The notes beneath the pieces were generated by a model that made no database searches, was not told the origin of the DNA, and worked only from the letters and a program-made list of their open reading frames with translations. Shown here in pieces: positions 1 to 45,514 of a stretch of 45,514 bases of DNA. A program made the position numbers and the translations under genes. The stretch comes from a virus: positions 1 through 45,514 of the IMG/VR virus record IMGVR_UViG_3300032829_000016; one strand, given 5' to 3'. Position 1 is the stretch's first letter. Each line of letters starts with the position of its first letter.

Positions 1-114
1 GCAGCGGCGACAGTCAAAGACTTGGAAACCGACCAATACAACAAAGCGTGGTCGCACGTTCTGCGAATACTCAACGAGGAATACGAAGAGCCGGAGAAAG
101 GAGTGAGGGTATAG
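1..114 (+). CDS. 3' part of the 88-aa hypothetical gene (5' end at 45229)
   Basis: Position 1 begins a codon, and the reading AAATVKDLETDQ... to the TAG at 112-114 is the last 37 codons of the gene read complete at 45229-45495. It is broken only by where the circle was opened. See that entry for the protein description. The TAG and the leader after it (110-132) closely resemble the segment preceding the 347 gene. Confidence 0.8.
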   Translation, partial: AAATVKDLETDQYNKAWSHVLRILNEEYEEPEKGVRV

Positions 115-132
115 CAAGGAACTAAACACATG
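110..132 (+). promoter_or_regulatory. Repeated stop-leader-start segment (copy 1)
   Basis: Bases 110-132 run from the TAG stop of the upstream gene through an AAGGA ribosome-binding site to the ATG at 130. They align with 326-349, the stop-to-start interval before the E2-like gene, with three substitutions and one inserted base. Two successive gene junctions sharing nearly the same leader suggests duplicated translation-initiation linkers within this module. Confidence 0.6.
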
Positions 133-330
133 AAGAAACCTAAAGAAAAGCACGATTGGGTGAGCGAGGATTGCTACGATAGATTGCCTCCGCACTATGG
201 TTACTGTGGGCGAAGGCGTTACCGATGTCGGAAGTGCGGGAAGGAATATCGCTGCGCTGAAATCATTCCACCAAAGGACACTTACTGCTCACCGACAATT
301 CTATCTTTGCACAAAAGAGATTCTTTATAG
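130..330 (+). CDS. Small Cys-rich zinc-ribbon-like protein
   Basis: This is a 66-aa basic protein of unknown function. Cysteines at residues 15, 26, 33, 36, 42 and 53 include a CxxC knuckle (CRKCGKEY, residues 33-40), the usual look of a zinc ribbon. The ATG follows AAGGA by 9 bases. The gene lies between the 88-aa gene that crosses the window ends and the E2-like gene at 347, all in one direction with short gaps, so the three are probably co-transcribed. A role as adaptor or nucleic-acid binder is possible but not shown. Bases 130-133 are repeated at 45511-45514, so the right end of the window shows only the first four bases of this gene. Confidence 0.7.
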   Translation: MKKPKEKHDWVSEDCYDRLPPHYGYCGRRRYRCRKCGKEYRCAEIIPPKDTYCSPTILSLHKRDSL

Positions 331-349
331 CGAGGGACTATACACAATG
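326..349 (+). promoter_or_regulatory. Repeated stop-leader-start segment (copy 2)
   Basis: This is the second copy of the leader described at 110-132. It includes the TAG at 328-330, the purine-rich site GAGGGA and the ATG at 347, and supports 347 as the start of the E2-like gene. Confidence 0.6.
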
Positions 350-775
350 ACAAATCAATACATCGAGGACGGGATTGCTCGTCTCAGGACAGAATGGCCA
401 CAGACACATTGCGAACGCAACAAGCACGGGCACCACATGATAGTAGTCCCCAGCGTGAAACTCGCTCCCGGCTATCTTGTTGCAGGTAGCAATGAGAAGG
501 CCACAATCTGCACCGTCATTTTTATAGCCCCGCCCGGATATCCTGCTGCTCGTCCTGACCACTTCTTCACGGACATCGAGCTACGACTTGCAGCTAACAA
601 AGCGATTCCCTACAACACGAATACAGGGAACGGCATGTATTTAGGTAGCCTTGGCTGGCCACAGTGGGCGAAGTCGATGTGGTGGTCGTGGCATCTTCAA
701 ATGTGGGACCCAAATCGAAGTTCGCTGTTCACGTACATGAAGGTGATTGAGCAGAGACTCAATCCGGCGCGATGA
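347..775 (+). CDS. E2-like (ubiquitin-conjugating fold) protein, prokaryotic E2 family E style
   Basis: This 142-aa protein has the run of motifs I associate with the prokaryotic E2 family E proteins of bacterial ubiquitin-like operons. There is a beta-strand region with KLAPGYL (38-44), then PPGYP (62-66), PDHFFTD (70-76), a Trp-rich stretch with WSWH (113-116), and a C-terminal helix SLFTYMKVIEQRL. Length fits a single E2 domain. Cys occurs only at residues 22 and 55, and none lies after the PDHF strand where a canonical E2 has its catalytic Cys, so thioester chemistry is doubtful or non-canonical. No ubiquitin-like protein, E1/ThiF or JAB peptidase is recognisable elsewhere in the phage. 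It could work with host partners, act as a decoy or inhibitor of a host ubiquitin-like defence, or have another role. ATG 347 was chosen over an in-frame ATG at 197 because it follows a GAGGG leader and avoids overlapping the 130-330 gene. Family assignment is from memory of the motif pattern. Confidence 0.7.
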   Translation: MTNQYIEDGIARLRTEWPQTHCERNKHGHHMIVVPSVKLAPGYLVAGSNEKATICTVIFIAPPGYPAARPDHFFTDIELRLAANKAIPYNTNTGNGMYLGSLGWPQWAKSMWWSWHLQMWDPNRSSLFTYMKVIEQRLNPAR

Positions 776-782
776 TTCCATA

Positions 783-806
783 TAGCACATAACTATAATT
801 GTGCTA
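783..806. repeat. Inverted repeat after the E2-like gene
   Basis: TAGCACA (783-789) and TGTGCTA (800-806) form a perfect 7-bp dyad around a 10-base AT-rich loop, starting 8 bases past the stop of the E2-like gene. It is followed by ATTTGTG rather than a clean T-run, so it is either a weak terminator or a protein-binding dyad in the putative attP region. Confidence 0.5.
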
Positions 807-910
807 ATTTGTGATAACCGTTCGCTTATCTCGCCTTTCTTGCCTTTCCCGCCCATTTAGAAATCAATAACTTACGCGGAATCAACTAAAGTCTTGGTAC
901 CGAAGTTACT

Positions 911-938
911 TTGTCAACAACTCTATTTGCTGTGTAAT
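911..938 (+). promoter_or_regulatory. Candidate sigma70-type promoter for the integrase operon
   Basis: TTGTCA (911-916) and TGTAAT (933-938) are separated by 16 bp, and each matches the consensus hexamer at 5 of 6 positions. Transcription would begin near 945 and read the 1017-3356 operon. The ATTTTGTGAT direct repeats (964-984) lie just downstream, where a repressor could block it. This is pattern-based only. Confidence 0.35.
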
Positions 939-963
939 CAATAGGTTAGGCGACGGCATGGCG

Positions 964-984
964 ATTTTGTGATTATTTTGTGAT
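964..984. repeat. Tandem ATTTTGTGAT direct repeats
   Basis: ATTTTGTGAT occurs at 964-973 and 975-984, an 11-bp spacing that puts both copies on one face of the helix. A similar TTTGTGATAA is at 808-817. Such spacing is typical of cooperative protein binding, for example integrase arm sites, excisionase or repressor sites. Confidence 0.5.
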
Positions 985-1016
985 AAGCTGTGCGCAGTAA
1001 AAGGGGGCTGCATAAT

Positions 1017-1304
1017 ATGGCGCTTAAAAAGGAATCTAACCCGCAACGAATACCCGCAACAAACACGGACGCGGCAGCCCGCGGCTTTACGCTTCAAACG
1101 ATTTCCCACGTCGTGATGCTGCGCACCGAAAATCCCGAGTTGGGCGACCCTTCCGTTTGGGTGGGTATCGCGCAGTCCGATAACGAATCAGAATCCCACG
1201 TAATTATGTGCACGTCGCTGGGCGGCCGCCGTCGTTCCGAAATCAGTCTTAACCGTGAAGAGTGGGGCCGCCTTCGGTCGGCCATTGTGCGGGGTGACTT
1301 ATGA
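1017..1304 (+). CDS. Hypothetical protein, first gene of the integrase operon
   Basis: This 95-aa protein was not recognised. The ATG at 1017 is preceded by an AAAAGGGGG ribosome-binding site, so it is preferred to the in-frame ATG at 990. The body (VVMLRTENPEL, VWVGIAQSDNESESHVI, SEISLNREEWGRLR) looks like a small alpha/beta fold with no Cys cluster or membrane segment. It ends in an ATGA overlap with the next gene and is the first gene behind the candidate attP/operator region, a position often held by regulators, but no helix-turn-helix is evident. Confidence 0.65.
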   Translation: MALKKESNPQRIPATNTDAAARGFTLQTISHVVMLRTENPELGDPSVWVGIAQSDNESESHVIMCTSLGGRRRSEISLNREEWGRLRSAIVRGDL

Positions 1305-1516
1305 AACGCGGACCCACCAAACGGCTGAAGGCCAAAATCACAGCTAATCGCACCAAAGACCCAAGCTATGCCCATGTGCTGTTGCATGCGCTAGCGGGCA
1401 TATATAATCACACGCCGTACGATGTTCGGGAAGCGCGCCTAGAGCATTGGCGCACTGAATGGCCCGAGCTGGTGACCGCGTGCCTGTCCACTTGCTCACA
1501 AACGGGGCGCATATGA
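1301..1516 (+). CDS. Hypothetical protein
   Basis: This is a 71-aa protein with a very basic N-terminus (KRGPTKRLKAK) and a helical middle (YDVREARLEHWRTEWPELV). It starts in an ATGA overlap with the preceding gene and ends in an ATGA overlap with the recombinase start at 1513, so translation is probably coupled along the three. No family is recognised. Confidence 0.55.
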   Translation: MKRGPTKRLKAKITANRTKDPSYAHVLLHALAGIYNHTPYDVREARLEHWRTEWPELVTACLSTCSQTGRI

Positions 1517-2595
1517 GCACGCCATCAATCACCATTTACGTGCGCCACTCGGTCGGCTGCAAATACGCGGGCGACGAATTTACCCGGCGCTGTGACTGCC
1601 GCAAGCATTTGCGCTGGACGAAAGACGGCAAGCAATACCGGCGCGCCGCGGGGTCAAGATCCTGGGAAGGCGCAGAGGAAGCCAAGCGCCGCGTGGAAGA
1701 CGAACTAGCCGGCCGTGCGCCGGTAGCCGCGGCCGCCACGGGCGTGCTGGTATCCGACGCGGTTAAAGAATGGATTAAGACCCGCGCGCAGTCCGGCAAG
1801 AACAACGCCAAGGCCGAAGCCCTGGGGGCCAAGCTGGTGGAATGGTGCGACGCCAAGGGCCTGCTAACCGTGTCCAGCATCACGCCGGCCGACGCTATGG
1901 CCTTTCGGCTAACGCTACCCTATCGCTCGGGCGATTCGTCCAGCCTAAAGGTGCATTGGTCGGTAATCGGCGGTTTCTTCCTGTGGTGCAAGGGCATGGG
2001 CTACGTAGCCCAATCGCCGGTACCGACCGGGCGCGAGAATCCGCAGTTCGCTATCAGGTTCAAGAAACGCGAAGTGCGGCCGCCGACCAAAGCCCAGGTA
2101 GAAACGGTGCTCACGACGGCTACAGGGCGCGCTAGGCTACTGGCGCAGCTCATGCGGTGGTCGGGTATGGCTATTGGTGACGCGATCTATAACAAGCCCG
2201 AAGGCAACCTATACCGCGGTAACCGGCGTAAGACGGGCGAGCGTTTCCGGGTCCGCGTTCCCTTGTGGCTCGCAAATAACTTGCGTGACGTAGACTTTAC
2301 CGCGGTAGAATGGAAAAGCCCGGTGCACTATTGGGAGCACGAATTGCGCGCCGTGTTTGAATCCGCCAAAGTGGACATGACGCCGCACCACTTCCGCCAC
2401 TTCCGCATTACCGAGCTGCTATCCAGCGGCGTGCGCGTTGACGATGTAGCCCTGATGGTAGGCACGTCGCCCAAAGAAATCAGGAAGACGTATCAACACT
2501 GGATCCGAGAAACGGAAGACCGGCTAGACGAACAGCAAAAGCAAGAGTTTCTATTACAGGGGTTGGACGAAAACGGAAACGAGGTAGTGCAATGA
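1513..2595 (+). CDS. Tyrosine recombinase / phage integrase, divergent
   Basis: This 360-aa protein has the architecture of a tyrosine recombinase: a Cys-rich N-terminus (C16, C27, C29, in CDCRKHLRW), an SAM-like core-binding region (about 78-170) and a catalytic domain (about 190-335). Visible catalytic residues are K240, H292-x-x-R295 and the nucleophile Y327. The Arg-I box reads SGMAIGD, with Ala where the usual GLR has Arg, and the box normally reading LGH reads VGT (316-318). Two of six positions are therefore atypical and activity may be altered. The N-terminal style is known to me from acidobacterial integrases, which supports that host range. Start ATG 1513 overlaps the upstream stop (ATGA); the longer in-frame ATG at 1459 lies inside the previous gene. 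The gene would integrate or excise the prophage at the attP suspected at 776-1016. Confidence 0.85.
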   Translation: MSTPSITIYVRHSVGCKYAGDEFTRRCDCRKHLRWTKDGKQYRRAAGSRSWEGAEEAKRRVEDELAGRAPVAAAATGVLVSDAVKEWIKTRAQSGKNNAKAEALGAKLVEWCDAKGLLTVSSITPADAMAFRLTLPYRSGDSSSLKVHWSVIGGFFLWCKGMGYVAQSPVPTGRENPQFAIRFKKREVRPPTKAQVETVLTTATGRARLLAQLMRWSGMAIGDAIYNKPEGNLYRGNRRKTGERFRVRVPLWLANNLRDVDFTAVEWKSPVHYWEHELRAVFESAKVDMTPHHFRHFRITELLSSGVRVDDVALMVGTSPKEIRKTYQHWIRETEDRLDEQQKQEFLLQGLDENGNEVVQ

Positions 2596-2849
2596 GGAAG
2601 ACCACGAAACGAACACCGCAAGAGCAGGCCGCGATACTTCTGCCCGCGATTTGCCACGACCAACGCCGCGCAATTCAAGATCTAAAGAATCTTGGCGCGC
2701 AATCTTTTTGCTGCGAACATGCGCGAGCCCAAGAGGCTGCAAGACTGAAAAGCGACATTTTGACTTGTGAGTCGATTATATCTGGATTGCTAAAGGTTCT
2801 AAAAGGTGAAACGGTTGCGCCCGAAACGTCACCATCTAATCGGAGCTAA
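2592..2849 (+). CDS. Hypothetical helical protein
   Basis: This 85-aa protein starts in an ATGA overlap with the recombinase stop. It is mostly helical and charged, with a FCCEHARAQE segment and further Cys near residue 59. The position directly after the integrase is often taken by an excisionase, but no winged-helix or HTH pattern is visible, so no function is assigned. Confidence 0.6.
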   Translation: MRKTTKRTPQEQAAILLPAICHDQRRAIQDLKNLGAQSFCCEHARAQEAARLKSDILTCESIISGLLKVLKGETVAPETSPSNRS

Positions 2850-2850
2850 T

Positions 2851-3174
2851 ATGCGATCACCACGATTTGCTTTCCTATCTCTCTTCGCTATCCTGTTCGT
2901 ACTGATGTCGCGCGCCCAGGCGCAGACGTTACACGTTACGGCGATGGACCGCACCACCGCCCGACAGGTGCACGTTATTGGCACTATTGACAACCTGCGT
3001 TATACTCTGGAAGCTGCGCCGGTGCCGTTCGGCCTGGGCCCGAAGCTGGAAGTGGGGAAGGACTACCAAGTAACCAAGCAAACAGATAAGATACTGGAAG
3101 TCCGCTACGAGGGGAAACATGGGCCCGACACGGCGCGGTACCACATCGTAATTGTCGAGGAAAGAGAGAAATGA
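2851..3174 (+). CDS. Small secreted protein with signal peptide
   Basis: This 107-aa protein has a clear Sec signal peptide: a short basic n-region, the hydrophobic FAFLSLFAILFVLMS, and an AQA site near residue 25. The mature part (about 80 aa) is beta-rich and has no Cys. The ATG at 2851 follows CGGAG. It sits in the integrase operon, where cargo expressed from a prophage is often found, so an envelope role such as superinfection exclusion is a reasonable but unproven guess. It overlaps the next gene by ATGA. Confidence 0.7.
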   Translation: MRSPRFAFLSLFAILFVLMSRAQAQTLHVTAMDRTTARQVHVIGTIDNLRYTLEAAPVPFGLGPKLEVGKDYQVTKQTDKILEVRYEGKHGPDTARYHIVIVEEREK

Positions 3175-3356
3175 GAAATTACACGCCGATTATCCGCATG
3201 ATTGACTCGCATATTGCAGCCCTAACAATGGCGCGCGATGCGCTGGTGGGCAATGGCACCCGACGCGGCGCACACAAAACGCGCGTCATATCGGCAGCCG
3301 GTCGCCGTCGTATCGCTGCCGCGCAACGTGCGCGCTGGGCCAAAGTGCGCCGCTAA
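3171..3356 (+). CDS. Small basic protein with AAGRRRIAAAQRARWAKV tail
   Basis: This 61-aa protein has a helical N-terminus (YTPIIRMIDSHIAALTMARDALVG) and a very basic C-terminus (SAAGRRRIAAAQRARWAKV). I know this tail as a recurring C-terminal motif in many bacterial small DNA-binding or nucleoid-like proteins, so nucleic-acid binding is likely. It starts in an ATGA overlap. Its TAA stop overlaps the stop of the convergent leftward gene (shared bases 3353-3356), marking the end of the rightward operon. Confidence 0.65.
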   Translation: MRNYTPIIRMIDSHIAALTMARDALVGNGTRRGAHKTRVISAAGRRRIAAAQRARWAKVRR

Positions 3357-3721
3357 CGGTGGAACATTCGGCCGCGTTCCCTAACCTTATCGGCCTTCTC
3401 TTGCTGTTCGGCCTTCGCTTCGGCACGGGTCTTAGCGGCATCAATGACGTTAGCTGCTAAGTTCCAGATGTTGAACCGCGACGGCGGCGGCGTGCCCGGT
3501 TCCCACACGTCGGACACGTCAACCCATTCGCGCGTTTTCGGCCGCGGTTCGTAATACGCCTTGCCCGTCTTTGCGTCATATGCTCGGGCCCACCGCGGCG
3601 TGGGGTTTTCAATTTGCGCCATGCCCTTGCGCTGCCCTTTGATTGGCATACGGACTACGACGCCGTACCGAAACCCCAGGCAATAGTATTCGCACGGCTT
3701 GCCGACTTCGGGCTGCCACAT
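3353..3721 (-). CDS. Hypothetical protein, last gene of the leftward operon
   Basis: This 122-aa protein was not recognised. ATG 3721 is chosen because it overlaps the upstream stop as TAATG, matching the tight packing of this operon. Longer forms from GTG 3802 or ATG 3745 would overlap the neighbour more and lack a ribosome-binding site. The N-terminal half is aromatic and beta-rich (CEYYCLGFRYGVVVRMP), and the C-terminus is a charged helix (about residues 90-120). It lies after a small membrane protein gene. Confidence 0.6.
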   Translation of the reverse strand: MWQPEVGKPCEYYCLGFRYGVVVRMPIKGQRKGMAQIENPTPRWARAYDAKTGKAYYEPRPKTREWVDVSDVWEPGTPPPSRFNIWNLAANVIDAAKTRAEAKAEQQEKADKVRERGRMFHR

Positions 3722-3951
3722 TAGAAACGCCCCGCCTTCAGCCATCTGGGATGACGTGAAGGCCGGATAGCATCCAAGATCCGCGGGCAAAACGTCAACC
3801 ACATAAAGAAAATACCGAAGACGGCGATCAAACCGAGAAAGCCAACGGCGATCAAACCGAGAAAGCCAACGGCGATCAAACCGAGAAAGCCAACGGCGAT
3901 TTGTCGAAACGGTTTACGGTTAAACAACCACACCACCAAAGCTAGTATCAT
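3721..3951 (-). CDS. Small membrane protein with an internal octapeptide repeat
   Basis: This 76-aa hydrophobic protein has a first membrane segment MILALVVWLF, then the octapeptide GLIAVGFL-type repeat three times (roughly residues 18-44), then FGIFFMWLTF and a basic tail. The repeat is encoded by an exact 24-bp tandem repeat (3823-3894). ATG 3951 overlaps the upstream TGA (ATGA) and is preferred to GTG 3963. The long hydrophobic stretch should form one or two membrane helices. The function is unknown; a membrane-acting early protein is possible. Confidence 0.6.
   Translation of the reverse strand: MILALVVWLFNRKPFRQIAVGFLGLIAVGFLGLIAVGFLGLIAVFGIFFMWLTFCPRILDAIRPSRHPRWLKAGRF
3823..3900. repeat. 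24-bp tandem repeat, 3.25 copies, inside a coding region
   Basis: The unit ggcgatcaaaccgagaaagc plus caac repeats exactly at 3823-3846, 3847-3870 and 3871-3894, followed by a partial ggcgat (3895-3900). It is a multiple of three and encodes an 8-residue hydrophobic repeat on the minus strand. Exact identity suggests recent slippage expansion, so copy number may vary between isolates. Confidence 0.9.
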
Positions 3952-4286
3952 CGTGCGCCCCACTTCGTGAAGTTCTGCACCAGATATTGCAGATGGTACG
4001 CAATCACTTCCTCTTCAGGCTGCGCGCCCGCCCAGCGTAGCAGCGCCGCGATGACGTGGTAAGACTCATGCGCGATCACACCGGGCGCGGGCTTATGCGG
4101 GAAGATGACCACCGACAACGCGCCCGAGCTGATAGTTACCGCGCCGGTTTCGCTGTTGTCTTCGCGCTTCTCTTCGGGGCACAGCTTCACCAGTTCGGCC
4201 GCCACGTCGTCAACAAACATCACAACCACCGCGTAGCCGTTGAAGGCTTCAAACTGCAGCTTGTGGCGGTGTGTACGTTTCTTCAT
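3948..4286 (-). CDS. HExxH-containing metallopeptidase-like protein
   Basis: This 112-aa protein has AHESYH (a HExxH zinc-binding signature) near residues 72-77, followed about 14 residues later by EEEVIAYHLQYLV, which could supply the third ligand. The pattern resembles small phage proteins with a minimal zincin-like core. No transmembrane segment or signal is evident. Starting at ATG 4286, it overlaps its upstream neighbour by ATGA. Whether it cleaves peptides is not known, and the fold may be retained for another purpose. Confidence 0.6.
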   Translation of the reverse strand: MKKRTHRHKLQFEAFNGYAVVVMFVDDVAAELVKLCPEEKREDNSETGAVTISSGALSVVIFPHKPAPGVIAHESYHVIAALLRWAGAQPEEEVIAYHLQYLVQNFTKWGAR

Positions 4287-4489
4287 ACCGTCAACCTTCC
4301 CCGCACCCGCAGATAAACGGCCGCGGGTATTCGGATGGATCTATAGGCCCGTTTGTGCATCTTTTCAGGCCGTCCGAGCACGATTACGCCGGGCTCGCAC
4401 TCGAATACCCGAATAACAGTTCGGCGTGACAGGCCCAACAGCGCCGCCACTTCAGCCACCGTGTAGACGGGTTTATCTGTGGGCGACAT
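4283..4489 (-). CDS. Small helix-turn-helix DNA-binding protein (excisionase/MerR-like)
   Basis: This 68-aa protein has the classic motif VYTVAEVAALLGLSRRTVIRVF near the N-terminus, followed by a short wing region (GVIVLGRPEK). This is the HTH_17/excisionase-type arrangement. ATG 4489 is preferred over an upstream TTG because most of the extra sequence would lie within the preceding gene. It lies in the late part of the leftward operon and could be the excisionase or a local regulator. Excision control is an inference from family style, not from a binding site. Confidence 0.7.
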   Translation of the reverse strand: MSPTDKPVYTVAEVAALLGLSRRTVIRVFECEPGVIVLGRPEKMHKRAYRSIRIPAAVYLRVRGRLTV

Positions 4490-5018
4490 ATCCCACCACC
4501 GCGCCAATACCCAAAACTTCAAGGGTGTGCACCGCGCGCTTCATAAATGAGCTTTGTTTTTTCAGCGTGGTAATCTGCCCGTCTTTTTCGGTTAAGATCT
4601 GGGCATCCTTGGCGCGTAGCTGCGTGCAGCCGTCTAACTTGGCTTCGGTAATCTTGCACGCCATCAGGTCTTTGTAGAGCGGCAGCGCATCCACCGTTAC
4701 CGCGGTAGGCAAGCCGGGCACCGGGCGCACGTCTAACGGCAACGCGCTAACCTTGGGTATTTCCGCGATGGCCTGGGCCGGCGTCTGCACCTTAGCGCCC
4801 TGGACCTGCAGCGCCGTAACCTTTTGGCCCATCTGTTTGGTGATGGCCGCTTTGTCTTGCTGCAGCCCCGCAATGCGGTCTTGCGCCTGTTGCAAGGTAA
4901 ATTCGGCGCGCACCCGCGCATCGTGTTGCTGCAGCCACGCGACCGCGCACACCGTGATTAGCAGGCCGCACGCCAATAGAATCAGGGCCTCAAAATGGTT
5001 GTGTATAAACTGCGTCAT
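4473..5018 (-). CDS. Membrane-anchored coiled-coil protein (possible spanin-like)
   Basis: This 181-aa protein has an N-terminal membrane helix (ALILLACGLLITVCAVAWL, about residues 11-29), a long heptad-rich helix (about 35-70), a proline-rich middle, a second short coil (about 140-160) and a hydrophobic C-terminus (LGIGAVVGYVA). ATG 5018 follows AAGGGGTG and begins two bases after the polymerase stop. The architecture would suit an inner-membrane spanin or a periplasmic scaffold, but it sits in the replication operon away from the endolysin, so the lysis role is only a suggestion. Confidence 0.6.
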   Translation of the reverse strand: MTQFIHNHFEALILLACGLLITVCAVAWLQQHDARVRAEFTLQQAQDRIAGLQQDKAAITKQMGQKVTALQVQGAKVQTPAQAIAEIPKVSALPLDVRPVPGLPTAVTVDALPLYKDLMACKITEAKLDGCTQLRAKDAQILTEKDGQITTLKKQSSFMKRAVHTLEVLGIGAVVGYVAHR

Positions 5019-5020
5019 AA

Positions 5021-7051
5021 TCACCCCTTCGCGTACCTTTCCCCTTCTGCGCCGTCCGCGGCCATCAGCAACCCCGCGGCCCAATCGGGCACGGTCGCCA
5101 TATAGCCGTTTAGCGTCGGCAGCGCGTCGTTAAATTCAGCGTCCGTTAGCGTAATGGCTTCATCGTGGCAATGACCCACCAGCTCATACCGCGGATCTGA
5201 TTCAATGCGCCCCAGCGCGTCGGTGATAAGATCCGCGGCAATCGCTTGCACGACGTTTTCGCACAGCTTTCCGCCGTACGTAACTTGGTGCGTCCAGGCG
5301 CTAACCTTGACGCCTTCAAAACCTATGGTGCGTTCCTTGCCACCCTTCACGTACTCTTCGTGTGCGAATGGGTTGTGATAGAACAGCGGCCGCCCGGACG
5401 GCAAGATAATGGCGAGCGCCGGCGCGCGATACTCGAAACGCAGCACGCCAACCTTCTGCGGTTTCTTCGCGCGGGCGCAATGGAAAAACGCTTCCTCTAG
5501 GTAGTACCAAAGTTCGCAGACCGCCTGGAACGCGTCACGGAATACGTCAACCTGTTTCTGCGCTTCCTCTTGGGTCAACTTCATACCTAACTGCTCGGCA
5601 TATTTCCACAAGCCCGTTTTAGTCGCCAACAACGCGCTTTGTACGGGCGTGTCGCACTCGGGGCACTTATGCACGCCGGGCTTTAGCGCGTTCCATTTCT
5701 CGCCGCATGCGCACTTGCACGGGTAAACCAACTTCCCACCACCCAGGCCGAAGCCACAACCCAGCGTGCCCGGCTTCGCCTTCTGCCTTAGTTCCTTGCT
5801 TACTTCCTCATAATCCAAGTCCCATAGGCGCGTGGCAAAGTCAATGTATGGGTCACGCCCCTGGCGATAAACTTCCTGCATCGGCTTGCAATCACTTACC
5901 CACGCAAGCACCCGGTTTTCTACCGAGCTGAAATCCGATACCACAATCTTCTTACCCTTGGGCGCGCGGATAAGTGGGCGGCCGCAGAATGAAAGCGCGT
6001 CCAGACTTTCTACCGGGCGGCGGGCTGCTAGGTCTTCGATGCAGCGTTTCAAAGTTGCCTTGTCATCTGGCGTACGCGGTACTTTCAGGTTTTGCACCTG
6101 GGCACCACGGCCCGACCACCGCCCGGTATGCGCCCCGTAAAACTTGAATTGCTCACGGAGCCGGCCGTCTTCCGAAACCGTTTGCAGAATCTTCGGGAAC
6201 TTCTTAACCGCGGTCTTCGCGCACGCAAGACGCAGCCGTAACGCATCCTTGGCGGGCCCGTCTTCCTCTAGCGGGTCTTCTACGAACCGTTTCACAAATT
6301 CTTTGCCCAAACTGGTGTATGTATAACCGCGCTTGGTAACCCAATCCATAAGTTGCTTAGGTGAGTTCGGATTATCCAGCCCGGTTAGATCCTTCAATTG
6401 CTGGTGCGCAATTGCTTCCAGCCGTGCCGCTTCCTGATGCGCATAGGCGCACATATCCAGGTCGATGGGCAGCCCGCGGCGGTTAATCCTTTGGTCTAGC
6501 AACCACGCTTGATAAACGCGGTCGGGTATCGGGAAGCGCGCCGCGCACCATTGGTAGATCATGCGGGTATCGTGCACGTCGGCCATACAGTATTCGCAGA
6601 ACTTGGCCCAATCTTCGGGATCCGTGTTACGGTCACGGATGCGCCCGTCTTTCTGCGGCCGGCAGAACTTGTTAATCAGTAACTTCTCTTTGGACGTGGC
6701 CGCCTGCCCGTTAAAGAACGGCACGCGGTTGGCTTCCTTCAGACCCGCGGGTAAGCCGGCGAAGCGCGCCTGCACCATCGCGTCTAGGTAATCCATACCG
6801 CGGTAACCGCCGACCACATCTAACACGGTGCGCTCGAACGACACATTCCACGCAACTAATGGGCCTTCGCCCTGCAGCGCCCGCGCCAACCTATCGGGCA
6901 ACGGTTCGCCTTCCTGCCACAACTGCACCGGCCCAGATTCCCCAGCGTACGCGCACATCAGAATGCGCGTGGACGGGTGCGCGGCATAACGGTCAACCGC
7001 GCACTTCGTCAAATCGAGTTCGCTAAAGGTTTCCAGGTCGAGGAAAATCAC
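5021..7051 (-). CDS. Family A DNA polymerase with 3'-5' exonuclease and a zinc-ribbon insertion
   Basis: This 676-aa phage replicative polymerase shows exonuclease motifs DLET (D5, E7), NVSFE (69-73) and YxxxD (Y154, D158). Polymerase motif A is SDFSSVENR (D373), motif B runs from R422 and K426 to G431-x3-G435, and motif C is HDE (629-631). The T-GRWSGR segment (309-315) is also typical. Right after motif B there is an inserted ribbon with Cys at 445, 447, 449, 463 and 466, in the fingers region, unusual for a Pol I-type enzyme. The start is GTG 7051, overlapping the upstream stop as GTGA. It is the core of genome replication, working with the primase-polymerase (12621) and the ssDNA-binding-like protein (11592). 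Confidence 0.95.
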   Translation of the reverse strand: MIFLDLETFSELDLTKCAVDRYAAHPSTRILMCAYAGESGPVQLWQEGEPLPDRLARALQGEGPLVAWNVSFERTVLDVVGGYRGMDYLDAMVQARFAGLPAGLKEANRVPFFNGQAATSKEKLLINKFCRPQKDGRIRDRNTDPEDWAKFCEYCMADVHDTRMIYQWCAARFPIPDRVYQAWLLDQRINRRGLPIDLDMCAYAHQEAARLEAIAHQQLKDLTGLDNPNSPKQLMDWVTKRGYTYTSLGKEFVKRFVEDPLEEDGPAKDALRLRLACAKTAVKKFPKILQTVSEDGRLREQFKFYGAHTGRWSGRGAQVQNLKVPRTPDDKATLKRCIEDLAARRPVESLDALSFCGRPLIRAPKGKKIVVSDFSSVENRVLAWVSDCKPMQEVYRQGRDPYIDFATRLWDLDYEEVSKELRQKAKPGTLGCGFGLGGGKLVYPCKCACGEKWNALKPGVHKCPECDTPVQSALLATKTGLWKYAEQLGMKLTQEEAQKQVDVFRDAFQAVCELWYYLEEAFFHCARAKKPQKVGVLRFEYRAPALAIILPSGRPLFYHNPFAHEEYVKGGKERTIGFEGVKVSAWTHQVTYGGKLCENVVQAIAADLITDALGRIESDPRYELVGHCHDEAITLTDAEFNDALPTLNGYMATVPDWAAGLLMAADGAEGERYAKG

Positions 7052-7467
7052 TTCACCAACTCCAAAGGCGCACGTTCCGGCGTTCTATTCGGCGCGTCGT
7101 TGCGCCACGCTATGAAGGGATCAAAACGCCCGACATATTGACGGGCCAAAGTTTTGTACGCGTCTTCAGGCCCTTCGCGTATGTATTCGCGGTACCAGTG
7201 GCGCGCGTGCCCCGTGTCGCCGCGCAGCATGTAAAACCGACCGAGATTAAATAACGCGTCTAAACTTCCCTGGCTTATCGCCGCCAGATAGAAACTTTCC
7301 GCTTCCTTCGTGTTTCCGATGTCTTCCAGTGCGTTGCCCATGTTGAACAGCACCACCGGCGAATCTGGGCACAGCGCGAACGCTTCGCGGTACTTGACTA
7401 ACGCGGCCGCTGGATTGCGTGCTTGCATCAGCGCGTTTCCTTCCTCAACTAATGGCGCGTGGTCCAC
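7048..7467 (-). CDS. TPR-repeat protein
   Basis: This protein of about 139 aa has at least three tetratricopeptide-like helix pairs, including AAALVKYREAFALCPDSPVVLFNMG and NTKEAESFYLAAISQG (visible in pieces), ending in a proline-rich tail. TPRs mediate protein-protein contacts, so it may be an adaptor in the replication complex or a host-factor binder. The start is uncertain: GTG 7467 with GGAG upstream is favoured, with TTG 7476 or ATG 7428 possible. It is translationally coupled to the polymerase (GTGA). Confidence 0.7.
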   Translation of the reverse strand: MDHAPLVEEGNALMQARNPAAALVKYREAFALCPDSPVVLFNMGNALEDIGNTKEAESFYLAAISQGSLDALFNLGRFYMLRGDTGHARHWYREYIREGPEDAYKTLARQYVGRFDPFIAWRNDAPNRTPERAPLELVK

Positions 7468-8026
7468 GTTTCGCAATCTCCGCGTAAAGTGCCCTAGCGG
7501 CGGCGCGTAACTCGGGCAGCGTTGCGGCCGTCAAGGTGTAATCCCACCCGGTATAGCCGTCTAACGCGCATTCGCTCGGGTGCGGCGGCACGTCAACGTC
7601 GGGCGGCGTGGTACGTACCACCTTGACCAAGTAACCACCCATCGCATGCACGGCTTCACATTCGTTCGGAAAACGCACATCAGTAATCAGGGCCATCGGC
7701 GGGTTTTCAAATTGCAATCGCGCCTGTAGCCGGCCCACCCAATAATTCGGATCCTGGGCACGGCGGTAATTCGTGCCGTACCATTGCAGTAAGGTGCGTT
7801 GCTTGGCCCCGCCCGGTTCGGCATGGACCCAGGACGGCGCGCCGATCTTGTCTATAAATTCCTGCACGCCGCCCGCTAAGTTCACTTCATGTATTACTTC
7901 CCTACGCAGTTCGTCCGCGAAGGCGCAGATGCGGCCACCATGACCAATCGGCGCGGCATTCATCATGGCAACCGCGGCCGTGTTCTTACCCTGTCTCGCG
8001 CGATGTCCGAAGCCTATAACTAGCAT
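7445..8026 (-). CDS. Deoxynucleoside monophosphate kinase-like P-loop protein
   Basis: This 193-aa protein has an N-terminal Walker A (GHRARQGKNT, residues 7-16) and the later signature ALITDVRFPNE, both typical of phage dNMP kinases of the T4 gp1 type. These phosphorylate dNMPs for DNA synthesis in the cytoplasm. The start at ATG 8026 overlaps the upstream gene by 7 bases. The location beside the polymerase supports a precursor-supply role. Substrate range cannot be read from sequence. Confidence 0.8.
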   Translation of the reverse strand: MLVIGFGHRARQGKNTAAVAMMNAAPIGHGGRICAFADELRREVIHEVNLAGGVQEFIDKIGAPSWVHAEPGGAKQRTLLQWYGTNYRRAQDPNYWVGRLQARLQFENPPMALITDVRFPNECEAVHAMGGYLVKVVRTTPPDVDVPPHPSECALDGYTGWDYTLTAATLPELRAAARALYAEIAKRGPRAIS

Positions 8027-8223
8027 GGACTTACCCTTTCCATCGCATCAAAAAGTAGGTTTATGGCGTCAATAAGTGGCGTGCGGTCTTCCAGTGCATA
8101 TGTGCCTATAAGATACCCGGCCGCACACAGTAAACGGGTCTGCGCATATGCGTTTCGGAACCCTGCCGCGCGCCACCGCCATACCAGCTTTAGCCGGGCG
8201 TATATAAGACGCAGGCGAATCAT
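8020..8223 (-). CDS. Small basic hypothetical protein
   Basis: This 67-aa protein begins at ATG 8223 in an ATGA overlap with the phosphoesterase stop. The N-terminal half is very basic and aromatic (LRLIYARLKLVWRWRAAG); the C-terminal half is an acidic helix. No family is recognised. The extended in-frame form starting upstream would lie wholly over the phosphoesterase gene and is not supported. Confidence 0.55.
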   Translation of the reverse strand: MIRLRLIYARLKLVWRWRAAGFRNAYAQTRLLCAAGYLIGTYALEDRTPLIDAINLLFDAMERVSPC

Positions 8224-8981
8224 TGGCCGTACACTTTTCCGCCGTAGGCAAACCGGCCGCGAAACACGTTGACCAAAAAGTTGTTGAACATGCCGTTGCT
8301 GAAAAATTCGGTGATAGCAAAACCGTTCAACCAACCGGTGGGCGATTTCTTCAGGTATTGCATGTCCAGTTTGCCAATGCAGGGCACGCTATACGCCTGC
8401 CACTTATTGGCGCTCGAATGGGGCAATATCTTGGTCGCACACGCGGCCGTGTGGAAGTGGCCGAACTGCAGGTTTTCCACGTAAGTGTCTAGCGCCTTCT
8501 TAACCGGGTTAGCGCCGCGCAGTACGTCGCCGTGGATCCACTTCAGCCGGCCGCGCTTGTAGTGCTCGCCCTGCCCGCGGACAATCCAGCCCTGTTCTTT
8601 CAGGTCCAGATATTCGGCAAAGTCCAACAGGCCGTCTAACTCGGGTTGCTCTTCTATGAGCTGACGCGCCCAATCTTCGTGGTTGCCGTCCAACCACACT
8701 TTGACTGCGCCCTTCGGCAGTAGCGCCATAACCGGATCCAGCATGACGCGCCGGAAACCGTCCAGGTCTTTGCGCATCTGCCCTTGCGGCTTATAGAGCG
8801 GCTTCGATTTGTTGTGGTGCGAAATGGATCCACAATCCAGGTTGTCACCGCCGAACACGAACAGGCCGACGCGGTTACGCTTCAGGAAATCCAGCACCGC
8901 GGCCCAAGTGGGTGCGTCAATGTGCGGGTAATGAGAATCAAAACAGCTAACCGCGGTTAACACGCTGTTGCTACGTTGCAT
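8220..8981 (-). CDS. Calcineurin-like metallophosphoesterase
   Basis: This 253-aa protein has the full set of metallophosphoesterase motifs: D15-x-H17, GGD (44-46), GNHED (99-103), HGD (150-152) and GHFH (174-177), which bind two metals. Phage versions occur in replication operons and may act on nucleotides, nucleic acid ends or signalling molecules; the substrate is unknown here. ATG 8981 is preceded by GGAG 7 bases upstream and overlaps the methyltransferase gene end. Confidence 0.85.
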   Translation of the reverse strand: MQRSNSVLTAVSCFDSHYPHIDAPTWAAVLDFLKRNRVGLFVFGGDNLDCGSISHHNKSKPLYKPQGQMRKDLDGFRRVMLDPVMALLPKGAVKVWLDGNHEDWARQLIEEQPELDGLLDFAEYLDLKEQGWIVRGQGEHYKRGRLKWIHGDVLRGANPVKKALDTYVENLQFGHFHTAACATKILPHSSANKWQAYSVPCIGKLDMQYLKKSPTGWLNGFAITEFFSNGMFNNFLVNVFRGRFAYGGKVYGQ

Positions 8982-9763
8982 TTGTTCTCCATTCCTGGGA
9001 TACGTGCGCGTGACAAAGCCACGTATTCAGGCGAAATATCAATACCGATGAAATCGCGGCCATTTATAACGGCCATTTTGCCGGTTGTGCCCGAGCCGAC
9101 AAAGGGGTCTAAGACTAGGTCACCGGGGTTAGACCAACTTAGAATGTGATCTTGTGCTAGCCGCTCGGGGAAGATAGCCGGATGTCTAAAGGCGTCACGG
9201 TCTGTAGTGCACCCACCAAAACCTAATCCATACGTCCAAATGTTCCCGCGGGGTTTTGTGTCTTTGACCGGCACGCCCGCGGGTTTGGCTCGCATCTCGC
9301 GTCCGCGCTTGTCCGAGAACGATCCGCCTTTAAACCGTCCGGCGTGCTTACACGCTTCCCGTAAAATGTTGGCTACCGCGGGCGCACCTTTGCTAACCAC
9401 AAACATAAACTCAAATTGATTGTGATAGCGTGTGGTAGCGCCGTGCGGTAGACGGGACGCGTTGAAAATCATGGTGTCATGTAAATTGAATCCCAACTCC
9501 CGAAAATATAGGGCTTGCTTGAAGGATGTAGCCGTTTGGGAACCATCTATGATGCTATCCTTCACCACCCACACCACTACGCCGCCCGGCTTGGTAACCC
9601 GGTATAACTCACGCGCGCACGCTTCAAAGTCCCAAGTAAAGCCGTTATACTTGCGCAGATTGTCATAGGGCGGTGACGTAACCGTTAACTGTATCGTCGC
9701 GTCTGGAATCTCGCGGCGCATCACGTCCACGTTGTCACCGCAGAACAGCCGGGCGTTACTCAT
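8957..9763 (-). CDS. DNA methyltransferase (beta-class, N4-C or N6-A)
   Basis: This 268-aa protein has catalytic motif IV TSPPYDN (29-35) near the N-terminus and SAM-binding motif I DPFVGSGTT (219-227) followed by IGIDISPEY (239-247) near the C-terminus. That order defines the beta class. The SPPY form is common in N4-cytosine enzymes, but N6-adenine cannot be excluded. No partner restriction enzyme is adjacent, so it is probably an orphan enzyme protecting phage DNA or marking it. ATG 9763 follows AGGTGG and slightly overlaps the upstream stop; GTG 9775 is an alternative. The recognition site is unknown. Confidence 0.9.
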   Translation of the reverse strand: MSNARLFCGDNVDVMRREIPDATIQLTVTSPPYDNLRKYNGFTWDFEACARELYRVTKPGGVVVWVVKDSIIDGSQTATSFKQALYFRELGFNLHDTMIFNASRLPHGATTRYHNQFEFMFVVSKGAPAVANILREACKHAGRFKGGSFSDKRGREMRAKPAGVPVKDTKPRGNIWTYGLGFGGCTTDRDAFRHPAIFPERLAQDHILSWSNPGDLVLDPFVGSGTTGKMAVINGRDFIGIDISPEYVALSRARIPGMENKCNVATAC

Positions 9764-10574
9764 TGTCCGCGCCACCTAACTGCGCCAAGTGTTCAATGCG
9801 TTTCTTAAACCCGGTAGGTACGCAGCCCTTCGGGATCTTGCGCCCGCAGATTTCCCCGTAGCCGCACTGCATACGGTCACCACAGCACGGCCATGCGTTT
9901 GAATGCGGCCACGGGTAATCTGGGCCCGGATGTTGTAACAGGGCCTCAATGGCGATACAGGCGGCGCGGACGTGGCGCATACGGCGCTCGATTTCCGCGG
10001 GGCCCATCGGCGGCAATTCCAGCGGGTAGTACGCCGGCTTGTCTTTTTCATCTATCAGCACATGAAACAGAAATTCGTCGGTTTCATAGCCCAGCGCAGC
10101 GGCCGCGGCGAGATAGAACGGCACCTGAAACGACGTGGACAACTCGCCTAGGTAGCGGCTAAATTCCGCCTTAGTGCGTTTCTTCGTGGTCTTGAAGTCT
10201 TCCACGCGCGGCACGCCGTCCACCATTACCACCCGATCAATGCGCCCGATGATGGAGTGGCGCGACCCCGGAAAAACGGGCACGTCAAATTCGCGTTCAC
10301 TTATAACCACGGGCCCGGCGTTGGGCGGCATCACGTCGGCCAACTTCACGCAACGGTCAAACAATTCGGCCGGGTACTTAGCGCGCACCGGTTCCAGGGA
10401 ATTACCCGCGGCGTATGCGTCCAAGATTTCATGGGTGCAGGATCCGCGCCGGCGACCGTAGTTAAATAGCGTCGGTTCGTCATCGGACTCGGGCACTAAG
10501 TTCAAGATGTAGCGCAACCGGAAACGCTCGGGGTTGGACAGGAACGCCGCGTAACGTGAGAAATCAAGTTTCAT
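9756..10574 (-). CDS. RecB/Cas4-like PD-(D/E)XK nuclease with a Cys cluster
   Basis: This 272-aa protein matches the RecB-type nuclease pattern: H48, GRID with D113, EDFKT with D126-x-K128, and Q150xxxY154. Cys at 46 plus a C-terminal set (230, 231, 237, 243, 251) could bind an Fe-S cluster as in Cas4/AddB-type nucleases. It probably processes DNA ends during replication and recombination, alongside the neighbouring PD-(D/E)XK nuclease. ATG 10574 overlaps the upstream stop (ATGA). Confidence 0.85.
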   Translation of the reverse strand: MKLDFSRYAAFLSNPERFRLRYILNLVPESDDEPTLFNYGRRRGSCTHEILDAYAAGNSLEPVRAKYPAELFDRCVKLADVMPPNAGPVVISEREFDVPVFPGSRHSIIGRIDRVVMVDGVPRVEDFKTTKKRTKAEFSRYLGELSTSFQVPFYLAAAAALGYETDEFLFHVLIDEKDKPAYYPLELPPMGPAEIERRMRHVRAACIAIEALLQHPGPDYPWPHSNAWPCCGDRMQCGYGEICGRKIPKGCVPTGFKKRIEHLAQLGGADNE

Positions 10575-11053
10575 ATTGGGCGCACCGTCCGCTTAAAGGG
10601 CCCGTTATCAGAATGTATTTCTATCTGTGGCACGTACGGGTCGGGCGGCAGGTCCACGGATCCGACGCGACGCGGCGGCAGTAGCAACAGAAACCATTGC
10701 CACGGCAGCGTAACCATTGGTTCGGTGTGGTTGCGCGCGTGGACTAAAAGCGGCACTTTGCCCGGATACTTGGCTGCGTGTTTCTGGAAGATGCCTACCA
10801 CGTCCAGGCGCTCACAGTTCTTGCACTCTATGGCTAACTCCCCGAAGAAATCGCGGGCGGCCTTGGACAACTTGACATCTACGCCATTGCAGCCCATTGG
10901 CGTGCTTTCAATGTCGGTGGGGTCCAATTGCGGGGCAAGAATGCGCAAGTCATCACGCACACGCTGTTGCAATCGGCGGCCCTTGGCTTTGCAGGACGCG
11001 GTACGCATCCGGCGCACCTTCGGGTGGCTCTTATGACAATACTTACAAGGCAT
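10571..11053 (-). CDS. PD-(D/E)XK endonuclease-like protein (resolvase-like)
   Basis: This 160-aa protein starts with a Cys/His knuckle (CKYCHKSH), then has MGCNGVDV with D59, IECK (E76-x-K78) and Q90, the spacing of a small PD-(D/E)XK nuclease such as phage resolvase-like enzymes. It likely cuts branched or recombination intermediates. ATG 11053 follows AAAGGG by 7 bases. It is the first gene past the internal terminator of the leftward operon and is translationally coupled to the RecB-like gene. Confidence 0.75.
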   Translation of the reverse strand: MPCKYCHKSHPKVRRMRTASCKAKGRRLQQRVRDDLRILAPQLDPTDIESTPMGCNGVDVKLSKAARDFFGELAIECKNCERLDVVGIFQKHAAKYPGKVPLLVHARNHTEPMVTLPWQWFLLLLPPRRVGSVDLPPDPYVPQIEIHSDNGPFKRTVRPI

Positions 11054-11072
11054 GACGCGCCCTTTCAGAGAC

Positions 11073-11104
11073 AAAAAGGGGCCGCACATACCGCGGTACG
11101 GCCC
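11073..11104 (-). terminator. Rho-independent terminator within the leftward operon
   Basis: Read on the minus strand, GGGCCG (11104-11099) pairs with CGGCCC (11084-11079) around a loop that itself contains the palindrome TACCGCGGTA. A run of T residues follows (opposite the A-run 11073-11077). It lies between the ssDNA-binding-like gene and the nuclease gene, so it would allow high expression of the first gene with reduced read-through to the rest. Confidence 0.7.
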
Positions 11105-11121
11105 GAGTTATTGAGGGTTAG

Positions 11122-11592
11122 TTACTGCTCTTTTGCGGGGCGATCTTTGGCGCGCTGAAAATCTTCAGGCACCGTGACATTCTGGCCCATGCGCGGTTTC
11201 ATCGTGGCCTGGACGTTGGCAAACTTCTTACCCTTGTGCTTGCCCTGTCCATCGTTGTGCACGATGACCAACTGAAGTTGGCGACCCAGCAAAGATTCCA
11301 GGTCGAATTTCGCGCCTTCCACCTTCGCGCCGAAGCCGGGGCCCGTGATGCGCTTGTACAGGGGTGCCTTTTCGTGCAGCGACGCCGTAAAACGCTCGAA
11401 TACCCGTTTCTGCCGGCCTTCCGTGTCGCACTCTTCCAGCACGTAAACCAATTGCACCTTGCGCTTCGGCCCGAAGTCCGTTTCCAACACGCCCAGGTCC
11501 ACGACATCGGCTAACACGGCGGCTTGCGCGCCTTCCTCTGCCAACTCAAAATCTTTCGATGACCCGCTGTTAATCTCAACTTCCAGACTCAT
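11122..11592 (-). CDS. Phage ssDNA-binding-like (OB-fold type) protein
   Basis: This 156-aa protein has a beta-rich body. DVVDLGVLETDFG, KRKVQLVYVLEE, FTASLHEKAPLYKRI, FDLESLLGRQLQLVI and FANVQATMKP form a pattern seen in small phage replication proteins, often annotated as single-strand binding or OB-fold proteins. The C-terminus is charged. It is the first gene of the leftward operon and is followed by a terminator, as expected for a protein needed in stoichiometric amounts. Start ATG 11592 follows CGGAGAG. DNA binding is inferred, not shown. Confidence 0.6.
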   Translation of the reverse strand: MSLEVEINSGSSKDFELAEEGAQAAVLADVVDLGVLETDFGPKRKVQLVYVLEECDTEGRQKRVFERFTASLHEKAPLYKRITGPGFGAKVEGAKFDLESLLGRQLQLVIVHNDGQGKHKGKKFANVQATMKPRMGQNVTVPEDFQRAKDRPAKEQ

Positions 11593-11831
11593 AAAACTCT
11601 CCGTTTGTCAAGGGTTATTTTCTTTTCCCTTCCGTTGTGGCGGTTTGCGGGTTAGTTCCATGAAAAGGCGCAAGTTAACCCTGTTGTGCTCGCCCGGAAA
11701 TTCACGGTTGACAAGGCGCGGGCAAAGGGTGCAAGATAAGCGTGCAATGTGGCGAATCGCAAAACAGACCGTCAAATTGTTCACGCTGCAGGAAGTTCTA
11801 GCTATGTGCTTCGCCAATACAAGGGGAAAAT
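11593..11831. promoter_or_regulatory. Divergent intergenic region between the leftward and rightward operons
   Basis: These 239 bases separate the minus-strand replication operon (start 11592) from the plus-strand genes (start 11832) and must hold promoters in both directions. A TTGACAA word occurs in each orientation (11605-11611 on the minus strand, 11708-11714 on the plus strand). No convincing minus-strand -10 was identified. A 31-codon frame at 11747 is listed separately. Confidence 0.5.
11708..11737 (+). promoter_or_regulatory. Weak candidate promoter for the rightward genes
   Basis: TTGACA (11708-11713) is a perfect -35. CAAGAT (11732-11737) at 18-bp spacing is only a poor -10, and GATAAG lies slightly further at 11735-11740. 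It is the best candidate upstream of the 11832 gene, and the phage or host sigma factor may tolerate a relaxed -10. Confidence 0.3.
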
Positions 11832-11842
11832 ATGAGAGCTGA
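11747..11842 (+). CDS. Possible 31-aa microprotein
   Basis: ATG 11747 opens a 31-codon frame (MWRIAKQTVKLFTLQEVLAM...) ending at 11842, overlapping the start of the next gene by 11 bases. It could be a leader peptide coupling translation to the 11832 gene. A ribosome-binding site is not obvious, and chance cannot be excluded. Confidence 0.25.
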   Translation: MWRIAKQTVKLFTLQEVLAMCFANTRGKYES

Positions 11843-12161
11843 AAACCGCTGCAAAGAGCACTTCCAAGGCGACAAATGCCGCAAGCACTTGCGCCACACG
11901 TCCAACCTGCTAGTTAACCCGGATCCGGTACACGTCGGGCAGTTCAACGCCTGGACGGGTGAAGGCGCCACGAAGACGCTAAAGGGCACCATCCAGCGCA
12001 CCGCGCCGCGGCGCAACCGCGTGATTAACCGCATCGTGGCATCAGCCAAACACTTGGAGAGCACGCACGGGCGCGACACCGCGCAATCGCTGCTATCCAA
12101 GGTCATTTACTATTTGCGGCCGAAACGGATCTTTACCGCGGCGGCTGGAAAGCGCGGGTGA
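11832..12161 (+). CDS. Hypothetical protein with N-terminal Cys/His motif
   Basis: This 109-aa protein opens with C7-x2-H and C16-x2-H-x2-H (RCKEHFQGDKCRKHLRH), a possible zinc site resembling knuckles in other small phage proteins. The rest is basic (KGTIQRTAPRRNRVINRIV), suggesting nucleic-acid binding. ATG 11832 follows AGGGG by 5 bases. It is the first gene of the rightward operon leading to the primase-polymerase. Confidence 0.6.
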   Translation: MRAENRCKEHFQGDKCRKHLRHTSNLLVNPDPVHVGQFNAWTGEGATKTLKGTIQRTAPRRNRVINRIVASAKHLESTHGRDTAQSLLSKVIYYLRPKRIFTAAAGKRG

Positions 12162-12165
12162 CCCC

Positions 12166-12552
12166 ATGCCGGAACGAAAAACTACAGGCACGTTAGGCCC
12201 TGTATTCACATCGGCGCTTCGCCGCGAGTCCATTACGGCCGGCGAGCGTTCGCGCCGAGATCACTTATATGCGCACTTTGCAGTCCTGACCCCCGATGAG
12301 CTGACAGAATACCGGGAACTGGCGGCCCGACTGCAACGAATCAGGACGGCACTCGCACGCCCACAGGCCACCATCGGATGGACGCAGCGAAGAAAGGCCC
12401 TGGCCGCGGGGCGCGCTGGCCGTATCCGCCTAACCAGGGCCATACTCGCCCGGAAAAGGGCAGAGTACCGCGCCATCGCCGCGGAACGGAAAGCGGCAAA
12501 GGAAAACATGCAAAAAGTATGGGAGAAAGCCTATGCGACCAAAACAGCATGA
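12166..12552 (+). CDS. Arg/Ala-rich helical hypothetical protein
   Basis: This 128-aa protein is strongly helical and basic (ELTEYRELAARLQRIR, RAILARKRAEYRAIAAERKAAKENM), probably a coiled coil. It begins 4 bases after the preceding stop. No family is recognised. Its 3' end overlaps the Cys-rich microgene at 12533. Confidence 0.55.
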   Translation: MPERKTTGTLGPVFTSALRRESITAGERSRRDHLYAHFAVLTPDELTEYRELAARLQRIRTALARPQATIGWTQRRKALAAGRAGRIRLTRAILARKRAEYRAIAAERKAAKENMQKVWEKAYATKTA

Positions 12553-12619
12553 GTGGCTGACGTGGTTGGGTAAATGCGTTTGCGGCTGTTTCCGTTGTCG
12601 CGTGTGGGGGCGCTGCTAA
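12533..12619 (+). CDS. 28-aa Cys-rich microprotein
   Basis: ATG 12533, with GGAG 8 bases upstream, opens a 28-codon frame ending in TAA at 12617-12619, immediately before the primase-polymerase ATG. Five of its last 14 residues are Cys (KCVCGCFRCRVWGRC; positions 15, 17, 19, 22, 28), a CxCxCxxC arrangement suited to binding a metal. The first 20 bases overlap the preceding gene. The placement, ribosome-binding site and non-random Cys content argue for a real gene, but it is short. Confidence 0.5.
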   Translation: MRPKQHEWLTWLGKCVCGCFRCRVWGRC

Positions 12620-12620
12620 C

Positions 12621-14366
12621 ATGGTGTTTTTAGACATCGCGCTACGCAACGCCGCCCGCGGCTTCCGGGTCCACCCGCTAATACCCAAAGACAAGCGGCC
12701 ATTACTGAAGGATTGGCCGGCGTTGGCAACGTCCGACCGGGTGCAAATCGAAACGTGGGCGGCACAATACCCCGAAGCTAACGCGGGTGCGGCGGCCGAT
12801 GACCAATTCTGCATGCTGGAATCAGACGATTTGCCGGCGCTGGTGTCCAAGCTGACGGATGCTAGCGTGTTGGACTTTGTTTACACCGTCCAGGCCCGCC
12901 CCAACCGCCCACACTTCTATTTCAGACAGACGGACGCCACCCGCGCGTTGGGCAATTGCGACCTGCCCGGCGTGTTCGAGTTCAAACAGCATAACCGCTA
13001 TGTAGTGGCCGAAGGGTCTATTAGCCCGTATGGGCCGCGGTACGAGCTGGTGTGTGACGGGCCCATTATCCCAATGCCCGACAGCTTGGCCGCGGACCTA
13101 AAGCGGCTGTATGGCGAGCGCCGGCGCAACGACGCGCAGACCGCGGGCGAGCCTATCGGCTACGGCGGCCGGCATGACTTCCTTACCAGCGTGGCGGGGA
13201 AACTGCGCAATTCGGGCCTGGACGCTGACGCCATTCATGCGGCGCTTATACCGATCAATGAAGCGCGATGTGCGCCACCATTGCCCGAAGCCGACATAGA
13301 GCACATAGCGCAATCGGTGGCGCGCTACGAGCTGCCGAAGCCCGCGCCCGAGGTAACCGTAGGTGAGCCGACCGCACCGGAAGCGCCGCGCGATTGGCGC
13401 ACCCTATTCCACACCAAAGAGGAAACGATTAACGCGCCACCGCTTACCTTCCTGATAGACAACTTCCTGCAAACCGAGGGTGTGACCGCCATAGCGGCAC
13501 CAGTGCGCGAGCGGAAAACGCTGATTTCGCTAAACATGGCGAAGGCGCTGCTAACCGGCGAACCGCTATTCGGACACTTTAAGGTGACCCAGAAGCCGGA
13601 ACGCGTGTTGTATCTGGTGCCCGAGATGGCCCTTGGCCCTTTCTCAGACCGGCTAAAGCGCCTGGGGTTGTTGGATTACGTGGGCAATACGCTGTTTTAC
13701 CGCACCATGACCGCGGAAGGCCGGCTGCGCTTGACTGACGCCAATCTAGCGCCCGCGCTGCCGGGTTCGGTGGTCTTTCTTGATACCGCGGTGCGCTTCA
13801 TGGACGGTGACGAAAAGGATAGCAGCGACGTGCGCATATTCGCGGAACAGGTCTTCAGTCTGTTGCGCGCCGGCGCGTTGGCGGTGGTGTTGCTGCACCA
13901 TAGCCTTAAAGCTGCGTCCAAAGCCGATACTTTCGAGCTGGAAGACGCCTTGCGCGGGTCGGGCGATATTGGCGCGTTTCTTAGCGCGTGCTGGGGCACC
14001 CGGCTACAGGATCCGGCGCACCCGTACCAATCCAGGTCTTATATTGACAACCTGAAACAACGCGATTTCGAGTGTACGCCCTTTGAAGTGACGTGCAACG
14101 AAGACGGGGTGTTGACGTACTGCAACGATGTGGCTACGCCTACGCTGGCATCACGGACCCAATACAAGGGCAACCGTGACGGTAAGGATGAACAGGCGGC
14201 GGCCATCGTGGCGGCGCACCCGGATCTATCCGTGCGGGCGTTGGCGGCGGTGCTGAAAGATAACGGCGTGCCGCGTAGCCCGGCATGGGTGACACGGACG
14301 CGAGCAAAACCTAAGTACGACGCGCAGCAAGAAACGCCCACAAAGGGGCCCGTTTCACGGGAGTAA
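12621..14366 (+). CDS. Bifunctional primase-polymerase / RecA-like ATPase
   Basis: This 581-aa protein has an N-terminal Prim-Pol (archaeo-eukaryotic primase-like) domain to about residue 165: KRPLLKDWPALAT, the WAAQYPEAN segment, acidic ESDD (67-70) and HFYF with H98. A middle helical linker (about 180-235) and a RecA/RepA-like ATPase (about 275-480) follow, with Walker B VVFLDT (384-389) and LLHHS. The Walker A site reads AAPVRERKT (292-300), keeping Lys-Thr but lacking the usual glycines. It likely primes and unwinds at the phage origin, perhaps in the structured region just downstream. The start at ATG 12621 lies two bases after the microgene stop. Confidence 0.85.
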   Translation: MVFLDIALRNAARGFRVHPLIPKDKRPLLKDWPALATSDRVQIETWAAQYPEANAGAAADDQFCMLESDDLPALVSKLTDASVLDFVYTVQARPNRPHFYFRQTDATRALGNCDLPGVFEFKQHNRYVVAEGSISPYGPRYELVCDGPIIPMPDSLAADLKRLYGERRRNDAQTAGEPIGYGGRHDFLTSVAGKLRNSGLDADAIHAALIPINEARCAPPLPEADIEHIAQSVARYELPKPAPEVTVGEPTAPEAPRDWRTLFHTKEETINAPPLTFLIDNFLQTEGVTAIAAPVRERKTLISLNMAKALLTGEPLFGHFKVTQKPERVLYLVPEMALGPFSDRLKRLGLLDYVGNTLFYRTMTAEGRLRLTDANLAPALPGSVVFLDTAVRFMDGDEKDSSDVRIFAEQVFSLLRAGALAVVLLHHSLKAASKADTFELEDALRGSGDIGAFLSACWGTRLQDPAHPYQSRSYIDNLKQRDFECTPFEVTCNEDGVLTYCNDVATPTLASRTQYKGNRDGKDEQAAAIVAAHPDLSVRALAAVLKDNGVPRSPAWVTRTRAKPKYDAQQETPTKGPVSRE

Positions 14367-14667
14367 TTGTTTTGGCAAAAAGCCCACATTTAGAAATTCC
14401 CATTTTCCACTTTTGTGGGAATGGGATTCTAAGGGTACGTGTTTCACTGTTTCATGTCTTATACCGTGAAACACTTCTGACCGTCGGTTACGTTGGCTGG
14501 ATTTACCACTTTTGGCCTTTAAACGGGGGTGATTTCCCACTTGCGCTTTTCGCCCATGTTTGGAAATCGCCACTTTTGGCCCTAAACTGCACTTGGCTGC
14601 GTAATACACGCACAAGGGGGTTAAGTGCTTACGTTAGTTACATATAGACCGCCGACCGCCACAACGG
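14367..14667. other. Structured non-coding region; candidate replication origin
   Basis: About 300 bases without a convincing gene, AT-richer than the flanks. It contains CCACTTTTGGCC at 14506-14517 and 14570-14581 with similar TAAAC-type continuations, a third CCACTTTTG at 14407-14415, and three dyads: ATTCCCA/TGGGAAT (14396-14402, 14416-14422), GTGTTTCAC/GTGAAACAC (14439-14447, 14466-14474) and GATTTCC/GGAAATC (14531-14537, 14562-14568). Repeated words and dyads next to a primase/ATPase gene are typical of iteron-type origins. An operator or lysogeny control region is the alternative. Confidence 0.45.
14439..14474. repeat. 9-bp perfect inverted repeat
   Basis: GTGTTTCAC (14439-14447) and GTGAAACAC (14466-14474) are exact reverse complements around an 18-base spacer in the non-coding region after the primase-polymerase. 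No T-run follows, so protein binding or an origin hairpin is likelier than termination. Confidence 0.65.
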
Positions 14668-14892
14668 ATGAAGAAAAGCGCACGAAGCCGTGCAGCGAAG
14701 CTAAGAGAGGCGCGAAAGTCACCCAAGTATTGGGAACAACGACTGACGCAGGCAGGGTGCTCTATGGAACGCGGCCGTGCAGATTGGCTATCATATGGGC
14801 ACACCGTAAACGAACTGGATTACGACGGCGTAAAGACGTACACCACATCAGAACGGGTAAGGGAGAATTTAGAGTGGCCTGTCAGTCTATGA
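14668..14892 (+). CDS. Small phage protein, paralogue of the 15761 gene
   Basis: This 74-aa protein has a basic N-terminus (KKSARSRAAKLREARKS) followed by YWEQRLTQAGCSMERGRADWLSYGH. That segment aligns with EEWERRLERHGLGMYAGLRDWLIYVG in the 15761 gene, so the two are paralogues. The motif resembles short conserved phage/plasmid proteins of unknown role. The frame ends in an ATGA overlap with the next gene, supporting it over the longer overlapping frame from 14625. No strong ribosome-binding site is visible. Confidence 0.6.
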   Translation: MKKSARSRAAKLREARKSPKYWEQRLTQAGCSMERGRADWLSYGHTVNELDYDGVKTYTTSERVRENLEWPVSL

Positions 14893-15116
14893 CCGCACAC
14901 AAGCATTGCCCGCGCTGCGGGTGGTGCCCTACGTCGGGCACGATGCACCGTTGCCCTAGTCCAGTTCGCCCCGACATCTTGGCTTCGTATCTTGAACACA
15001 CGTTACGCCCGGCTGTTCCGTCCAGTGCGAAAGTTCACATCCAGGGGTTGGACGGAGATCACCGCCCGCACCCGAATTACACAAAATCGCGCTATCGCGC
15101 GGTGACCGAGGATTAA
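14889..15116 (+). CDS. Small zinc-ribbon-like protein
   Basis: This 75-aa protein begins CPRCGWCPTSGTMHRC, giving Cys at 7, 10, 13 and 22, a compact metal-binding knuckle, followed by a proline-rich C-terminus. ATG 14889 forms an ATGA overlap with the preceding gene, so I prefer it to the in-frame ATG at 14625. Function is unknown. Its stop is directly followed by the next gene. Confidence 0.6.
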   Translation: MTAHKHCPRCGWCPTSGTMHRCPSPVRPDILASYLEHTLRPAVPSSAKVHIQGLDGDHRPHPNYTKSRYRAVTED

Positions 15117-15341
15117 ATGCGTAACTTCTGGTATAAGGCGCTAAGTGAACCGGGCGAGCAGGGCACGCCCAGCATTGCCCGTGTTGTGTTCCTACTCTTT
15201 GCGCTAGCCTCTATCGGCTGGATTACATTCACCGTGGTTATTAACCACATAATTCCACAGCTTTGGGAAATCGGCGCGTTTGTCTGCCTGCCTTATACGG
15301 CCAACAAAGCTGCGGCGACTATCAGCGATTTCAAGAGGTAG
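15117..15341 (+). CDS. Two-transmembrane protein, candidate holin
   Basis: This 74-aa protein has two hydrophobic segments (RVVFLLFALASIGWITFTVVI, visible as residues about 22-42, and IGAFVCLPYTANKAA, about 51-65) and a short charged C-terminus. It starts right after the preceding TAA and lies three bases before the endolysin gene. Two membrane helices next to an endolysin fits a class II holin that would open the inner membrane. The family is not recognised, so the role rests on topology and context. Confidence 0.65.
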   Translation: MRNFWYKALSEPGEQGTPSIARVVFLLFALASIGWITFTVVINHIIPQLWEIGAFVCLPYTANKAAATISDFKR

Positions 15342-15344
15342 CCG

Positions 15345-15764
15345 ATGCAGTATGACGAAAATGACGTGCAATCGCTCGCCACATGCGCATACAAGGAAGC
15401 GCGGGGCGAAGGTGTAGCGGGCATGGATGCGGTTATGGCCGTGTGCATCAATCGTGTGGGTGCGCCTGGGTTTGCCAAGACGCTGCACGACGTTATCTAT
15501 GGCAAAAACCAATTCACCAGCATGAGCGTACCCACAGACCCCGAGTTTCATATGTACATAGACCAAACCGAACCGTTATTCGTCATTGCGTTGCGTGGGG
15601 CGCGCGATCTACTCGCGGGTGTGCTGAAGGATCCAACGAACGGGGCGCGCTGGTATGCCAACCTAAAGAACGTCACTAGCGGTTGGTTCTGGACGCATAT
15701 TGTAGGCGACCCCAAGCAACACCCGATTACGGCGCGGATTGGACGCCATACCTTTTTCGCATGA
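15345..15764 (+). CDS. SleB-type cell wall hydrolase (endolysin)
   Basis: This 139-aa protein has the hallmark of the SleB/Hydrolase_2 family: YKEARGEG near residues 16-23 (catalytic Glu18 expected), INRV, KTLHDVIYGKNQF and a C-terminal HTFF. These enzymes cleave the glycan strands of peptidoglycan. It has no signal peptide, so export would need the upstream two-TM holin candidate. The length is that of a single catalytic domain without a cell-wall binding domain. Confidence 0.85.
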   Translation: MQYDENDVQSLATCAYKEARGEGVAGMDAVMAVCINRVGAPGFAKTLHDVIYGKNQFTSMSVPTDPEFHMYIDQTEPLFVIALRGARDLLAGVLKDPTNGARWYANLKNVTSGWFWTHIVGDPKQHPITARIGRHTFFA

Positions 15765-15940
15765 GTCGAAAAGAGCGCATGTTAGCCGAAGAATGGGAAC
15801 GGCGGCTAGAACGCCACGGGTTAGGCATGTACGCGGGCCTTCGGGATTGGCTGATTTACGTTGGTTTGCTAGGCATTGACTCCGACATAGATTTAGCCCG
15901 TTCGGCCGAATGCTTAGACGCAGTGAGGTACCGCGTATGA
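15761..15940 (+). CDS. Small phage protein, paralogue of the 14668 gene
   Basis: This 59-aa protein contains EEWERRLERHGLGMYAGLRDWLIYVG (in parts), matching the corresponding segment of the 14668 protein, and an acidic C-terminus. ATG 15761 overlaps the endolysin stop (ATGA), and its own stop overlaps the next ATG. The function is unknown; the pair flanks the holin/endolysin genes. Confidence 0.6.
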   Translation: MSRKERMLAEEWERRLERHGLGMYAGLRDWLIYVGLLGIDSDIDLARSAECLDAVRYRV

Positions 15941-16236
15941 CACCGACCTGGGCGGCAACGGGCATTATCGCGCTATGTGCTGGGCTGTTCATCGCGTTCC
16001 TGATATTCGCTTACCGTTGGATGGACGCGGTTAAGGACAATCACCTAGCGCACATCCAGGCCGCGGGCGAGAAAACCGCGGAGCACACGTTAGAGCTGTG
16101 GATGGGTATGCGCGCCCACGATGAACACGAAGGCACGCACCATAAGGAAGTCATGGACGCCATGAAGCGCGATGAAGACGCGCGCCGGCGAGAATTTGAC
16201 GAACTGAAGACCTTGATACGCACACATGGGCTTTAG
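15937..16236 (+). CDS. Membrane-anchored coiled-coil protein of the lysis cluster
   Basis: This 99-aa protein has an N-terminal membrane helix (IIALCAGLFIAFLIFAY, about residues 9-25) and a charged helix rich in His, Glu and Arg (about 40-95). The N-in, periplasmic coiled-coil layout and its place just after the endolysin suggest an inner-membrane spanin, which would help disrupt the outer membrane. No separate outer-membrane lipoprotein partner was identified. ATG 15937 is in an ATGA overlap. Confidence 0.6.
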   Translation: MTPTWAATGIIALCAGLFIAFLIFAYRWMDAVKDNHLAHIQAAGEKTAEHTLELWMGMRAHDEHEGTHHKEVMDAMKRDEDARRREFDELKTLIRTHGL

Positions 16237-16873
16237 ACCACAGAAGTTATGCGCGGCGTGCATCCGTCCAGCAATGGACGGTTCGCGCTATTGTACGCAG
16301 CACCAGGGCCTAGCCCAACAGCGTGAAGCCGAATACAGGGACAATGCACTGCGCAAGTTATACCGCACGCGTAGGTGGCGACTAACTAGGGCGCAAGTGT
16401 TGCATGATGACCCGATATGTGCTCACGTCGAAGGCGGTAGACGCTGCCCTTGGTTGGCGACTAACGTACATCACGTCATCAGGGCCGAAATCTGGGTTGC
16501 GCGCGGTGGTGATTTCTTCGATCCAGCCAACCTGCAGGGCCTATGCCACGCACACCACAGCGCCGAAACAGCGCGCGAGGTAGGATTTGCGGGGCACAAT
16601 AAACGGCTCGCCAAAAAGCACCCACGCCACAGTGCCACTTCTAGGCAACGACGCGCTATAAGTCAACACAACGCAATTGCGGGGCATTTTAACGCATTGT
16701 TCGCGTCGATTAAGGGTGCAGCAAGAGCGATCAATCATATCGCGCAGCACCACCACGGTAAGGTACTGGAAACAAAGGGCATACAAGGGGTATGGGGGTC
16801 CGTTTTAAATTTTCGACCCCGCCAAAGCCCGACGGGAAGCCTTTTACACGCGCATGATGTAAAATTTACATAG
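16226..16873 (+). CDS. HNH endonuclease
   Basis: This 215-aa protein has an N-terminal Cys/His knuckle (LCAACIRP ... YCTQH). Its HNH core runs from about residue 65 to 115: C65 and C74, NVHHVI with H82/H83, the ANLQGLC segment with N102 and C107, and CHAHH. HNH proteins near HK97-type terminases assist DNA cleavage in cos-type packaging, and this one precedes the terminase genes by about 0.8 kb. The basic, His-rich C-terminal third (about 125-215) is an extension of unknown role. The 3' end carries one arm of the regulatory dyads described at 16857. Confidence 0.85.
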   Translation: MGFRPQKLCAACIRPAMDGSRYCTQHQGLAQQREAEYRDNALRKLYRTRRWRLTRAQVLHDDPICAHVEGGRRCPWLATNVHHVIRAEIWVARGGDFFDPANLQGLCHAHHSAETAREVGFAGHNKRLAKKHPRHSATSRQRRAISQHNAIAGHFNALFASIKGAARAINHIAQHHHGKVLETKGIQGVWGSVLNFRPRQSPTGSLLHAHDVKFT

Positions 16874-16917
16874 TGAGAAACGCAACAGTGTGTCAAATTT
16901 GACACGGTAAAAATTAC
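16857..16917. promoter_or_regulatory. Dyad-rich operator region upstream of the radical SAM gene
   Basis: Three elements lie in 61 bases. ATGTAAA-a-TTTACAT is at 16857-16871, a perfect 16-bp palindrome GTGTCAAATTTGACAC is at 16890-16905, and a partial copy of the first dyad, GTAAAAATTACAT, is at 16907-16919, running into the ATG. This density and symmetry is typical of binding sites for dimeric repressors. TTGACA occurs within the palindrome, but no matching -10 was found. The ribosome-binding site of the gene would be masked by bound protein. Confidence 0.65.
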
Positions 16918-17418
16918 ATGGTCGACACCGTACGCGTCTTAGTATCGTGGCAGTGCAACATGAAGTGCCCGTATTGTTGCAACGACACACTGCCTGAAGT
17001 GCGCGCCGGCATACGCCCCGCGCGGCTGGAAGACCTAGACGCAGCTCGGTACAAGGTGGTGTGCATATCAGGTGGTGAGCCCCTAATGTTCATGTCCAAG
17101 GTGCGCGACGCGTGCCGTTGGGCCGCGGGCCGCTACATCGTACTGTACACCAACGGGCTTTTGCTGACGCCCGAAACCGCAGTGATGCTGGTGTCTTGGG
17201 GTGTGCGGGCGATCAACGTGGGTCTGCACAATCCCACCACTTTCGGGCCGCTTATCGCCCGCGCCCGCGCCGCGTTTGCGGGTCTGCCCGTGTCGGTTCG
17301 ATTTCACGTTGAAAACACGCACACATATTTAGCGGGCGCATACCCAGGTTTGGCTTTCCGTTTCTGGCAGCGCGACGACTGCGCCCGGGCCAATGAAGAC
17401 CGCGTGATACTGCAATGA
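16918..17418 (+). CDS. Small radical SAM protein
   Basis: This 166-aa protein has the radical SAM signature CNMKCPYC (C13, C17, C20), which binds a 4Fe-4S cluster. A SAM-binding SGGEP motif (51-55) follows, with beta/alpha units after it (IVLYTNGL, GVRAINVGL). It is short for the superfamily, about half a full barrel plus, and lacks an obvious auxiliary-cluster domain. The reaction is unknown; base modification, an activase-like role or a defence-related nucleotide chemistry are all possible. Phages use radical SAM enzymes for such purposes, but no partner such as an NrdD or queuosine gene was seen. It is preceded by a striking operator region and coupled by ATGA to a LigA-like gene. Confidence 0.85.
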   Translation: MVDTVRVLVSWQCNMKCPYCCNDTLPEVRAGIRPARLEDLDAARYKVVCISGGEPLMFMSKVRDACRWAAGRYIVLYTNGLLLTPETAVMLVSWGVRAINVGLHNPTTFGPLIARARAAFAGLPVSVRFHVENTHTYLAGAYPGLAFRFWQRDDCARANEDRVILQ

Positions 17419-17714
17419 CTATAGAGGAAAAGGCGATTGTTAAGGAAATCACGAAGTATAGGGCGATCTGCCTTATTCACCGCTATTTGTACTACGTCAA
17501 GGCGGCCACATTGGTGACTGATTACCAGTACGACATGATGGAACGCAAACTTAAGGGGCTAATCGAGTCACATCCGATTTTGGCGCTGAAAGCGGATTAC
17601 AGCGCGCATTGCCCCACGCAGTGCCCAGGGTCCAGCAACCTAGAGGATTACCCGCGGCGATTGGAACAGTTAGCCGAAAGCCTTTTGGAGTATCACAACC
17701 GAGGGGGCCGATAA
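17415..17714 (+). CDS. Stand-alone LigA Ia-domain-like protein
   Basis: This 99-aa protein resembles the N-terminal Ia (NMN-binding) domain of NAD-dependent DNA ligase. HRYLYYV aligns with the H/Y-rich segment, and TDYQYD with the DAEYD segment (D36, Y39, D40). The family's SPTQ appears as CPTQ (67-70). The adenylation, OB, zinc and BRCT domains are absent, so it cannot be a ligase by itself. It may bind NMN/NAD or partner with a host enzyme. I know of similar phage genes annotated as LigA-related. It is coupled by ATGA to the radical SAM gene and by TAATG to the terminase small subunit. Confidence 0.75.
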   Translation: MTIEEKAIVKEITKYRAICLIHRYLYYVKAATLVTDYQYDMMERKLKGLIESHPILALKADYSAHCPTQCPGSSNLEDYPRRLEQLAESLLEYHNRGGR

Positions 17715-18085
17715 TGGCGGCACGGCTAACCATCGAAGAGAAACAAGCGCGCGGCACGCATCAGGCGTGCTTAGACCGCATCCGGCCGCTGCCTGAAATC
17801 CAGAAGGAAATAGAGGAAGCGCGGCAATCGCTGGAAGACGCGCAGTATAACTTACGCGAAGCCGGCAAGGCCATACGTGCCGAAGGTGTTTTGATAGACG
17901 TTATCACCCGCAATAATGGCGGGCAGGAAGTCCGCACGAAGAAACTTAACCCCGCCTGCAAACTGCAGAAAGAAATGCTAACCACAATCAAATCAATTAA
18001 ACGGGCGTTGGTGCTGTTGCGCGACGAAGAGAAAGCGGCGCTGAAAGCAGAGAGGCCCGAAACGAACGATTTCGAGGGACTGTGA
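17714..18085 (+). CDS. terS: Terminase small subunit (P27-like)
   Basis: This 123-aa protein has a helical, charged body. The segment NNGGQEVRTKKLNPACKLQKEM followed by TIKSIKRALVLL (visible in pieces) is typical of the P27-type small terminase, which recognises the packaging site and recruits the large subunit. It begins by TAATG coupling to the preceding gene and is separated from the large subunit only by a 76-aa gene. The N-terminal DNA-binding part is short. Confidence 0.7.
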   Translation: MAARLTIEEKQARGTHQACLDRIRPLPEIQKEIEEARQSLEDAQYNLREAGKAIRAEGVLIDVITRNNGGQEVRTKKLNPACKLQKEMLTTIKSIKRALVLLRDEEKAALKAERPETNDFEGL

Positions 18086-18315
18086 TGGAAAGCCCGATGA
18101 AGCACGCCTGTTATCACGATGTGCCTTGCTTGGATGCGATGTTTCCGCGGATCACCGCGGGGCCAATACAGATACGCTGCAATGAACCGGGCTGCCGCTG
18201 GGAAGCCATGTATGTGCTGCCCGAAGAAATGTTTAAGTATTTCGTTGGCGTGCTGGTACACATGCGTGAAGTTCACGGCGTGCGCCTGTGTAACATGACT
18301 TCCGAAAATCTGTGA
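18085..18315 (+). CDS. Small Cys/His protein between the terminase subunits
   Basis: This 76-aa protein has a Cys/His distribution like a zinc finger (CYHDVPC, CNEPGC, then H-x5-H in VHMREVH). ATG 18085 overlaps the terS stop (TGATG); a GTG three bases earlier is also possible. It is encoded between the small and large terminase genes and overlaps the latter start (GTGA), so a packaging accessory role is plausible but unproven. Confidence 0.6.
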   Translation: MESPMKHACYHDVPCLDAMFPRITAGPIQIRCNEPGCRWEAMYVLPEEMFKYFVGVLVHMREVHGVRLCNMTSENL

Positions 18316-20111
18316 GGCCATACGCCCAGATAGCGGCCGACTACTGCGCCGACGTTCTGGCCGGGCGGATACTCGCGTGTAAGTGGGTGCGCCTTGCGTG
18401 CGAGCGCCAACAGCGCGACTTGACGCGGGCCGCGGATCCGGCATTCCCGTACACGTATGACGAAGCCAAAGGCGCGCGGGTCTGCCTCTTCATTGAAAAG
18501 CTGCCGCATATCAAGGGCCCATTGTCGGGCCAAACCATTGTCTTAGAACCGTGGCAACTGTTCATCTTATGCACCGCGTTCGGCTGGGTCCGCAAGGATA
18601 CCGGCAAGCGGCGTTTTCGCCGCGTCTACATCGAAGTGCCCCGCGGTAACGGTAAGTCTGCACTATCGTCCGGCGTGGCGCTTTATATGCTCGCCGCGGA
18701 CGGCGAAGGCGGCCCCGAAGTTTACAGCGCAGCGCGCGTAAAGGAACAGGCGCGCATCGTGTTTGACGTAGCTAAAAAGATGCTGCGCACCGGGCCCGGC
18801 ATCAAATTGCGCCAACACTTCGGCATTCAGGTGTTAGAGCATTCGATTATTCACCCGGCGTCTAACGGCATCTTTACCGCGGTGTCATCCGACGCCCAGG
18901 CGCTAGACGGTGGCAATGTGCATTATGGTTGCCTGGACGAATTACACGCGCACCCCACCAGCGAAGTGTACGACGTATTCGACACGGCCACGGGCAAGCG
19001 CGACCAATCCATGTTGTGGGCCATCACCACGGCCGGCGTGGACCTTACGGGTATTTGTTACTCCACGCGCGATTACATCCTGAAGGTACTTGAAGGCGTC
19101 TTTGAAGACGAACGGTGGTTCGGCGTGGTCTACACGATTGACGAAGGTGACCCGAACGCGGACCCGCCGATACCGGGCGACGATTGGGCGGACCCGGCGA
19201 CGTGGAAGAAAGCCAACCCGAATTATGGCGTATCGGTCTTCCCCGATGACTTGGAAATGAAAGCTAAGAAGGCGCTGCAGCAAGTGAGCGCGCAGACTAA
19301 CTTTCGCACCAAACACTTAGACATCTGGCAGGGCACCGGGTCCAACTGGATGGACATGCGGCGCTTCGCGCGTTGCGCCGACCGCGGGCTAAATGAAGCC
19401 GACTTTGCGGGTAAGCAGTGCGTCATCGGGCTAGACTTGGCTGCAAAGATTGACTTACTTTCGGGCGTGCGTGTCTTCTGGGAAGACATAGACGGCAAGC
19501 GCCATTACTACGCGTTTTGGTCGCACTGGATGCCCGAGTTACGCATAGCCGCAACCGAAGTGGTGGCGTTGCGGCAGTGGGCGGGCGAAGGGCTGATACA
19601 AGAGTGTCCAGGCGAAAGCAACGACTTTAATAAAGTAAAAGATTGGATCCGCGATGCGTGCCGCGCATACGACGTGCTTACGGTGGGGCATGACCCCTGG
19701 GGCGCGCTCGAAATGGAAAACGATTTAATCAATGAAGGCATTCCCATGCTGGCGATACAGCAAATCACTAAGAACTTTTCGCCGGCAATGAAGGAACTTG
19801 AAAGCGCCGTTTATGATGGGCGCTTTCATTTCAACGGCGACCCGGTAACCGCGTGGGCCGTGTCGAACGTAATAGTTAAGCCTGATGCCAATGACAACAT
19901 TTTCCCGCGCAAGGCGAAGGACGTTAACAAGATAGACCCCGCGGTGGCGCTGTTCAACGCGATTATTCGCGTGATGACTGTAGAAACCAGCTCGGGCGGC
20001 GTGGACGTTTTTGGATCCTGTGTGAAGTGCGGGGCGGTATGCGCCGGAAAGCTGAAAGACGGGGCGCTTGAATTTATTTGTTCGGATTGCAAAAAAGTGC
20101 TTGACAAGTGA
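18312..20111 (+). CDS. terL: Terminase large subunit (HK97 type) with C-terminal zinc ribbon
   Basis: This 599-aa packaging motor has Walker A VPRGNGKS (109-116), Walker B YGCLDE (205-210) and a nuclease domain starting at IGLDLAAK with GHDPWGA further on, fitting the HK97/Terminase_1 family. The start is GTG 18312, overlapping the previous stop. The last 30 residues form an extra zinc ribbon: C570, C573, C577, C590 and C593. Such a tail is unusual for the family and may contact DNA or portal. With the nearby HNH nuclease, cos-type packaging is likely. Confidence 0.95.
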   Translation: MRPYAQIAADYCADVLAGRILACKWVRLACERQQRDLTRAADPAFPYTYDEAKGARVCLFIEKLPHIKGPLSGQTIVLEPWQLFILCTAFGWVRKDTGKRRFRRVYIEVPRGNGKSALSSGVALYMLAADGEGGPEVYSAARVKEQARIVFDVAKKMLRTGPGIKLRQHFGIQVLEHSIIHPASNGIFTAVSSDAQALDGGNVHYGCLDELHAHPTSEVYDVFDTATGKRDQSMLWAITTAGVDLTGICYSTRDYILKVLEGVFEDERWFGVVYTIDEGDPNADPPIPGDDWADPATWKKANPNYGVSVFPDDLEMKAKKALQQVSAQTNFRTKHLDIWQGTGSNWMDMRRFARCADRGLNEADFAGKQCVIGLDLAAKIDLLSGVRVFWEDIDGKRHYYAFWSHWMPELRIAATEVVALRQWAGEGLIQECPGESNDFNKVKDWIRDACRAYDVLTVGHDPWGALEMENDLINEGIPMLAIQQITKNFSPAMKELESAVYDGRFHFNGDPVTAWAVSNVIVKPDANDNIFPRKAKDVNKIDPAVALFNAIIRVMTVETSSGGVDVFGSCVKCGAVCAGKLKDGALEFICSDCKKVLDK

Positions 20112-20160
20112 TTTTCATAAGAGTACCTTGCAAAATGACGATGCTAAGCGAACAGCAAAA

Positions 20161-20197
20161 AGGCACCGCGGTTTACCTGGGAGCGCCCGCGGTGCCT
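20161..20197 (+). terminator. Stem-loop between terminase and portal genes
   Basis: AGGCACCGCGG (20161-20171) and CCGCGGTGCCT (20187-20197) form a perfect 11-bp GC-rich stem with a 15-base loop. It is followed by CTCCTG rather than a T-run, so it may be an imperfect terminator, an RNA-processing site or a barrier adjusting expression between packaging and head genes. The portal ribosome-binding site lies just after it. Confidence 0.55.
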
Positions 20198-20217
20198 CTC
20201 CTGCCGAAAGGGCCCAC

Positions 20218-21825
20218 ATGGTAAAAGGATTGATTCGTCAACTACGCGATAGTATAGGCGCGTGGTTTTCATTACCCGGAGATTTTTTAGGCGTCGGCCT
20301 GGGCATGCCACCCGCAGAAGCCGGCGTGATGGTTACGGAAATGACCGCCATGCAAGTGGGCGCGGTCGCCGCCTGCATTCGCATTATCAGCACTGCAGTA
20401 TCCACATTGCCCAACGGCGTGTACGAACGCCTGGACGATGGCGGCTTTAAGCTAAGCCCCGACCACTATTTATACGGCTTCCTAAATTCTCAGCCTTCCC
20501 CCGAATATACCGCCGTTGACTTCTACTGCGCGGCCCAGGTCCATCTTTTGCAAGCCGGCAACGCCTTCATTGAAATTTTGCGCGATGGCGGCGACCGCCC
20601 ACGCGAAATGCAATTACGCTCGCCCTTCCGCACCGTATGCAAGCGTAACATTGAAACCGGCGAGCTGGTTTACGAAACAACGGACACGCCCACCGGCCGG
20701 CTGCGCGAAATCGAAGCGCGCAATATGATTCACGTCAAGGGCCTGGGCGTGGACCCATACACGGGCCTGTCACCTATTAAGTTCTACGCGCGGGAAGTTA
20801 TCGGCACCGCGTTGGCGTCACAGGCGTACGGCGCGCGGTTCTTTAAGAACGATGCGCGGCCGGGCGGCTACCTGAAAACGGACAAGATCCTGAAGCAAGA
20901 GGACAAAGCTAAGGGCGTGCAAAGTTGGATAGCCGGGCACAGCGCGGGCAACTCGCATCAGGTTGCGCTACTGGACGGCGGCATGTCGTGGGAAAAAGTA
21001 GGCATCAACCCGGACGAAGCGCAATTTTTGGAAACGCAGAAAGCCGACGCGATCAAGATTGGTTATATCTTCGGCGTGCCCGCGTACATGCTGGGGGGCG
21101 AGCAAGAATCGCGCGCCACAATCGAACAGAAGGCGTTAGAGTTTCTAATCTGGACAATCAAGCCGTGGTTACGCCGGTGGGAACAGGCACTAAATTCTAA
21201 ACTCTTCCCCACCACCGGCCGCAATGCGAACAAATACTTTTGCAAGTTCGACACATCGGAGTACGAGCGTGCCGACTTTGCAACATTGCTAAAGGGTCTT
21301 CAGGTTGGACGGTATGCCGGACTAATGACAGCCAATGAAGGGCGAAAGGCGCTCGGTCTTAATCCGCTAACTTCGGCTAACTTCAATCCTGAAGACCCCG
21401 GCAATTTGGTGCTGCAGCCGGTCAACATGGCGATTGTCACCGAAGACGGCACGATTTCGCCGGCGTCGGGTAACGGTGCTGAAGGGCAGACGGAAGACCA
21501 AGGCAGCTCGGGCGAAGCCACGGACGGCGACGTTAGGGCGCTATTTCGGCAGCATTGGCCCGATTTCCAAGCGGCAATTATAGGGCTTAGAGAAGCGAAT
21601 AACCCGGATTTGGGCGCGTTTCAGATGCGTTTATGGCCGGTGCTTAATCTCGTAACGAATGGCGATGGGGCAGGGCAGGCAGAGGCTACGCGTCTTATAC
21701 GCGCAATGCACGCCAATTGGCCTAAGTGGGCTATGCGCGGATCCGCAGAAGAGACTTTTAGGAAGGCAATTCGGGCCATTGTGCGGGCCGCAAAAGCGCA
21801 CCGGAAAGGGGAACAATGCGAGTAG
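20218..21825 (+). CDS. Portal protein (HK97 type)
   Basis: This 535-aa protein is a typical HK97-family portal. TALASQAYGARFFKNDARPGGYL (in parts), the SWEKVGINPDEAQFLETQK segment and the helix IARVFGVP-like IGYIFGVPAYMLG are characteristic. It forms the dodecameric DNA entry vertex. ATG 20218 follows GAAAGGG; an in-frame ATG at 20068 lies within terL and is rejected. The C-terminal third (from about 400) is acidic and then helical. It overlaps the protease gene by 10 bases. Confidence 0.95.
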   Translation: MVKGLIRQLRDSIGAWFSLPGDFLGVGLGMPPAEAGVMVTEMTAMQVGAVAACIRIISTAVSTLPNGVYERLDDGGFKLSPDHYLYGFLNSQPSPEYTAVDFYCAAQVHLLQAGNAFIEILRDGGDRPREMQLRSPFRTVCKRNIETGELVYETTDTPTGRLREIEARNMIHVKGLGVDPYTGLSPIKFYAREVIGTALASQAYGARFFKNDARPGGYLKTDKILKQEDKAKGVQSWIAGHSAGNSHQVALLDGGMSWEKVGINPDEAQFLETQKADAIKIGYIFGVPAYMLGGEQESRATIEQKALEFLIWTIKPWLRRWEQALNSKLFPTTGRNANKYFCKFDTSEYERADFATLLKGLQVGRYAGLMTANEGRKALGLNPLTSANFNPEDPGNLVLQPVNMAIVTEDGTISPASGNGAEGQTEDQGSSGEATDGDVRALFRQHWPDFQAAIIGLREANNPDLGAFQMRLWPVLNLVTNGDGAGQAEATRLIRAMHANWPKWAMRGSAEETFRKAIRAIVRAAKAHRKGEQCE

Positions 21826-22523
21826 AACGTAGATTTATGAAAGGCGCAGAAGTTCGCGCCACCGAAGCGCCCGCAACAAAGGCACCGCAGATTGAAGGTT
21901 ATGCCGCGGTGTTTAACCAGTGGTTCACAATGTACGAAGATGACGATTTTGTTATTCGGGAAACCATCGCGCCGGGCGCATTTACCGAAGTGCTGGGCAG
22001 TTCGGATGTGCGGTGCCTGTTTAACCACCGGGCCGACCACGTTCTAGGGCGCACCACGAACGACACGCTGCAGCTCGCCCAGGATGACGCCGGCCTGAAA
22101 TACACCAACCTGATGGACCCCGACACGCACATTGGGCGCGACGTGTACCAGTTCGTAAAGCGCGGCGACGTGACCGGCTGCAGTTTCGCTTTTACCGTGG
22201 GCGACGATGAAGCGCACCAGACGTGGGCCGAAAGGGAAGACGAACAGGGCCGCACGATAATTGAACGCACCATTGTGAAGGTTTCGGGCTTGTATGACGT
22301 GGGCCCGGTCACTTACCCGGCTTACGAACAGACATCAGTAAGTGTGCACGAACTGGCACCCGCGGCAGAAAAGGCCGTGGCGCTGCGCTGTGCGGATTGG
22401 TCGGACGATTTGCCCGAGGAAATCAGGCAGCGGATCCTTGCAGGCAAAGAGAAAAAGCCAAAATTTGACGTGGAGTTAGCGCGGCGTCGCACGCGCAACA
22501 TCCAGATTGACGCGAGTTTGTAA
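21816..22523 (+). CDS. HK97-family prohead protease
   Basis: This 235-aa protein has the U35 protease pattern: IEGYAAVFN, catalytic H71 in LFNHRADHVLGR, and S123 in GCSFAF. It would cleave the capsid scaffold domain during maturation. The gene lies between portal and capsid, the canonical order, and starts within the end of the portal gene. The C-terminal tail (from about 190) is a charged helix that may be removed by self-cleavage. Confidence 0.95.
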   Translation: MRVERRFMKGAEVRATEAPATKAPQIEGYAAVFNQWFTMYEDDDFVIRETIAPGAFTEVLGSSDVRCLFNHRADHVLGRTTNDTLQLAQDDAGLKYTNLMDPDTHIGRDVYQFVKRGDVTGCSFAFTVGDDEAHQTWAEREDEQGRTIIERTIVKVSGLYDVGPVTYPAYEQTSVSVHELAPAAEKAVALRCADWSDDLPEEIRQRILAGKEKKPKFDVELARRRTRNIQIDASL

Positions 22524-22634
22524 CAAACCCGCGGGCACGCGGGGCAGTAAACCCGGAACACGCCGGGGCAGTAAGGGAGATGCTGTTAGCTGAAGCGTTG
22601 ACAAAGTAACTAAATTCAATTCCTAAGAGGGTTT
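22524..22634 (+). promoter_or_regulatory. Capsid gene leader with short direct repeats
   Basis: This 111-base gap has GGGGCAGTAA at 22541-22550 and 22565-22574 (24-bp period). TTGACA (22598-22603) lies 31 bases before the capsid ATG, but no good -10 follows. AAGAGG serves as ribosome-binding site. A capsid-specific promoter or an mRNA leader is plausible. Confidence 0.35.
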
Positions 22635-23852
22635 ATGCGCGAAAAAATTTTGCAATGGCGGCGTGAACGGGCGGCGCTTGCCGATCAAATGACTGCGTGT
22701 GTCGAAGACAACGCAAAGTGGCAAGAGCTGGACGTTAAACAGGAAGCCCTGCGGGTGAAGATTGAGGCCGCGGAACGCACCGAAAAGCTGCAGGACGAAC
22801 TTGCCAAAATCCACAACCCCGAGCGCCCGAACGTGGGCGACGTGGACGGGTCCGGCGCGCCGGTAGATTTCCGGTCAACCAAGCAGTACGAACAGCAGTT
22901 CTGGAAGCACGTCCGCTTCAATAACGTAGCACCGGAACAGCGCACTTACTCCCCGATGGGCGAAGGGTCCGGCGCTTCGGGCGCAACCTTTGTGCCTACG
23001 GGCTTTCAGAAAGAAATCGAGCTGAACATGGCGGCTATTGGTGGCATTCGCAAAGTGGCGCGCATTCTGCCGACAGCAACGGGTAATCCTCTTCCGTGGC
23101 CGACAGCCGATGACGTTTCCAACGAAGGCGAGTTCCTGGCAGAATCCGGCGCTATCTCGCAATTGAATCCGACCACCAGCAGCGTGACATTGAACGCCTA
23201 CTTGGCTTCGTCCAAGCAAGTTCTCGTCCCAATTGAATTGCTGCAGGATTCGGCATTCAACATTCAGTCATTCTTGGCTGAACTGTTCGGGCTTCGTTTG
23301 GAGCGCGCATGCAATCGGCAGTACACCCTTGGCACCGGCAGCCCGATTTCGGGTCTTATCGCGGCGCTTGTTACCGCGACCCGCGGTGTGACGGCGGTCG
23401 GTTCGTCCGGCAACACGGGCGGCAACGAAACGGGCGGCACCACGATTGGTACCGATGACTTTGACAACTTGATTGCCAAGGTTGACCCCGTATGGCGTCC
23501 GAACGGCCAATTCATGGCGAATCAGGCGACATGGGACAACATGCGCAAGGTGAAAGACAAGTACGGCCGGCCGATTTGGCAGACCGGATTGGCTGAAGGT
23601 TCGCCGGATCGAATTTGCGGTTATCCGTATGTGTACAACCAGATGATGGACTTGGTTGCCACATCGAAGAAAACCGTCATCTTCGGTGACTTCAGCAAGT
23701 ACGTTGTGCGCGATGTCCTGGGCTTCACGCTGGTTCGCTACAACGAACTGTACATGACCAACCACCAAGTGGGCTTTGAAGCCTACATGAGAACTGATGG
23801 CAAGCTGATTCAGCCGAACGCATTTTCGTATTTGGTGCAGGCGTCTAGCTAG
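22635..23852 (+). CDS. Major capsid protein (HK97 fold)
   Basis: This 405-aa protein begins with a coiled-coil scaffold (delta) domain (about residues 1-60: REKILQWRRERAALADQM and following). The HK97 capsid body follows, with FVPTGFQKEIE, PLPWPTADD, KQVLVPIELLQDSAF and a C-terminal DGKLIQPNAFSYLV. It assembles the icosahedral shell and is cut by the protease encoded upstream. ATG 22635 follows AAGAGG. A strong terminator follows the gene, as for a very highly expressed protein. Confidence 0.97.
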   Translation: MREKILQWRRERAALADQMTACVEDNAKWQELDVKQEALRVKIEAAERTEKLQDELAKIHNPERPNVGDVDGSGAPVDFRSTKQYEQQFWKHVRFNNVAPEQRTYSPMGEGSGASGATFVPTGFQKEIELNMAAIGGIRKVARILPTATGNPLPWPTADDVSNEGEFLAESGAISQLNPTTSSVTLNAYLASSKQVLVPIELLQDSAFNIQSFLAELFGLRLERACNRQYTLGTGSPISGLIAALVTATRGVTAVGSSGNTGGNETGGTTIGTDDFDNLIAKVDPVWRPNGQFMANQATWDNMRKVKDKYGRPIWQTGLAEGSPDRICGYPYVYNQMMDLVATSKKTVIFGDFSKYVVRDVLGFTLVRYNELYMTNHQVGFEAYMRTDGKLIQPNAFSYLVQASS

Positions 23853-23906
23853 TCAACGAAACCAAGCGCACACAGCTTTATAGCTGATTTGGTTAGTGCG
23901 CGGTGA

Positions 23907-23934
23907 GGGGCGGGAAAAACTGCCCGCCCCTTTT
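23907..23934 (+). terminator. Rho-independent terminator after the capsid gene
   Basis: GGGGCGGG (23907-23914) pairs perfectly with CCCGCCCC (23923-23930) around an A-rich 8-base loop and is followed by TTTT. It lies 55 bases past the capsid stop and just upstream of the connector gene, limiting read-through from the capsid transcript. Confidence 0.85.
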
Positions 23935-23955
23935 ACTAACTCCGAAGGTGAATAA

Positions 23956-24672
23956 ATGAGCCGATCAATTATAGAAACGTCGTTGCCCGAAAGCGAACTG
24001 GTGCAACCGTCTGATTTATACACCTTCCTGCACGGGTACCCAGGCACCGAAGATGATTTTCTTACTACCCTGATAGCCGCGGCGCGTAACGAGGTAGAGG
24101 GTAAATCCGGCTATTGTTTGGCCCCGCGCACGTTTACGCAATACGCCGATCATTTCCCGATGTTCGCCTATATGACTTCGGTGTGGGGTCCGTTAACAGG
24201 CGTCGTTATGCCCTGGGTGGGCGGCCCGATTAGTGCGCTGCCCGCGGGCTTCGAGCCAAAGCGTAACCCGTTTGAAATGCAGTTATGGCGCTCGCCGGTG
24301 CGATCTGTGGACCGCATCACGTATTGCGACCCGACCACAGGCGACCCGGTTACCTTGGCAGCCGATACGGATTACATCGCGGACGTATCGGCCATGCCGG
24401 CGCGTATTTGGCCCGCGCCCGGCAAGATTTGGCCGACTGCACAGCGCCGGCCGCAAAGCGTGGCTATTGACTTTACCGCGGGTTACTCCACGGATCCGAC
24501 CGATGTGGTAGATGGCAGGGTTATGGCCTATCCGCCAATCCTGAAATTGATAGTAATGCAGCTCGCGGCGTACTGGTACCTACACCGCGATATGGTGGGT
24601 ACGACGCCGGACGCCATCAACGACCTGATTCTGTCTAACAGACTTGCGGACTACAACCCGGACATTCGATGA
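23956..24672 (+). CDS. Head-tail connector (gp6-like)
   Basis: This 238-aa protein has an N-terminal helical segment DDFLTTLIAAARNEVEGKSGYCL, the usual start of gp6/gp15-type connector proteins, followed by beta-rich sequence with LWRSPVRSVDRITY. It would form a ring below the portal. ATG 23956 follows GAAGGTG. It ends in an ATGA overlap with the head-closure gene. Confidence 0.85.
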   Translation: MSRSIIETSLPESELVQPSDLYTFLHGYPGTEDDFLTTLIAAARNEVEGKSGYCLAPRTFTQYADHFPMFAYMTSVWGPLTGVVMPWVGGPISALPAGFEPKRNPFEMQLWRSPVRSVDRITYCDPTTGDPVTLAADTDYIADVSAMPARIWPAPGKIWPTAQRRPQSVAIDFTAGYSTDPTDVVDGRVMAYPPILKLIVMQLAAYWYLHRDMVGTTPDAINDLILSNRLADYNPDIR

Positions 24673-25079
24673 AAACGCCACGGATTAACAAACTGCGGTA
24701 TCTGGTGGACGTGCTAGCGGGCGACGCACAGACGGTAATTCTCGCGTCGGTGCCCGCGGGCATGGAAGATTTGACCACGTTCGGAAACAAACGCATGGAA
24801 CAGGCCCAGGCGGTTACCGACGTGACCACCCACGTTTTCACATTACGTTATACCGATTCGGTTGACTCTAGCTGCTATTTGCTGGTGAACAGTTCGGCGT
24901 TGTACGCGGTGGACTACATCACGGACCCCGGCGAGCCTTTCCGCGGGATGTTTTTGGAAGTGTACGCGCACGAAATCCAAGACGGGCGTGTGCATGCGGC
25001 CAATGATTTCTGCCTAGAAGACGGTACAGACATATTAGTGCTGGAAGATGGGCATAGTTTCCTGCTTACGGAGCGATGA
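24669..25079 (+). CDS. Head closure / head-tail adaptor protein
   Basis: This 136-aa protein is beta-rich with TTHVFTLRYTDSVDSSCYLLVN and a DYITDPGEPFRGMFLEVYAHE-like end (quoted in parts), the layout of SPP1 gp16-type closure proteins. Its position after the connector supports this. The C-terminus has an extra repeat-like tail (LEDGTDILVLEDGHSFLL). The next genes are an adhesin cassette rather than the expected tail terminator, which comes 9 kb later. Confidence 0.75.
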   Translation: MKTPRINKLRYLVDVLAGDAQTVILASVPAGMEDLTTFGNKRMEQAQAVTDVTTHVFTLRYTDSVDSSCYLLVNSSALYAVDYITDPGEPFRGMFLEVYAHEIQDGRVHAANDFCLEDGTDILVLEDGHSFLLTER

Positions 25080-25083
25080 ACAA

Positions 25084-25980
25084 ATGGCAAACACCAAGAT
25101 TTCTGCACTGCCGCTAGGTAATCCGGCGCAATCTACGGATGCGCTGCCCGTTGCGCGGGCTGGACAAAATTTCAAAGTAACTGCGTCCAGCATCGCGGCA
25201 TTAGCGCCGGTACAGTCTGTAGCCGGGCGCACTGGCGCTGTTGTTCTCTCCGAGTCCGACGTAGGCGGCCTTGTGGCGGATCTGGCGGCGAAAGCCAACG
25301 CGGCACAGCTCGCCACGGTCGCCACGTCGGGAGAGTACAGCGACCTAAAGGACAAGCCGATTATTCCCGCGGCGCAGGTTAACAGCGATTGGAACGCTAT
25401 CAGCGGCGTGGCGCAAATTATCAACAAGCCCACGATACCGGCCGCCCAGGTTAACAGCGATTGGAATGCGTCATCGGGCCCGGCGCAGATTCTTAATAAG
25501 CCCTTCATTCCCACGCTGCCAATTAGCGAAGCTAATGTAGCCAACCTAACCGGCGACTTAGCGGCGCGGTTGCTTATATCGGACTTCAACACGTATCAGG
25601 CGGCGATAGCCGCGGCCTTGGCGCTGAAATGCGACACTAGCCGGCTCGCCGCGGTTGCGTTTTCGGGCAGTTATTCGGACCTGTCAAACAAGCCCGTTCT
25701 GGCAACGGTTGCCACCACGGGCAGCTATACGGACCTGCTTAACAAGCCGACAATTCCCACGCTGCCCACGTTCGTGGATGACGAAACGCCAACCGGGGCA
25801 ATTAACGGGACGAACGCCGTATTTACTCTGGCGCACACGCCCACGGGCCTGCAGCTTTATAAGAATGGCGTTCGTCTACGCCCGAATCTGGATTACAGCG
25901 TGTCGGCCAATGCAATCACCTATGCGTCAAGTCAAATTCCATCGGGAGATGATACACATGCGTGCACGTACCGTTATTAA
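25084..25980 (+). CDS. Tail fibre-like repeat protein
   Basis: This 298-aa protein starts MANTKISALPLG with a VAGRTGAVVLSESDVG segment, both common in phage tail fibres. It then has repeated modules: AAQVNSDWNA followed by INKP/LNKP (two copies) and YSDL or YTDL followed by NKP (three copies). The C-terminus (TGLQLYKNGVRLRP) also resembles fibre tip segments. It has no signal peptide, unlike the three large proteins that follow. ATG 25084 has GGAG upstream. It overlaps the start of the next gene by 23 bases. Confidence 0.75.
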   Translation: MANTKISALPLGNPAQSTDALPVARAGQNFKVTASSIAALAPVQSVAGRTGAVVLSESDVGGLVADLAAKANAAQLATVATSGEYSDLKDKPIIPAAQVNSDWNAISGVAQIINKPTIPAAQVNSDWNASSGPAQILNKPFIPTLPISEANVANLTGDLAARLLISDFNTYQAAIAAALALKCDTSRLAAVAFSGSYSDLSNKPVLATVATTGSYTDLLNKPTIPTLPTFVDDETPTGAINGTNAVFTLAHTPTGLQLYKNGVRLRPNLDYSVSANAITYASSQIPSGDDTHACTYRY

Positions 25981-28561
25981 GTTAGCTGTTTACTGCCTGC
26001 TCGCCACACTAGCGTTTGGGCAGACTAAACCCGATTGGAACCAGATTAAGAATAAGCCGACGTTCCTACAATCGCCGCTTACGAGCAAGGGCGATATTTG
26101 GGTACATACGGCGACCGGTGACGCGCGGCTACAGATTGGCCCAGATGGGTATTGTTTAACGGCTGACAGCTCGCAGCTCACGGGTCTAAGTTGGATGCCC
26201 ACCTGTGGCGGCACGGGCGGCGGGTCCAATCTAAACTGGCGCGGGTCATGGCAATCAAGCACCACCTACGGACAAGGTGACATCGTTTTTTATCAAGGGT
26301 CCAGTTACATAGCGATACAGACATCTAATAACATTGTGCCCACCAATACTGCGTATTGGAATATGGTCGCCCAAGTGGGTGCTCAAGGCGCGAAGGGCGA
26401 CCCAGGCGCACAGGGTGCCCAGGGGCCGCAAGGTCCACAAGGTAACCAGGGGCCGCAAGGTCCACAGGGCGCGACAGGGCCGCAAGGTCTGAAAGGTGAT
26501 ACCGGCGCGCAGGGTCCGCAAGGTATCCAGGGCCCGCAGGGCGCAACGGGCGCAACGGGTGCCCAAGGTCCACAGGGCCCGCAAGGCCCACAAGGCCCGA
26601 GCGGCGGCACAACGAACTGGCGCGGTGCTTGGTCTAGTGGCGCGGCATATGTGGCCGCTACCTTTGATTCCGTCAATTACAACGGCGCGTCGTTTGTTGC
26701 TATTCAGAACAGCACGAACCAACCGCCGTGTTCGGCCAACCCGTGTAACTCACAGGCTAGCGTTAATACGGCGTATTGGCAGACGTTGGCCCTTGCTGGT
26801 GCAAAGGGCGATACAGGCGCAACCGGCGCGACCGGCCCGCAGGGTGCAACCGGTGCGACCGGCCCGCAAGGTCCGCAAGGCGCGACCGGCCCGCAAGGTC
26901 CACAGGGCCCGCAAGGTCCACAAGGCCCCGCGGGTACAGCCACCGCGGCCGGCACGCAATACGACATCCAGGTGGCAGGCACGGGAAGCCCGGCGCAATT
27001 AGACGCTGACACCGGTATGCTAACGCACAATAAAACGACGCACACCACCACATTGCAAAACGTGAATGTGGCCGGCACTTGGAATGTAACCAGTTCCAAC
27101 CCAACGCAGTGGTCGGGTAAGAAGTGGGTGGGCACTACTGTTACGGTTCCCACCGGTATGGATTTCTCGCTGGGGCTCGGATCCGATAGCGCGCTGAAGT
27201 GTCAATTAGCGTCGGGTGCAAGTTGCATACCTAACGCGCCAGTTACGTCGGTGGCTGCACGTACGGGCGATGTAGTGTTGACGAAGGCAGACGTGGGCCT
27301 AAGCGCAGTTACGAACGATGCACAGCTAAAAGCATCGCAACTTTCCACAGACGGTGCATTTACCGACAATTCGGACGCGGAAGTACCGAGTCAAAAAGCG
27401 GTGAAGACGTATGTGGCCGCAAACGGCGGCAGCATACCCGGCTGGACGGTTAGCGGTAGCGGCAGCAGTCAAGTGGTAACCGCGCCGGGGACGTTGGCAG
27501 CCCAGCAAGTACAGCCCGGCTCGCCCAGCGCGGCGGCCAAAGCGGCTTTACCAGCCGGAACGCACGGTTTTAGTTGCGACGCAACGGCTAACGCTGGGGT
27601 GCCTGCGTCCGGGGTTGATTACGTCCGTTGTGATTCGACGTTGGGGTTAGTGCAGTCAGTAAATGGCGGCCCGGAATCACAGATAGGAAGCGGCTCGGGT
27701 AGCGGCAGCGGCCCTATTGCGTTGTTGGTAGACGGTACGTCAATTGACCGGGGTTATAACTCGGGTGACCCCTGGGGCCCGACGAACACGGCGGGTTCGG
27801 GCGCGCCAAACGACTGCGCCGGTGGGGCGAGTTACAACCCGCAAACGACCACCGGTCTAATGGGAACCACCACCTGGACGGCTAAGGCGCTTCAGTTACC
27901 AGCACTAAAGGGAAATGTTACATACGTGCAGAATTTCGCACATGATGGCGGTTGGGTGTCCGATGCCCAGGGTCACTACGATTCGAGTTATAAGACTATC
28001 TGTCAACACGCGGGTAGCACATACCAAAAGGTAATTTACGCCCTGGACAGCGGCGGCAATGACTTGTATGGATGGCAGGAAAGCCTAACGTGCAACGCCA
28101 ATAACAACGGGGAACAAACCGCGGCCGCAACATTTACGCAGTTAGATAACCTGTGGAAAGAGGCTAGAACGGACGGTTGTAAAGTGGCGGCGTTCACGCT
28201 AGCACCACGCACCGATATTTCGGCCGCGGCGGAAGTGCAGCGGCAGTTACTTAATCAGTCCATCCGTACGTCGCTTGATTATGACTATCTAGTAGACGTA
28301 GACCGCATTCTAACTGATGCGTCGTGGTCAACTTCGGACGGCGTTCACTGGACAAGTGCGGCGCATACCGTGGCCGCCCGGCAACTTAATTCTGCGATCA
28401 CTTCGGGCGGAAATCTCGGACCTGTAACAAACACGATACTACCGTTGACACCTGCAGACAACCGAGTATGTCAGTCCGGGTCTATGTGGTTTGACTCTAA
28501 CTACATCTATGTGTGCACAATAAGCGGAACAGTTAAGCGCGCCGCGCTGGGGGGTTTCTAA
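25958..28561 (+). CDS. Secreted-type collagen-like, CBM-like, SGNH hydrolase protein
   Basis: This 867-aa mosaic protein begins with a Sec-like signal peptide ([16 protein letters not shown], residues 7-22). [10 protein letters not shown] fibre-type motif follows, then two carbohydrate-binding-like modules (NWRGSW...YIAIQ...AYW and NWRGAW...FVAIQ...AYW), each followed by a collagen-like Gly-X-Y tract (75 and 45 residues). Next come a [10 protein letters not shown] fibre motif and a C-terminal SGNH hydrolase. The hydrolase shows DGTS (nucleophile S595), GGND (N701) and DGVH (D794, H797). It probably deacetylates or esterolyses a surface glycan during adsorption. The signal peptide is unexpected for a virion protein. 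ATG 25958 is chosen because upstream codons only shadow the previous gene. Confidence 0.8.
26378..26602 (+). repeat. Collagen-like coding repeat, tract 1
   Basis: Twenty-five consecutive Gly-X-Y triplets (mostly GPQ, GAQ, GAT) are encoded by near-identical 9-bp units. The protein would trimerise as a collagen-like stalk. The repetitive DNA explains several long open frames on other strands here, which are not genes. Confidence 0.9.
26798..26932 (+). repeat. Collagen-like coding repeat, tract 2
   Basis: Fifteen Gly-X-Y triplets (GAT, GPQ) form a second collagen-like stalk after the second carbohydrate-binding-like module. Near-identity to tract 1 makes it prone to recombination or length variation. 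Confidence 0.9.
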
Positions 28562-28562
28562 G

Positions 28563-30278
28563 GTGAAAAAAGCACTTTCCACGCTCGTACTGTGCTTGTG
28601 TTCTCTTCAGTTATTCGGCCAAGCATCATATATAGCGTCGGGTAAATTCGCCACGGCTGGGACACAAATCACAATTCCTAGTGGTGGGTCTATCGCGGTA
28701 ATCGACACTTGGGGTTATGGCAGCGCGTGTGCGCCTGGCGTTCCAGGTAGTTGGACGGCGACTTCACTAGGAAGTGCTATTGGCCCGTACTCTTATTACG
28801 GATTAGGCCACCAATGGTATTACATGAGCAACCCGCCCGCGGTCACGAACGCCACATTCTCATGTTCGGGATCGTCGGGCGGTGGCGTTGTTTACGTATT
28901 TAGCGGGACGGCAACAGGCGCAACGGCGTTTGAAGGAACGGGCCCCGTGGGCGCGCAAAATTCGGCTACTCCTGGCGCTATTACGCCATCGCAAACGGGA
29001 GACGTGTTCGTGTCCGTTGTAACCGACGGCCAAGATACGTACATACCATGGTCTACACCTTCGGGCTGGACTTCGTCACAATCAAACCAGAATAACGGCG
29101 CGTCGCCTCAATTTAGTAGTGCATACTTCATAGATAGCGGAGTGTCGGCGGTCAATCCGAGTTGGGGTTATCCGGGGAACGCCCAGACAGTAAGCCAACT
29201 AGCTATCAAGCCGGCTAGTGGGAATGGAACTTTAGCCGCGCCCACGTTTAGCGCCGGAACTGGAACGTATAACAATAACCAATCCATCACGATTACGCCG
29301 CCCACGGGTGCAACCGCATGTTACACGACCAATGGCGACACGCCCACCGCGGCCACCGCGGGCACTTGTGATAGCGACGGCGGTAATGAGCACGCGTACT
29401 CAACCCCGGTAGCAATTAGCGCCACGGGAACGGTGTTGAAAGCGATTGCCACGCAAGCGACCTGGACAAACAGCTCGGTAACAAGCGCCACGTACACGTT
29501 ACAAGTTGCGACACCATCGGATACCCCCGGCGCAGGCAGCTATGCAAGTGCGCAAACCATCACGATTTCTGACGCAACTACGAGTGTTGCGGTCAATTTC
29601 TGCTATACAGTGGACGGCAGCACACCCACGGGAAATGCGGTGACGTGCACGCATGGCACGCACTACACTGCGCCGTTCACTTCGCCGTCTACGACGTTCA
29701 CGTTAAAGGTTGTTGGGTATGGAACGGGGTACGCGGCGAGCACTGAAAAAGACGATACATATACGATTCTATCGGCAGCGGCCACGCCCACATTTTCGCC
29801 GGTCGCCGGAACGTATAACGCCGCGCAGTCAGTAACTATTAGCACGGCGTCTAGTGGGTGCGGATCCTACATTTATTGGAGCCCCACGCACAACCCACCG
29901 ACAACGGCCGACACGCAAAGCACCACAGCATCGGTAGCCATTAGCGAAACGCTGTACGCAAAAGTTATTGGTTGCCCTGGGTATTCAGATTCGTCGGTAG
30001 GCTCTGCCGCATACGTCATTATTCAGCCACCGACCTTTTCGCCGGTTGCAGGCACATACGGAACGGCGCAGACGGTTACTATTTCAGATTCAACGGCGGG
30101 CGCGACAATTTCTTACTGCGCTAGCGCGAGCGCATGCTCTCCGTCATTGACGTATTCAACGCCCATTGCGGTTAGTAGCAGTGAGTACCTATGTGCTAAC
30201 GCCACGGTGTCGGGAGTTACCGGGGGTACGGCATGCGCACAATACGCCATCGTATTGGGTGGCATGGTGTGGAGATAA
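28563..30278 (+). CDS. Secreted-type adhesin with chitobiase C-terminal-like repeats
   Basis: This 571-aa protein begins with a signal peptide (KKALSTLVLCLCSLQLFGQA, cleavage near residue 21). A beta-sandwich-like domain follows (about 22-220), then four repeats of about 80-90 residues. Each has the form PTFSPVAGTY...QTVTIS...YT.DGSTPT, the CHB_HEX_C style of immunoglobulin-like module common in acidobacterial surface proteins. It starts at GTG 28563, one base after the previous stop. It is likely a receptor-binding or surface-decorating protein of the phage or lysogen. Confidence 0.7.
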   Translation: MKKALSTLVLCLCSLQLFGQASYIASGKFATAGTQITIPSGGSIAVIDTWGYGSACAPGVPGSWTATSLGSAIGPYSYYGLGHQWYYMSNPPAVTNATFSCSGSSGGGVVYVFSGTATGATAFEGTGPVGAQNSATPGAITPSQTGDVFVSVVTDGQDTYIPWSTPSGWTSSQSNQNNGASPQFSSAYFIDSGVSAVNPSWGYPGNAQTVSQLAIKPASGNGTLAAPTFSAGTGTYNNNQSITITPPTGATACYTTNGDTPTAATAGTCDSDGGNEHAYSTPVAISATGTVLKAIATQATWTNSSVTSATYTLQVATPSDTPGAGSYASAQTITISDATTSVAVNFCYTVDGSTPTGNAVTCTHGTHYTAPFTSPSTTFTLKVVGYGTGYAASTEKDDTYTILSAAATPTFSPVAGTYNAAQSVTISTASSGCGSYIYWSPTHNPPTTADTQSTTASVAISETLYAKVIGCPGYSDSSVGSAAYVIIQPPTFSPVAGTYGTAQTVTISDSTAGATISYCASASACSPSLTYSTPIAVSSSEYLCANATVSGVTGGTACAQYAIVLGGMVWR

Positions 30279-30281
30279 GCG

Positions 30282-30491
30282 ATGAACGAGCGCGAAAAAG
30301 CGGTAGCGGCACTGCTACTGCAGGGGTGTGAAGACCGTGAAATTGCGATGCGCCTGCACATGGCGAAGCGCACGGTAAAGGCGTACATGAACCGCATGTT
30401 CGTACGCCACGGCATTACGGGCGGTATCAAGCGCGTCAAACTGGCGGCAATCTTGTATCGGGCGGAATTATGCACGGAAGATCATCATTAG
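30282..30491 (+). CDS. Small LuxR/GerE-type HTH protein (1)
   Basis: This 69-aa protein is essentially only a GerE-type helix-turn-helix. EREKAVAALLLQGCEDREIAMRL and AKRTVKAYMNRMF (shown in pieces) match the family's E-x-L-x-G-x-x-x-x-E-I-A ... TVK-x-x pattern. There is no receiver or ligand domain. GGAG lies 7 bases before ATG 30282. It sits inside the adhesin cassette, an unusual place for a regulator, and overlaps a second HTH gene by 22 bases. Confidence 0.8.
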   Translation: MNEREKAVAALLLQGCEDREIAMRLHMAKRTVKAYMNRMFVRHGITGGIKRVKLAAILYRAELCTEDHH

Positions 30492-30709
30492 ACGGGCGCA
30501 CTAGCGCACAACGCGAACCGGACATAGTCCAGCGCGTGGCAGACGGTGCGACTAATGCGCAGATAGGCCGGGCGCTGGGTCTGCCGGAAACTACGATTAA
30601 GAACGAGTTACGCAAGATTTACGACCGCCTGGGCTTGTGGAATAGGGTAGAGCTGGCACTGTGGTACATAAAACACCAATACGACCACGAAAGGGCTTTG
30701 GTCCAATGA
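30470..30709 (+). CDS. Small LuxR/GerE-type HTH protein (2)
   Basis: This 79-aa protein has a second GerE-type HTH: EPDIVQRVADGATNAQIGRAL and PETTIKNELRKIYDRLG (in pieces), with a C-terminal ELALWYIKH helix that resembles LuxR dimerisation. It is distantly similar to the preceding protein, probably an old duplication. Its stop overlaps the ATG of the large FN3 protein (ATGA), so its translation is coupled to a receptor-type gene. Confidence 0.8.
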   Translation: MHGRSSLDGRTSAQREPDIVQRVADGATNAQIGRALGLPETTIKNELRKIYDRLGLWNRVELALWYIKHQYDHERALVQ

Positions 30710-33700
30710 AGAAAGCCATCGCAGCTTTGGCCTTCCTGTGTGCGGTCGGCGCGCTCGCCGCCACGGTTAAATTGACGTGGAACGCGTCTAGCGGCGCTAC
30801 ATCCTATAACGTCTATCGCGCCACTAGCCACGGCAGCGAAGTTGCGCCGGCGATTGCATCGGGCGTGGTCGGTACGAGTTACAACGACACGCGCGGCGCG
30901 GGCACTTGGTTCTATACAGTAACCGCGGTCAACACCAACGGCGAAAGCGCGATGTCGAACGAAGCCCAGGGGTCCGTGGTCTGGGATAATGTGCAGTGCC
31001 TTGGCAACAACGGTGCAAACGTAACCACCTGCCCAGGGACGGCCACGGGTGGCGTAGGCAACACCATAACGACGTACCGCACTTACGTTAACATCCCGCA
31101 GGGTTATGCCATCCAAGTGGCGGGCTCGGGCAGATCCGTTACGTGTGGCGCGCTTACCATGTCTTTTGCGGACGATGCCAACAATCAATACGTGCACGGC
31201 GTCGCCCACAGTTATGGTGGGGGATGGCTGGATACAGCCTACGTGGTCGCGTCACGCGGGCCTGTCACTTATATTGACGCCACGCGGTCATCGGCGTGCG
31301 CGTTGCGGTGGCAGACTTTTGTAGCGTCGGCGTCGTACGTCGGTACGGCTGCGCTGGATTCTACCGGCTTTGTGGATGACACCGTTTTGGCTTCGCAACA
31401 ATACGGCGTGCCTAACGGTTCTCTGCTAGCCAATCAGGTAGGCACACCCCTGAACATCCAGGGCACCAGCGATTTCCAGTTGCAATGTGTAATTACGGGC
31501 CCAGGTACCAGCTCGGTAACGAGCCCCTATGATGCCGCGGCATACTATTTTGACCACGAAGCGTGCGCCGTCGCGCTCAATGCTAACAGTTCTACGCCTA
31601 CGCCGCAATGGACTGAGGTTAGCGGCGACGATCAAGCCACCGCGGTTGCGGTTGCGCTATCGGCCACCCAAGCCTCTAGCCCTAATTACTGGACGCTGAC
31701 GGGCGCTTTTTCTAACCAATATCTTCCCGCGGGCGGATCCGGCGTCTACACGGCGCGCGTGGATCCGTGTGTACAGGCCACGGATATTAACCCGGCTACC
31801 GGGCATACTTGTGGCACGGACGGGCTGACACTCAACTATCAGAATCGGATAACAGACACGGACCCGTTCACCGCGAAGTATGGTAGCGGGTATTGCGGCG
31901 CGCACCTATGCGCACCGGTCAACTCTTGGGCGCTAGACACAGACTTTAATTCGCTGTTGGTGGTGGCGTCGGATGACCAAACCAACCCCGGCAAAGTGAA
32001 CGATTTCACGATTTCAGAGATGAACGACAATTCAGACGTGTTCAACTCTGATTCGTCCATGTTTCTGTTTGTGGCGTCCAGTGGCGCGGGGCCTTTCTTC
32101 CGCTATCTGAATTACAACAATTGCGTAAACCATACCGGGCAGTGCATCACTAACAGTCAAATTGCCACTACGACTAACCCGGCGACGTGCACAGCGAATT
32201 GTACGCAGATTGACACCGCGGCCACGGTGGTATGGGCGCATGACCCGGCGCGGCCCAACGTCGCGTATGAGCAAAAAGACCTAACAGTTAACATTCTGAC
32301 AATCTGCCGAACCGGGTACGCTGATGCGGTGTGCGGATCCACGGCCGCCGATACGTTCACGCGCACGCCCTACGTGAATTTTGCGGACCCAACGAACGGC
32401 GTATTTCGGTCGGATTTCCAAGTTACATGGGAAGGTGTTTTCAGCGTAGCTAATGACGGCAGTGTTGTGCAGGCGTATGGTGGGGAAGGCAGCTATCAAA
32501 CCGCGTTGACAAATAGCACGGACACCTTCGCGCTGCCAGTTAATAACGTCGCCGGCTACAACATCACGGCGCTATCCTACACAGGGACAGGCCCCTGGAC
32601 GGCCACGGCCACCGTAAGCCAAACGGTTAGTGGCAACCTGCAGGCGGGCACGTTAATACCAGTTCGGGCAGTTAAGCCCGCGGCGTCGGCATATAACGGT
32701 GTTTGGGCTGTTACGTCCACCGGAACGCACAGCATATCATTCCAGATTACCGGAAGCACAACCCCGAGCTGCACCACTTGCACCGGTAATATCGGTTATG
32801 CGAGTCCGGCTTTTCAGGTAACCACCGTGGGAACTAAGGGCGGATCCGAGCCCGATTGGCAGGATAAGTGCCCCGCGGTCGGCGCGACGTGTCAAGACGG
32901 TACGGTTGTCTGGACCAACATCGGAAACCTAAACGGGCAGGGGCCCGGTTTTTACGTTGCGGTTTATCACCCGGCGACGGCGGCGAAGGCGCGGGGCTAT
33001 TCTCTTCTGAATACGCGCACGGGTAAGATTTTCCGCGGCGCGGGCGAGTACAGCCCGCCGAACGCCCCAGGCACGCCCGACCCTTCGGGCCCGGCAATGA
33101 CCACGGACGGCCTGATGTGCCAACAGTTCGGCTACGGTTTGCCCGCTAACGGTATCTGCCCCACGCCAATACCCTATGGCGCATTCTACACGCTGCACGA
33201 TACGGGCTCGCCGCAAGACTCCACTTACGTGCCGATGTCGGCCACAGGCGGCGGCGCACTGCCTGGGAAGCAAGATTACGCGCCGGCCGACACGCCGGAT
33301 TGTCTACCAACCAATGCGGATTATCAATTCGAGGGCTACACCGCGGGCCACACCTATGCCAAAAATGATGCGGTGTGGGATCCGGCAAACCCCCGCAATA
33401 TGTATGTGTGCCAAGTAACGAGCTGCACCAACACGCCGCTTAGTAACACAACTTCATGGGCGGGTCCAGGCACAAGCAACGGCCCCATTGAATGCTATAA
33501 ACGCGTGTGGAACGTAGCGACTAACGTAATCAATGAGTGTATGTCACGTCCGTCATCCACCACGGGGCCTGATGGGTGCTCGGGGCACGAAGTCCACGGG
33601 TATAACACTGAATGGGGCGGTACGTACATGAGTCCGCACCTTTGGGCTATGCAGACGTTAAACGGTGTCGCCAATCCAGGCGGAAACCTGTTACCGAAGC

Positions 33701-34308
33701 CGGGCGGCATACCCGGCGACCAACACGGCACCGGGCGTAATGAAAACCCCACAGACACTAACCCTGTGGTTTCGTCCAATACCGATGTTCCCGCGTGGAC
33801 CTACGCGAACGCGGCGCTACAGTTCGGCGGCACCGGCGCGGGGTATGGCGAGTTTACCGCGGTTGCGCCCGACTACTCGCAGAAAATATACCGTTTCGCG
33901 CATAGTTACAATTCGGGCGTTTCGCCTACCTTCGCCTGTCAGAACAACATAGCCGCGATTAGCCAAGACGGGCGTGTTGCTATCATCCCGAGCGATTTCA
34001 TGGGCACGCGGGGAAGCAACACAACCGCGGGGCAAAACGGAAACGGTCTGCGCGCTATGTACGCGCCCGCGGCCAACCACACATTTTATCTATACGATTT
34101 GATTTATCCGGTCGGGAATAATGCCCCAGATAACATCTACAAGGCTACTGCGGTAACCGGGCCAACGGGGAGCAACATTCCCAATTGGTCATCCGTTGCG
34201 CCTAACCCTGGGGACACGGTTGTAGACGGCGGGGTTACATGGACGAACCAAGGGCCCAGCACCGGCAGATGCGATGTTATGTTGGTTTTCCTGTTAACCG
34301 CGCATTGA
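30706..34308 (+). CDS. Large secreted-type FN3-containing receptor/adhesin protein
   Basis: This 1200-aa protein has a signal peptide (KKAIAALAFLCAVGALA, cleavage near residue 19) followed by a fibronectin type III domain (VKLTWNASSGATSYNVYR to WFYTVTAVN, about 21-80). A long, Cys-containing beta-rich body contains repeated WTNIG/WTNQG-type modules (near residues 758 and 1180) typical of tail fibre and acidobacterial surface proteins. The C-terminal region has propeller-like strands (YRFAHSYNSG, VAIIPSDF). It ends the adhesin cassette and is probably the receptor-binding protein or a surface-exposed cargo. ATG 30706 overlaps the preceding stop. Confidence 0.7.
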   Translation: MKKAIAALAFLCAVGALAATVKLTWNASSGATSYNVYRATSHGSEVAPAIASGVVGTSYNDTRGAGTWFYTVTAVNTNGESAMSNEAQGSVVWDNVQCLGNNGANVTTCPGTATGGVGNTITTYRTYVNIPQGYAIQVAGSGRSVTCGALTMSFADDANNQYVHGVAHSYGGGWLDTAYVVASRGPVTYIDATRSSACALRWQTFVASASYVGTAALDSTGFVDDTVLASQQYGVPNGSLLANQVGTPLNIQGTSDFQLQCVITGPGTSSVTSPYDAAAYYFDHEACAVALNANSSTPTPQWTEVSGDDQATAVAVALSATQASSPNYWTLTGAFSNQYLPAGGSGVYTARVDPCVQATDINPATGHTCGTDGLTLNYQNRITDTDPFTAKYGSGYCGAHLCAPVNSWALDTDFNSLLVVASDDQTNPGKVNDFTISEMNDNSDVFNSDSSMFLFVASSGAGPFFRYLNYNNCVNHTGQCITNSQIATTTNPATCTANCTQIDTAATVVWAHDPARPNVAYEQKDLTVNILTICRTGYADAVCGSTAADTFTRTPYVNFADPTNGVFRSDFQVTWEGVFSVANDGSVVQAYGGEGSYQTALTNSTDTFALPVNNVAGYNITALSYTGTGPWTATATVSQTVSGNLQAGTLIPVRAVKPAASAYNGVWAVTSTGTHSISFQITGSTTPSCTTCTGNIGYASPAFQVTTVGTKGGSEPDWQDKCPAVGATCQDGTVVWTNIGNLNGQGPGFYVAVYHPATAAKARGYSLLNTRTGKIFRGAGEYSPPNAPGTPDPSGPAMTTDGLMCQQFGYGLPANGICPTPIPYGAFYTLHDTGSPQDSTYVPMSATGGGALPGKQDYAPADTPDCLPTNADYQFEGYTAGHTYAKNDAVWDPANPRNMYVCQVTSCTNTPLSNTTSWAGPGTSNGPIECYKRVWNVATNVINECMSRPSSTTGPDGCSGHEVHGYNTEWGGTYMSPHLWAMQTLNGVANPGGNLLPKPGGIPGDQHGTGRNENPTDTNPVVSSNTDVPAWTYANAALQFGGTGAGYGEFTAVAPDYSQKIYRFAHSYNSGVSPTFACQNNIAAISQDGRVAIIPSDFMGTRGSNTTAGQNGNGLRAMYAPAANHTFYLYDLIYPVGNNAPDNIYKATAVTGPTGSNIPNWSSVAPNPGDTVVDGGVTWTNQGPSTGRCDVMLVFLLTAH

Positions 34309-34327
34309 AGAAAGGGCACGAAATTAA

Positions 34328-34738
34328 ATGCTCATTGAAGAAATCATTGCGTTGCTGTTGGCTAACGACCCGTTAGCGCAGTTAGTGGGCACTAACGTGT
34401 TTGACACCGCATTTCCGCGGCAATCGCCGCTACCGTCGCCGGCTATCGTCTGCCGCATCGTGTCCAGCCGGCCGACGTATACATCGGATGGCCCAACGAA
34501 GCAAAACGCCACGGTGGTGCAGTTCGACATACACGGAACGAAAGAGGAAGTGCGGGGCGTGCGCGATGAACTGGCGGCGCTGTTACAGGATTACCGCGGC
34601 GATCTATCCGCGGGTAGCCGGGTGCAATCGACAATTTGGGAAATGGACGCCGACGAAAGTTACGAGCATTCCATGTCGCCCACAGCGGTAACGTACCACA
34701 TTATGTGCCAAGCGCGGTTTGTATGGCTGACGAACTAA
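34328..34738 (+). CDS. Tail terminator / tail completion protein (DUF3168-like)
   Basis: This 136-aa protein carries LLANDPLAQLVG and the PSPAIVCRIVSS...VVQFDIHG pattern of the DUF3168 tail completion family, which caps the tail tube. The ATG follows GAAAGGG. Its location after the adhesin cassette resumes the normal head-to-tail gene order. Confidence 0.85.
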   Translation: MLIEEIIALLLANDPLAQLVGTNVFDTAFPRQSPLPSPAIVCRIVSSRPTYTSDGPTKQNATVVQFDIHGTKEEVRGVRDELAALLQDYRGDLSAGSRVQSTIWEMDADESYEHSMSPTAVTYHIMCQARFVWLTN

Positions 34739-35178
34739 TCACGGTTGACGGGCTAGCGGATCTTAGCCGGGCGCTCACGGAACTGCCCGCGCGGACGGCC
34801 AAGCGGTATTTGACCAACGCCGCGGATCCGGCCGCCGAAGTGGTGGAAGACGCTATGCGCCAAACCGCCCCGATACACACGGGCGAGTTAGCGGGTAGCG
34901 CGATGCACGTCAACCGATTCAGCGACGGGCCCGGCAACAGCACCGCGCTAATAACGCGCATCGGGCCCAGCAAGGAAGCGTTTTACGGGCTGTTTCCCGA
35001 GTTCGGTACGAAGCCCGGTGAAGGCCGCACTAAGAAGAGTGGCCGTCATTGGGTGCACGCCGCCACGCCCGCGCTGCACTGGTTTCAAAGGGCCTGGGAA
35101 AGCGTGCAAGACAAAGTGTTGTCAGTGTTCGCAACCGAGCTGCTAGCACGGCTAGCGGACATGGAAGCGAAAAAATAA
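34723..35178 (+). CDS. HK97 gp10-like tail protein
   Basis: This 151-aa protein begins MADELITVDGLADLSRALTE and has the APIHTGELAGS segment that marks the HK97 gp10 family, followed by an FGTKPGEGRTKK loop and a C-terminal helix. It is a head-tail joining or tail protein. ATG 34723 overlaps the previous gene by 16 bases; the longer in-frame start at 34636 is rejected as out-of-frame shadow of that gene. Confidence 0.85.
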   Translation: MADELITVDGLADLSRALTELPARTAKRYLTNAADPAAEVVEDAMRQTAPIHTGELAGSAMHVNRFSDGPGNSTALITRIGPSKEAFYGLFPEFGTKPGEGRTKKSGRHWVHAATPALHWFQRAWESVQDKVLSVFATELLARLADMEAKK

Positions 35179-35197
35179 CGAAGGGAGCAAGCGTAAT

Positions 35198-35644
35198 ATG
35201 TCAAGCCCAACCAACCCGGTTGTAGGTCTAGGAAGTACATTGTCATTCGCTTCCGTGGCCCAGCCGACGACGTTTACCAAGCTGGACGGCTACCATGACG
35301 GTGGCTTTGCCGGCAATAAGATCAACAGTAGCAAAACCACCACGTCAGACAGCACTAGCGGCGTGGAAACCTACATCGGAAACACGGAAGAGCCCGGCAG
35401 TTTTGAGGCTAAGTGTTTCTTTTACCCCGGTAACACTTCACAGGTCGCACTTGAGGCCCTGAAAGTTAGCCGCGCTATTGTGCACTGGAAATACATCATG
35501 CACGATGCGAGCGGCGCGGTTATCACAGGCGGCACCGCGGCCTTCGATGGTTTTGTCGAACAGACCGAGCGTAAATTCCCCATCGACAAACCCAGCGAAC
35601 TTGAAGTGAAAGTGAAGGTTAGCGGCCCGATTACTTGGAGCTAG
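35198..35644 (+). CDS. Major tail tube protein
   Basis: This 148-aa beta-rich protein includes GGFAGNKINSSKTTTSDSTSGVETYIGNTEE (in pieces) and a C-terminal ELEVKVKVSGPITW, the layout of siphophage tail tube proteins. It polymerises into the tail tube. A GAAGGGAG ribosome-binding site precedes ATG 35198. A stem-loop follows the gene. Confidence 0.85.
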   Translation: MSSPTNPVVGLGSTLSFASVAQPTTFTKLDGYHDGGFAGNKINSSKTTTSDSTSGVETYIGNTEEPGSFEAKCFFYPGNTSQVALEALKVSRAIVHWKYIMHDASGAVITGGTAAFDGFVEQTERKFPIDKPSELEVKVKVSGPITWS

Positions 35645-35674
35645 ATTCCCTTGGTGACAAGGCGTTAAAGGGAA

Positions 35675-35707
35675 GCCGGGCTCGGTTACTCCTTGGCCGG
35701 GCCCGGC
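35675..35707 (+). terminator. Stem-loop after the tail tube gene
   Basis: GCCGGGC (35675-35681) pairs with GCCCGGC (35701-35707) over a 19-base loop, followed by ATTTACA. It is a weak or partial terminator that would let the tail tube be made in excess over the chaperone and tape measure genes. Confidence 0.5.
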
Positions 35708-35728
35708 ATTTACAAGGAGAATGGACAA

Positions 35729-36115
35729 ATGGAGCACGTAATTAAAGCAGCGGTTACACCAACGCTAGACATTGTGGTGGAGAAAGCGCAGGGCGTTTCT
35801 GAGAAATGGACGCTGTGCCTTGACTACCGGGCCCTAGCCAAAATCGAAGAAAAGACCGGGCTAGACCTGAAGCGTGCCGATGAATGGGATAAGCTGACGG
35901 GCCCCACGCTATTCCCCACGGTCCTATGGTGCTGCCTGCAGCGGTATTCCGCCCAGGTAACCGAAGACCAAGTGCGCGACGAACTAAACCCCGAAGCGCA
36001 TCACTTGCTGAAGGCCGCGCTAATGGAAATGACATTTCCAGACGTTGCCAAGGCGTTGGCCGCAAAGGTGGGCGCAAGCCCAAACGCACCAGCGGACCCC
36101 CTGAAGACCGCCTAG
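35729..36115 (+). CDS. Tail assembly chaperone, short form (gpG-like)
   Basis: This 128-aa protein (KWTLCLDYRALAKIEEKTGL..., with a C-terminal Ala-rich stretch) is positioned between tail tube and tape measure, the standard place for the tail assembly chaperone. ATG 35729 is 9 bases after AAGGAGA and is preferred to in-frame upstream codons. A slippery heptamer near the 3' end directs a fraction of ribosomes into the -1 frame to make the long form. Confidence 0.85.
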   Translation: MEHVIKAAVTPTLDIVVEKAQGVSEKWTLCLDYRALAKIEEKTGLDLKRADEWDKLTGPTLFPTVLWCCLQRYSAQVTEDQVRDELNPEAHHLLKAALMEMTFPDVAKALAAKVGASPNAPADPLKTA

Positions 36116-36573
36116 AGGGTCCGATAGAAACTTGGCTAGACCTTTGGGCGGTGGCGCGGTACGACTTGGGCATTAGTAGCTGGGATGAACTAGCCGACTT
36201 AACGCCCAGCATGTTTAGGGCCCTGTGCTTGCGGCGCAATGTTCGGTTAAAGCACGAACGGCTGGCCGCGGCGGAAGTGGCGGCGGCGGTTTACAACGTG
36301 AACCGCAACAGTAAGGAAGACCGGCTGTTGACCGGTTGGGATTTCGTACGAGATGGCGAGCAAGCGGAAAAATACGCGGCGTGGATGGACGCAAAGCAGT
36401 ACGTGCGCAAGGTGCTGGCTAATGTGCCATACGACGCCCCGCGGTCTTTGCTTATGAAGATTCGAGGGGAAGCCATTAGCGAACTGACGCGCCGCGGGCG
36501 CACCGATGCTGCGGAGTTATGGGCCGAAGCGTGGCCCAGCGTAGTACCACAAGAGGGTGACGAATGCCAGTAA
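35729..36573 (+). CDS. Tail assembly chaperone, -1 frameshift long form (gpGT-like)
   Basis: Ribosomes slipping at 36079-36085 continue in the -1 frame to the TAA at 36571-36573, giving about 281 aa. The -1 frame after the slip reads RTSGPPEDRLEGPIETWLDL, then WELADLTPSMFRALCLR-type helical sequence with conserved aromatics. As in other siphophages, the long form should bridge the tape measure protein to tail tube subunits. The -1 frame has no convincing independent start near its coding part. Confidence 0.85.
36079..36123 (+). promoter_or_regulatory. Programmed -1 ribosomal frameshift signal
   Basis: The heptamer C CCA AAC (36079-36085) lies in the correct phase for simultaneous slippage. 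A 7-base spacer follows, then CGGACCC (36093-36099) pairing with GGGTCCG (36117-36123) in a 7-bp stem. The zero-frame stop lies within the hairpin. Slippery site, spacer and stem all fit the canonical design. Confidence 0.9.
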
Positions 36574-38504
36574 TTGGAACGCTGACGGTTAACCTGGAAG
36601 CCAACACCGCGAAGTTTACCGGCGACTTAGGCAAAGCCGACGATGCCACTAAAAGGTGGATCAAACGCCTATTGGGCGCGTCTAAAGATGCGCAGTATTC
36701 CATGATGGAAGCCCGGCACTCAGTAATGATTTTGGGCGAAGAAATCGGTGTGCACCTACCGCGCAGCCTAACGGCGTTTATCGCGGGCTTGGGGCCCGTT
36801 GGTCCGGCTTTGGAAGCGGCCTTCCCGTTTTTGGCTATCGTACTTGGGGCCACGCTGCTAATTGAACACATGCGCAAGGTAAGCGACGCCGCGGATAAGA
36901 CGGCGGCGGCGCAGCGGGCCTTGGGCCTAGCGTCCACCGAAGCCTTTAACGGCGTGGGCGATAAGATCCTGCAGGTTGAAAAGCGCATTGACGAATTGAA
37001 CGGCAACCATATTGCTGCGTTGCGCAAGGAACTAACGCTTATCAATCACGCCACGCTAAAAGACCTGATGGGCGAGTTCGACCGTTTAGCCGGCGAAGCC
37101 GATAAGGTTTTCGGCGGCATGAAGGCCGGGCTACTGGAAACGTGGTTGCTGGGCGGGCAGGGCGGAAAGGGTGCCAAGCACGCGTTAGAAGAGTTCAAAC
37201 TTGAGTACGACCAATTGCTAGCGTCCGGCGACACTAGCGGCGCGCATAACAAGCTGGTGGGTACGCTGGACGCCGCCCAGAAGAAAATGGAAGAAATGCA
37301 GCGGTCGGGCATGGCCGCGCGTAGCCCGGTGGATCTGGATGCGCAATTCAAGTTGATTTCGTTCCTGCAGACCGAATTGGACCTAGAGAAACAGCACAAC
37401 ACGCTGTTGCAGGAACGCACGAAGCTGGCGAAGGGCGAGGAAGCCAAGCGGGAAGCCGATGACCAAGCGCGTCTATACAGCGAACAGCAAAAGGGCCTTA
37501 ACCAATACTTGAAAGAGTATCACCGCATGTTGCGCGAGCGGGCCGACGCGCGACGCGACGCCGCTAAAGACGCGGTGCGCATGGAAAACGAAGAGTGGGC
37601 CGCCACCGAAGCGGTGGCCCGCATCATAGCCCGGCAAAATCAGGCGCTCGCGTTGGAAGACGCGAAGGCCGTAGAACAGGCGGCACGTCTGCGCCTAGCG
37701 GCCCAAGACGAAGCGGCGCGCCACGCGTTAGGGATGCGGCAGATTACCGACCGCCAAGCTACCGCCGAAGAAATCAAGGCCGCCCAGGAACGTGAGCGCA
37801 TCGAAGTGGCGGCGCTTGATAGCGCGATAGCCGCGCTGGACCGATACGACGCAGAGTATTTAGTAAAGCTGCGCGGGCTGGAAAATAAGAAAAAGCAAAT
37901 CATCCAGCAATCGGAACAGGAAATAACCGCAATACGGGACAAAGCCGAAGAGCAACGTAACACGCGGATCTTGTCCGCAGAACATCGGTTTGATGACGAA
38001 ATAGCGCGTGGGTTGGCCCAGGTCATCATGCGTCACGAATCGTTCGGAAAAATGATGCTGGACATTGGTAACCAAGTGGTCGCCGGCATCATTTCCAATT
38101 CCATAAAAGCGATTCTCGCCAACGATATGACCAAGCCATCAGACGCCAACGCCGCGGCGCGTAAGGCGTGGGTGGCCGGTACGCACTTCCCGTTTCCGTT
38201 AGACATCGTTATGCCGCCTGTGTTGGCCGCGGCAGCCTTCGCCGGCGTCATGGCGTACGAAGGCGGCGGCGAAATTCCAGGCGCGGGCCCGGTGCCAATC
38301 ATTGCCCACGGCGGCGAAACGGTGGTAACCCGAGCCCTTACCGAACAGGTAAAGAACAGCACCGGCGCGGGCGGCGGGCACCACATCACGTACGCGCCCA
38401 ACATTCAAGTGCTGGACGCTACAGGTCTGCACCGCGTGCTATCGCGCCACGAATCCGTGTTCATGAGTCACGTTAATTCAGCTCTTAGGAAGATGAACGC
38501 ATGA
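36564..38504 (+). CDS. Tape measure protein
   Basis: This 646-aa protein opens with NLEANTAKFTGDLGKAD, typical of lambda-type tape measures. It has a hydrophobic segment (about 75-102), a long helical/coiled-coil core (about 240-480), and a C-terminal GGGEIPGAGPVPIIAHGGE motif often seen near the end of such proteins. It sets tail length and is ejected during infection. The length predicts a comparatively short siphovirus tail. It overlaps the chaperone long form by 10 bases. Confidence 0.9.
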   Translation: MPVIGTLTVNLEANTAKFTGDLGKADDATKRWIKRLLGASKDAQYSMMEARHSVMILGEEIGVHLPRSLTAFIAGLGPVGPALEAAFPFLAIVLGATLLIEHMRKVSDAADKTAAAQRALGLASTEAFNGVGDKILQVEKRIDELNGNHIAALRKELTLINHATLKDLMGEFDRLAGEADKVFGGMKAGLLETWLLGGQGGKGAKHALEEFKLEYDQLLASGDTSGAHNKLVGTLDAAQKKMEEMQRSGMAARSPVDLDAQFKLISFLQTELDLEKQHNTLLQERTKLAKGEEAKREADDQARLYSEQQKGLNQYLKEYHRMLRERADARRDAAKDAVRMENEEWAATEAVARIIARQNQALALEDAKAVEQAARLRLAAQDEAARHALGMRQITDRQATAEEIKAAQERERIEVAALDSAIAALDRYDAEYLVKLRGLENKKKQIIQQSEQEITAIRDKAEEQRNTRILSAEHRFDDEIARGLAQVIMRHESFGKMMLDIGNQVVAGIISNSIKAILANDMTKPSDANAAARKAWVAGTHFPFPLDIVMPPVLAAAAFAGVMAYEGGGEIPGAGPVPIIAHGGETVVTRALTEQVKNSTGAGGGHHITYAPNIQVLDATGLHRVLSRHESVFMSHVNSALRKMNA

Positions 38505-39166
38505 GCTACCCAATTATGCCCGCCCTTCCCATGAGTATGGCGAAGGGCATCCACAAGACGCCGAAGGTTAACGCCGACACGCAGAAGACCGCGGCGCGTC
38601 GCACCAATGCCGGCGTTAGCTATACGCCTTTTCCCACCTGGGCGTTTGAATGCGACCTAGACCGTCTGGTGGGCAACGAATCCAACGCCGCGGCGGCCGT
38701 CATGCAATTTCTGGGCACGTTCGTTGCGTGCAATGGCGTCGCGTCGCCGTTCTTGTTCACGGACCCGCAAGACCACGCAGTAACCTACGGCAACAGCCTT
38801 ATGTACAACCTTGCGCCGGGCGCGGGGATGACCACCACGGGCGACGGGTCCAGCACGCAATTCCAGCTCGGGCGACTTATCGGCGGCGTCGGGAAAGACC
38901 TAGTGCAGATGCTAAACGGGTCCATCACCGTAAAGGTTAACGGGTCCGTGGTGGCGAGTAACACATACAGCGTGTCTTCCACGGGCGTGGTTACGTTCAA
39001 CGTCGCGCCCGCGAATGGCGCAACGCTCGCATGGCAAGGCAGTTTTTATTTTCTGTGTCGTTTCGCTGATAACGAGCTGGACGCGGCCCGAGTCTTCACA
39101 ATCAACGACAGCGCAAGTGATCAATGGAACGTATCAAGTATCAAGTTTGAATCGGAGTTTGCATAA
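38501..39166 (+). CDS. DUF2460-type distal tail protein (GTA gp12-like)
   Basis: This 221-aa protein matches the DUF2460 pattern: FPTWAFECDLDRL, then a FVACNGVASPFLFTDPQDH segment, and a C-terminal beta-rich half with FESEF. In gene transfer agents and related phages this is the distal tail/hub adaptor. It starts in an ATGA overlap with the tape measure. Confidence 0.85.
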   Translation: MSYPIMPALPMSMAKGIHKTPKVNADTQKTAARRTNAGVSYTPFPTWAFECDLDRLVGNESNAAAAVMQFLGTFVACNGVASPFLFTDPQDHAVTYGNSLMYNLAPGAGMTTTGDGSSTQFQLGRLIGGVGKDLVQMLNGSITVKVNGSVVASNTYSVSSTGVVTFNVAPANGATLAWQGSFYFLCRFADNELDAARVFTINDSASDQWNVSSIKFESEFA

Positions 39167-39267
39167 TGCGCCCCGAAGACGTGCGCCTGTTAAACGAAAC
39201 GGTTATAGCGTTCGTGGTGGCCGTAGGTATTCTCTGGGCGTATTGCGCCTTTCGGATACTCAAATGA
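39166..39267 (+). CDS. 33-aa transmembrane microprotein
   Basis: ATG 39166 overlaps the previous TAA (TAATG), and the TGA at 39265-39267 overlaps the next ATG (ATGA). The encoded MRPEDVRLLNETVIAFVVAV and the following GILWAYCAFRILK form one membrane helix. The exact double coupling is strong evidence for a real gene despite its length. It could be a lysis or injection accessory; the function is unknown. Confidence 0.65.
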   Translation: MRPEDVRLLNETVIAFVVAVGILWAYCAFRILK

Positions 39268-40205
39268 AGAGGCTAATGCCATCCAGTTTGATTACGTTCC
39301 TGCAAAGCCCAGCCGGGCAGAATTGCCTACGCGCGGACCTGTTCGTAATCACGTTACCCACCGGGGCGGTGATATATGCAACCGATGGGCAACTAGACAT
39401 TACGCTGCCCGCTAGCACGCCCGGTTGGGCCCCAGGAACGCAGCAAACCTTTAGCGCGGCCCAATACGGCCGTTGGTCGCGCGGGGCCATTACGTCGGAA
39501 GCGGCCTTCACGCCGAAGGCCAACACGATGGCGCTAACCTGTATCGCGCAGCAAAATGTCGCATACCCCGGCCGGTCTCTGGGAATACTCAAAGGCGCTT
39601 TGCTGGGGCTCTTCGATGCTGCACAAGTCCAAGTGCTCACGGCGTACATGCCGCTAGGGCGCTACGGCGACGTGAGCAACGGCCTAGAAATGAAATGGGC
39701 GGGTACTGTTAGTAAGATTCTGGACATTGGGCGCACTAAGGTAGATTTTGAATGCGCGGACGCATTCTATTGGCTTAACCAGAAGGTGCCCACCCGCCTA
39801 ATTCAGACTAATTGCCCGTGGGCCTTCGCGGATTCTAATTGCGGGTTGACCGCGGCCAACTACACGCAGGCGCTAACCGCGGCGTCCGGCTGCACGGTCT
39901 GGACGGTTACGCCCACGTCGTTAACGGAGCCCGATGGGTACTTTACCCAAGGCGTGATTAAGTGCTTGACCGGGCAAAATGCCGGTCTAGCGCAGACGGT
40001 GCGCAAACACGCATCGGGTGTTTTGTCCATGCTTAACCCGTGGCTGTTCGCGCCGGCCGCGGGCGACACGTTCGCAGTAATCAAAGGATGCGACAAGAGT
40101 TTGCAGACTTGCGCCGCCACGAAAACGACATCGGGCAGCGCCACAGATAACCGGATTCATTACGGCGGGGCACCGTTCGTGCCACCGCCCACGGCGGTTT
40201 TCTAA
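39264..40205 (+). CDS. DUF2163-type tail tip protein (GTA gp13-like)
   Basis: This 313-aa protein has the DUF2163/BR0599-like pattern: LRADLFVITLPTGAVIYATDG, KVDFECADAFYWLNQKVP and a Cys-rich C-terminal part (CPWAFADSNCGL, KGCDKSLQTCAAT). In GTA-like tails these Cys may bind a metal or an iron-sulfur cluster. The start at ATG 39264 is fixed by the ATGA overlap with the 33-aa gene; ATG 39276 is an alternative. Confidence 0.85.
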   Translation: MKRLMPSSLITFLQSPAGQNCLRADLFVITLPTGAVIYATDGQLDITLPASTPGWAPGTQQTFSAAQYGRWSRGAITSEAAFTPKANTMALTCIAQQNVAYPGRSLGILKGALLGLFDAAQVQVLTAYMPLGRYGDVSNGLEMKWAGTVSKILDIGRTKVDFECADAFYWLNQKVPTRLIQTNCPWAFADSNCGLTAANYTQALTAASGCTVWTVTPTSLTEPDGYFTQGVIKCLTGQNAGLAQTVRKHASGVLSMLNPWLFAPAAGDTFAVIKGCDKSLQTCAATKTTSGSATDNRIHYGGAPFVPPPTAVF

Positions 40206-40651
40206 TGCTGACCGACGAACAACGCGCCGCAATCGTGAAGGAAGCGAAAGAATGGCTAGGCACCCGGTACGTGGGGTGCTCACGCACCAAGGGCTTGGGT
40301 TGTGATTGCATGACGCTGCTAGCGGGCGTCTACACAAACACGGGCCACTTACGCACGGATCCGATACCGAAGCAATACAGCGTCCAAGTTGGGCAGCACC
40401 AGCACAACACGCAATACCTGGACGGCGTGCGCGAATACATGCGGGAGATACCCGAAGCCGAAGTGAAGCCCGGTGACTTGGTGTTGTATGACATCCACGG
40501 CACGGGCTCGTATTCGCATGGTGCGCTGGTGGTGGAGTGGCCGGGCTACGTCATTCACGCGATGGCGCGGCACGGCGTGAGCGGCGCGCATGGTACCGAG
40601 CACCCGAAGTTGCGTAACGCAGCGCGATTGTTTTTCACCCTGAAGGACTAG
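40205..40651 (+). CDS. NlpC/P60-type tail peptidase
   Basis: This 148-aa protein has the NlpC/P60 core: WLGTRYV, GLGCDCMTLLAGVY with catalytic C35, then KPGDLVLYDI, and SHGALVVE with the catalytic His, followed by VIHA. It probably cleaves peptidoglycan peptides during DNA delivery, as in GTA/lambda-K-type tail tips. It is coupled by TAATG to the DUF2163 gene. Confidence 0.9.
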   Translation: MLTDEQRAAIVKEAKEWLGTRYVGCSRTKGLGCDCMTLLAGVYTNTGHLRTDPIPKQYSVQVGQHQHNTQYLDGVREYMREIPEAEVKPGDLVLYDIHGTGSYSHGALVVEWPGYVIHAMARHGVSGAHGTEHPKLRNAARLFFTLKD

Positions 40652-40659
40652 GCTTAAAA

Positions 40660-43600
40660 ATGTCTGGACTGTTCGGCAACGGCGATAGAAACAAACCGAC
40701 GAAGTTAAGCGGCGTACAGATAAACCAATCTGTGCAAGGGCTGCCGTACTGCACGGTCATGGGTGCCGCCGTGGTGGCGCAACAGTTCCTATGGATGGAC
40801 GGCTTTACAGTCAAGCAGGAAAGCCAAGGCGGCGGCAAGGGTGGCGGCAAAGGCGGCACATTCTATCTGTACGCCGCGGAAGTTCTCGCCGCATTGTGTA
40901 ACGGGCCCATCAATGCCATAGGTGACGTGTGGACGGGGCAGACGTGGCTAGCCAATTCGTACACGCAAGAGCAATACCAGATTCCCCAGGGCGGCGGCAC
41001 GTATCAACCGCAATACCAGAACGTGCAAGACCGCGGCGTGGGCATGCTGCGCAACTACTCGGGCACGTACAACGATGTGGGCGCACCCGGCCCGACCGTG
41101 CTATCGGGGAGCGATTATCAGCCTATGACGCGCGTACCCTATGGGCAATCGCTGGCGTCGGGGCAATACTCAGTAGACAGCAATGGCTATTACCATTTCG
41201 CCCAGGCCGACCAAAACAAGCAGGTGCAGGTTAGTTATTCGTACCAGCTAATTTACATCGCGCAGCAAGAGCGCGGCCTTATTCCGAGTAACAAGGTTAT
41301 TCAGGTTTCCCCCGGCTTTGACTTCGTTAAAGACCTGGGTGTTGTGTACCGCAACAACGGCGCGACGGACGGGCAGCGCCTAACCCCGGTTTCGGGCACG
41401 CCCACGCAGACGGGCACCTACCACGTTTCAGGCAACAAGCCTGCAACGTACACCTTTGCGCCCGGCGACATCGGGCAGGAAGTGGAAATTACATACGAGA
41501 TTAAAGACCCCGAAGCTGTGGGGCAGGACCAACCAAGCACACTCAGCTTCCAGTTATTCAGCGGCACTTCGGGGCAAAGCGTGTGGAGCCTTCTAACTTC
41601 CAAGTACCCAGACGCCGCACTCGGGTATTCCAGCACCGCATCCATTGGTTACGACCCGATGGACATGGGTACCGCGGCCGTGCCGCAACAGAACCGTTTC
41701 GAGGTATTCACCCCGGACGCATACGGCGCGGGTATCGTAGATTGCAACCCGATACGCTGCATCACCCAAGTGCTAACTAACACGTTGTGGGGCCTGGGCG
41801 CGGGTAAAACGCCCTTTCCCGTTAGCGCCATTGACAACGGGCCTAGCGGCACATGGGGCCAAGGCGTGCAAGGATCTGCCAACAGTTCGGCGTTCAATTG
41901 GTTCGCGGCTAATAGTTTCTTTATCTCGCCGGCGCTGGACGCGCAAGACAGCGCGGCGTCCACCATTGGCAAATGGCTGGAAGCGGGTTTGTGCGCCGCT
42001 TTCATGTCGGAAGGGCTGTTTAAGCTGGTGCCATACGGCGATACGAGCTGTGCAGGCAACGGCGTGACGTGGACAGCGCCCAGCGTGTTTGTGGTTGCGC
42101 TAGATGATACCTGTTTTAAGCATGACGCGGATAGCGGCGAAGACCCGGTGCGGATTAAGCGCGAACCGTGGCAGGACGCCTGGAACTACGTACAGGTGCA
42201 ATGGAAAAACCGCGGCAGTCAATACGCGGACGAAATTACACCGGAGTGGGATCAGGCGAAGCGCGACCAATGGGGCGACCGCATCGAAGACCCGCAGAAT
42301 TGGCCTTTTATCAAGACGCTATCCGCGGCGCAGTTCGCAGCCATCATGCGGGTAAAGCGGTCGGTCAACGTCCGCAACACGTTCACGTTTACGCTGCCGT
42401 TCTACTATGCGTACCTAGAACCGATGGACGTTATCTATTTATCGTTCACTTCACAATGGGCGGCCGGCGCGAACGACGCCAACATCGGTGTGCTAAATCT
42501 TCCCGTACGCGTAATTAAGGTGGTGGATGACCCGGCCACGGGCCTGGAAATCACGGCGGAAGATTACCCGTGGGGCACACATCAACCTGTGCTATTTAAC
42601 AAGGGCATCAATGACGGCGATACCATCGTGGACGAATACGCGGACCCCGGCAACACAACCGCCATCGTTTTCGAGCCAAGCGACCGATTGAAACTATACC
42701 AGAATCACGAAATGTGGATGGGCGCGATTGGCGACTCGAAAGATTGGGGCGGTTGCAACGTCTGGGTGTCGTACGACGGTGACAACTACGCGCTGGTGCC
42801 TGGGCCCAACCCGGACGCGCCCACGATTACCGCGCCGGCGCGCATGGGCGTGCTGGATGGCCGCGGCATTCCTGTTGACGCATTGAACCCGGACCCGGAC
42901 ACCACCACGTCAATGGTGGTAGACATGCACCCGAATTGCGCCCCGCTGGATCCAGGCACCCAGGCCGACGCGGACAACGACGTTACCCTGTGTTATGTAG
43001 ACGGCGAGTACATTTCCTACTCCGCGTGCGCGATCACAGGGCCCAATCAATACACGATGGACACGTATTTACGCCGCGGGCAGATGGGCAGTCAGATAAG
43101 CGCGCACAACGGCGGCACGGGTTTTCTGCGCCTAGATGGCGCGGCGTTCCATTTCGAGTTTGACCCGATATGGCGCGGGAAGACTATCTATTTCAAATTC
43201 CAAAGCGTTAACACGTTCGGCCATCGGGCGCAAGATCTGGCGAGCCTAACGCCGGTGACCGTACACGTATCGGGCGGTCATCGCGGTTTCTTCGACGCGC
43301 AGACCGGGCAAATGGCGTCACAGCTCGGGCTATCACCTATAGCGGCGGCGGGCGCATTTACCGGGTCCAACCCGCTATCACAAAGCGGCACCAGCAAAAC
43401 CATTGCGGTGGCCGCGTCAACTATCCAATTCGGCAGCAACGCGGTATCGTACAACAGCGGATCCGTGACGCCGGGCACTTACGGCACATTCTACATTTAC
43501 GCCGATGACCCCGGCTTTGACGGTGGCGCGGTTACCTACGTCGCAACCGCCAACGTCAACGACCTTGTGGCCGGCGATTATCGCGTGTACTTCGGTAAAA

Positions 43601-43683
43601 TCACAACATCCAGCGGTGGCGGCGGGCAGGGTGGCGGCGGCGGGCAGGGCGGCGGTGGCGGGTACGGGCACAACCAAAACTAG
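40660..43683 (+). CDS. Host-specificity / tail tip protein (GTA baseplate-like, J-like)
   Basis: This 1007-aa protein has an N-terminal GGGKGGGKGG loop and a central domain resembling the phage-tail_3/GTA baseplate family (RVKRSVNVRNTFTFTLP, the MDVIYLSFTSQWAAG segment, GLEITAEDYPWGTHQP), then YRRGQMGS-like LRRGQMGSQ and a beta-rich C-terminal region. It ends in a Gly-rich GGGGQGGGGGQ tail. It forms the central hub and contacts the host. It follows the NlpC/P60 gene, as in GTA clusters. Confidence 0.85.
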   Translation: MSGLFGNGDRNKPTKLSGVQINQSVQGLPYCTVMGAAVVAQQFLWMDGFTVKQESQGGGKGGGKGGTFYLYAAEVLAALCNGPINAIGDVWTGQTWLANSYTQEQYQIPQGGGTYQPQYQNVQDRGVGMLRNYSGTYNDVGAPGPTVLSGSDYQPMTRVPYGQSLASGQYSVDSNGYYHFAQADQNKQVQVSYSYQLIYIAQQERGLIPSNKVIQVSPGFDFVKDLGVVYRNNGATDGQRLTPVSGTPTQTGTYHVSGNKPATYTFAPGDIGQEVEITYEIKDPEAVGQDQPSTLSFQLFSGTSGQSVWSLLTSKYPDAALGYSSTASIGYDPMDMGTAAVPQQNRFEVFTPDAYGAGIVDCNPIRCITQVLTNTLWGLGAGKTPFPVSAIDNGPSGTWGQGVQGSANSSAFNWFAANSFFISPALDAQDSAASTIGKWLEAGLCAAFMSEGLFKLVPYGDTSCAGNGVTWTAPSVFVVALDDTCFKHDADSGEDPVRIKREPWQDAWNYVQVQWKNRGSQYADEITPEWDQAKRDQWGDRIEDPQNWPFIKTLSAAQFAAIMRVKRSVNVRNTFTFTLPFYYAYLEPMDVIYLSFTSQWAAGANDANIGVLNLPVRVIKVVDDPATGLEITAEDYPWGTHQPVLFNKGINDGDTIVDEYADPGNTTAIVFEPSDRLKLYQNHEMWMGAIGDSKDWGGCNVWVSYDGDNYALVPGPNPDAPTITAPARMGVLDGRGIPVDALNPDPDTTTSMVVDMHPNCAPLDPGTQADADNDVTLCYVDGEYISYSACAITGPNQYTMDTYLRRGQMGSQISAHNGGTGFLRLDGAAFHFEFDPIWRGKTIYFKFQSVNTFGHRAQDLASLTPVTVHVSGGHRGFFDAQTGQMASQLGLSPIAAAGAFTGSNPLSQSGTSKTIAVAASTIQFGSNAVSYNSGSVTPGTYGTFYIYADDPGFDGGAVTYVATANVNDLVAGDYRVYFGKITTSSGGGGQGGGGGQGGGGGYGHNQN

Positions 43684-43695
43684 GGACGGAGTAAC

Positions 43696-43926
43696 ATGGA
43701 ACACGTTGCGGTGGTAGTGGCGAAGAAACAATTAAGCAACGGTCAAGTATCTGTGCAACTAAGGTGCTGCAATGATGACACCACCCGGTGTTGGCATACC
43801 TTGACCGTTACGGGGAATACGAGCGGGGAAGATATCAGTGCGTGGTTAAATGCCCGCAAAACCGACGTGCAGAACCAGCATGCAGCCATGCAACACGCAA
43901 ACGACCACTTAAACGGCCTTCTTTGA
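43696..43926 (+). CDS. Hypothetical protein after the tail tip gene
   Basis: This 76-aa protein has a beta-rich N-terminus (VAVVVAKKQLSNGQVSVQLRCC) and a helical C-terminus. ATG 43696 follows GGACGGAG. It is the last gene of the structural operon and overlaps the convergent 43909 gene by 18 bases. No family is recognised. Confidence 0.55.
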   Translation: MEHVAVVVAKKQLSNGQVSVQLRCCNDDTTRCWHTLTVTGNTSGEDISAWLNARKTDVQNQHAAMQHANDHLNGLL

Positions 43927-44232
43927 CGCGCGGGCTACGTCGTTCATTATGCGAATCGTTAACCCTTCGTCGGTATGGACGCCCTGCACCGTGTACGGCA
44001 GATGGTACTTTCGTACGTGCGCCTTTATCGGCCGGGCGGCGGATTTGATAGATGAATACTGGTATCGTGCTAGCTCTTCCGGTGTGAAAATAAGGGCTAT
44101 GTATTCCATTGGTTTAAGCCCTTCGGCCAACTTGTTAAGTGCAATCTTCCATTCCTCAGTTTGTAAGATCCGAGGTATTACCCGCTTCTTTCGTTTCGGC
44201 AGTTCGTTCAAAACGCCTACGCGGACGGCCAT
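43909..44232 (-). CDS. Leftward hypothetical protein, candidate regulator at the switch region
   Basis: This 107-aa basic protein is encoded alone on the minus strand between rightward operons. It includes PKRKKRVIPRIL, FTPEELARYQYSSIKSAARPIKAHVRKY and LTIRIMNDVARASKK (in pieces), a pattern resembling small DNA-binding proteins, though no certain HTH is seen. It has its own promoter (44256-44284) with AGGGGG before ATG 44232. A solitary gene transcribed against a divergent early operon is typical of a repressor or immunity gene, so that role is inferred from layout. Confidence 0.6.
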   Translation of the reverse strand: MAVRVGVLNELPKRKKRVIPRILQTEEWKIALNKLAEGLKPMEYIALIFTPEELARYQYSSIKSAARPIKAHVRKYHLPYTVQGVHTDEGLTIRIMNDVARASKKAV

Positions 44233-44255
44233 AAACGTACCCCCTATTCAGCCAT

Positions 44256-44284
44256 ATTATCTGCGCTTGCCTGTGCGCGGTCAA
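44256..44284 (-). promoter_or_regulatory. Leftward sigma70-type promoter
   Basis: On the minus strand TTGACC (44284-44279) and GATAAT (44261-44256) are separated by 17 bp. Each hexamer has 5 of 6 consensus bases with ideal spacing. It would drive the 44232 gene with a leader of about 20 bases. Confidence 0.7.
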
Positions 44285-44315
44285 GGGATTTATTAACCGT
44301 ACTGCAAAATAGTGC

Positions 44316-44343
44316 TTGACAAGGGTACAGCGTTTCATTTAAT
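44316..44343 (+). promoter_or_regulatory. Rightward sigma70-type promoter
   Basis: TTGACA (44316-44321) and TTTAAT (44338-44343) are separated by 16 bp, a perfect -35 and a 5 of 6 -10. It would drive the 44365 gene and the following small genes, leading across the window ends. It diverges from the leftward promoter, with -35 boxes about 31 bp apart. Confidence 0.7.
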
Positions 44344-44364
44344 CTTCGGGCGAAGGTAGCACAA

Positions 44365-44679
44365 ATGTCCAATGGTCAATTGCAAGACGTGGTGCTAGAG
44401 TACGTGACTTCATGGCCGAAACCGGGCCCGACCGTACAGGAAGTGGCCCGCGATTTCGACGCTGTTTACCCTGGAAGTTCTTTTCGTGTGCGCCTTATGC
44501 TCACTCAAATGCTACAGCTAGAGTGGCTAGACATGGACCTTGACGGCCGGCTATCGTTGCGCGCCAAACCCGAATTGGAAACGATAGACGAAGGTATCGG
44601 CTACTTGGTTTTCTGCGGTAAGAAAGTTGGGCCCCTATCCCCCGCGGAATTTTCCGCGCTTCAAAATTCTGTTAACTGA
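44365..44679 (+). CDS. Winged-helix-like early protein
   Basis: This 104-aa protein has a helical N-terminal half (LQDVVLEYVTSWPKPGPTVQEVARDFDAVYPGSSFRVRLMLTQML, seen in pieces) followed by WLDMDLDGRLSLR, which looks like the helix-helix-wing of a winged HTH. It is the first gene behind the strong rightward promoter and so a likely early regulator (Cro-like position). Its 3' end contains the dyad CGCGGAA-tt-TTCCGCG (44643-44658). Confidence 0.55.
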   Translation: MSNGQLQDVVLEYVTSWPKPGPTVQEVARDFDAVYPGSSFRVRLMLTQMLQLEWLDMDLDGRLSLRAKPELETIDEGIGYLVFCGKKVGPLSPAEFSALQNSVN

Positions 44680-44695
44680 AAGGCTTGCTTCGTCT

Positions 44696-44872
44696 ATGAA
44701 AGTGCAAGTGTACAAGCCATGCCGGGACGGAGAAAAGGCACTAGCGGCCGGCAATCCAATACCGTGCGGTAACCCCACCTGTTTAGAGAATTGCCCGGAG
44801 CGCCGGATATTGCGCGCGCTACAGGCACCCAAAAAGCCACCGCGAACGCGGACAAGGAAAGGGCGCAAATGA
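44696..44872 (+). CDS. Small Cys-rich basic protein
   Basis: This 58-aa protein has Cys at 9, 24, 29 and 33 (CRDG, PCGNPTCLENC), a possible metal knuckle, and a very basic C-terminus (KKPPRTRTRKGRK). It probably binds nucleic acid. ATG 44696 is chosen over the in-frame ATG at 44627, which lies within the previous gene. It ends in an ATGA overlap with the next gene. Confidence 0.5.
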   Translation: MKVQVYKPCRDGEKALAAGNPIPCGNPTCLENCPERRILRALQAPKKPPRTRTRKGRK

Positions 44873-45033
44873 TTTCCTACCCGAGCACAGAAATGGACGT
44901 AGCCGCGCTGGCCCAGGCGTACCGTTTGCTGGGGCCGGATGCAGACATAATTGACATTGTGGCACTCGCAAGGCAGATAAAGGCCGAACTAGCGACACAG
45001 GGATGCGAGCCCGTGTATGCAGAAAGGCGGTGA
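44869..45033 (+). CDS. Small helical hypothetical protein
   Basis: This 54-aa acidic helical protein (DVAALAQAYRLLG, IIDIVALARQIKAELA) is coupled by ATGA to the preceding gene. No family is recognised. It belongs to the early operon running from the 44316 promoter. Confidence 0.5.
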   Translation: MISYPSTEMDVAALAQAYRLLGPDADIIDIVALARQIKAELATQGCEPVYAERR

Positions 45034-45041
45034 TTGTCAGA

Positions 45042-45152
45042 ATGTGGTACTTCGTTGTATTCGTTGTGGGCGTTTTGGCTGGCGGCGCGGGTGCATACCT
45101 TTATGCGCAGAAGGCCATTAACGCTGTGGAAGCTGCACGTAAGGCGCTGTAA
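45042..45152 (+). CDS. 36-aa single-pass membrane microprotein
   Basis: MWYFVVFVVGVLAGGAGAYL is a clear membrane helix followed by an amphipathic tail (AQKAINAVEAARKAL). A GTG at 45030, overlapping the previous stop (GTGA), would give a 40-aa form. The in-frame hydrophobicity and tight spacing support a gene. Function is unknown. Confidence 0.5.
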   Translation: MWYFVVFVVGVLAGGAGAYLYAQKAINAVEAARKAL

Positions 45153-45183
45153 GCTGTAAACCCTGTGCAGGCGGCAGGGCGAA

Positions 45184-45207
45184 GCCGGGCGTCTTCGGAT
45201 GCCCGGC
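45184..45207 (+). terminator. Strong UUCG-tetraloop hairpin before the E2-like module
   Basis: GCCGGGCGTC (45184-45193) and GATGCCCGGC (45198-45207) form a 10-bp stem, with one G-U pair, closed by the very stable C(UUCG)G tetraloop, and are followed by CTTTCA. It is probably a terminator or attenuator ending the early operon. Only 21 bases separate it from the next ATG, so the downstream module may depend on read-through. Confidence 0.6.
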
Positions 45208-45228
45208 CTTTCAATAAGGAGTGAGAGT

Positions 45229-45495
45229 ATGAGCAAAGACCCCAACGAGCAGATGGCTTCCATGCTCCGGCAAATTCGCGGCCTTCTTCCTGCGACCGAT
45301 GAGTTTATGTCGATGGAATTGCCTTTTGCGGTTCAGCGTTACGTCAATCAACTCGGCTGTAGAGCTAGTGATCCAGTGGCCGCAGCGGCGACAGTCAAAG
45401 ACTTGGAAACCGACCAATACAACAAAGCGTGGTCGCACGTTCTGCGAATACTCAACGAGGAATACGAAGAGCCGGAGAAAGGAGTGAGGGTATAG
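45229..45495 (+). CDS. 88-aa hypothetical protein, first gene of the E2-like module
   Basis: This 88-aa protein is mostly helical and acidic (NEQMASMLRQIRGLL, ELPFAVQRYVNQLG, NKAWSHVLRILNEEYEEPEK). It is not a recognisable beta-grasp ubiquitin-like protein and lacks a C-terminal Gly-Gly. ATG 45229 follows AAGGAGTGAG. The last 37 codons are repeated at positions 1-114, from where the module continues into the zinc-ribbon and E2-like genes. Confidence 0.6.
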   Translation: MSKDPNEQMASMLRQIRGLLPATDEFMSMELPFAVQRYVNQLGCRASDPVAAAATVKDLETDQYNKAWSHVLRILNEEYEEPEKGVRV

Positions 45496-45514
45496 CAAGG
45501 AACTAAAAACATGA
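45382..45514. repeat. Terminal direct repeat (right copy)
   Basis: This is the second copy of the 133-base repeat described at 1-133, differing at 45508. The last four bases begin the gene read in full at 130-330. Confidence 0.9.

Follow-up and report, generated by a model that had tools for sequence, protein, structure and literature searches.

Lone BubB-like E2 proteins in several unrelated phages suggest an enzyme copy used to jam or hijack Bub

What does a phage gain from a single protein of a bacterial ubiquitin-like conjugation system when the proteins that normally accompany it are missing? The question is raised by a gene at positions 347 to 775, plus strand, of a viral DNA of 45,514 nucleotides (IMG/VR record IMGVR_UViG_3300032829_000016), referred to as the window. 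The gene encodes a protein of 142 amino acids that contains PPGYP, PDHFFTD and WSWH sequences (the last within WWSWH) and a C-terminal helix, from which the original prediction had read it as a family E E2 without a canonical catalytic cysteine that serves as a decoy or inhibitor of a host ubiquitin-like system or else hijacks host conjugation.

The family assignment is borne out by the Pfam profile PF14462 (Prok-E2_E), which matches the protein with E=3.3e-9 and 37 bits against a curated cut-off of 25, so that the resemblance is not due to chance. A Shine-Dalgarno-like GAGGGA (332 to 337, plus strand) lies ahead of the ATG at 347, and the phage relatives of the protein use the same or a nearby start methionine in the alignment. 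The AlphaFold2 model, computed from 18 aligned sequences, has a pLDDT of 92.9 and a UBC-like fold as had been predicted; its top PDB match in Foldseek is Citrobacter BubB in complex with BubCD (9eae_C, E=5.9e-4, TM 0.70/0.77), and a profile of this branch in turn finds BubB at 6e-8. Membership of the E2_E family and the UBC fold are near certain, and the protein is a new variant, carried by phages, within a family already known and not a new kind of protein. Weaker matches of the model are to Ubc13 and to the UEV domain of Vps23, and E2 folds that lack the cysteine, such as RWD and UEV domains, serve as binding modules; the phage protein may likewise be a UBC/UEV-like domain repurposed for binding, with a role in the phage or the lysogen that has nothing to do with Bub.

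The gene belongs to a phage, as had been supposed. The record encodes a terminase, portal, head protease, major capsid, tail proteins, DNA polymerase and integrase, and the relatives of the terminase are phages (identity up to 46%, too low to indicate the host). Its ends carry a direct repeat of 133 bp (left copy 1 to 133, right copy 45382 to 45514) of which the first 126 bp are exact and which contains one mismatch; the genome, classed as linear, is therefore probably complete and circular, with the E2 gene inside the phage and not in a host flank. Host flank and misassembly were ruled out on the grounds that the terminal repeat and the integrase enclose the gene, that the ends match and that three further phages carry the gene. 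It is preceded at a distance of 16 bp by a cysteine-rich ORF of 66 amino acids with CxxC pairs (130 to 330, plus strand), which has no confident family in Pfam and PHROG profile searches and is possibly part of the same transcription unit. A 98-amino-acid ORF without a family match (45199 to 45495, plus strand) runs into the terminal repeat and would, if the genome is circular, be the adjoining upstream gene, continuing at 1 to 114. On the other side lies the gene for a tyrosine-type integrase (1459 to 2595, plus strand; phrog_1, E=2.7e-21) that identifies the phage as temperate. The E2 gene is held in a stretch of low GC content across the circle junction (about 0.45-0.52 versus 0.57 overall). 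Elsewhere in the window, an apparently short phage ORF at 16918 to 17415 contains CNMKCPYCC near its start, a radical-SAM-like cysteine motif.

The window is not the only virus with such a gene. Relatives with 56-66% identity in the matched segment are found in three more virus contigs, L003 (64.6 kb, with ends that overlap exactly over 127 bp), L012 (30 kb) and L013 (37 kb), and all four virus copies score above the PF14462 cut-off. Their carriers are dissimilar phages in which the major capsid families all differ (phrog_10, phrog_9953, phrog_283 and phrog_371), and the gene occupies four unrelated positions: near the integrase in the window, in a DNA-replication region, in the structural cluster of L012 between the portal gene and the gene preceding the major capsid gene, and before a gene for a HerA-like ATPase. 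In all four phages the GC content of the E2 gene is 5-10 points below that of its own phage, as for an acquired accessory gene. Searches of 50,697 named phage records, of PHROGs and of the viral structure library yielded no relative, and a match in L066 was attributed to chance. Within the collections searched, the existence of the lone phage clade is well supported.

All four copies stand alone. Profiles for Bub partners (multi-ubiquitin PF14452, ThiF/E1 PF00899, DUF6527 and others) detected none in the four virus records, and tblastn with real Bub proteins together with the profiles returned no Ubl, E1 or DUF6527 above chance in the phages; the adjacent multi-ubiquitin and ThiF/E1 genes that mark a Bub operon are lacking in each record, and the same searches agree with the initial remark that the Ubl, E1 and JAB partners are absent from the window. 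A weak 33-residue match in G002 (28042 to 28119) was rejected because it falls in an unrelated ORF. The contig L092 was the sole candidate for a lone viral E2 of the PDMF branch: at 3616 to 6432 it encodes an E2 of PDMF type and a ThiF/E1 that is truncated and directly followed by a recombinase-like frame of 581 codons. As the truncated ThiF gene adjoins the recombinase-like gene, the contig is taken to show a Bub operon into whose E1 gene a prophage appears to have inserted, and not a lone phage gene. Defence cargo is common in prophages, and the integrase of the window phage would suit a gene for defence or superinfection exclusion, whereby a lone E2 strengthens or completes host Bub against competing phages. 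This explanation is very unlikely in view of the missing partner genes and of the L012 copy, since a structural cluster is an unusual place for a defence gene expressed by the lysogen.

The protein has only two cysteines, C22 and C55, both of which precede residues 73-81, and none follows strand 4, where a classical E2 has its catalytic cysteine. The cysteine is thus missing as first described, but it was wrong to expect one, as family E E2s are generally without the classical E2 cysteine. The PDMF-type operon E2s examined have no cysteine at the PDxF position of the alignment. According to Iyer et al. 2006 (PMC1779556), the operon-linked family E E2 lacks the conserved cysteine and likely binds ubiquitin, and a 2024 review repeats that the E2 of the polyubiquitin operon is inactive (PMC11354881). 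Because the family E2s of Bub operons themselves lack the cysteine, its absence is neither specific to phages nor proof of inactivity, and the view that its loss marks a degenerate or inactive E2 does not stand. The S-x-H motif is intact.

This motif, S114-W-H116 (686 to 694, plus strand), is present in 41 of the 41 family loci examined and lies 13 residues ahead of helix 2, which spans residues 127-137 in the AlphaFold2 model. Its spacing to helix 2 presumably resembles that of the cysteine in classical E2s, and Bub reportedly may act through a serine ester. S-x-H is a candidate active site of the phage protein, and its retention alone favours neither an inhibitor nor an active enzyme.

In contrast to the phage copies, the other bacterial loci that were checked are all part of Bub operons (36 of 36, made up of 17 of the 18 loci from a genome scan, 12 of the 13 found in 300 genomes from the family to which the L026 metagenome-assembled genome described below belongs, and seven more from the phylum), and seven annotated plasmid Bub operons are also among the relatives. 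The operons of the nearest bacterial relatives have the layout multiUb-E2-ThiF-(phosphotransferase)-DUF6527. In one Bub operon (L028, 11233 to 12377), the DUF6527 profile matches two consecutive genes. The nearest relatives by identity (about 31-44%) are the PDCF-type operon Prok-E2_E proteins of Bradyrhizobium, Mesorhizobium and Deinococcus plasmids and of diverse bacterial genomes, which unlike the lone copies are all linked to multi-ubiquitin and ThiF genes and have cysteine at position 72 and phenylalanine at 113.

The fifth lone copy is chromosomal. It was found by the genome scan in L026, a chromosome of an Acidobacteriaceae metagenome-assembled genome (MAG), where a PDHF-type E2 gene that is 69% identical (7992 to 8414) has a GAF-domain gene on one side and a PilZ gene on the other. 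The MAG has no multi-ubiquitin match and only two ThiF matches above the cut-off, neither of them near the E2 gene; when an empty site was sought, no close relatives of the neighbouring GAF gene were found. A zf-UBP protein is encoded about 4 kb upstream of this E2 gene. The chief difficulty for a link to Bub is this lone copy, whose genome yielded no Bub system. Together with the varied phage positions that include the portal and pre-capsid site of L012, it speaks for the repurposed binding domain introduced above. Residues conserved in operon BubBs would not, however, be expected to survive the loss of all Bub contacts, and the repurposing is on balance improbable.

In the phylogenetic tree all five lone copies group together with a support of 100/100, beside or inside the operon-linked PDCF branch, and as they form a single clade the association of the lone state with histidine reflects one evolutionary event and not five. 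At PDHFF (residues 70-74; 554 to 568, plus strand), His72 replaces the cysteine that is invariant in the operon-linked sister branch (PDCFW there, and PDCF(W/F/Y) across the branch). Histidine occupies the PDxF position in five of five lone copies and never in the 36 non-plasmid operon loci, which have cysteine, methionine or occasionally another residue. In addition to C72H, which is defined relative to the nearest operon branch, the lone clade is distinguished by F113W, T75, I77 and a small insertion exclusive to it around WPQW (residues 104-107; 656 to 667, plus strand). The lone copies otherwise retain all residues that are broadly conserved in operon BubBs, including S114, H116, W112, W120, D71 and R137, and the best-conserved blocks of the clade, 61-80 and 111-140, hold the motifs.

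Judged from codon comparisons, the lone copies are under purifying selection: diverged pairs have identities of about 0.7-0.8, 0.75-0.88 and 0.4-0.5 at the first, second and third codon positions, and the frame is open in all five copies. The conserved residues and the selection together imply that the phage proteins are maintained and are not decaying. A stray host gene captured as a passenger without function, to which the low GC content relative to the phage genome and the sporadic distribution might point, is already disfavoured by this signature and by the recurrence in four phages, and is barely credible.

The retention of every conserved operon-BubB residue, with the S-x-H block the most conserved of all (identity 0.92 over residues 111-120) and only the neighbourhood of the site altered, would also fit an active phage E2 which takes E1-activated host BubA and redirects conjugation to targets of the phage's choosing. 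Against such an enzyme stand the replacement by histidine of the invariant cysteine of the nearest operon branch and the fact that the phages encode no E1, Ubl or known substrate, and it is considered unlikely.

The reading that we favour, at a little short of even chances, is that the protein is a phage mimic of BubB which works in trans on the Bub of the host, most probably as a competitor for E1 or Ubl. Encoded by a movable accessory gene that comes without its partner genes, this BubB homologue would take the seat of BubB on the E1 (BubC), on the ubiquitin-like protein BubA or on both, where the remodelled surroundings of S-x-H (C72H, F113W and the WPQW insert) would block passage of the Ubl to its normal targets, and the phage would thereby escape or mute Bub. 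That it binds E1 or Ubl, and in which direction it acts, is what we infer; the top fold match to BubB, the relatives in Bub operons, the clade with 100/100 support, the occurrence in four phages, the selection and the conserved motif blocks suggest a mimic. Against an anti-Bub role, a sample of 300 genomes from the one candidate host family contained just 13 with any E2_E. The notion of a decoy or a hijacker with which the analysis began would still be the best mechanism.

Comparison with known systems places the protein closest to Bub. It shares with Citrobacter BubB (PDB 9eae/9eav) the UBC fold, homologous sequence, S-x-H and the absence of cysteine from the aligned motif region, and differs in its lack of BubA, BubC and BubD partners, in H72 and the WPQW insert and in being phage-borne. 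Polyubiquitin operons of type 6e, in the accessible text of Iyer et al. 2006 (PMC1779556), likewise include an E2/RWD-like domain without the catalytic cysteine that is proposed to bind ubiquitin; there the domain is described as operon-linked, and that text does not report phage copies. BilB of the BilABCD antiphage systems is also a bacterial E2 fold, but its catalytic Cys138, part of a CEHH motif (PMC11354881), has no counterpart in the phage protein, and PADLOC defence models, which include BilABCD and CBASS E2, gave no match for the proteins of the window, L003, L012 and L013. Bub operons are numerous and their regulation involves known antiphage regulators, and protection against phage has not been shown for Bub (PMC13373217), for which reason the argument here runs from the phage gene to its suspected function.

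A lone BubB clade that selection maintains in several dissimilar phages points indirectly to encounters of phages with Bub, and its members are a specific reagent for testing the antiphage role of Bub. Possibly, though with somewhat less than even confidence, they make up an anti-Bub phage protein family built from the system's own E2, with which viruses imitate a ubiquitin-like conjugating enzyme of bacteria. The existence of an anti-Bub protein would imply an antiphage role for Bub, and a phage protein that inhibits or hijacks Bub would be a parallel to the use of host ubiquitin enzymes by eukaryotic viruses.
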